Positions 1 through 31,362 of a stretch of DNA of 31,362 nt are shown piece after piece. Within the stretch, counting starts at the first letter, position 1. Each line of letters opens with the position of its first letter. The notes below the pieces were generated by a model. The model was not told the DNA's origin. It saw nothing but the letters and a program-made list of their open reading frames with translations, and did no database searches. Both the position numbers and the translations under genes were made by a program. Origin of the DNA: a virus; the IMG/VR virus record IMGVR_UViG_3300044640_000276, positions 1 to 31,362 of that record. The stretch is one strand, 5' to 3'.

Positions 1-75
1 TAAATTAGGAGTTACATTAAGTTGAACGTTATCGGAATTATCGGTAACTACTATATCAATAATATCGTTTGCCAT
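1..75 (-). CDS. Fibre protein, N-terminal fragment (cut by window edge)
   Basis: These 25 codons, from the ATG at 73-75 to the window edge, are identical to the first 25 residues of the S74 fibre encoded at 27782-30955. The start overlaps the stop of the 112-residue gene by one base (TAATG), the same junction as at 30955. On a circular 30,880-bp map this is the same gene, not a second fibre. Confidence 0.85.
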   Translation of the reverse strand, partial: MANDIIDIVVTDNSDNVQLNVTPNL

Positions 76-413
76 TATCTTGTAATTTCTTGGGTTATTG
101 AAAAGATTCCTTGAACGTAAGTCTTAACCGTATTGTCGGCAAATCTGATTTCTATATCATACTCGTAATCATATACAGGTATATCAATAATTTGAGCATT
201 TATTTTAAATAAACCAGTACTTGGAGATGTAATTGTAATGCCTGCACCACCAACAGATGTTAAGGATAAAGCAGGTGTAGCATCATCCGCAGTCTTTCTT
301 AATTGCATCCGTATAACTGCACCTGTAAGATTTTTAACTACATTATTAATCTTCAACTCAAAGTTGACTTGATCAAATGTATCTGCTTTTATATGGCTAA
401 AATTAAGACTCAT
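75..413 (-). CDS. Small BppU-like baseplate/fibre-adaptor protein (left allele)
   Basis: This 112-residue protein is predicted to be beta-rich. It has the pattern TFDQVNFELK, then LTGAVIRMQLR, GITI, GLFKI and a closing YDIEIRFADNTVKTY strand pair. That resembles the N-terminal Ig-like domain of upper baseplate proteins (BppU_N type) and small tail proteins that precede fibres. It lies between the head connector gene and the fibre gene, and its stop overlaps the fibre ATG, so the two are probably translationally coupled. A near-identical copy sits at 30955-31293 and differs at four residues. The family assignment is by pattern only; a structural role in attaching the fibre is inferred from position. 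Confidence 0.6.
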   Translation of the reverse strand: MSLNFSHIKADTFDQVNFELKINNVVKNLTGAVIRMQLRKTADDATPALSLTSVGGAGITITSPSTGLFKINAQIIDIPVYDYEYDIEIRFADNTVKTYVQGIFSITQEITR

Positions 414-466
414 TTTCTATTTTTTTTAAATACACCTTTAGTTTTTTGACGTTTTCTTTTTTGGGC

Positions 467-967
467 TTATAAGACCCAGCCAACAAAATCACTTTCTTTG
501 CTTGGGAAGATGTCTGCATTGCTATTTGTATTATATTCTGGGTATAAGTTATTGTTAAAACTCATGTAGTCAATAAATCTTCTTGTATAAGATTGTGCAA
601 TAGACCGTTCTTTTTCTACTAAGAAATCAATCTCTGCCTTATCAACATTAGAACTATTTTCACTACCATGCTTATAAACTCCTTTGTTTGCAATAGTGTA
701 AGCTGCAAATGGCAAGTATTCTACCATTGACCAATGGATTAACATTGGTTTAATATAAACATTTACTAGCATTAAATAATTGCCAGATAAAGTATTTGCC
801 ACAATATCCGCATTTATCTTATTAAATAAATCCGTTCCTAAATAACTCTGAATATGAATGTCTTGCGCCAATTTTACCCATTGAATAAAATTGTCTGTAT
901 CAATATTACCGTTTAGAGCGGTATATTTAATTAATTCATCCCTACTTATAAATAATGCAGTAGCCAT
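467..967 (-). CDS. Putative head-tail connector / head completion protein
   Basis: This 166-residue protein, largely alpha-helical by composition, lies directly downstream of the portal gene (3-bp spacer). It begins ALFISRDELIKYTALNG and contains IKPMLIHWSMVEYLPFAAYT and a basic-acidic helix VEKERSIAQSYTRRFIDYM. Helical proteins of this size next to portal genes in Bacteroidota phages are usually connector (gp6-like) head-completion proteins. Position and helical character support that role, but no catalytic or binding residues can be named. Its last codons recur at the right window edge (31347-31362). Confidence 0.6.
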   Translation of the reverse strand: MATALFISRDELIKYTALNGNIDTDNFIQWVKLAQDIHIQSYLGTDLFNKINADIVANTLSGNYLMLVNVYIKPMLIHWSMVEYLPFAAYTIANKGVYKHGSENSSNVDKAEIDFLVEKERSIAQSYTRRFIDYMSFNNNLYPEYNTNSNADIFPSKESDFVGWVL

Positions 968-970
968 ATC

Positions 971-2716
971 TTATTTTGGTAAAAATCCTTTATTTGGCAT
1001 ATTAACAGGCTTAGTGTAAACCAATTTGTTATTTGCTGGTAATATCTCACCTTGCTTTCTTGCCTGTGCAGGTGTCACTTCTTTTGCTCCCTTTCTTCTA
1101 GGATCAATAAACCTTTTATAGGTTTCTCTTGTCCAAAAATGATGACAAGCTCCGCCTCCTTTATACAAGAAAATATCATAGGTATCTGCGCCTTTGGGAC
1201 CCCAACCTTCGTTAACTGGAGTTTGACTCATACGCATAATATCTTCTTTACGATATAGCTTATTTGCGGCAGTCATTTTTTTGCAAAACTCCCTGCTCTT
1301 TTCAGTTGTATCCCCAGAATAACGGTATCTTGACATAAATAATTTACCATCTTGATCTGAACCAATATTAGGTCTTGCAACTCCTGTACTTACAAACTCA
1401 TATATCTTTGACAATAACGATTTCTTAGGGTTGTTTAATGCCTCTAATTCTGCGTCTAACTGCGCTTCTGTCTCTATGTCAACAACTCTTGAATCTACTA
1501 ATTCCCATTCGTTTAAATCAATGTCTTCGCCAAACTCTTCTACGTTTAATTGATCAATATGAGAAGATAAAGCAACACCAGTTTTTTCTTGCAATTCATC
1601 TTTACTTACATTAGGGTTTAAATCAATAAACTCCAATGGTTGCAAGGTCTTAAAATAAAGATTTAAACTGATTTTATTGTAAGCTAATACCTTATTAATG
1701 CCATCAATAAATGTATCTTGGAAATAACGAATAACCATGTTGTCAAACAAAGTAATTGCGTTCTTTAATTCATCTGCATTAGAACTAAATCCATTTGCAC
1801 TTGGAATACCAAATTGCAAACCACTTACAACACCATGACCCAAAAGAATCTTTGTTTTTGATTCTTCTGATAAATATTCATAATGCTTTGGTGCCTCATT
1901 TAAAGGAACTGAATCAACGGTAGTCTTTTTCGTTTCATCATTGTTAAATGATACAACTACTTTTTTCCCTTTAGAACCTGTAAGTGTTTTTGTTACTTGT
2001 CGTGAAATTAACTCTCTTTTCTCTTCATCTGGAATTCCATTATTAAAGTTAACAATGCTTGTAGGACTAAATCCATTTTGCACATCGTTAATTAAATAAT
2101 CTGCTATTTCTTCTTCCAATTTAGCATAAGGAATACAACCAACATAGTCAACATTTGAATAATACTTTTGACCTACCGTATAATTTCCAACGTAAAGAAT
2201 TTCTAGGGTTTTATCTCCAAATCCAAATGCAGAAATACGCTTAGGAACAAATTTTTTTGTGTCTTCCCAATTATCAGAATAATAATATGCCTCAATCTCT
2301 CCTTTGCTATTACATTTCTCAGCTCTTAAAAGTTGTACTGGGATATGCTCAACTCTTACAATTTCAGTTTTTTGCTTGTTATAAATTAATTGAAACGCAT
2401 ATTGGCCTAATAGCTTTAAATCAGCAACACCCTTCTTAATTACATCCTTTCTAAATAGCATCACCATTTGTGCGTATTCATTAGGCTTCTTACTTGAATC
2501 GGTAGCATCTAAGCCACGACCATAAATCAACTTGACAATGTTGTTTATTACCGCATTGTTTGTTGTTGATCCGTTATATCTGTCAATTAAAAATTGGAAA
2601 AAGTTATTGTCTTCCCCAAATTCAACCCAATTATCTCGCTTTGATTCCACGATTTTAGGTTGTGAGTATGCCTCCAACTGAATAAAATGTGAATTTAAAT
2701 GATCTCTCTTATTCAT
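971..2716 (-). CDS. Portal protein with C-terminal Cys/His-rich head domain
   Basis: At 581 residues this is long for a portal of this group. Residues about 1-390 have portal character: an N-terminal WVEFGEDNNFFQFLIDRYNG segment, a helical stem and wing region, and KTKILLGHGVVSGLQFGIP. Residues about 455-560 form a separate domain with SREFCKKMTAANKLYRKED, GPKGADTYDIFLYKGGGACHH and FWTRETYKRF. Such domains occur at the ends of Bacteroidota phage head proteins and recall the Cys/His end of MuF-type minor head proteins. I infer a portal fused to a minor-head-like domain. The ATG overlaps the upstream gene by 8 bp, and the connector gene follows after 3 bp. Confidence 0.8.
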   Translation of the reverse strand: MNKRDHLNSHFIQLEAYSQPKIVESKRDNWVEFGEDNNFFQFLIDRYNGSTTNNAVINNIVKLIYGRGLDATDSSKKPNEYAQMVMLFRKDVIKKGVADLKLLGQYAFQLIYNKQKTEIVRVEHIPVQLLRAEKCNSKGEIEAYYYSDNWEDTKKFVPKRISAFGFGDKTLEILYVGNYTVGQKYYSNVDYVGCIPYAKLEEEIADYLINDVQNGFSPTSIVNFNNGIPDEEKRELISRQVTKTLTGSKGKKVVVSFNNDETKKTTVDSVPLNEAPKHYEYLSEESKTKILLGHGVVSGLQFGIPSANGFSSNADELKNAITLFDNMVIRYFQDTFIDGINKVLAYNKISLNLYFKTLQPLEFIDLNPNVSKDELQEKTGVALSSHIDQLNVEEFGEDIDLNEWELVDSRVVDIETEAQLDAELEALNNPKKSLLSKIYEFVSTGVARPNIGSDQDGKLFMSRYRYSGDTTEKSREFCKKMTAANKLYRKEDIMRMSQTPVNEGWGPKGADTYDIFLYKGGGACHHFWTRETYKRFIDPRRKGAKEVTPAQARKQGEILPANNKLVYTKPVNMPNKGFLPK

Positions 2717-3059
2717 AGAATATTATTGAATCTGAATTGCTTGTATATGTACCTGCGTTTACAGAATAAGTATCTGGAATTTGATTGGTACAAAAAACCT
2801 TAATGTTATTAACTAGATGGTAATCTAATACATTATTAATTACCCCGTAATATTTAATTTTAAAAGAATAAAAATGTCCTTCTTCTAAATCAAAAATCAT
2901 TTTAAATGTACTAAAAAAACTTTTCTTCTTGCAATTTATCTTATGAGATGTTTCAACATTTGTTGTTTCATTCGTGATAAATAGATAATTGGCATCACTT
3001 ATTCTTGTTGGGATAAACGAAACCTCTTGATTGCTTGCGGAAGATTTTAAAACGATCAT
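2709..3059 (-). CDS. Small structural protein of unknown role
   Basis: This 116-residue protein is probably all beta. It has repeated aromatic strands (FYSFKIKYYG, IKVFCTNQIPDTYSVNAGTYTS) and ends in IIFYE. Related small proteins with an FCTNQ...YSVN...YE ending occur in Bacteroidota phage structural clusters, but I know no assigned function. It follows the terminator at 3102-3123 and has the 12-base motif at 3061-3072, one base before its ATG, so it may begin a transcript that also covers the portal. Its end overlaps the portal start by 8 bp. Confidence 0.6.
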   Translation of the reverse strand: MIVLKSSASNQEVSFIPTRISDANYLFITNETTNVETSHKINCKKKSFFSTFKMIFDLEEGHFYSFKIKYYGVINNVLDYHLVNNIKVFCTNQIPDTYSVNAGTYTSNSDSIIFYE

Positions 3060-3060
3060 A

Positions 3061-3072
3061 ATGTATAAACGT
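3061..3072 (-). promoter_or_regulatory. Start-proximal 12-base motif, copy 1
   Basis: On the minus strand the sequence is ACGTTTATACAT followed by one base and the ATG at 3059. The same 12-mer is at the same distance before the genes starting at 6089 and 15099. It lies between the terminator at 3102-3123 and the next gene, where a promoter is needed. TACGTTTA/AACGTTTA resembles the Bacteroidota TAnnTTTG -7 element except for the last base. Confidence 0.5.
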
Positions 3073-3101
3073 TAAAAATTAGTTTTGTTTTCTTTTTAAC
3101 G

Positions 3102-3123
3102 AAAAAAGGGGGACTCTGCCCCC
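3102..3123 (-). terminator. Rho-independent terminator after tail-tube gene
   Basis: On the minus strand GGGGG, a six-base loop (CAGAGT) and CCCCC are followed by six T residues. It lies 29 bases beyond the stop of the gene at 3152-3682. The perfect GC stem with a U-tract makes this a strong intrinsic terminator acting on minus-strand transcription. Confidence 0.85.
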
Positions 3124-3151
3124 TAATTTCAACCCAAACAAACAAAAATTA

Positions 3152-3682
3152 TTATACTCCAGATGTAACCGTTACGCCAGCAGCGGTTAAGGTAGTTGTG
3201 ATAAAGTTTGCTGGTACTGGCTCTTCGCCTACAATTGTTAGTGTGTAGCCAGACATATCGCCCATCGCTGCACCTGTAACTATTGTACCTCCTGTAACAT
3301 CAAGACCGTTCTTTAAACCGCAATAGAAAAGGTTTCCATTGTTATCTTCAACGATTGCTTGTGGTCTACCAAATGCAAGTAATTTAATTTGCCTATGGTC
3401 TTTAATTGATAATTGCTTTAAACTTAAATTTAAAGTTTGTGTAAAAAAAGTAGTTCCGTTTTCACGAGATGAATTGACCGTTTGCTCAAATGAACTTGAT
3501 CCTCTCAAATCATATTTGAATCCGATTGGAGTTCCTGCAATAGCAGAAATTGCATCTGTATTAGTTACATCATAAGTAACTCCAGTTGCATCTCCTTCAT
3601 TAATAAAATAAACTGCTTTTAATCCACCAACACTTGTTTTGCAGGGTTCTAATCTCCCCAAAGAAATATCGCATCCAGGCAT
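3152..3682 (-). CDS. Putative major tail tube protein
   Basis: This 176-residue protein is Gly/Thr-rich with beta character. Its C-terminal part, FYCGLKNGLDVTGGTIVTG, then GDMSGYTLTIVGEE, has the feel of phage tail tube proteins, in which a strand pair and a GE(E) turn follow a conserved GG-T-G-G-D stretch. It lies directly after the capsid gene and is flanked by strong terminators on both sides, as expected for a highly expressed structural gene. The N-terminus MPGCDISLGRLEPC contains two Cys. It could instead be a capsid decoration protein; the tail-tube reading is favoured because no other tube candidate is visible. Confidence 0.55.
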   Translation of the reverse strand: MPGCDISLGRLEPCKTSVGGLKAVYFINEGDATGVTYDVTNTDAISAIAGTPIGFKYDLRGSSSFEQTVNSSRENGTTFFTQTLNLSLKQLSIKDHRQIKLLAFGRPQAIVEDNNGNLFYCGLKNGLDVTGGTIVTGAAMGDMSGYTLTIVGEEPVPANFITTTLTAAGVTVTSGV

Positions 3683-3702
3683 ATTGATTGAATTTAAAAG
3701 TT

Positions 3703-3732
3703 AAAAATAAGCACCCCAAATTAATGAGGTGC
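3703..3732 (-). terminator. Rho-independent terminator after major capsid gene
   Basis: On the minus strand GCACCTC (3732-3726) pairs with GGGGTGC (3717-3711) with one G-U pair, followed by TTATTTTT. It starts 9 bases beyond the capsid stop. It probably limits read-through from the abundant capsid message into the tail-tube gene. Confidence 0.75.
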
Positions 3733-3740
3733 TATTTATT

Positions 3741-4694
3741 TTAGTTAGCAGCGTTTGTGATACCGTAAGTAACAATATCAGAAGCAAATCCGTATTGTAC
3801 ACCAGCAGTCATACGCATTACTACACGCACATTTTGTGAGCCATCAATGTCAGCCATATCAATAACCTTAACTTCTGTCAAATCAGAGATAAGACCAGTA
3901 CCGAAATACAAGTTAGATTTTTGAGTAGCGATTGCCTTTGTAGAAGCAAGACCATCAGCAACAAACAATTTGATACCATCAAAAGTTAGAGAACCATTGT
4001 TGTACCATTGAGTTCCCATTGCGTTTGTACCATTAGCTCCTAAGCCTGATGCTCCAAATCCACCTAAAGAACGGATGTAAGCACGAGCCATTGCTTGTGA
4101 AACGTAGATGTAAAGATCATCCTTAGTGTACAAAGAAGATGGGATAGCGTCTGCAATCTTGCCTAATTCAGCAACGATAGTTGAAGAAGAAACCGCAGCT
4201 CCAGCAATTTCTTGACCTGATGGCAATGAAGCATCAGCAGCCAATAATGTAGAAATACCATCAAACTCGCCTGCGTTAGCAGTAACACCTTCCCAGATGT
4301 TTGTCTCATTCTTTGCAGCAACTTTAGCAGCAACGTGTGCAACTAAGAAGTCAGCAAAAGACTTAGGCAATGTTTTGAAGGCAGAAAATCCTTGCTCTAC
4401 TGACAACCAATCAGAAGCAAAGTCTTTCTTACATAATTGCAAGTTAACTTGAAATTCTTCTGGTTGTAAAATCTTTTCAGTCAAAGTAACTGTCGATGTT
4501 GCATCGAAATCACAAGTAGCATTTTTCAAGATGGCATCAGTACCAACTCTTTTGATAACTTGCTTAAAACGTACATTTGGTTTTACTTCAATACCACCAC
4601 GATCGATAGTAGGAGAAGATAGCAATGAAGCCGCAATGATTTTATTTGCGTATTCACCTGCGTAAGTTGTGGTAATACTTGTTGTAGTAGCCAT
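3741..4694 (-). CDS. Major capsid protein
   Basis: This 317-residue protein is compatible in size with an HK97-fold capsid subunit. It starts MATTTSITTTYAGEYANKI and has a long N-terminal arm, then ILQPEEFQVNLQLCKKDFAS, a spine-helix-like stretch (FADFLVAHVAAKVAAKNETN), and a beta-rich C-terminus ending DIVTYGITNAAN. It is preceded by scaffold and protease genes and followed directly by a strong terminator, the usual setting of a capsid gene. Codon use favours common Thr/Ala/Ser codons, suggesting high expression. The HK97 fold is inferred from context and length. Confidence 0.8.
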   Translation of the reverse strand: MATTTSITTTYAGEYANKIIAASLLSSPTIDRGGIEVKPNVRFKQVIKRVGTDAILKNATCDFDATSTVTLTEKILQPEEFQVNLQLCKKDFASDWLSVEQGFSAFKTLPKSFADFLVAHVAAKVAAKNETNIWEGVTANAGEFDGISTLLAADASLPSGQEIAGAAVSSSTIVAELGKIADAIPSSLYTKDDLYIYVSQAMARAYIRSLGGFGASGLGANGTNAMGTQWYNNGSLTFDGIKLFVADGLASTKAIATQKSNLYFGTGLISDLTEVKVIDMADIDGSQNVRVVMRMTAGVQYGFASDIVTYGITNAAN

Positions 4695-4711
4695 TTTTTA
4701 TTAAAATTAAT

Positions 4712-5317
4712 TTAGTTGAACATTTTATCATAAACCTTATCTTGGATTGTTTCTGGTCTGTTTTGACCGAAAGAAAATCCTTGCACTTTTCCATCTGATT
4801 CTGGATTCTGAACAATTGGCTCAGCACCTTCTTCATTTGAATTTAACTTAACTTCTAATGCTTCTTTTTCTGATTTCAAAGACTCATTTTCCGCTTTAAC
4901 TTCATTAATCTGTAAAGACAATTCAGCTCTTAATTTCTCAATTTCTGCAAAGAAAGTTTCCTTGCTAACTGATTCAACCACGCGTTTTGCTTGTGGTGCA
5001 GGCGCTTGTGGTGCAGCTTGTGCCTCCACTTCAACCTCTACTTCTGGTGTTGCTGCTTCTTCTTCTTCGATTTCAGCCTCTTTAACTTCAGCTATAATCC
5101 CTTCAACTGCAACTACCAAAACCATTCCATCTTCCAATGCGTACTCGCCTACTGGCATAGGTACAACACCATCAGCAGTAACAATACCAACAGAAAATTC
5201 AGGTGCAAACTCTTCCGCTTCGATTACGGTAACTCCGTCTTCTAGCTTCATCTGCGCCAAATTAACCTGAAAGCCCAATACTGCTTTAACCCGATTTTTT
5301 GTGCTTTTGTATTCCAT
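4712..5317 (-). CDS. Putative scaffolding protein
   Basis: This 201-residue protein is acidic in its first half, with Glu-rich runs (AEVKEAEIEEEEAATPEVEV). It then has a Pro/Ala/Gln linker at about residues 100-112, and a coiled-coil helix (about 118-160) with heptad-like Leu/Glu spacing, ending in a basic-hydrophobic tail (DKVYDKMFN). That is the usual scaffold layout, with the C-terminal end contacting the capsid shell. It sits between the prohead protease and the major capsid gene, 17 bp before the latter. Function is inferred from composition and position. Confidence 0.7.
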   Translation of the reverse strand: MEYKSTKNRVKAVLGFQVNLAQMKLEDGVTVIEAEEFAPEFSVGIVTADGVVPMPVGEYALEDGMVLVVAVEGIIAEVKEAEIEEEEAATPEVEVEVEAQAAPQAPAPQAKRVVESVSKETFFAEIEKLRAELSLQINEVKAENESLKSEKEALEVKLNSNEEGAEPIVQNPESDGKVQGFSFGQNRPETIQDKVYDKMFN

Positions 5318-5329
5318 ATATATATTTAA

Positions 5330-5518
5330 TTAATTACTAACATTAATAATTGTTCTAGGCTGATTTGTATTTACTACATTTGATGCTACACTTTGAACTA
5401 ATGAACCAATTCCTTGTGAATGAATTTCTCCATCACAACAATCTATTTTATATGTACCATCTGCACATAAACAACCACGATTACCGCCTTTAGGACTTGA
5501 TGTTTTATCTTTACTCAT
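5330..5518 (-). CDS. Small Cys-rich protein of unknown function
   Basis: This 62-residue protein has a compact motif GCLCADGTYKIDCCDG (residues 15-30), giving four Cys in a C-x-C-x9-CC arrangement, followed by HSQGIGSL. It could bind a metal or form disulfides. It overlaps the end of the protease gene by 8 bp and precedes the scaffold gene by 12 bp, so it belongs to the head-assembly transcript. I recognise the pattern as recurring next to head genes in Bacteroidota phages but know no function. Confidence 0.6.
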   Translation of the reverse strand: MSKDKTSSPKGGNRGCLCADGTYKIDCCDGEIHSQGIGSLVQSVASNVVNTNQPRTIINVSN

Positions 5519-6089
5519 TTTCTAATATGTTTAAAATTTGACTTACTAATTCGTCATCCTGAATATCTGGCAATAATTCCAAGCTTAATTTATCAGCAAA
5601 ATAACCTTCAATAGAAAATCCTTTAATCTCTCCACTCTTTGCCTTTGCCCAAATTTCATCATTATCTGCCTTCATTGACACCATCCAAGTTCCTTTTGGT
5701 AAACTAAAACCGTAAGATTTAGATTTGTCCATTTCAGGATCTGTAATAATCCAAGATTCAACTAAGGACATACCATCTACCTTAGTTTGATGTTGAAGTG
5801 TAGCATTAGATTGGTTGCCGTTCTTCAAATACATTTGGCTTGCTTGCTCTACCGTATTTTCAGAAAAGAATACTTGATATTTTTGTTCTCCGTCTTTACG
5901 GAAAATCATTTTATTAGGGATCAATGCTGGTCCCATTAGTATTTTCTTTTCAATATCTACTTCGGCCAAATTCATTTCGTACTCTTTAGCCAATGTAATA
6001 AAATTACTTTCAATCGCAGGTCGATCTACCAAGCTAATGGCTTCAATTCCATCTTCATCGTTTGAAATTATTAATTCTATGATTTTCAT
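5511..6089 (-). CDS. Prohead serine protease, XkdF-like (peptidase S78_2 type)
   Basis: This 192-residue protein begins with the typical strand MKIIELIISNDEDGIEAIS and SLVDRPAIESNF. Later motifs are HQTKVDGMSLVESWIITDP (candidate catalytic His in LQHQT), YGFSLPKGTWMVSMK, and GEIKGFSIEGYF with a conserved Ser. These fit the XkdF-like putative phage serine protease family, which processes scaffold and capsid proteins during head maturation. It lies upstream of the scaffold and capsid genes, as expected. The 12-base start motif is one base before its ATG (6091-6102). The exact catalytic residues were not verified. Confidence 0.75.
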   Translation of the reverse strand: MKIIELIISNDEDGIEAISLVDRPAIESNFITLAKEYEMNLAEVDIEKKILMGPALIPNKMIFRKDGEQKYQVFFSENTVEQASQMYLKNGNQSNATLQHQTKVDGMSLVESWIITDPEMDKSKSYGFSLPKGTWMVSMKADNDEIWAKAKSGEIKGFSIEGYFADKLSLELLPDIQDDELVSQILNILENE

Positions 6090-6090
6090 G

Positions 6091-6102
6091 ATGTATAAAC
6101 GT
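6091..6102 (-). promoter_or_regulatory. Start-proximal 12-base motif, copy 2
   Basis: ACGTTTATACAT on the minus strand, one base before the ATG at 6089, in the 39-bp space after the tape measure gene. It would mark the start of the head-assembly transcript (protease, Cys-rich protein, scaffold, capsid). Upstream A/T-rich sequence begins AACAAAAT, like copy 1. Confidence 0.5.
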
Positions 6103-6128
6103 ATTTTAAAAATTTTGTTACATTTTCA

Positions 6129-7625
6129 CTAGCCCAAACTTGCAGTCATCACTTTATTTCTGTCCAACGATTGTTGTGAGCTTATTTCAGAGCCTACAAC
6201 ATAAGCCTTTATAGGTTGTTGATTTTGACCTACTACTTGTGCAATTTGATTGACCCCGCCAGTTCCAACAACATTAAATTGTGGAGAAGTAGAATAGCTT
6301 GCAGTCATCTGCTGATTTCCAAAAGACATACTACTTCCGCTTACAGCTCCAGAACGAATATCCTGAATTCCTTTTGCACCTGCTTTTGCTGCCGCTAATC
6401 CTGCTGCAATATCAGCTGCCAATCCAATATATGCTAATGGACTTTTAAAACCTCCATTTGCAACAAAGTTTTTCTTTGCGTTCATAGCAATACTTGTAAT
6501 CGCAGCAGATTGTTCTAAGATAATCCCTGCAATTGCTAACTCCTTGTTTTGGCCAGCTATTTGTCTTAAACCCTGTCCAAGTCGTATTGCATTATTAATA
6601 TATGCTTGTTGAATATTTGCTTTTGTTTGTGCTTCTGTTTGTGCAATATTAATTAATTCATCAGATTTCTTTTTTTCTAATGCTATCTCACGATCAATAT
6701 TATCTGTCAAAGATTTAAATAATACTTTGGTTACATTTTTTTGACTTTCTTGTAATTTTTCAAAATGACGTGAGTTTATTTTAGATATCTTAGATATGCG
6801 GTCATTGTAGTCTCTCTCGTCTTCTTCTTGCCTTTTATCAATTATTTTTTGAGTTTGTTCTACGGATTTCTTAAAGTCTTCTTCTTGCTTTTTATTAGCT
6901 TCAATTCTTGCTAATCGTCTTTTCTCGCTTTCTTCTTTTTCTTTTTTTGTTAACTCTTTGCTTCCTTTATTAAATCTTTCAACTGATGCTTCATAATTTT
7001 TCCCAAAATCAGTTACAGATGCTTTTGCATCTTGCCAAGCACCGCTAAAATCCCCTTTAATAAATTTAACAACTGCGCTTCCAAGACTACCTAATGATTG
7101 CACAACTGCAAAAACAGAACTATATACAACCGAAAATGCATCAGAAACCAAAGGCAATGCACTAACTGCCAAATCTACTAACGTATTAAATAAAGGCTCA
7201 ACGATTGAAAAAATACCATTAAATATTTTTTCTAATCCTTCAAATAAAGGTTGTAATTTTTTAACTGCTTTTTCATTATTATTAAATGCAGCTGCTAAAC
7301 CACCAATTAACCCAACTATTAAACCAATAACAGATGCTTTTAAAACTCCGTTAAATGAAGAGAAAGTTTTTTCAGCACTTCTTATGCCTTTACCTAATAT
7401 GCCTAATGGTCCTTCTGCGTTTTCTAAATATCCCAGAAAGTCATCAGATGTGGCCGATGCGTCTTTAATTGAATCATCTAAATCCCGAATTTGAGCAGAC
7501 AAACGATTAAATTCATCAGAGCCAGCGGCAGTATCCTTTAGCTGTCTTTTTAATCTTTTTAAATTAGCTATTGTAGGTTCAATATTATTATTAATATTTA
7601 CATCTACTTCTACTTCTGTTGCCAT
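6129..7625 (-). CDS. Tape measure protein
   Basis: This 498-residue protein has the usual tape-measure order. Residues 1-60 are a helical start (IEPTIANLKRLKRQLKD...LSAQIRDLDDSIKDA). A hydrophobic Gly-rich segment at about 95-113 (VIGLIVGLIGGLAAAF) follows, then a second hydrophobic part at about 140-190. A long charged coiled coil (about 220-335) is rich in KKEKEESEKRR-type stretches, and Ala/Gly-rich helices (about 385-425) precede a Gln/Ser-rich end. Tape measures set siphovirus tail length at roughly 0.15 nm per residue, so a short tail near 75 nm would be expected. The gene follows the large tail proteins and precedes the head genes. Confidence 0.75.
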   Translation of the reverse strand: MATEVEVDVNINNNIEPTIANLKRLKRQLKDTAAGSDEFNRLSAQIRDLDDSIKDASATSDDFLGYLENAEGPLGILGKGIRSAEKTFSSFNGVLKASVIGLIVGLIGGLAAAFNNNEKAVKKLQPLFEGLEKIFNGIFSIVEPLFNTLVDLAVSALPLVSDAFSVVYSSVFAVVQSLGSLGSAVVKFIKGDFSGAWQDAKASVTDFGKNYEASVERFNKGSKELTKKEKEESEKRRLARIEANKKQEEDFKKSVEQTQKIIDKRQEEDERDYNDRISKISKINSRHFEKLQESQKNVTKVLFKSLTDNIDREIALEKKKSDELINIAQTEAQTKANIQQAYINNAIRLGQGLRQIAGQNKELAIAGIILEQSAAITSIAMNAKKNFVANGGFKSPLAYIGLAADIAAGLAAAKAGAKGIQDIRSGAVSGSSMSFGNQQMTASYSTSPQFNVVGTGGVNQIAQVVGQNQQPIKAYVVGSEISSQQSLDRNKVMTASLG

Positions 7626-7762
7626 TTTATTTGTCTTTTAATTTGCTTAAACCCGTTTTTCCAAGTTTTTGGAATTTCATTTTTACCCTTTGCAATCTCT
7701 ATTGATTCGTGTTTTCCATAATGCTCTCTAATCATTAATAGATCTAATATGTTCTTTATCAT
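7610..7762 (-). CDS. Small basic protein upstream of tape measure
   Basis: A 50-residue reading frame fills the space between the glycosyltransferase-like gene and the tape measure gene, overlapping the latter's start by 16 bp. It begins MIKNILDLLMIREHYGKHES and ends in a Lys-rich helix. The ATG lies just inside a partial copy of the start-associated motif (ACGTTTAT at 7761-7768), preceded by an AAGACAAAAACAAACAA stretch also found before the gene at 15099. Small basic proteins next to tape measures can be tail-assembly factors, but here the function is unknown. Confidence 0.5.
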   Translation of the reverse strand: MIKNILDLLMIREHYGKHESIEIAKGKNEIPKTWKNGFKQIKRQIKWQQK

Positions 7763-7786
7763 AAACGTAAATTGTTTGTTTTTGTC

Positions 7787-8710
7787 TTATAATAATGGGG
7801 AATTTAACCCTGCCTTTTGCACTTCTTGGTAATAATAATAACTGCTTTTCTTCTTATCTAAATCTAAAAAGGTATTATAAGGTAACTTATTTACAAATTC
7901 CCCTTTATAAAACATTCCAGTTTTTGAATCTGTAACACCAGCATTATGAAGAATCTTATATTTAACCGTATCTGATATATCGTTTGTGGACCAGCCAAAA
8001 TCCATTTCCTTAACTACCTTCGTTTGATGCCCAAAAAACCATGCATTGTAAAGCAATGACCACATGCCAGCAGTCCATTTCTGTATTGGATAATCATTTT
8101 CATACTTAGGCACATACAAATGCTCTATATTGCAGAAATATTGATATAACTTAATTGAATCCTTTTCTACTTTATCCCAAAAATTAAAATCAGTTCCCTT
8201 TACAATGTATTGTGCGCCTCCGCTATGATCGTTCATTAGCTTAGGAATCAAAGTAGGTATTCCAACTATCCTGCACATTTCAATCAATATATCTTCACCC
8301 TTCTGCATTACATAGTCATAATTAATATAACTATTCGTGTCGCTTAAATACCAAACTCTGTCTTTTTCAAACTTTGAATAATCTGGTGGTCCTGTAAATA
8401 CTATATCTGAATCATGCAAAAACAAAACTTCATCTTTTAAAGACGGATTAGATGCAATATGTTGTTTTATAAGATTAAAATAGATGGCTGGAATATAACC
8501 GCTATTTTCTCTTGTATCCTTATAAAAGAAAAACCTTATAGTATTATGATGTTGTTGTAATATTCGCCATTTGCTTAAATCTTCATTGTTGTAACCCAGC
8601 ACAATATCAATTTGATTAGGGTTAATACCATGCGAAATGAAATTATTTATGACGGTTTCTATTTGCCATAAATAATAATCATTCGCAGGTTGACAACAAA
8701 TATATCTCAT
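7787..8710 (-). CDS. Glycosyltransferase-like protein (GT-A type)
   Basis: From the chosen start (MRYICCQPANDYYLWQIETV) the protein has 307 residues. A longer frame to 8737 exists, but the internal ATG lies one base after the stop of the upstream gene (TAG-T-ATG), and AAGGAAG sits 11 bases before it, so re-initiation is likely. The key motif is DEVLFLHDSDIVFTGPPDY with D100-S101-D102, the DxD metal and sugar-nucleotide motif of GT-A enzymes. HDSDIVF before a Pro-rich turn is typical of family 2/8-like folds. A later WTAGMWSLLYNAWFFGH may form the acceptor side. It probably transfers a sugar to a protein or surface glycan; the adjacent Thr-tract protein is the obvious candidate acceptor (inference). 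Confidence 0.65.
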   Translation of the reverse strand: MRYICCQPANDYYLWQIETVINNFISHGINPNQIDIVLGYNNEDLSKWRILQQHHNTIRFFFYKDTRENSGYIPAIYFNLIKQHIASNPSLKDEVLFLHDSDIVFTGPPDYSKFEKDRVWYLSDTNSYINYDYVMQKGEDILIEMCRIVGIPTLIPKLMNDHSGGAQYIVKGTDFNFWDKVEKDSIKLYQYFCNIEHLYVPKYENDYPIQKWTAGMWSLLYNAWFFGHQTKVVKEMDFGWSTNDISDTVKYKILHNAGVTDSKTGMFYKGEFVNKLPYNTFLDLDKKKSSYYYYQEVQKAGLNSPLL

Positions 8711-8711
8711 A

Positions 8712-11700
8712 CTATGAACAACTTCCTTGTGGCCCATCTACCGTAATTGCACCACCAGCGCTAACGGTTCCAATTCTTGCGCAAATTGTAAGACTACCAC
8801 CACCTTGTAATTCTACATTTGTATTTTGAGTACCATCACAAGATTGATAATCATAATAATCTGCAAACTCATCACTATTTGACAAGAAGTATTGCTGACA
8901 ATTAGGACCAGCCGTAGTTGTAGTTGTTGTCGTTGGTGCAGCGGTAGTTGTAGTTGTTGTTGTCGGTGCCGCAGTTGTCGTAGTAGTTGTGGTAGTCGTA
9001 GTAGTAGTTGGTGGTACAAATCCACAAGCTGGAGAATTAAATTGTATTGGTAAATTGTAAGTTCCGCAACTTCCATTAGCGTAAGTCCCAATCAAATCAA
9101 ATCCAGAGCAGAATGTAGACAACAAAGTTCCATTAGGAGTACAAGTCGTAGTCGTAGTAGTCGTAGTTGGCGCAGCAGTTGTCGTAGTTGTAGTCGTTGG
9201 AGTACAAGAACTAGCTACAATACTATTAATTTGATTGCTAAAGTTAGTATGTGATTGAGATTGTAAATATCTTAAAATACCGTCACCGTTCAAAATATAG
9301 AATCCGTTTGCATAGCTAGTGTATGCAAAGAAAGGTATTGGATTAAATGTGCTACAATCGCCATTATTAACATCATATCTTAAATATGTAAATACTGGTG
9401 CCGCAGTAGTTGTAGTAGTAGTTGTTGGCGGAGCAGTTGTAGTCGTGGTTGTTGTTGGACATCCAGTTAATCCTGTTGCAGTAATTGGAATTAAACTACC
9501 TGCTGGTTGATTAAATCTAACTTCTTCAATTGTAAAGAATGCACCACCAAATGTTACACGATCATTTAAATTAAATGTGCCAATATTATAAGATTGTGAA
9601 TACAATGTATCTCCGTTTATGCAAGCTCTAAGTCTGTACCAAACTACCTGTATTGTAGTCGTAGTAGTAGTTGTTGTTGTAGTTGCGCAAGTAACTTGAA
9701 TTGATTTAGCAACTGCGTTACCAGTATTATTGGCATCCCTTACCACAATCCACCATAAGCCATCTCCAACACTAAGATAATTTTTAGGCGCAGTAGCACT
9801 AACAAATGAACCTGTAAAGGCATTTACTTGTGATGTGTAAACGGTATCAGATGCTTGATATGTACCGCTGCCTCCACTAAATGCATCAATTGTTACCGTA
9901 CCAGAACCGCCAGAACAATTATTAACTATTGTAAAGTTAACTTGTGGCAATGTTGTAGTTGTAGTTGTAGTTGTAGTTGTTGTAGGGCAATTTTGTTGCG
10001 CAAAAACCAATTGAATATTAGTTCCTATTGTGCCAGGACTTGTTGTAGTTGTATTGTCCCAAACATAGAATACCTGAGTAACCGAATCAATATATCTTTG
10101 ACTTACTAAATTAGGAGTTATTGCTGTGTACAATTGTCCAAATCCAGCCGAACAAGCATCTAGCTTGTAATATGTTGTTGGCGTTGCCGTTGTTGTACTA
10201 GTAGTTGTAGTGGTACTTGTACTTGTTGTTGGCGCTGCTGTAGTTGTGCTTGTAGTTGTACTAGTTGTGCTAGTAGAAGTAGTTGGAGCAGCAGTAGTTG
10301 TGGTAGTCGTATTATTATCTAAAACAATAGATCTAAAATCAGACATTAATTCAAGACTTGTTTCTCCAGTTGTTAATTCAGTTTGATAAGAATTAATAAT
10401 ATATCGTTTGTCCCTAATTACAATTTTATCATTTAATGCAAGTTTTGATAAAAGAAAAATCGGTAATATTGACTTGATTTTCATTAGTCTAGCCTTCTGA
10501 TTAAAGGTGTTTGATAAGTAAGCTGAATAGTAATTATTAAACAATGAATTAGTTTCAACTAGGTTAGTATAAGTTGATTGCTCCGCTCCCCAATTAATAG
10601 TATTTACCGCAGAGGACACTAAAGTATCTTGCCCAAATAAATTATAAGTTGTGGCCGTTGCAGTTGATGTGCCGTCATTAAAATAATATGTCTTAGGTGA
10701 TGTTAATGTTTGCACAACCCCATAATCATAAAGAATAACAGGCTTAGGAACATAAGCCGTTAAATCTGATTTAATTGAATACCCTACTTGTAAATTTGTG
10801 TCTGTAAATTTGGTAAAAGGCATATTCTCAAATGGTAATTCAATTGCAAATTCACCACCGTCATTATCAACTTCATATTTTAAATCGCCATAAGGAATAT
10901 CAGATTGAGCAAGAAAAGCCGTTGCTAATAAGTTCTCGCAATCTTGGTAACTAAAATTAATAGTTTTAAAAGGATTTACTCTTTCTAAATCTATTTGATC
11001 TGTTTGGCAATATTCAGATATATCATAAGTTTGGCCTGCTGAATACCATTCTTCTAATTGCTCAATTTGATAAGTAGTTTCATCAATTGAATAGCAAGTA
11101 AGATTAAACATTTTTAGTAAACCACTAAAGAAATCTTCTGCTTTTAATTCTGGCATATAACCAGCAACATCTAAAATACTATTAGTAGTTTGACTTGTTG
11201 CTCTTATTGCATTTACATCTGTAGTGATGTTCCCGCTTCCATCTCTAAGCTCTAATTTATAATTAGCCGTAAAAGTTACTGGAACTAAAGAAGAAATATA
11301 AAATGTATAAGCTCCTGTGTTATTTAATGGAGCTGTAAACGTCATTAAACTTGTCTGCGTTAAAAATTGCTGTTCATTTATTTTAACTCCGTTCTTATAA
11401 ACGTAAAAAATAAACTCAATTCCTGAAACGCTAAAAGTTAATTCAATATTTGAAGAACTTAAATATATTGGCAATGTAGGCTCAACATAATTTAACGTAT
11501 TTGTAAATGCATTAAATATGCCTTGTGTTCCTACCGTACTTGTAGCAGACTGAAAATCTATTATGTTTGGAAAAGAATTTTGAACAAATACATCTGTATT
11601 TTTTAGCCACAAAAAAGCATTTGTAAATTTTGGATTACTTAAAAATGAACCACTAAATGTGACTCCTATTTCAGTTGCAATAGATTCTAAAATCTTGCTT

Positions 11701-12305
11701 ATTCTCATTGCTGGGAATAAATCTAAATATGAAATTGGCGTTGCCGTTTTACTTATATCCCAGTTGCTTTGGCTTGTTCCGTTAGTGTCATATTGCCAAA
11801 CATTTTTAGAAGATATTAAAGGGAATTTTACATCGTTAGTAACACCACCAGCAACTCTGTTTTTAACTACTGCGCCTGTGTATGTAAAGTTGTACTGTGA
11901 ATAATCAAAATCCCTTAAAAATCTATTTTGAAATTTATCTTTTAAAGATATTAAGGTGCCAAAAAATGTCAAGGTATAATTATCTATATCACCTTGTTTA
12001 TAACTTGCTTTTTCTAATTGTATTTTCCCTTTTCTAAAGGTTAATGTATCTAATTCAATATATGCATCTTTTCTTTTGTTTGCATTGAATCCAGAATCCA
12101 AAGCATTTTCATACCAATGTTTAAAGATTGCGTTATTAGTCTTTGTTGCAGGAACGGTAAAAGATTGGCTAAAATCTGTAAAGACTTTAGATATATCATT
12201 TATATTTTGAATTGAGCTATTGATTGAGATATTTTCATCCTCAAACAATTCTAGTCTTTTTGCTAATCCATCATCCCCGTAAACAAAAATAGAAACATTA
12301 ATCAT
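8712..12305 (-). CDS. Large tail protein with mucin-like Thr tracts and Cys-paired modules
   Basis: This 1197-residue protein has two parts. Residues 1 to about 660 are a tail protein: MINVSIFVYGDDGLAKRLEL, then KVFTDFSQSFTVPATKTNN and many aromatic beta strands, resembling baseplate or tail-tip proteins placed after gp10-like genes in Bacteroidota phages. Residues about 661-1197 alternate six Thr-rich tracts (with AAP breaks) with six compact modules of about 40-95 residues. Modules 1-4 each have exactly two Cys, one near each end; modules 5 and 6 have four. The Thr tracts look like extended, possibly O-glycosylated stalks. Its start overlaps the upstream tail gene by 4 bp, and a glycosyltransferase-like gene follows at once. 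Likely a receptor-binding or display protein at the tail tip. Confidence 0.7.
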   Translation of the reverse strand: MINVSIFVYGDDGLAKRLELFEDENISINSSIQNINDISKVFTDFSQSFTVPATKTNNAIFKHWYENALDSGFNANKRKDAYIELDTLTFRKGKIQLEKASYKQGDIDNYTLTFFGTLISLKDKFQNRFLRDFDYSQYNFTYTGAVVKNRVAGGVTNDVKFPLISSKNVWQYDTNGTSQSNWDISKTATPISYLDLFPAMRISKILESIATEIGVTFSGSFLSNPKFTNAFLWLKNTDVFVQNSFPNIIDFQSATSTVGTQGIFNAFTNTLNYVEPTLPIYLSSSNIELTFSVSGIEFIFYVYKNGVKINEQQFLTQTSLMTFTAPLNNTGAYTFYISSLVPVTFTANYKLELRDGSGNITTDVNAIRATSQTTNSILDVAGYMPELKAEDFFSGLLKMFNLTCYSIDETTYQIEQLEEWYSAGQTYDISEYCQTDQIDLERVNPFKTINFSYQDCENLLATAFLAQSDIPYGDLKYEVDNDGGEFAIELPFENMPFTKFTDTNLQVGYSIKSDLTAYVPKPVILYDYGVVQTLTSPKTYYFNDGTSTATATTYNLFGQDTLVSSAVNTINWGAEQSTYTNLVETNSLFNNYYSAYLSNTFNQKARLMKIKSILPIFLLSKLALNDKIVIRDKRYIINSYQTELTTGETSLELMSDFRSIVLDNNTTTTTTAAPTTSTSTTSTTTSTTTAAPTTSTSTTTTTSTTTATPTTYYKLDACSAGFGQLYTAITPNLVSQRYIDSVTQVFYVWDNTTTTSPGTIGTNIQLVFAQQNCPTTTTTTTTTTTLPQVNFTIVNNCSGGSGTVTIDAFSGGSGTYQASDTVYTSQVNAFTGSFVSATAPKNYLSVGDGLWWIVVRDANNTGNAVAKSIQVTCATTTTTTTTTTIQVVWYRLRACINGDTLYSQSYNIGTFNLNDRVTFGGAFFTIEEVRFNQPAGSLIPITATGLTGCPTTTTTTTAPPTTTTTTTAAPVFTYLRYDVNNGDCSTFNPIPFFAYTSYANGFYILNGDGILRYLQSQSHTNFSNQINSIVASSCTPTTTTTTTAAPTTTTTTTTCTPNGTLLSTFCSGFDLIGTYANGSCGTYNLPIQFNSPACGFVPPTTTTTTTTTTTTAAPTTTTTTTAAPTTTTTTTAGPNCQQYFLSNSDEFADYYDYQSCDGTQNTNVELQGGGSLTICARIGTVSAGGAITVDGPQGSCS
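8907..10310. repeat. Triplet-repeat Thr-codon tracts (six)
   Basis: Six runs of Thr codons (ACN; GTN on the plus strand) lie at about 8907-9015, 9143-9201, 9398-9460, 9653-9685, 9951-9984 and 10170-10310, inside the large tail gene. Codons ACA, ACT and ACG are mixed, so the DNA is an imperfect triplet repeat. Such tracts can expand or shrink by three bases without frameshift. Confidence 0.85.
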
Positions 12306-13372
12306 ATCACATTATTTAACAAGTTATAAGCGTATTCAAAGTCAATCGTGTAATTGATATTCTTATCTTGTATTGTTGTCTTTAAGCTAGTTTGATTTGT
12401 CTTTAAAGTTACAGGTTTGTTATCTAATAAGACAACTTCACTTAACATTAAATCTTGAATTAAATCAGAATAATTCTCTGGCACAAATCCTGTGTTTAAA
12501 CTTACAATTTGCCTAGCATTATAATTAAATGATTTGGATTGCCCTTTGTAAAAATTATAATTGTAGTTACTTGGTAGCAAATTATACATTGTGCTTGTTA
12601 CCGTTAATTGATTTGTCTGCGCCTTAAAGAATGTTAGGAACTGCCAACCACCAAAACGATTGATAAATGAACAAACTACTGGTGTATATTTAGATTCGCA
12701 TATAGGAGTTACATTAAATACAGATGAATAGGTCAATGTCCCACCTACAAAATACTTTAAGGTTGCAATTGTACCATTGTCATAGTTAGAACTAGAAGTT
12801 GTTAATGGCACTTTATACATATATTTTCCTGCCGCAACACCAGTTCCAAAAACTGAATTAGTAATTACATTATTGCCACTTTTGTCTTTGTACTCCACAT
12901 CTAGCTTATCGCCTAATGCGTTGTTAATTAATACGTTTACATAAGGAATATTGCCTAATTTGTATTGTATTTCTTTAGAATTATCGGCCAAAAGACAATA
13001 ATTATTTAATGGATTTGTTTGATTGTATCCGCCAATGTAATCAATATACCCATCTACTCCAGCATAAGTTGTGGTGTCAACTAAAGTATATGCACCTGCG
13101 GATGTTTCCTTGTAGCGTTTTATAGAAACATTGCACCATTGATTGTTTGTGCCATCAGTTGAAACAATATTGTCAATGTATTCTTTTATGTAAGGTGATA
13201 TATTATATATCGTAACCCTTTGTTCATTGGATGCGACCTTCTTTGAAAGCATATAGGTTGCAGTTGCAGGTATTGAGTTAGGAGTATTCCAAAGGAATAT
13301 TTCCAACTTACTTCCAACTTGTGCTGCTTCATTAATCTCTATTGTGTAGGGAGATCGTGCGTATATTATCAT
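12302..13372 (-). CDS. Putative tail/baseplate protein
   Basis: This 356-residue protein is rich in beta strands and aromatic residues (MIIYARSPYTIEINEAAQVG, later NRFGGWQFLTFFKAQTNQL). It has no clear catalytic motif. It begins at a TAATG overlap with the gp10-like gene and ends in an ATGA overlap with the large Thr-tract tail protein, so the three are made together. Proteins of this length and position in Bacteroidota phages are annotated as tail or minor structural proteins; a baseplate or distal-tail role is inferred. Confidence 0.55.
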   Translation of the reverse strand: MIIYARSPYTIEINEAAQVGSKLEIFLWNTPNSIPATATYMLSKKVASNEQRVTIYNISPYIKEYIDNIVSTDGTNNQWCNVSIKRYKETSAGAYTLVDTTTYAGVDGYIDYIGGYNQTNPLNNYCLLADNSKEIQYKLGNIPYVNVLINNALGDKLDVEYKDKSGNNVITNSVFGTGVAAGKYMYKVPLTTSSSNYDNGTIATLKYFVGGTLTYSSVFNVTPICESKYTPVVCSFINRFGGWQFLTFFKAQTNQLTVTSTMYNLLPSNYNYNFYKGQSKSFNYNARQIVSLNTGFVPENYSDLIQDLMLSEVVLLDNKPVTLKTNQTSLKTTIQDKNINYTIDFEYAYNLLNNVI

Positions 13373-13911
13373 TATGTTCTCTTTAATTCGTAATCAACTA
13401 TGTAATCAACATCCATTTTAAAAGCCTGCGCAATTTCGCTATCAATGTACTTTTTCTTACCTGCCTCAAATGGCTTTGTAAAAAATAAACTTGGTCTTAA
13501 TCCTGTTTGGTAAATACTTCGAGTAATAATAAAGGCAGTAGATTGATATGAAATAAACTTACCTGTTTTTTTATCTTTAAATTGTATTCCTTTTTGTTTA
13601 ACCCATTTTTCTATTCCATTAGTCAAGCCACCTTTAGGGCCAGTTTTCCCTCCAAATTTAAATGGGCTATTGGGGGCTTTTCTAGAACTACTTTTACCCT
13701 TAACACCTTGATCTTGAAACATTCCATAGTCTGCCATTTTAAAGCCAACTATTGAATAATCATTTTCAGTTACTATCTCCCCTTTTATACTATTGTATAG
13801 CTCCTTTGTGTTGTTCTTTCTGCTCTTAGATAGGTTAGACCTTGACTGCTGAATTACATAGTCTCTAAAACGTTTTAATAAAGCTTCTGTATTCTTTAGT
13901 TGCATTAGCAA
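13372..13911 (-). CDS. HK97 gp10-like head-tail/tail completion protein
   Basis: This 179-residue basic protein has a helical N-terminus (LKRFRDYVIQQSRSNLSKS) and a middle segment YSIVGFKMADYGMFQDQGVKG, followed by a Gly/Lys/Ser loop and FIITRSIYQTGLRPSLFFT. The pattern of an aspartate-tyrosine-gly turn, a Lys/Ser-rich loop and a final helix recalls HK97 gp10-like proteins that join head and tail. It overlaps the upstream gene by 7 bp. Assignment is by pattern and position. Confidence 0.6.
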   Translation of the reverse strand: MLMQLKNTEALLKRFRDYVIQQSRSNLSKSRKNNTKELYNSIKGEIVTENDYSIVGFKMADYGMFQDQGVKGKSSSRKAPNSPFKFGGKTGPKGGLTNGIEKWVKQKGIQFKDKKTGKFISYQSTAFIITRSIYQTGLRPSLFFTKPFEAGKKKYIDSEIAQAFKMDVDYIVDYELKRT

Positions 13912-14360
13912 ATAGTCATGTCATTAGGTACAATAATATCAAATGTCAATGTCCAGCCTGCGACTTTATTTTCAAACCTATCTGTAAATGGTTCGCATAA
14001 TGGGTCTCCATCAATCTGCACTAAATTGCTAAACAAATCACCACGCTTTAAACTACTTACCAATCTTTGTGCAATTGCTAATTGCTCATTTAAAATATCC
14101 AATAGATTGTCATTGCCTTCAAACACATCTGTAGAGTTTTCTTTGCTAATATCTACAAGATCCATAAACAAAATAGAAATATTGTAAGAGCTTACATATT
14201 CATTTGGACTTGCATTGTTTACAATAATATGGCTTAAAGGATAAATAGTCTGTTTTGCCAAATCAACTTCAAAGATATCGCCTGTGCTTACCGTATGTAC
14301 AAAGCCTGTGTCTTTAATGTAATCCCTTAATTTATCTATAACGTAATAAAATCCGTTCAT
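13905..14360 (-). CDS. Putative tail terminator/completion protein
   Basis: This 151-residue protein starts MNGFYYVIDKLRDYIKDTG and contains TIYPLSHIIVNNASPNEYVSS and the final strand GWTLTFDIIVPNDMTIC. The order of N-terminal helix, central strand with P-L-x-H and a C-terminal strand resembles small tail terminator proteins that adopt the gpU/gp17-like fold. It lies between the tail chaperone and the gp10-like gene. Its start overlaps the chaperone's -1 frame stop by one base. Confidence 0.5.
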   Translation of the reverse strand: MNGFYYVIDKLRDYIKDTGFVHTVSTGDIFEVDLAKQTIYPLSHIIVNNASPNEYVSSYNISILFMDLVDISKENSTDVFEGNDNLLDILNEQLAIAQRLVSSLKRGDLFSNLVQIDGDPLCEPFTDRFENKVAGWTLTFDIIVPNDMTIC

Positions 14361-14611
14361 TATTTATTTTGTTTAATCAATTTCATTTCTAATTCATTCT
14401 TTTGTTTCTCAAAACTTAAAAAAGTTAAGCATTGATTAATGGGTAACTGGGTAATTTCATCAAATCTTCTAACATCGCCCTGTGATAAGGCATAGATACT
14501 GGAGTACCAGCCCCATCTTTTGCCGAATTGCGCAGCTTCGTTAAACTCATCGACCTGTCCCCCTCCAAAAAGTCCATCGTACTTTTCAATAATTCTCGAC
14601 CTAAAGTCCAA
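14360..14611 (-). CDS. -1 frame extension of tail assembly chaperone (GT-like product)
   Basis: This frame has no ATG start; it opens at a TTG lying inside the T9 run at 14610-14618, and a TAG stands four codons upstream (14624-14626). It is therefore best read as the -1 continuation of the gene starting at 15099. A slip on T-TTT-TTT after Phe163 gives a 246-residue fusion. The 83 new residues contain FGKRWGWYSSIYALSQGDVRR, a pattern typical of the second domain of tail assembly chaperones. The frame overlaps the zero-frame gene by 187 bp and runs to a stop one base from the next start. Initiation at TTG, with AAGG seven bases upstream, is the alternative. Confidence 0.65.
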   Translation of the reverse strand: MDFRSRIIEKYDGLFGGGQVDEFNEAAQFGKRWGWYSSIYALSQGDVRRFDEITQLPINQCLTFLSFEKQKNELEMKLIKQNK

Positions 14612-15099
14612 AAAAAAACCTTGCTACTTAACACAACATCCATTGGTGCATCAAGCATTTCATTTGCAAACTTATCACTACCCTCGTAATCTTCAATTAG
14701 GTATTTACTTCCTAATCTTTGTTTAATTGGTCTATAAAGAACTGCCATACTTTTGTGGCTATCTTCCCAATCAACTATGTATCCGTCTAGGTCCATGTAT
14801 TCACCCGAAGACATATCGTTTAGATTAGGTATAAATCCAAACTCTGTCCCATTTAAAGTAAACTTTGTGACTAACTCTGGAATCTTATTAAACAATTCAG
14901 TTATCGTTGTAACCGCAAAACTTAAATCCTTTTGCTTCATTTTTGCAACTATATTTAAATCAACGTTGCAAAATATTTGAACCAACTTTTGGTTTAAAAA
15001 CTTACCCTCCTCATTTTCGTCTGCTATCTTAACAAACTTCTGATATTGACTTAATTTTATTTCACTTAATGATGTCGGAATTGTTATTTTAACCTTCAT
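14425..15099 (-). CDS. Tail assembly chaperone, zero-frame product (G-like)
   Basis: The chosen start MKVKITIPTSLSEIKLSQYQ gives 224 residues; the frame stays open farther upstream inside terL, but that part does not look like protein. The ATG is one base after a copy of the 12-base motif. The protein is helical, with SQYQKFVKIADENEEGKF and LPSYPLINA at its end. Chaperones of this kind coat the tape measure during tail assembly and are often made in two forms by frameshifting. The T9 run falls at codons 161-164 (V-F-F-W). The zero-frame end (WTLGRELLKSTMDFLEGD) also looks genuine, so both products may be used. Placement just after terL, far from the tape measure, is unusual against lambda. 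Confidence 0.65.
   Translation of the reverse strand: MKVKITIPTSLSEIKLSQYQKFVKIADENEEGKFLNQKLVQIFCNVDLNIVAKMKQKDLSFAVTTITELFNKIPELVTKFTLNGTEFGFIPNLNDMSSGEYMDLDGYIVDWEDSHKSMAVLYRPIKQRLGSKYLIEDYEGSDKFANEMLDAPMDVVLSSKVFFWTLGRELLKSTMDFLEGDRSMSLTKLRNSAKDGAGTPVSMPYHRAMLEDLMKLPSYPLINA
14610..14618 (-). promoter_or_regulatory. Candidate -1 ribosomal frameshift site (T9)
   Basis: The minus-strand message reads AAG GTT TTT TTT TGG in the zero frame, with nine T residues between GG and GG. T-TTT-TTT fits the X-XXY-YYZ slippery pattern. Slipping back one base enters a frame that is closed four codons upstream and open for 83 codons downstream. GC-rich sequence (GGAGGGGGACAGG) follows at 14557-14569, some 40 bases downstream, and could act as a pause element. 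Confidence 0.6.
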
Positions 15100-15100
15100 A

Positions 15101-15112
15101 ATGTATAAACGT
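15101..15112 (-). promoter_or_regulatory. Start-proximal 12-base motif, copy 3
   Basis: ACGTTTATACAT on the minus strand, one base before the ATG at 15099, in the 31-bp space after terL. Upstream is AAGACAAAAACAAACAA, shared with the region before the small gene at 7762. Confidence 0.5.
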
Positions 15113-15130
15113 ATTTTGTTTGTTTTTGTC

Positions 15131-16333
15131 TTAATAAATATGATAGTTCCCTTGATTTGGATTATCCAAGTGGTAGATGACATTATACCTAATCGCATCA
15201 ATAATGTGATTCCATGCATCAAGATACAATTTAGATGCCTTATTTAAATAAACATAATTGTTAAATTCTTTGGCAATATTCTGTGATTGTGGATCTACAA
15301 TTATTTGATAGTCTTGCATTCTTACTATACCTGATTCAATTGTGCCTTTCTTTACTGGTTGAATGTTAATGCCTTGATAGCGCAGGTCATCAATCAATCT
15401 AGGCTCTGCCGAATCAGCAATTATTAAACCGCTATTGCATTTATCTTTAATTAGTGAGGCAAGAATGTGTGTTTTTAATCCACGCTCATATATTACCTCC
15501 TTAACGTAGATTATCTTTCTTGACTTATCTATTGCCACCTCAGCTAGAGCATCTGGATCTATTGAGAAACCAAAGTCCATACCGTATGAAGTCTGCAATT
15601 GGTTAGGATTAAACGTGCCAAACTGCCAATTTGTAAACACAACTCCTTCTGCCTTGTCTAACCATCCCCCAAGTATTGCGTGTTGATATTTTTTTGGATT
15701 GGTTTCCTTAATCCTTTGTACCTCATCTAAAAATGATTGGTCTAAATGCTCAATATTATCTTCGTAGGTTGTATGGATATAAGTAACGTTTCCCTTTACC
15801 CCATTAAATCCACCTTCGACTCCAGCTTGCTCAAAGAATCTTTTATAAATCCAATGCTCTTTTGTCGTTGGATTGAAAATAATAATAATTCGGTTCTGAA
15901 CCCCCTTCTGTCTAACCGATAAGTTAATCTTATCAAATGTAGCCTCCTCCGTTAATTCCTCTGCCTCCTCAAGCACCCAATCCGTTACACCTTGTAATGA
16001 CTTTAGATTTGCAGTTTGATCGCCTGACGATGTCTTTAACCCCCTAAATATTATTTCGCTTTTTGATTGCAGATTTACAATATCGGTTTTTGTTACTTCA
16101 AATTTATCTTCGGATTCCAGCAGTTGAATCTTTTCTTGGAACTCTGGAATGATTGACAAGTGCGCCGATGTCATTGTCTGCCGTGTGAAAAGAATTTTAT
16201 GCCCCTTTTCAAATGATAGTAAACTTGTAAAAGTTCCAACCCCAAATGATTTTGAGCTTCCCCGACCTCCTGATATTATAAAGTATCGAGTATCATTAAA
16301 TAATGCTTTCCATTTATTGTTTAGAAGAATCAT
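15131..16333 (-). CDS. terL: Terminase large subunit
   Basis: This 400-residue protein has an N-terminal ATPase and C-terminal nuclease. Walker A is GGRGSSKS (residues 22-29), Walker B WVLEEAEEL (119-127, with catalytic Glu) and the coupling motif FNPTT (153-157). Nuclease acidic residues are in YGMDFGFS (D253), LIIADSAEP (D307) and WNHIIDAIRY (D379). This is the PBSX/terminase-3 type that translocates DNA into the prohead and cuts concatemers. The start overlaps the terS end by 20 bp. No intein, truncation or missing motif was seen. Confidence 0.95.
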   Translation of the reverse strand: MILLNNKWKALFNDTRYFIISGGRGSSKSFGVGTFTSLLSFEKGHKILFTRQTMTSAHLSIIPEFQEKIQLLESEDKFEVTKTDIVNLQSKSEIIFRGLKTSSGDQTANLKSLQGVTDWVLEEAEELTEEATFDKINLSVRQKGVQNRIIIIFNPTTKEHWIYKRFFEQAGVEGGFNGVKGNVTYIHTTYEDNIEHLDQSFLDEVQRIKETNPKKYQHAILGGWLDKAEGVVFTNWQFGTFNPNQLQTSYGMDFGFSIDPDALAEVAIDKSRKIIYVKEVIYERGLKTHILASLIKDKCNSGLIIADSAEPRLIDDLRYQGINIQPVKKGTIESGIVRMQDYQIIVDPQSQNIAKEFNNYVYLNKASKLYLDAWNHIIDAIRYNVIYHLDNPNQGNYHIY

Positions 16334-16688
16334 CCTTGAATTTCACCAAATCACTAAGGTTAAAATCTTTTACTTCGTGTGTATTATTGCTTTCAACGTG
16401 CGTCATTGATAACTGCTTTAATTCGTCTGGCGATGCAATCAGCTTCATCAATCCCATCTGTAAGGTTGGATTCTCTGACTTATACCATTTAGAACGCATT
16501 GATACCTTAATCTCTGTCTTTACTTTTGTAAGCGCATCTTTTATGGTGTCTAATTTTTCTAATTCGAGATTGTAAAACGTTGCTCTTGAACACGGAAGGT
16601 ATGCGATGACATCGTCAATAAAGAATAGTTTGTTTTTCTCAATTGCCTCTAATGCTTTTGTTTCTAATTCTTTTGGATTATACGCCAT
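16314..16688 (-). CDS. terS: Terminase small subunit
   Basis: This 124-residue protein has an N-terminal helix-turn-helix ([19 protein letters not shown]), a middle helical region ([18 protein letters not shown]) and a charged C-terminus. It sits directly before terL with an overlap, as small terminase subunits do, and would recognise the phage packaging site and recruit TerL. Its start overlaps the methyltransferase gene by 11 bp, so no separate promoter is visible. Confidence 0.85.
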
Positions 16689-17775
16689 AAGGTTGTCCGT
16701 TCTTTTTAATTACTAATGTTGAATCTAATTTTTGCATTCGGTCGACAATTACTTGACAATACTTTGGGTCAAACTCCATCAAATAAGATTTTATTCCTAA
16801 TTGTTCGGCAGTAACCATTGTAACACCAGAACCACCAAATAAATCTGCTATTGTTTTAATTTTATCTTTAGTTTTATCAATACACCACTTTACTAATGAA
16901 ACAGGTTTTTGAGTTGGATGCACTCGATTTGTTTTTTCAGATGCTTGAGTAAATTGTCTTACAACAGATCTAATATTTGTCCAAGCTAATTCGCAATCTG
17001 TTTGGTCGCTTCCTCCATTATTTTTATCCCAAACAAGCCAGCACTCACTATCAGGTAAGTTGCTTGAGTAATAATTTGCACCCCACCAAATGTGATGTGA
17101 TTTAGGATACATTGAATAAATTAAATTAAAACTATCTCTTGCAACATCCGTATTGTCATCTCCTAAAATATCGGTTCCGTATTTTTCTTTTAATACTCCA
17201 GATTTACTTACCGCGTTCATTCCATAAGGAGGATCTGTATGAATTAAATCAGGAATAATTCCGCTCATCAATTTGTCAATATCTTGTACGGATGTTGAAT
17301 CTCCGCACATTAATCTATGCTCTCCTATTTCAAATAAATCCCCAATTACAATATCTGTTTCTATTACATTTGGGGCATCGTAATTATCTTCTTCTGCCGT
17401 TCCTTCGTCTTTAATATCAAATACTGGCAAATCTAATCCCCATGCTTCAAGCTCATCTGTATCCCATTCGTTGGCAATCATATCCCAGTCCCATTCGCCT
17501 CCGCTTGTATTATCCTTAATAAGAAATTCTCTCTGTTTCTCCTCTGATAAATCGGTAACAATAACTGGTATCTCTTTAATGCCAGCTTCTTTGCAAGCTC
17601 TGTACCGCATATTTCCCCCTAAAATAATCATGTCCTTATTAACCACAATCGGTCTGATATCTAACATCTCAGGAAAATCCTTAATCGACTGAACTAACTT
17701 CTTAAATTTATCATCCTTAATTAATCTAGGATTATTAGGATTTAATTTAATGTCAGATATTTTCTTTATTTCCAT
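16678..17775 (-). CDS. ParB-domain / DNA methyltransferase fusion
   Basis: Start chosen at [17 protein letters not shown] (365 residues); a longer frame reaches 17817 but its first 14 residues are not typical. Residues about 1-95 form a ParB/Srx-like domain with [15 protein letters not shown] (GxxRxxA motif, 53-60). Residues about 140-365 form an N4-cytosine/N6-adenine methyltransferase: catalytic DPPY at 181-184, HPTQKP at 286-291 and SAM-binding DLFGGSG at 311-317. Catalytic motif before SAM motif is the beta-class order. No restriction enzyme is nearby, so it is probably an orphan that protects phage DNA or marks packaging/replication sites. ParB-methylase fusions are known in phages. Confidence 0.9.
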
Positions 17776-17780
17776 TGTAT

Positions 17781-17963
17781 TTATATAAGGTACATTTCCT
17801 CTTTGACAAGTTTCCAATAAATCTTGTCATCTATTTTTAACTTCTGATCAATAACTAATTCAATAATGTATAAGCCACATTGAATAGCCATTGCTTTGGT
17901 GCCTGTATAATAAAGGCAATTTATAAATATCTCCCTTGCTTTTTCGTTAGGCTTCATTATCAT
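17781..17963 (-). CDS. Small helical protein, unknown function
   Basis: This 60-residue protein begins [19 protein letters not shown] (a second ATG at 17957 would give MKPNEKA) and continues [16 protein letters not shown] with an acidic-basic end ([12 protein letters not shown]). Similar short proteins with a KAxEIF...AxxCxxYxIxxxI pattern are widespread in Bacteroidota phages without known function. It overlaps the upstream gene by 17 bp. Confidence 0.6.
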
Positions 17964-18321
17964 GCTCCATATAAACGCTGCGTAGCTTGCCTATCGTATC
18001 TCTCCAGCATGAATCACATGATGTTTGTTGCAAATTAACTTTAAACACATTAAAATATATTTTAGCCAATTCTTGTTGCATCATTGGTGTAATGGTTTCA
18101 TGATTTTCTGCAAAGAATAAATCTAAATACTTATAGTCCTCTATTGATAAACATTCAGGATTATTATAAGGAAATAATTTATTAAGGATTTCCTTTCTTT
18201 TATCGCATCCGCAATCAAAACCAATTGCTTCCGCTAACTTGTCAACACCAGCTTTAATGCCTGTTGCTTCTGTGAACTTTTCTATTGAATCTCCAAGTCC
18301 TTGTGATTTTCTTTTGCCCAT
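17947..18321 (-). CDS. Phage protein with CGC and CxxC motifs, unknown function
   Basis: This 124-residue protein starts MGKRKSQGLGDSIEKFTEATG, then has GFDCGCDKRKEILNKLFPY, a helical middle and QQTSCDSCWRDTIGKL near its end. The two cysteine pairs (CGC and CDSC) could hold a zinc ion. It overlaps the end of the sigma-like gene by 40 bp and lies between that gene and the methyltransferase. I recognise the pattern from Bacteroidota phages, where it is a conserved hypothetical protein near packaging genes. Confidence 0.65.
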   Translation of the reverse strand: MGKRKSQGLGDSIEKFTEATGIKAGVDKLAEAIGFDCGCDKRKEILNKLFPYNNPECLSIEDYKYLDLFFAENHETITPMMQQELAKIYFNVFKVNLQQTSCDSCWRDTIGKLRSVYMEHDNEA

Positions 18322-18761
18322 AGTTGTAATTTGTTTTTACAATTTCTAATTGTGTTATAAATACTTGTAAATGAAATGCCTGATTCTCTCGACATTTTAC
18401 GCATTGATATTCCTTTTTTTAAGTAAACAGAGAATAGCATTTGATCGTAATAATCCCAAGTTGATATGTAATCAAAATATGGTTTAGTGGATTCAATAAT
18501 TAAATCTTCTGAATCATATTCTGTTAATAAGTATTCTATTTCTTTTGTAAACTCTACCTTTATTATTTTTACTCTTAATAAATCAGCAGTCAAACTTCTT
18601 AACGTGTAATAGAAATATGCCTCATTAATATCTTTGTTTTTATCAATGATTTTAATGTAAGCTTCTTGTACAATGTCTTCGGCATAGGTCAACTCCCCAA
18701 ACTTTCGAACAATGTTTATCCAATGTCTGTGCCGTTTAACAAGGTGATTTATTCCGTTCAC
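18282..18761 (-). CDS. Sigma-70-family-like transcription factor
   Basis: This 159-residue protein starts at GTG (18761), overlapping the stop of the preceding tiny gene in GTGA. Residues about 10-60 resemble region 2 (LTYAEDIVQEAYIKIIDKNK, with the YAEDIVQEAY signature of ECF-type sigma factors). Residues about 118-150 form a region 4 helix-turn-helix (SMRKMSRESGISFTSIYNT). It lacks a long region 3, like small ECF sigmas. It lies just before the packaging and structural genes, so it may direct late transcription. The acidic middle part is divergent, so core-binding ability is not proven. Confidence 0.75.
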   Translation of the reverse strand: MNGINHLVKRHRHWINIVRKFGELTYAEDIVQEAYIKIIDKNKDINEAYFYYTLRSLTADLLRVKIIKVEFTKEIEYLLTEYDSEDLIIESTKPYFDYISTWDYYDQMLFSVYLKKGISMRKMSRESGISFTSIYNTIRNCKNKLQLWAKENHKDLEIQ

Positions 18762-18853
18762 TCTTTATTTTTTAGAATTAGGACTATATAAATTAGTATA
18801 AATACAATGTACAAAATGCCTATGAAAATACCAGTAACTACAAGACTATCCAT
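18758..18853 (-). CDS. Tiny membrane protein
   Basis: A 31-residue frame fills the space between the DUF3310 and sigma-like genes. Its ATG overlaps the end of DUF3310 by 8 bp and its TGA overlaps the sigma GTG (GTGA). The product is nearly one membrane helix (GIFIGILYIVFILIYIVLIL) with a short charged end. The two coupled junctions make it likely to be translated. Function unknown. Confidence 0.55.
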   Translation of the reverse strand: MDSLVVTGIFIGILYIVFILIYIVLILKNKE

Positions 18854-19118
18854 TGTGTTTGTTTATTTCGTGTTCTAAATACCAAATTGCTTTTAAAAGG
18901 TCTTGTTTTTGATTGCCTTTTTTATCAGATCTCAAAATATACTTTATTGCGTTCCCAGTATTAAAACTTAAACCAAAGTCATCTATGATGTCAATTACCT
19001 CAAATTGGTTGCCCTGATAATGCGGAGGCGAATTAACTAAGTCTACTTTTACTGGTTCTTGTATATCTTCTATAATAACTGGAATGTCATCCCATACTTT
19101 TTCGACAAACTTTTCCAT
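18846..19118 (-). CDS. DUF3310 protein (small phage protein)
   Basis: This 90-residue protein has NSPPHYQGNQFEVIDIIDDFG at about 30-50 and the end motif FNTGNAIKYILRSDKKGNQ, then DLLKAIWYLEHEI. SPPHY...FEVID plus GNAIKYILR and D-L-KA-WYL are hallmarks of DUF3310, common in phages and once called nucleotide kinase-like. The biochemical role is unsettled. It ends the run of small early genes before the sigma-like factor. Confidence 0.85.
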   Translation of the reverse strand: MEKFVEKVWDDIPVIIEDIQEPVKVDLVNSPPHYQGNQFEVIDIIDDFGLSFNTGNAIKYILRSDKKGNQKQDLLKAIWYLEHEINKHNG

Positions 19119-19119
19119 C

Positions 19120-19332
19120 TTAATCTAACAAATTAGATATTAAACTTCTTTCTAGGCAATCTTCTGCATTAGACGCTGAACGATTAAAGGCTACTTTAAG
19201 TTCTAACTCTGTAAATAACAAAGTGTTGTATTGTCCGTTGTAATTTAATATAACAGCATAGTATTCATCCTTTGCCGCTTTTCGTTTGTCCTTGTTAACA
19301 ATTCTTTTAACTTGTCCTACTCTTGCTTTCAT
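19120..19332 (-). CDS. Small protein of unknown function
   Basis: This 70-residue protein is basic at its start (MKARVGQVKRIVNKDKRKAA) and then beta-like (YYAVILNYNGQYNTLLFTE), with an acidic end (AEDCLERSLISNLLD). One base separates it from DUF3310. No family recognised. Confidence 0.5.
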   Translation of the reverse strand: MKARVGQVKRIVNKDKRKAAKDEYYAVILNYNGQYNTLLFTELELKVAFNRSASNAEDCLERSLISNLLD

Positions 19333-19343
19333 TTTATAAATAA

Positions 19344-19538
19344 TTATTTTAAAGAATCTAGTGTTTCGTTAAATGTAATAATTGATATAACTGATTTGTT
19401 AACAAATGCACAAGTTCCTTCGTTATTCCCTTGTTGTTCAATAGTCTGAGATAGTTCTGCAATTTTTTCTTGGTCAACCCAACTTCTTAAAATATCTCCG
19501 TCTTTCGTTCTTGTGGTAATCTTTACAAATTTTTTCAT
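19344..19538 (-). CDS. Small protein of unknown function
   Basis: Start chosen at MKKFVKITTRTKDGDILR (64 residues); the longer frame to 19586 adds a Lys-rich stretch from the A/T-rich spacer. It shows a strand-rich start and an acidic helix (QEKIAELSQTIEQQGNNEG). No family recognised. Confidence 0.45.
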   Translation of the reverse strand: MKKFVKITTRTKDGDILRSWVDQEKIAELSQTIEQQGNNEGTCAFVNKSVISIITFNETLDSLK

Positions 19539-19596
19539 GATATTTTTTTTATGTTTTAAATCTAAAAAGTTTTTTTTAATTAACAAAGCTAACTAC

Positions 19597-19941
19597 CTAA
19601 AAATCAATATCTAAGCCGTAAGATTTTAGTAAAATATTAAGCTGGGTGTTTAATCCTTCGTGCTTTATGTCATCCATGTCTGTCATCTTTAAACCTAGCT
19701 TAAAGAATTTAAGCATTAAATCTCCAGCCATAACGTGTTGATCTACTACTTCTTCCTCTGTACAATTTGCGTAAATCTTATCTGTTAGTGCAAGTAATTC
19801 GTTTAATAAGTTTTTGCTTTTAAATTTAAGAGATTGCTTATTGTATATTGATTGATGAAAATCATTTTCAATGTGATCAATTAAAGCGTTTGTTAACCCT
19901 GCATATATTACAAAGGTTTCCTTTTCTGTTAACTTTTTCAT
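19597..19941 (-). CDS. Helical phage protein, unknown function
   Basis: This 114-residue protein is helical (LTEKETFVIYAGLTNALIDH, then KNLLNELLALTDKIYANCT). It starts in an ATGA overlap with the upstream 73-residue gene. No motif identified. The downstream spacer at 19539-19596 is A/T-rich with no structure that I can see. Confidence 0.55.
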   Translation of the reverse strand: MKKLTEKETFVIYAGLTNALIDHIENDFHQSIYNKQSLKFKSKNLLNELLALTDKIYANCTEEEVVDQHVMAGDLMLKFFKLGLKMTDMDDIKHEGLNTQLNILLKSYGLDIDF

Positions 19942-20159
19942 TTGTTTTGGTTTAGTTTATCTTTAATCATTTTAACCTTTAAAAAGCTAAGTAGCTGCAA
20001 GTATCCTTCGCAATTTAACAATCTTTCACGATTGGTTTGCAAGTTCTTAGCTAAATCGTTTATAAATATTCCGTTGCCTAAGTCAAGCTCCGTGTTTGGT
20101 TCTACTATTTGTGCATCTATCCAGTCTATCGCATGTTGGTAATTACTCGGAATCTTCAT
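19938..20159 (-). CDS. Small protein of unknown function
   Basis: This 73-residue protein has MKIPSNYQHAIDWIDAQIVE, then LGNGIFINDLAKNLQTNR and a Leu-rich helix. It overlaps the RusA gene end by 17 bp and the next gene by 4 bp. The LAKNLQTNRERLL stretch could be a helix-turn-helix but is not strong. Function unknown. Confidence 0.5.
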   Translation of the reverse strand: MKIPSNYQHAIDWIDAQIVEPNTELDLGNGIFINDLAKNLQTNRERLLNCEGYLQLLSFLKVKMIKDKLNQNK

Positions 20160-20487
20160 AAATAAATATTTCTATTCGTGGATTTAACTTGTCTATTTTT
20201 TTAATCATTACCAGCCTTACACATAGCCTATCATTGGCTATAATACCACAGCTCTGCAAGCAATCTAAAATAACCTTTGCTGCGTTGTCTAGGTCCGATC
20301 TGTTAGACTGAAAGTAAACAATAATGTTTACACCAAACTCCACATTAATCGTATCGTGGACCGTCAGCGTTTGCAATCTAAAGCTCTCTTCGTACTGGAG
20401 TAATTGCTTTGACTTGTAAAGCCTATTATTGCCGATACGATATCCGTTTGATTTACTAGGCACTTGGCCGTAGATTGTAAAGTTCAT
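20143..20487 (-). CDS. rusA: RusA-family Holliday junction resolvase
   Basis: This 114-residue protein begins MNFTIYGQVPSKSNGYRIGN and contains QSNRSDLDNAAKVILDCLQ and IIANDRLCVRLVMIKK. The RSDLDNAxKxxLDxL segment with its Asp residues (near 70-80) and the following N-D-x are the catalytic signature of RusA resolvases. It cuts branched DNA made during phage recombination and replication, before packaging. It sits with replication genes, and its start overlaps the upstream gene by 4 bp. Confidence 0.9.
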   Translation of the reverse strand: MNFTIYGQVPSKSNGYRIGNNRLYKSKQLLQYEESFRLQTLTVHDTINVEFGVNIIVYFQSNRSDLDNAAKVILDCLQSCGIIANDRLCVRLVMIKKIDKLNPRIEIFIYEDSE

Positions 20488-20756
20488 ATCTCGCTGGAAT
20501 AAAGTAAAGCCTCTTTCTTTAACTGCCTCCGCATCCTAAAATATTTATTCTTCTTTGCGCTATCGTAAATTTTAGTCGAATAAAATCCATAGCTAGTATT
20601 GTAAATCATAACCGTTCTTTGGCATTCACATTTAATATTTATCGAATGTATATTATCAGTTCTCAAAAACATCTTATCCACAAAGTCAAGATCGTAATTA
20701 TGTTGGCAACTTGGACAAGTTAATTTGTGGTCCGTTAATCTTGGGTATCTAGCCAT
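20484..20756 (-). CDS. Zinc-ribbon-like small protein
   Basis: Start chosen at MARYPRLTDHKLTCPSCQHN (90 residues), where the ATG overlaps the preceding stop as TAATG; a longer frame to 20819 exists. It has CPSC near residue 14 and a second pair CECQ near residue 50, so it is likely a zinc ribbon. The end is basic (KNKYFRMRRQLKKEALL). It may bind DNA or RNA; partner and role unknown. Confidence 0.6.
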   Translation of the reverse strand: MARYPRLTDHKLTCPSCQHNYDLDFVDKMFLRTDNIHSINIKCECQRTVMIYNTSYGFYSTKIYDSAKKNKYFRMRRQLKKEALLYSSEI

Positions 20757-20974
20757 TATTGCTTTATAATTAAAATTCCACTCTTTGTATATCTGCCTTC
20801 TTCCAGTTTGCCATTCCAAACATCTGTATCAACTTCCATTTGAAAAATAGGTTTGTTAGATTTTAAAACAAATTCTTGTTCTATATGCTTAATTTCTTTA
20901 GTTAGCAAGTTATATATCACCATACCAGTAAAGCCAATAATAACGCAGAACGTTAGTAATTTTATATATTTCAT
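20756..20974 (-). CDS. Small membrane-anchored protein
   Basis: This 72-residue protein has one N-terminal hydrophobic helix (LLTFCVIIGFTGMVIYNLL) and a soluble, acidic-to-neutral tail (EGRYTKSGILIIKQ). Its start and stop overlap both neighbours (ATGA and TAATG). A cell-envelope location is likely; the function is unknown. Confidence 0.55.
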   Translation of the reverse strand: MKYIKLLTFCVIIGFTGMVIYNLLTKEIKHIEQEFVLKSNKPIFQMEVDTDVWNGKLEEGRYTKSGILIIKQ

Positions 20975-21726
20975 GATTCTATAGGTTTAATTTTACCTTC
21001 ATTATCTATTTTGCTTTCAAAATCTACCAAGCTAATAATAAATTCTTTATAAGCCTGTGTCTTGCAAGCCAACTTTAATTCTTCGCCTTGCAAATGTTTT
21101 AACTTATTTGCAATCCTTATCTTATCTTCTAATGGAGTTGTGTAAATGTTAAACTCTCTTAAATAATCGTAAAGAACATGCAACCCTCCAGCAATCCAAA
21201 CAAACTCTTTTCTTGCCTCCTGAGCCTTCCTAATTTCATCTGCGTACATATTAGCATTTTGAATACTTTGAGCCTTTAAAACGCTATCGCTGGGCTTAGG
21301 TTTGGGTTCATCTTCTTGCTTTGCAATTGATCTGGTTTCTGCTCTGGCATAATCTAGGTAAGCGTTTACGATTCTGGCAAAGTATTCGCATGAAAAATTC
21401 TCATAAGTCTTTACATCTACGGTAAATCTTCCAGCAACTGCAAGTTCAAAAGCTAATTTAATTTCTGCAATTGTTTGATTTGCAAAGTTTGTCTTTATAA
21501 AATTAATTAGTACAAGCTTTTCTTCGTCTGTTGGTAGGTTGTTTCCCCGCAGTCCTACAAGAATCATTACATAGCGCAGCACTTGCTTTAGGTCTTCTTC
21601 ATTCTGGCTTCTAATAGTTATACCATTTTGTGCAGTAATAATTGCTAGGCTTTGTCCTCTACCACTTTCTAAGGGCTTCCATTCTTGCAGCCGAAGTTCC
21701 GAGTTGTTTGTCGTTTGAATTTCCAT
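20971..21726 (-). CDS. Replication-module protein, possible helicase loader
   Basis: Start chosen at MEIQTTNNSELRLQEWKPLE (251 residues); the longer frame to 21840 runs through the upstream gene. The helical core LKQVLRYVMILVGLRGNNLP, TDEEKLVLINFIKTNFANQ and FSCEYFARIVNAYLDYARAE is shared by proteins that follow the replication initiator in Bacteroidota phages. Because no helicase gene is visible, it may load the host helicase onto the origin, but no ATPase motif was seen. It overlaps the upstream initiator gene by 68 bp. Confidence 0.5.
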   Translation of the reverse strand: MEIQTTNNSELRLQEWKPLESGRGQSLAIITAQNGITIRSQNEEDLKQVLRYVMILVGLRGNNLPTDEEKLVLINFIKTNFANQTIAEIKLAFELAVAGRFTVDVKTYENFSCEYFARIVNAYLDYARAETRSIAKQEDEPKPKPSDSVLKAQSIQNANMYADEIRKAQEARKEFVWIAGGLHVLYDYLREFNIYTTPLEDKIRIANKLKHLQGEELKLACKTQAYKEFIISLVDFESKIDNEGKIKPIES

Positions 21727-22345
21727 TGTATTCTTTTTTAGGTTTAAATAATCCTTTCCAGTTTGATGCCATAGCAGAAGAAACCATTTCGGAAAATTCT
21801 TGGTCATCAGAATTATCCCATTTTTTAAGAAAAGCTTCAAAGCCTAATTTAGTATATTTTTCTTTCTTTTCTATTTTATAAGAAATCCATTTTTTTATTT
21901 CTTCAATCCTAAAATCACTATATTGGTAATTAGGTAAAATAGTATTAAAGTAAATAAGTATATCTATACTAGCAGTGCTTTGGACTTGCTTTGGTATGTG
22001 CTTTGTGTCGTGCTTCGACAATGCTTTGCCAAGTGCTTTGGTGTTTGCGTTGGTAAAATTTACCAGAGCAATTACATTAGCAGAGTATTGGTTTTTTGAT
22101 TTTTCAACCAATTTAATAAAACCGATTTCTACCAAATCTAATAAAGCAGAATGATAAGTTTTGTAATTTTTAATACCTACCGCTTCCATTACCATAGTAG
22201 TAGGTAGGCCAAACTTGTCTTTCCATCCTAGTCTATTGCAATGTTCAATAGCAAAAAAATAAATTGCTGCATGATTTGGCTTTAACTTATCTGGATTCTC
22301 AAAAGAGTAATCCCAGTAGTTGCGAGATAGTGAATAAATATCCAT
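21659..22345 (-). CDS. Winged-helix replication initiator-like protein carrying the origin
   Basis: Start chosen at MDIYSLSRNYWDYSFENPDK (228 residues; TGATG overlap with the upstream stop; another ATG lies at 22351). Residues about 1-95 contain a winged-helix pattern (HAAIYFFAIEHCNRLGWKDK, GLPTTMVMEAVGIKNYKTYH, ALLDLVEIGFIKLVEKSK). A linker at about 98-122 has degenerate four-residue repeats (TKAL, GKAL, SKHD, TKHI, PKQV). The C-terminal part is DnaD-like (SDFRIEEIKKWISYKIEKKE, FLKKWDN). This matches initiators of the phage O-protein plan. The linker DNA forms iterons (21976-22053). Role as origin-binding protein is inferred. Confidence 0.7.
   Translation of the reverse strand: MDIYSLSRNYWDYSFENPDKLKPNHAAIYFFAIEHCNRLGWKDKFGLPTTMVMEAVGIKNYKTYHSALLDLVEIGFIKLVEKSKNQYSANVIALVNFTNANTKALGKALSKHDTKHIPKQVQSTASIDILIYFNTILPNYQYSDFRIEEIKKWISYKIEKKEKYTKLGFEAFLKKWDNSDDQEFSEMVSSAMASNWKGLFKPKKEYNGNSNDKQLGTSAARMEALRKW
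21976..22065. other. Candidate replication origin: seven iterons plus palindrome
   Basis: Seven copies of TGCTTTGG or close variants start at 21976, 21987, 21999, 22011, 22022, 22034 and 22046, spaced 11, 12, 12, 11, 12 and 12 bases. The last is followed by, and partly overlaps, a perfect inverted repeat TGGTAAA-A-TTTACCA (22051-22065). An A/T-rich stretch lies on the other side (about 21900-21970). This matches the lambda type of origin inside an initiator gene. Confidence 0.65.
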
Positions 22346-22554
22346 CAGCATTCAATAGTAAAAGATAATTTAGAATCCAATAAATCATAATAATCTAGTG
22401 TAACTAAAAAATCAGTTTCTTCAAAATTAAATTCAAATTGTAAATTTAAATTTTTTCGCGATAAATCTAAATAAATTCTACCAAGTGCAAAATAATAAGC
22501 TGATCTACTTGGAGTACGGCCATTTGTTGTTCTAGAAAATAAATTAACTTCCAT
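22345..22554 (-). CDS. Small protein of unknown function
   Basis: This 69-residue protein has MEVNLFSRTTNGRTPSRSAY, then an acidic beta-like part (LQFEFNFEETDFLVTLDYYD). It lies between the structured spacer at 22555-22681 and the initiator gene, which it overlaps by one base (TGATG). No family recognised. Confidence 0.5.
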   Translation of the reverse strand: MEVNLFSRTTNGRTPSRSAYYFALGRIYLDLSRKNLNLQFEFNFEETDFLVTLDYYDLLDSKLSFTIEC

Positions 22555-22576
22555 GATATTGTATTAAAATAAAAAT

Positions 22577-22657
22577 GCCTCATAAATCAATTGGCTCACT
22601 ACTTCCAATGTCAATACAAGGCACTTAATTTTTTAAACCGCTATAATGTAGTGAGGC
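22577..22657 (-). promoter_or_regulatory. Structured leader, possible attenuator
   Basis: In the 127-bp spacer between two early genes, CTCACTAC (22595-22602) is the inverse of GTAGTGAG (22648-22655). GCCTCA (22577-22582) is the inverse of TGAGGC (22652-22657), so both left arms compete for the same right arm. On the minus strand the second pairing ends in GAGGC then ATTTTTATTTT, as in a terminator. The loops are long, so this is suggestive only. Confidence 0.3.
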
Positions 22658-22681
22658 GATTACGATTGCAATATAATACTT

Positions 22682-22945
22682 CTAGTCAGATTTACAAAGT
22701 CTTTTCGAAAATATTCCGAAATGATCTGGGAAATCTTTCTCAAACTTTCTAGCATAGTCAGCCGTATAATTATTATTAACCTTATACTTGTCGTTACCAG
22801 AGATCATTGAATGCCATCTAATGACCTCAAATATCTGCTTTGAACCAATACGCTTATAGCCTCTATTTATTAACTGAAACGCGTACTTCTTGAATGATTC
22901 GTAAACCATTGGATTCTCTTCGTGATATTTTATAAAGCTTCTCAT
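22682..22945 (-). CDS. Conserved small phage protein, unknown function
   Basis: This 87-residue protein has YHEENPMVYESFKKYAFQLI, then GYKRIGSKQIFEVIRWHSMI and YTADYARKFEKDFPDHFGIF. The E-N-P-x-Y-x-x-F-KKYA start and the KF-FP-F end recur in Bacteroidota and other phages, often in early modules; I know no proven role. It lies at the end of the early small-gene cascade. Confidence 0.65.
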   Translation of the reverse strand: MRSFIKYHEENPMVYESFKKYAFQLINRGYKRIGSKQIFEVIRWHSMISGNDKYKVNNNYTADYARKFEKDFPDHFGIFSKRLCKSD

Positions 22946-23030
22946 TTCTTATTAAGTTTAGTTTTTTGTAATTAAGTTCTAATTGCTTGGCTAAATTCTC
23001 TTGCCACTCGTTAAATGTTAAATCTTTCAT
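22863..23030 (-). CDS. Small protein, possible coupled frame
   Basis: A 55-residue frame starting MKDLTFNEWQENLAKQLELN overlaps the start of the 87-residue gene by 83 bp in another frame. Its ATG overlaps the preceding TGA (ATGA) of the small membrane gene at 23027-23155, which supports translation. The first half looks like a helix; the overlapping end is less certain. Confidence 0.4.
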   Translation of the reverse strand: MKDLTFNEWQENLAKQLELNYKKLNLIRNEKLYKISRRESNGLRIIQEVRVSVNK

Positions 23031-23155
23031 TCGCTAAAAAATAAAAATAAAAATATTAAATAAATAATTATGCTTACTCCAGCTCCAATGACTCCAATAA
23101 AAGCCATGAATTCTGCGGCATCGTAATGCCTTTTTGATTTACCTTGATAGCTCAT
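23027..23155 (-). CDS. Tiny membrane protein
   Basis: A 42-residue frame starting MSYQGKSKRHYDAAEFMAFI with a long hydrophobic helix (GVSIIIYLIFLFLFF). The start overlaps the upstream gene by 17 bp and the stop overlaps the next ATG (ATGA). Function unknown; probably an early membrane protein. Confidence 0.5.
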   Translation of the reverse strand: MSYQGKSKRHYDAAEFMAFIGVIGAGVSIIIYLIFLFLFFSE

Positions 23156-23339
23156 CTTTAATTTGTTTAGATTCCATAACCAATTTTACCTCATCCATTA
23201 CTTCTTCGTTTTTTACTTTGCCATATACTACGCTTTGCACTAATGGCATTGACCATTGTCTGGCCGAGAATGGCATGACACCCTTTTTATTTAGGTTGTC
23301 AGCCACCTCTTGATATAAATTAAGCTTCTTGATTTTCAT
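23139..23339 (-). CDS. Small DNA-binding-like protein
   Basis: This 66-residue protein has NLYQEVADNLNKKGVMPFSA followed by RQWSMPLVQSVVYGKVKNEE. The layout A-x-x-LN-x-x-G...W...V-x-x-V-x-x-G resembles the recombinase-type helix-turn-helix domain found after the catalytic part of serine recombinases. No catalytic domain is attached, so it is more likely a small regulator. It overlaps the upstream gene by 20 bp. Confidence 0.5.
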   Translation of the reverse strand: MKIKKLNLYQEVADNLNKKGVMPFSARQWSMPLVQSVVYGKVKNEEVMDEVKLVMESKQIKDELSR

Positions 23340-23532
23340 GCTCTTCTTTTCTTTTTAACCACTCCTCATTCGTTAATTCTCTTTCGTGTTCGTAATCGTA
23401 TTCGCCATACGACCTTGTTATTGTTGCAATTGCTTTTTCAATGTCTTCCATTGTGTTACATTCAAAACGTTTGTAACAAGTTACGCGATCAAGGTAGGCG
23501 CGATATTTAAAAATGTATGTTCCTGCTATCAT
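23320..23532 (-). CDS. Small acidic protein, unknown function
   Basis: This 70-residue protein has a beta-like start (GTYIFKYRAYLDRVTCYKRF) and an acidic helical end (ELTNEEWLKRKEEHENQEA). Two bases separate it from the SSB-tail-like gene. No family recognised. Confidence 0.5.
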   Translation of the reverse strand: MIAGTYIFKYRAYLDRVTCYKRFECNTMEDIEKAIATITRSYGEYDYEHERELTNEEWLKRKEEHENQEA

Positions 23533-23534
23533 GA

Positions 23535-23852
23535 TTAAAAAGGTAGATCTGATTTACGATTTGCTTGAAGTTGTCTTTCATTCATTATTGCCATCTGCAT
23601 TGGACTGATGTCCTCAGATTCTACTGGTGCTTGCACCTTTGCTTTTGACTCCCAAGTATCTAGTTCCATGTAGAATTTACCTGACTTTGCTGCGTTAATC
23701 TTTAAGTTAACCCAACCATTCTTTGCGTTTGCTTGTAGAAATGCAATTGCATCCTCTACCTTGACAGACATATTGCCTACTACCCAATCGGGGGCGTTGT
23801 CTGAACGCTTGAAAATAAAACCATCTGCGAATACTTTGTCTTGCTTTTCCAT
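23535..23852 (-). CDS. Recombination partner with SSB-like C-terminal tip
   Basis: This 105-residue protein has beta strands in its first 70 residues (DGFIFKRSDNAPDWVVGNMS, then GWVNLKINAAKSGKFYMELD), a spacer, and ends KSDLPF. A C-terminal acidic residue followed by L/I-P-F is the tip by which single-strand DNA-binding proteins recruit partners. It overlaps the ERF gene by one base. I infer a small single-strand binding or accessory protein for ERF annealing, but the body is not a clear OB fold. Confidence 0.5.
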   Translation of the reverse strand: MEKQDKVFADGFIFKRSDNAPDWVVGNMSVKVEDAIAFLQANAKNGWVNLKINAAKSGKFYMELDTWESKAKVQAPVESEDISPMQMAIMNERQLQANRKSDLPF

Positions 23853-24457
23853 TACTTTGTTAATTGTAGTTTACGGTTAGTGAATAATTTAATATCTGAA
23901 TCTGTTAATACTGATTTGTATTTAGTGTGCAATTTGATAAGCTCTTGCTCTGTATGACAATTGTCAATCATGCTTGCATCAAATGCTTCGTTAGTCTTTA
24001 CGCTATACTCTTGGCTATGCGTTGAGTCTGCATCGTCAATATCTCCAGTAGGAACTAAGAATGAATATAGCAAAGCATATTTTAAAGCGTAAGTAGTAGC
24101 CTTTCCAGCTCCCTTGTCTTGAGCATCTACTCCATGACCATACCCACTAATCTCTTGAGATTCTCCGCTTTCGTGCATAAGCAAATAGGTCGCAGTTACT
24201 TCTGTGAATACCGTTTGCTTAGTCTTAATCTTGCCAGAGTAATCTGCCTCCTCCCAGCGTTCAATTTTAATATTTGGCTTAATGCCAGTAGGTAAAATGC
24301 ATAAACCATTCTTAGCCATAGACTGGCCTAGTATTTTCTTTACTTCTTTATCTGGTACTCCCTTATATGAGGAGTTACCGTTTCCAACTGTCATAGATTT
24401 TTCAATCCCTTTGACATCGTTCATAACTGCAATGACTGCTTTAATTAGGTTTTTCAT
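23852..24457 (-). CDS. erf: ERF-family single-strand annealing protein
   Basis: This 201-residue protein has the ERF core: IKAVIAVMNDVKGIEKSMTV, then NSSYKGVPDKEVKKILGQSM, YLLMHESGESQEISGYGHG and DKGAGKATTYALKYALLYSF. The G-x-GxD-x-Q-DKG-GKATTYALKYALL block is diagnostic for ERF annealing proteins that pair homologous strands in phage recombination and circularisation. It is followed by the SSB-like-tail gene and, further on, RusA. Its ATG overlaps the stop of a zinc-knuckle mini-gene (ATGA). Confidence 0.9.
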   Translation of the reverse strand: MKNLIKAVIAVMNDVKGIEKSMTVGNGNSSYKGVPDKEVKKILGQSMAKNGLCILPTGIKPNIKIERWEEADYSGKIKTKQTVFTEVTATYLLMHESGESQEISGYGHGVDAQDKGAGKATTYALKYALLYSFLVPTGDIDDADSTHSQEYSVKTNEAFDASMIDNCHTEQELIKLHTKYKSVLTDSDIKLFTNRKLQLTK

Positions 24458-24600
24458 TTGATTATTTGGATAAATTTAGATTTACATTTTTTGCATTCAT
24501 GAGATATCAAATCTTTTGCCTCCCATAGTTCTGGATTATATGACCAAGTCATCGTATAATATCCAGCGTTGTCTTTGAACTGCGCTTTTAAAACTTTCAT
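24454..24600 (-). CDS. Small zinc-knuckle-like protein
   Basis: A 48-residue frame starting MKVLKAQFKDNAGYYTMTWS, with an end ISHECKKCKSKFIQIIK. The CxxC pair could bind zinc. Its start and stop overlap its neighbours as ATGA, so translation is likely. Function unknown. Confidence 0.55.
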   Translation of the reverse strand: MKVLKAQFKDNAGYYTMTWSYNPELWEAKDLISHECKKCKSKFIQIIK

Positions 24601-24713
24601 GATAATATAGAGTAGAAAGTTAAAGCTGCTACCATGAAAGCTACTTGCTTTAGGAATGGGATAATGTCAGCCTTGCTGAAATCTCCGATTAAAAGTGTAA
24701 TAATGTTTTTCAT
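24597..24713 (-). CDS. Tiny membrane protein, first gene of early operon
   Basis: A 38-residue frame starting MKNIITLLIGDFSKADIIPF, then a hydrophobic helix (VAFMVAALTFYSIL). It starts about 35 bases after the predicted transcription start and overlaps the next gene in ATGA. Function unknown. Confidence 0.5.
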   Translation of the reverse strand: MKNIITLLIGDFSKADIIPFLKQVAFMVAALTFYSILS

Positions 24714-24753
24714 TTTTTTAGGTTTTTCGATTGCTTCGTTGCTTTCGATATGT

Positions 24754-24761
24754 CAAAGGTA
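24754..24761 (-). promoter_or_regulatory. Candidate Bacteroidota promoter (-7 element) of early operon
   Basis: TACCTTTG on the minus strand is an exact match to the Bacteroidota -7 consensus TAnnTTTG. The -33 position, about 20 bases upstream, is T-rich (TTT rather than TTG). It lies in the only sizeable spacer of the early region (24714-24929), after a terminator and about 40 bases before the first early ATG. Confidence 0.6.
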
Positions 24762-24852
24762 ATACTTAATTCGTAATAAAAAAACTTTTTTTAATTTATT
24801 TTTAAATACTAATCTAATATTTGCCTAACAAATAACCTTTTATTTGCACAAC

Positions 24853-24885
24853 AAAAAAGCCACCAGATAAAATCCAATGGCTTTT
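24853..24885 (-). terminator. Terminator after metallophosphoesterase gene
   Basis: On the minus strand AAAAGCCA (24885-24878) pairs with TGGCTTTT (24862-24855) around a 15-base loop, ending in TTTTTTG. It stands 45 bases beyond the stop at 24930. It separates the lysis/phosphoesterase transcript from the early operon promoter. Confidence 0.7.
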
Positions 24886-24929
24886 CAAATAAACCTAAAC
24901 CTATAAATTATGAAAACTTAACAAATGTA

Positions 24930-26084
24930 TTAAAAAATATGAGATAGCCTAGCTACTTGCCCAAATTCTTTATGATGAATAAAACCTTCAACTGCTTTGG
25001 TTGCGTGTTGATAACCATTTCTATGATGCCATGAATCTGTTCCGCTAGGAGATCGTAAACTTTCAACAGTAACACCAATATAGTCTTTGCTTATTTTGTG
25101 ATGTAAGTGATGACTATAAACGTAACGATGTTTAGTTTCCGACCAATGCTTTGTAGATTCTTGTGCCATAAGTAAAGGCAGGTCTTGTGGCTTTGCTCCA
25201 TCGCCATGCGTTGTGCCAATCAAATTGCTTCCGTAAATAAAATACTTACGATGTGCAATTGAACAATCAAATGTAATGTTAGGAGAATTTCTAAACCAAC
25301 TTTGAATTACATCAGCCAAAAAGAATCCATTTGTGTAATCGTGGTTAGATGGATTAAAAACAAAATGTACATCTGCAATTTGCATAAGTAGTTCCAAAAC
25401 CTCTACATACAATTGTTTCGCTATTAGAAAACTTTCGTACCACATACCATCTGTATCCTGCGGTGTACCGCTAGTAGTCTGGCGCTTTGGTGTATCAATA
25501 TGAAGTATGTCGTTGCCTCCAATAAATAGAACCTTGTCAATATTAAATCCAGATGCTTTTTGAATTACTCCACGAACTCCTTCCAGTACACGTTGGACCG
25601 CAATCTGTGAATTGTAATCCTCGCCAGTCTCAAATGATGATGCTAGTTTTCCAATGTGAATATCAGCAGGATCTACCACTAACAAATGTCCGTCAACAAT
25701 ATTACTGCGAATGATTGTCTGGTATTTAGGGGAATGTTCATCCATTGATTGAACTATTTCGTCCCTAATTTCTTCGTAGCTTTTGCCCTTTTCTCCCTTA
25801 ACGTGAATTGAATATTGCTTGCCTTTAAACCAGTAGTTTGAAACGTTCTCTAATGGAAGACCTACCGTATCGCATTCCGTAGCAAGGGCAGGATGAAAAT
25901 TGGTGCGCTTGTATCTTTGAACTCTACGAAGCAAAGCAATTCTAAGAAGCTCCTTATTTATATGTGGATAAATGTTATGCAAGTGCCTAACAATTTTACC
26001 TTGAGTTTCGAATTGCCCAGTCTTAAATAATTCAAAAGCTTCTAGGCTTACTTCTTGTGTACTCTTATTAGCGTTGTTGCTCAT
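24930..26084 (-). CDS. Calcineurin-like metallophosphoesterase with N-terminal helical domain
   Basis: This 384-residue protein has a helical, HTH-like region at about 10-60 (SLEAFELFKTGQFETQGK, KELLRIALLRRVQRYKR). The phosphoesterase metal motifs follow: DPADIHIG (D141, H143), GGND (189-192), NPSNHD (NHD 247-249), GTTHGD (H293) and YSHHLHH (323-329). All five metal-binding blocks are present in order, so it is likely active. Similar Mre11-like nuclease or oxidoreductase-annotated proteins occur in phages, where DNA or nucleotide processing is presumed. It ends the transcript that comes from the lysis genes. Confidence 0.8.
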   Translation of the reverse strand: MSNNANKSTQEVSLEAFELFKTGQFETQGKIVRHLHNIYPHINKELLRIALLRRVQRYKRTNFHPALATECDTVGLPLENVSNYWFKGKQYSIHVKGEKGKSYEEIRDEIVQSMDEHSPKYQTIIRSNIVDGHLLVVDPADIHIGKLASSFETGEDYNSQIAVQRVLEGVRGVIQKASGFNIDKVLFIGGNDILHIDTPKRQTTSGTPQDTDGMWYESFLIAKQLYVEVLELLMQIADVHFVFNPSNHDYTNGFFLADVIQSWFRNSPNITFDCSIAHRKYFIYGSNLIGTTHGDGAKPQDLPLLMAQESTKHWSETKHRYVYSHHLHHKISKDYIGVTVESLRSPSGTDSWHHRNGYQHATKAVEGFIHHKEFGQVARLSHIF

Positions 26085-26268
26085 ATTCCATCATTAATTG
26101 ATCAACCAGAAACTCTAAGTTATTTGCAAGCTTCATTCGCAAAACAAATGTACTATCGTCCATTGTGTTAACGGTTTCTAAAATGTCAAGCATCGTACCT
26201 AACATTTTTATAGTTGTCAAATCTTCATATTCGTTTTTGCCCACCTTTTCCTTGTCTATCTTATACAT
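26068..26268 (-). CDS. Small helical protein, unknown function
   Basis: This 66-residue protein is acidic and helical (MLGTMLDILETVNTMDDSTF, then LANNLEFLVDQLMMEYEQQR). It overlaps the start of the phosphoesterase gene by 17 bp and the end of the upstream membrane gene by 13 bp. No family recognised. Confidence 0.5.
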   Translation of the reverse strand: MYKIDKEKVGKNEYEDLTTIKMLGTMLDILETVNTMDDSTFVLRMKLANNLEFLVDQLMMEYEQQR

Positions 26269-26624
26269 ATAAATCCTAGTAAGATAGTTGACAAGAAAAA
26301 GAAGTTTCTTTGCCAGCCGTTTCTAATTCTTTTCTTTTCGCTTTTAAGGAATGATTTTTCGCCTTCCCATATCTTTGTTTGCTTAGCATAGCTTTCGTCT
26401 GTTAGGATTGAAATATAAGCCTTAGAAAGTGAATCTTTCTTTATCAATACCTTTCGCTCTTGCAAGTCGTGAATTATTGTATCCATAAGACTTACTGGGA
26501 TGCTGATATTCTTACCGAAATTTGGTGTAGTTCCGTAGAAAATCTGTCCTTTGGCTATCTGTGTAAGTAAAAGGAATCCTAGTAATAGTGGAATCGAGTT
26601 TAAGAATTTCTTTTGTGTGTTCAT
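26256..26624 (-). CDS. Lysis-cassette membrane protein, spanin-like candidate
   Basis: This 122-residue protein has an N-terminal signal or membrane segment (SIPLLLGFLLLTQIAKG) and a charged middle helix (HDLQERKVLIKKDSLSKAY). A second hydrophobic end (FFFLSTILLGFICIR) follows. It starts inside the preceding membrane gene in another frame (113-bp overlap), an arrangement like nested Rz/Rz1 spanins. No lipobox Cys is present, so it is not a classical Rz1. Role in lysis is inferred from position. Confidence 0.5.
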   Translation of the reverse strand: MNTQKKFLNSIPLLLGFLLLTQIAKGQIFYGTTPNFGKNISIPVSLMDTIIHDLQERKVLIKKDSLSKAYISILTDESYAKQTKIWEGEKSFLKSEKKRIRNGWQRNFFFLSTILLGFICIR

Positions 26625-26760
26625 TGGTCCGAATTAATGTTGATTTTGCTTGATTATTCGTCCGCTTTTTTGTGCAGTCGTTGTAAATATAGGCCACAAA
26701 AAATAAAAGCAGTAAAATAGTTACCGCTTTAATTACATTTGTATATTGATCAAGATTCAT
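26512..26760 (-). CDS. Lysis-cassette membrane protein, Rz-like candidate
   Basis: This 82-residue protein has one N-terminal membrane helix (VIKAVTILLLLFFVAYIY) and a periplasmic-type charged tail (KRTNNQAKSTLIRTNEHTKE). Its start overlaps the lysozyme gene by 11 bp. A type II membrane protein right after a lysozyme gene fits the inner-membrane spanin role, but the tail is short. Paired with the nested frame at 26256-26624. Confidence 0.5.
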   Translation of the reverse strand: MNLDQYTNVIKAVTILLLLFFVAYIYNDCTKKRTNNQAKSTLIRTNEHTKEILKLDSTITRIPFTYTDSQRTDFLRNYTKFR

Positions 26761-27205
26761 ATAAATCAGCTTCTGCTATTCTACGATTAGTTAATCCCTT
26801 CAATGCTCTACCGTTGGCCTTATTCCATTTTAAGAACTCGTTACGAATTGTAACGTCTTGCGGATTCTTATTGACCTTCTTTAGCAATGTGCTATTCTTT
26901 AAAGCATTGACACCCACATTGTAAGCGAATGCCACCAATGCATCAAATTGGTTTTGTGTAATGTCATCACGACTAAACGAATCAACGGATTTTTCATAAG
27001 TTCCTAACATGTTCATTAGCATCGTGGAGGCTTGCGCCTCTGTGATTGCTTTATCATTCATTGTGACTCTTAATCCACTAGGATAATACGTTGCGCCATA
27101 ACCAATTGTTTTAGCGCCTCCACTACAGATATATGGCTTGGCCATAAATCCCTCAAATTGCTTTATTAGGGCTAGGCCCTTTGCGCCGACTTTTTGGATT
27201 CTCAT
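26750..27205 (-). CDS. GH24 phage lysozyme (endolysin)
   Basis: This 151-residue protein begins MRIQKVGAKGLALIKQFEGF and contains CSGGAKTIGYGATYYPSG. The E18-(8)-C27-(5)-T33 spacing fits the GH24 catalytic set (E-8-D/C-5-T), which cuts peptidoglycan. The later NQFDALVAFAYNVGVNAL block is the usual C-lobe helix of T4-like lysozymes. There is no clear signal peptide, so it probably needs a holin. It overlaps the holin candidate by 53 bp and the following membrane gene by 11 bp. Confidence 0.9.
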   Translation of the reverse strand: MRIQKVGAKGLALIKQFEGFMAKPYICSGGAKTIGYGATYYPSGLRVTMNDKAITEAQASTMLMNMLGTYEKSVDSFSRDDITQNQFDALVAFAYNVGVNALKNSTLLKKVNKNPQDVTIRNEFLKWNKANGRALKGLTNRRIAEADLYES

Positions 27206-27479
27206 TAGGTTTTTCTTCTAGTTTAAGGCGTAAGTCTACGTTTTCACTACGCAAGGTATGTACTTCTGTGGTTAACAATTCAATTTTCTCTTTTAATTCT
27301 GCTACCTCAGCTTTCATATCCGTCGCCATTTCTCGCCAAATCTTAATAGCTTCTTGGACATTAGTAATCTCACCCGCTTCAACTTCAACCTGTGCTTTCT
27401 TTCTGCCAAAAATCCATGTAATTGCAGATGCAAAAAATGCAGTTATAGTAGGCAAGACTACTTCATTCCAATGTTCCAT
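27153..27479 (-). CDS. Holin-like / membrane coiled-coil protein
   Basis: This 108-residue protein has one N-terminal hydrophobic segment (VVLPTITAFFASAITWIFG) followed by a long charged coiled coil (VAELKEKIELLTTEVHTLRS) and a basic end. Small one-TM proteins with a coiled coil directly before a lysozyme gene are often called holins or holin partners. The single TM helix would make it a class III holin at best; the role is inferred from position. It ends inside the lysozyme gene. Confidence 0.5.
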   Translation of the reverse strand: MEHWNEVVLPTITAFFASAITWIFGRKKAQVEVEAGEITNVQEAIKIWREMATDMKAEVAELKEKIELLTTEVHTLRSENVDLRLKLEEKPNENPKSRRKGPSPNKAI

Positions 27480-27745
27480 TATTTCTTTAATGCTTTTAAA
27501 ATTTGTGCTTTTGCAATAATTGCGAAATTTTCATTGTCTTTTACAAATGATGTAAATGTTTCTAAATCAGATGAATCAAGTTCTAATGATTCGCCTTTGT
27601 TTAAAGATAATGCCCACTCCCAAAATTTTAAGGCATCGCCTTTTGATTGTTGTACTAATGAGTTTGCAACTACCTTACCCGCGTTGGCATTTTCAATGAT
27701 TTTACCATCAAGGTCTAATAAATTAAAATTTAAATCAATCTTCAT
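27479..27745 (-). CDS. Small protein before lysis genes, unknown function
   Basis: This 88-residue protein has MKIDLNFNLLDLDGKIIENA, then helices (KFWEWALSLNKGESLELDSS). The D-x-x-G-K-x-I/x start is common in small phage proteins that follow fibre genes. It has a one-base overlap with the next gene. No function known. Confidence 0.55.
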   Translation of the reverse strand: MKIDLNFNLLDLDGKIIENANAGKVVANSLVQQSKGDALKFWEWALSLNKGESLELDSSDLETFTSFVKDNENFAIIAKAQILKALKK

Positions 27746-27781
27746 TTGTTTGTTGTTTTAGTTTTAATAATTGTAAATATA

Positions 27782-30700
27782 TTATTTGTTTTCCAATAAT
27801 GTAATTTTAGCAGAAAGTTCTTGAATGGCTTTGACCATTACAGGGACAATTTTAGAATAATCTACACCTTGCATTTGTTCTCCGTCTTTTATTCCATTTA
27901 CTGCGTATGGTAATACTTCTTGTAATTCGTGAGCAAGCACACCATCCATTCTACTATTATCAGCTTTCCACTTATAGTCGTAAACTTTTATAGCAGAAAC
28001 TTTGTCTAAACCTTTAATTTCTTTTAAGTCTTCTTTAAGCCTGTAATCAGAAGTTACATTATAAGAAGTCGTTGCAGTTGTAACTGAGATTGAACCTACT
28101 TCAACAGTTTGTCTATAAAAAACTAAAGTTTTACCATCTGAGGATAATCTATTTAAATGTAAAGCTTCTCCAGCTCTTGTAATTTGTACCAAACCAATCG
28201 CATCACCTCTAAATTGAAAGCCTTCAGCTGCTAAATCTTGAGTAGTTTTACCCATCAATACATTGCCATTTGAGCCAATAAATAATTTAGTTGCAGAATT
28301 ATAACCAATGTATAAGTTATTATCTCCTCCGTGTACCCATTGCCAAGTATTTCCAGCTATGTTCTTTAAGCTATAACCAAATCCAAAATTATCAGTAGAT
28401 TGTTGTACTTCTAGTCTAGCGCTAGGCGAACTCGTTCCAATACCTACGTTGCCTCCTCCTTGATTTAAAATTAAATTATTAGTTACAGACTCGCCTGCTG
28501 AATAGGCATTTATTGTAGAATAAGTATTCCCGCTTGCTGCTCCAAATCCTATTCTTAATGCAGACCCAGTATTGCTATTGTTAAAATCAGAAGTTTGGAA
28601 ACGTAAAACTCTACCTCCGCCATCTGCAATGACTTGTAATCCAATAGAAACTCCAGTACCATTATTTATTAATAATCTAGGAGTATTATATCCCCCAGAT
28701 GTAGCATTAACAAATACTGTTGTAGCATCGTCAAAAATTAATGAGTTTCCAATAGCGCTACTTGAAGTCCATTTAGCATGATAGTTTGTCGTACCTGTTC
28801 CAGTAACTGGATTAGTAAGTACCGCTTGATACTGTGGAATATTTAAAGTATTAGAAGTAAGTGTCGCAGCTCCCGAAGTTCCAGTAGTTGTAAGCGTTAT
28901 TGCGCCTTGCTTACTATTAAAAGTAGACCAATCCGTAGAACTTAAAAATCCATCAGTAGAACCAGAAGATTGCGTAATACCAATTGCTCCTGTTGAATTA
29001 TTGTAAGTAATTGGTGCGCTACCACTTAATGAAGCTAAAGTAATTCCACCTAACCCACTTAATGTATAAGTAGGAATATTTAGTACGTTAGAAACTAATG
29101 TAGCACTACCACTTGATCCTGTTGTAGTAAGCGATGTAATTCTATTTGTATAAGCAGTATTCCAATTTGTAGCACTTGCAATATAGGCATCTGCTAAATC
29201 TGTATTTAAATGTAATTCATCTAACAAAGTAACACCTCCTGTTATAGATGCTGCGTTTCCACTACCGCTTGTTTTAACAACCGTTAATGCTTCGCCACTA
29301 CCACCTTTGGTAATTGATGCCGCAACACCGCTACCGCTAACATGATTAATTACTAAGTCGGAAGCCGTTAATCTATGCGTTCCTAAATTTACATTTGTAG
29401 TTGCTCCAGTATAAGGCACATAACCAGATAAGTCAGGTGCATAATTTGGAATATTTAAAGTATTAGAAATAAAAGTTGCAGCTCCGCTTGTTCCTGTTGT
29501 AGTTAATGTAATATCATCTTGCTTTGCATTTAAAGCATTCTGTAAGTCAGTTTGATTAGATAATGTTCCTGTAATTCCACCCCATATTGTTCCAACCGTA
29601 GGAGAAACTTCAATGTATGTAGCACCAGACCAACGATAAATCTTATTTGTGTCTAATGCAACGTAAATCTTACCAGTTGCTCCACTTGCAGGAAATGCTG
29701 CTAAATCAGCAAACTCTAAAACATCATCTACATAAGATGGCAATTGAGTTGATGGTACTAAGCCTCCGCCATCAAGGCTTGCATATCCATTAGCAACACC
29801 TTTGTTTGCTGCGTTCTCTGGTGTATATCCTAAGGCAGTCGTAACATTACCGCTGGTAATTCCGCTAATATATCCACTTGGATTTGTTGCATCATAAGGT
29901 GTGTAACCTAAAGCAGTTGTTACATTGCCACTTGTTAATGATAATGTACCGCCTAATGTAAGATTTCCGCTTGTAGTAACCGTTCCACTTAAAGACAAAC
30001 CACTAACTGTTCCTGTGCCACCAACAGATGTTACCGTTCCTACATTAGTAGTATAACCGCTTGGATTTGAAGCATCATACTTTAAGTTTAAAGCCGTTTG
30101 TGTCGCAGTACTAATTGGTTTTAGTAAATCCGTAGTATTGTCAACATTACCTAAACCAACCATTGATTTAGTGATACCTGAAACCGTACCAGTAAACGTA
30201 GGCGAAGCCAAAGGTGCTTTAGTATCTAATGCAGTTTGAGTTGCAGAGCTGATTGGCTTATTTACATCGCTTGTATTGTCAACATTGCCCAATCCTACCA
30301 TCGCCTTTGTAATGCCACTTACCGTACCTGTAAAAGTCGGAGATGCAATAGGTGCCTTTGTGTCTAAACTTGTCTGCGTAGCGGAACTAATTGGTTTATT
30401 GACATCTGATGTGTTGTCTACGTTTCCTAAACCTACCATTGCTTTAGTAACTCCGCTGACTGTGCCTGTAAATGTAGGGGATGCAATTGGTGCCTTTAAA
30501 TCTAAAGCATTCTGTGTCGCAGTTGAAACAGGCTTATTGACATCACTTGTATTATCTACATTTGATAAGCCAACCATTGATTTGGTAATTCCGCTAACCG
30601 TTCCTGTAAAAGTTGGAGAAGTTAATGGTGCTTTAGCATTTAAAGCATTTTGCAAATCTGTTTGTCCTGATAATGTTCCTGTGATTTGACCCCACGCAAC

Positions 30701-30955
30701 AACCGCACTTGAATTTATTTGAGTATAAGCAGAACCGCTCCAACGATACATTAAACTTGTATCATTAATAACATAAAGAGTTGTTGTATCTCCAGTAATA
30801 GGCAAAGCACTAAATGTACTTGCTAAAAAATAATTTGATCCAATAATATTCCCAGATGTTTGAGAAACATTGATTGAAACTAAATTAGGAGTTACATTAA
30901 GTTGAACGTTATCGGAATTATCGGTAACTACTATATCAATAATATCGTTTGCCAT
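27782..30955 (-). CDS. Tail fibre with S74 auto-chaperone domain
   Basis: This 1057-residue protein starts MANDIIDIVVTDNSDNVQLN. Residues about 41-108 and again about 415-480 share a module (YRWSGS/A, then W-G-ITGTLS-QTDLQNALNAK). Residues 105-288 are four 46-residue repeats (SPTFTGTVSG, GNVDNTSDVNKP), typical of phage fibre shafts. The C-terminal S74 intramolecular chaperone begins at SDYRLKED: Ser969 and Lys974 form the S-x4-K catalytic dyad, and VLAHELQEVLP is the family's conserved block. The domain is predicted to trimerise the fibre and then cut itself off at Ser969. It likely binds the host surface. Confidence 0.85.
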   Translation of the reverse strand: MANDIIDIVVTDNSDNVQLNVTPNLVSINVSQTSGNIIGSNYFLASTFSALPITGDTTTLYVINDTSLMYRWSGSAYTQINSSAVVAWGQITGTLSGQTDLQNALNAKAPLTSPTFTGTVSGITKSMVGLSNVDNTSDVNKPVSTATQNALDLKAPIASPTFTGTVSGVTKAMVGLGNVDNTSDVNKPISSATQTSLDTKAPIASPTFTGTVSGITKAMVGLGNVDNTSDVNKPISSATQTALDTKAPLASPTFTGTVSGITKSMVGLGNVDNTTDLLKPISTATQTALNLKYDASNPSGYTTNVGTVTSVGGTGTVSGLSLSGTVTTSGNLTLGGTLSLTSGNVTTALGYTPYDATNPSGYISGITSGNVTTALGYTPENAANKGVANGYASLDGGGLVPSTQLPSYVDDVLEFADLAAFPASGATGKIYVALDTNKIYRWSGATYIEVSPTVGTIWGGITGTLSNQTDLQNALNAKQDDITLTTTGTSGAATFISNTLNIPNYAPDLSGYVPYTGATTNVNLGTHRLTASDLVINHVSGSGVAASITKGGSGEALTVVKTSGSGNAASITGGVTLLDELHLNTDLADAYIASATNWNTAYTNRITSLTTTGSSGSATLVSNVLNIPTYTLSGLGGITLASLSGSAPITYNNSTGAIGITQSSGSTDGFLSSTDWSTFNSKQGAITLTTTGTSGAATLTSNTLNIPQYQAVLTNPVTGTGTTNYHAKWTSSSAIGNSLIFDDATTVFVNATSGGYNTPRLLINNGTGVSIGLQVIADGGGRVLRFQTSDFNNSNTGSALRIGFGAASGNTYSTINAYSAGESVTNNLILNQGGGNVGIGTSSPSARLEVQQSTDNFGFGYSLKNIAGNTWQWVHGGDNNLYIGYNSATKLFIGSNGNVLMGKTTQDLAAEGFQFRGDAIGLVQITRAGEALHLNRLSSDGKTLVFYRQTVEVGSISVTTATTSYNVTSDYRLKEDLKEIKGLDKVSAIKVYDYKWKADNSRMDGVLAHELQEVLPYAVNGIKDGEQMQGVDYSKIVPVMVKAIQELSAKITLLENK
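30092..30643. repeat. Four tandem 138-bp repeats in fibre gene
   Basis: Four in-frame units of 138 bp encode residues 105-150, 151-196, 197-242 and 243-288 of the fibre. Each carries SPTFTGTVSG and NVDNT. The protein repeats are near identical, while the DNA has diverged at synonymous sites, so the expansion is not recent. Confidence 0.8.
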
Positions 30956-31293
30956 TATCTTGTAATTTCTTGGGTTATTGAAAAGATTCCTTGAACGTAT
31001 GTCTTAACCGTATTGTCGGCAAATCTGATTTCTATATCATATTCGTAATCGAATACAGGTATATCAATAATTTGTGCATTTATTTTAAATAAACCAGTAG
31101 CAGGCGATGTAATTGTAATGCCTGCTCCACTAACAGATGTTAATGATAAAGCAGGCGTAGCATCATCCGCAGTCTTTCTTAATTGCATCCGTATAACTGC
31201 ACCTGTAAGATCTTTAACTACATTATTAATCTTCAACTCAAAGTTGACTTGATCAAATGTATCTGCTTTTATATGGCTAAAATTAAGACTCAT
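30955..31293 (-). CDS. Small BppU-like baseplate/fibre-adaptor protein (right allele)
   Basis: A 112-residue protein 96% identical to the one at 75-413. It differs at four positions (VKDLTG for VKNLTG, VSGAG for VGGAG, SPATG for SPSTG, PVFDYEY for PVYDYEY). Ten of the 14 coding substitutions are silent or part of silent changes, so both alleles appear under selection. It joins the fibre through a TAATG overlap. On a circular map this is the same locus as 75-413, represented by another strain. Confidence 0.6.
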   Translation of the reverse strand: MSLNFSHIKADTFDQVNFELKINNVVKDLTGAVIRMQLRKTADDATPALSLTSVSGAGITITSPATGLFKINAQIIDIPVFDYEYDIEIRFADNTVKTYVQGIFSITQEITR

Positions 31294-31346
31294 TTTCTAT
31301 TTTTTTTAAATACACCTTTAACTTCTTAACGTTTTCTTTTTTGGGT

Positions 31347-31362
31347 TTATAAGACCCAGCCA
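31347..31362 (-). CDS. Connector protein, C-terminal fragment (cut by window edge)
   Basis: The last 16 bases encode the final residues GWVL and stop (TAA at 31347-31349) of the connector gene seen whole at 467-967. One synonymous-region difference (C/T) lies just after the stop. Confidence 0.75.

Follow-up and report, generated by a model that had tools for sequence, protein, structure and literature searches.

Glycosylation of phage virion proteins is documented for a few mycobacteriophages. In phages Che8, Corndog and Myrna, glycosyltransferases of their own are reported to attach glycans to the C-termini of capsid and tail-tube subunits, and the resulting virion glycans are reported to protect the particle against antibodies (Freeman et al., 2023, cited in PMC12619734 and PMC12363180). 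The locus described here would, if our reading is correct, represent a second virion-glycosylation system, unrelated to that of the mycobacteriophages and apparently widespread in phages of the Bacteroidota and Bacillota.

The window (the whole stretch of DNA analysed) is a 31.4-kb virus record with its structural genes on the minus strand. One of these genes (8712..12305, minus strand) encodes a tail protein of 1197 aa, residues 11–671 of which match phrog_38559 (E-value, 1.5e-69), a family whose function is not known. When an AlphaFold2 model of the N-terminal 658 aa (10332..12305, minus strand; pLDDT 76.7) was searched with Foldseek, it matched the MuSo2 43-kDa tail protein (E-value, 2.5e-5), the PVC central spike (2.6e-5) and Mu gp44 (2e-3), and with moderate confidence the modelled part can be likened to a hub of the baseplate or tail tip that carries a C1q-like jelly-roll insert. 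The C-terminal half is mucin-like, with low-complexity tracts rich in Thr, Ser and Pro that are broken by AAP or APP. The original prediction had described six Thr tracts with AAP breaks, and runs of at least five Thr are indeed present in six clusters between residues 666 and 1131, with small domains between them (all on the minus strand): a mixed Thr/Ser cluster with AAP at residues 666–711 (10173..10310), T11 at 775–785 (9951..9983), T10 at 875–884 (9654..9683), T7-APP-T7 at 951–967 (9405..9455), T7-AAP-T8 at 1037–1054 (9144..9197) and T12-AAP-T7-AAP-T7 at 1100–1131 (8913..9008). These runs hold 87 Thr residues encoded by a mixture of codons (41 ACT, 29 ACA, 12 ACG and 5 ACC), so the tracts are not a simple DNA microsatellite; an origin by slippage can be discarded, since the tracts use a mixture of all four codons and since the tags persist at the protein level on unrelated genes. 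There is no Thr run of at least five in any other ORF of the window. A 1057-aa fibre-like protein (27782-30955), which lacks such runs, ends in a Peptidase_S74 intramolecular chaperone, and a 379-aa ORF (16678-17817) matches both ParB-like and DNA methyltransferase PHROGs and is a ParB–methyltransferase fusion.

The stop codon of the tail-protein gene (TAG, 8714-8712) is followed, one base further on and as originally noted, by the start codon of the next gene (ATG, 8710-8708), forming the junction TAG-T-ATG (8708..8714, minus strand); a tape-measure-like gene comes after this second gene. An alternative, longer in-frame start is present at 8737, and because the entire family aligns from the ATG at 8710 we take the product to be 307 aa long (7787..8710, minus strand). 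It belongs to phrog_4417 (E-value, 8.6e-70; residues 10–309 of the 316-aa ORF against positions 1–291 of the 293 in the profile), which is listed as of unknown function; proteins of this family are also annotated as 'prophage pi2 protein 34'. An alignment of the enzyme with 38 relatives (alignment A2) was used to build an AlphaFold2 model, which is compact and has a pLDDT of 95.0 and a pTM of 0.92. The 50 PDB matches listed by Foldseek are all GT-A glycosyltransferases (best E-value, 4e-7; all at or below 1.1e-5), among them glycogenin, UGGT, LARGE1, the Skp1 galactosyltransferase Gat1, α-1,3-galactosyltransferase, WbbM and a few others, with glycogenin, UGGT and the Skp1 enzyme the nearest; the enzyme shares about 10 % sequence identity with characterised glycosyltransferases, at a TM score of about 0.5. 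By its predicted structure, the 307-aa protein is a GT-A-fold glycosyltransferase.

Three motifs stand out in the alignment of the 38 relatives, within all of which the named residues are invariant: DSD at residues 100–102 (8405..8413, minus strand; D100 and D102), a DxD motif of the kind that binds metal and nucleotide-sugar; GGAQ at 164–167 (8210..8221, minus strand; G165, A166 and Q167); and HNAG at 255–258 (7937..7948, minus strand; H255, N256 and G258). Placed by eye, DSD, GAQ and HNxG follow the same order as the DxD, NSG and HxxG landmarks of GT8, and by analogy with HxxG the HNAG motif probably provides the third metal ligand. No Pfam or NCBIfam profile matches the window enzyme at curated thresholds; the GT8 profile Glyco_transf_8 in particular gives no match to it and none above the cut-off in the 38 relatives, and no characterised homologue was found by sequence in PDB sequences, Pfam or NCBIfam. 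The original prediction had called this product a GT-A-like protein with a DSD metal motif and had offered structure prediction as a check; the predicted GT-A fold, the invariant DxD, the C-terminal HNxG and the UDP-sugar enzymes found as closest structures all agree with it.

Close relatives of the enzyme were found at 80 viral loci of the Bacteroidota type, 77 of which have enough sequence to judge. In 62 of the 77 the enzyme start is preceded by a Thr-tract ORF that ends at most about 75 bp before it, and in another 11 such an ORF lies 0.7–5.4 kb away; no clear Thr run is seen in the other four (two truncated copies of a single locus, L043, and two with Ser/Thr tracts). The Thr-tract ORFs beside the enzyme range from 175 to 1663 aa, and the neighbour is therefore not one conserved protein. 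A tblastn search of isolate phages matched 74 records, with hosts from Chryseobacterium to Lactobacillus, Enterococcus, Staphylococcus and Lactococcus, and in all 16 isolates inspected in detail a Thr-rich tag (TVKPTTVAPTT in SAC12B) forms the end of a capsid protein, of a tail or decoration protein, or of both, or else of a frameshifted extension of such a protein. Tags are likewise present at 31 of 31 Bacillota genomic loci with the enzyme, and at 80 of 80 enzyme loci in a further viral scan (78 by an automatic criterion and two by eye). The enzyme thus occurs almost only together with Thr runs on capsid and tail proteins, in phages of two bacterial phyla. The suggestion that the two genes form a widespread unrecognised pair in Bacteroidota phages was right but too narrow, as the pair is also common in Bacillota phages, where it is mostly capsid and tail-tube proteins that are tagged. 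At L215/L499 and L567 the enzyme gene is split over several frames and the Thr tags are retained; these broken genes represent decaying prophages or sequencing errors.

In Bacillota phages the tract takes the form of a short tag at the C-terminus, and a single phage bears it on unrelated proteins, such as capsid, connector and tail tube; the PHROG calls of tagged proteins include major head protein, head–tail adaptor, decoration-like major head protein, tail-tube and major tail protein. Thr runs of at least five in phages phiFL2B, iLp84, 1706 (first 50 kb) and VPE25 (50 kb) lie in virion genes, the exceptions being a gene annotated as a holin (1706) and a single 76-aa ORF (VPE25). The tag need not be C-terminal, since one head–tail adaptor (L283:4746-5096) has its Thr run at the N-terminus (MADETTTTTTTTTD). 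GenBank gives the label 'major tail protein' to gp49 of phiFL2B (L083:4345-5909), which is the enzyme, and the neighbouring gp48 ends in a Thr tag; the label appears to be misplaced, and gp48 looks like the true tail protein.

We note that in several phages the long Thr tag is encoded in another frame than the capsid or major tail gene whose end it overlaps (L573:5770-5889, L086:4725-4880, L199:3029-3214, L084:4667-4930 and L574:4956-5207), and that most of these tag frames have no usable start codon. The capsid gene of Enterococcus phage 9183 ends in C CCA AAA GGG TAG, a canonical −1 heptamer; those of VPE25 and a Listeria fleischmannii prophage end in AAG TAA (−1), and the major tail protein genes of Staphylococcus phages SA2 and PT1-4 end in CCC TAA (+1). 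These gene ends suggest that in several phages programmed frameshifting may tag only a fraction of the subunits.

A further comparison is provided by homologous virion proteins that either have or lack the tag. Among homologues of the tail hub, the enzyme is present with 19 of 19 tracted proteins (those with a readable next gene), whereas 46 of 46 tractless ones (those with at least 1 kb downstream) lack it; these include phages that have neither tracts nor enzyme despite a terminase 91 % identical to the window's, although the comparison comprises few independent events, as it is essentially one clade against another. The tracts go well beyond what chance would give: within 80 loci of TerL relatives they are likewise found only in the enzyme-bearing clade. 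For the major tail protein of Enterococcus phiFL-type phages, tag and enzyme occur together in 3/3 and neither is present in 11/11, the tagged phages also carrying it on their capsid protein. The phi13-like major tail proteins offer the largest set, with tag and enzyme in 14/14 against neither in 57/57 (Fisher p=4e-15); their tree requires at least nine label changes, three of them forced by well-supported branches, and all independent pairs are concordant. The enzyme has not moved elsewhere in the untagged phages, in that no phrog_4417 is present anywhere in the 25 untagged records searched whole, a search for which 50 viral records with a nine-Thr pattern served as the positive control. Enzyme and tags have been gained and lost together, with no exception within three virion-protein families. 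Co-occurrence in relatives had been named in the original prediction as a check, and in these families, where co-variation is complete, the tracts are not kept without the enzyme.

Those 50 records had been picked solely because their DNA matches a pattern of nine Thr codons (T9); phrog_4417 is present in 11 and absent from 39, many of the latter being fragments. The proposition that Thr tracts always accompany phrog_4417 can thus be rejected, as only 11 of the 50 have the enzyme and several others have GT2 or GT4 genes instead. One locus, L498, keeps a single tagged connector and has no enzyme. Among the records without phrog_4417, two encode capsid, connector and/or tail proteins with poly-Thr tags (L357, at 2363-3622 and 10034-10609; L298, at 4643-5215, 6674-7264 and 7554-8531) and have GT4 or GT2 genes, which suggests that such phages may have convergent systems.

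The enzyme probably O-glycosylates poly-Thr tags of its own phage's virion proteins. The fold, invariant motifs, genetic linkage and co-variation of tag and enzyme were computed, and from them we infer catalysis and O-linkage to threonine; the predicted fold and the co-variation support the central claim of the original prediction, that the enzyme acts on the Thr tracts of its own phage. It would act as a metal-dependent glycosyltransferase in the cytoplasm of the infected cell, taking a nucleotide-activated sugar from the host, the likely identity being a UDP-linked one, and O-linking it to threonines of the long tracts. The acceptor in the window phage would be the mucin-like C-terminal stalk of the tail-tip hub-like protein; in the related phages of Bacillota it would be the short poly-Thr tag found at the C-termini of capsid, connector, decoration and tail-tube proteins. 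The tract would thus be a portable glycosylation tag with which the enzyme gene travels. In other phages the enzyme is fused to a class-I methyltransferase (L036:7001-8641, Methyltransf_24; L056:6235-7677), a GT2 domain (a weak match; L070:7001-8755) or a radical-SAM/SPASM domain (L078:7001-8998, in a 274-kb phage contig), and these extra domains probably modify the glycan further in some phages. A glycan coat of this kind could serve in shielding, solubility, stability or adhesion. The original prediction had suggested sticking to host or mucus surfaces or concealment of the tail; the tags on capsids point to a general coat rather than to adhesion by the tail tip alone.

It could be argued that host enzymes add the first sugar to the Thr tracts and that the phage enzyme merely extends or caps it, since many GT-A enzymes transfer sugar onto sugar, and some of the Foldseek neighbours (LARGE1, α-1,3-galactosyltransferase and Gat1) extend existing glycans. 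We consider this unlikely: the enzyme is usually the sole linked glycosyltransferase, in hosts that span Bacteroidota, Lactococcus and Clostridium, for which we know of no shared general O-glycosylation system, and untagged relatives from the same host groups lack the enzyme. Direct glycosylation by the phage enzyme is also favoured over a role for the protein as a glycosyltransferase-fold chaperone, or as another type of transferase (nucleotidyl- or phospho-), acting on poly-Thr without any sugar. The lack of a characterised homologue by sequence would accord with such a role, but the DxD and HNxG motifs are invariant, the closest folds among the matches listed are all glycosyltransferases, and the fusions to GT2 and methyltransferase domains are typical of glycan pathways, so that we regard it as very unlikely. 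Phage glycosyltransferases that modify O-antigen or teichoic acid are well known, but there is scarcely any likelihood that this enzyme modifies the host surface (in serotype conversion or superinfection exclusion) beside Thr tracts that are unmodified spacers, as its gene sits within the structural operon at nearly every locus inspected, occurs in both lytic phages and prophages, encodes a compact predicted structure without a membrane-anchor-like extension, and is gained and lost jointly with the tags.

With virion glycosylation by the enzyme as the preferred reading, we lean slightly towards a broader view, in which poly-Thr is a portable tag read by phrog_4417 on any virion protein in phages of two phyla, with the dose of tagged subunits set in some phages by programmed frameshifting at the end of the capsid or tail gene, and with other phages having evolved this tag alongside unrelated GT2 or GT4 enzymes. 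Glycosylation of the tags would account for the homopolymeric Thr tails on unrelated capsid and tail proteins and would make a testable enzyme family of a PHROG listed without a function. The pair is present in the well-studied dairy and enterococcal phages 1706, bIL285, iLp84, phiFL and VPE25, in which the enzyme is annotated as hypothetical. In 1706, orf10 and orf13 end in T9HHD and T10HHD and the enzyme gene is orf14; in bIL285, a prophage of L. lactis IL1403, it is orf45. A full-text literature search, with preprints outside its scope, found no description of the enzyme and Thr-tag pair, and an earlier description is possible. If correct, the reading would offer glycobiology a simple, short acceptor tag and would bear on particle stability, adsorption and recognition.

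In serine-rich-repeat adhesins (with GtfA/B and accessory enzymes) and in mucins, a low-complexity Ser/Thr domain is a dense O-glycan acceptor, and its enzyme gene lies beside it. The adhesins are exported and use the GT-B pair GtfA/B, whereas the putative acceptors here are phage virion proteins of almost pure Thr in their tracts, with one soluble GT-A enzyme. The retaining GT8/GT-A enzymes (glycogenin, UGGT and Gat1) share the GT-A fold, the DxD and the C-terminal HNxG/HxxG landmark with the window enzyme, but its linear motifs (GGAQ, QKWTAxMW and HNAGV) differ from theirs. The mycobacteriophage system likewise has phage-encoded glycosyltransferases, with glycans reported at the C-termini of capsid and tail-tube subunits; in the window system, genetic linkage and co-variation tie the enzyme to its putative acceptors. 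A fusion of a glycosyltransferase with Methyltransf_24 is common to Che8 (gp108) and the phrog_4417 family (L036). The Che8 enzymes (gp108, GT2 plus methyltransferase; gp109, GT2; gp110, GT25-like) are nevertheless unrelated to the phrog_4417 family, hhalign of alignment A2 against gp110 giving a probability of 0.1, and membership in the mycobacteriophage enzyme families can be rejected, the enzymes not being homologous; there is no mycobacteriophage among the 74 isolates matched by tblastn. The Che8 capsid and major tail protein end in ...NKTGS and ...YSDGS, without poly-Thr, whereas phrog_4417 phages have the Thr tag, and Che8 has a three-gene cluster far from its structural genes where phrog_4417 is one gene adjoining its presumed acceptor. 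The process is probably like that of the mycobacteriophages, while the enzyme, the acceptor and the hosts differ.
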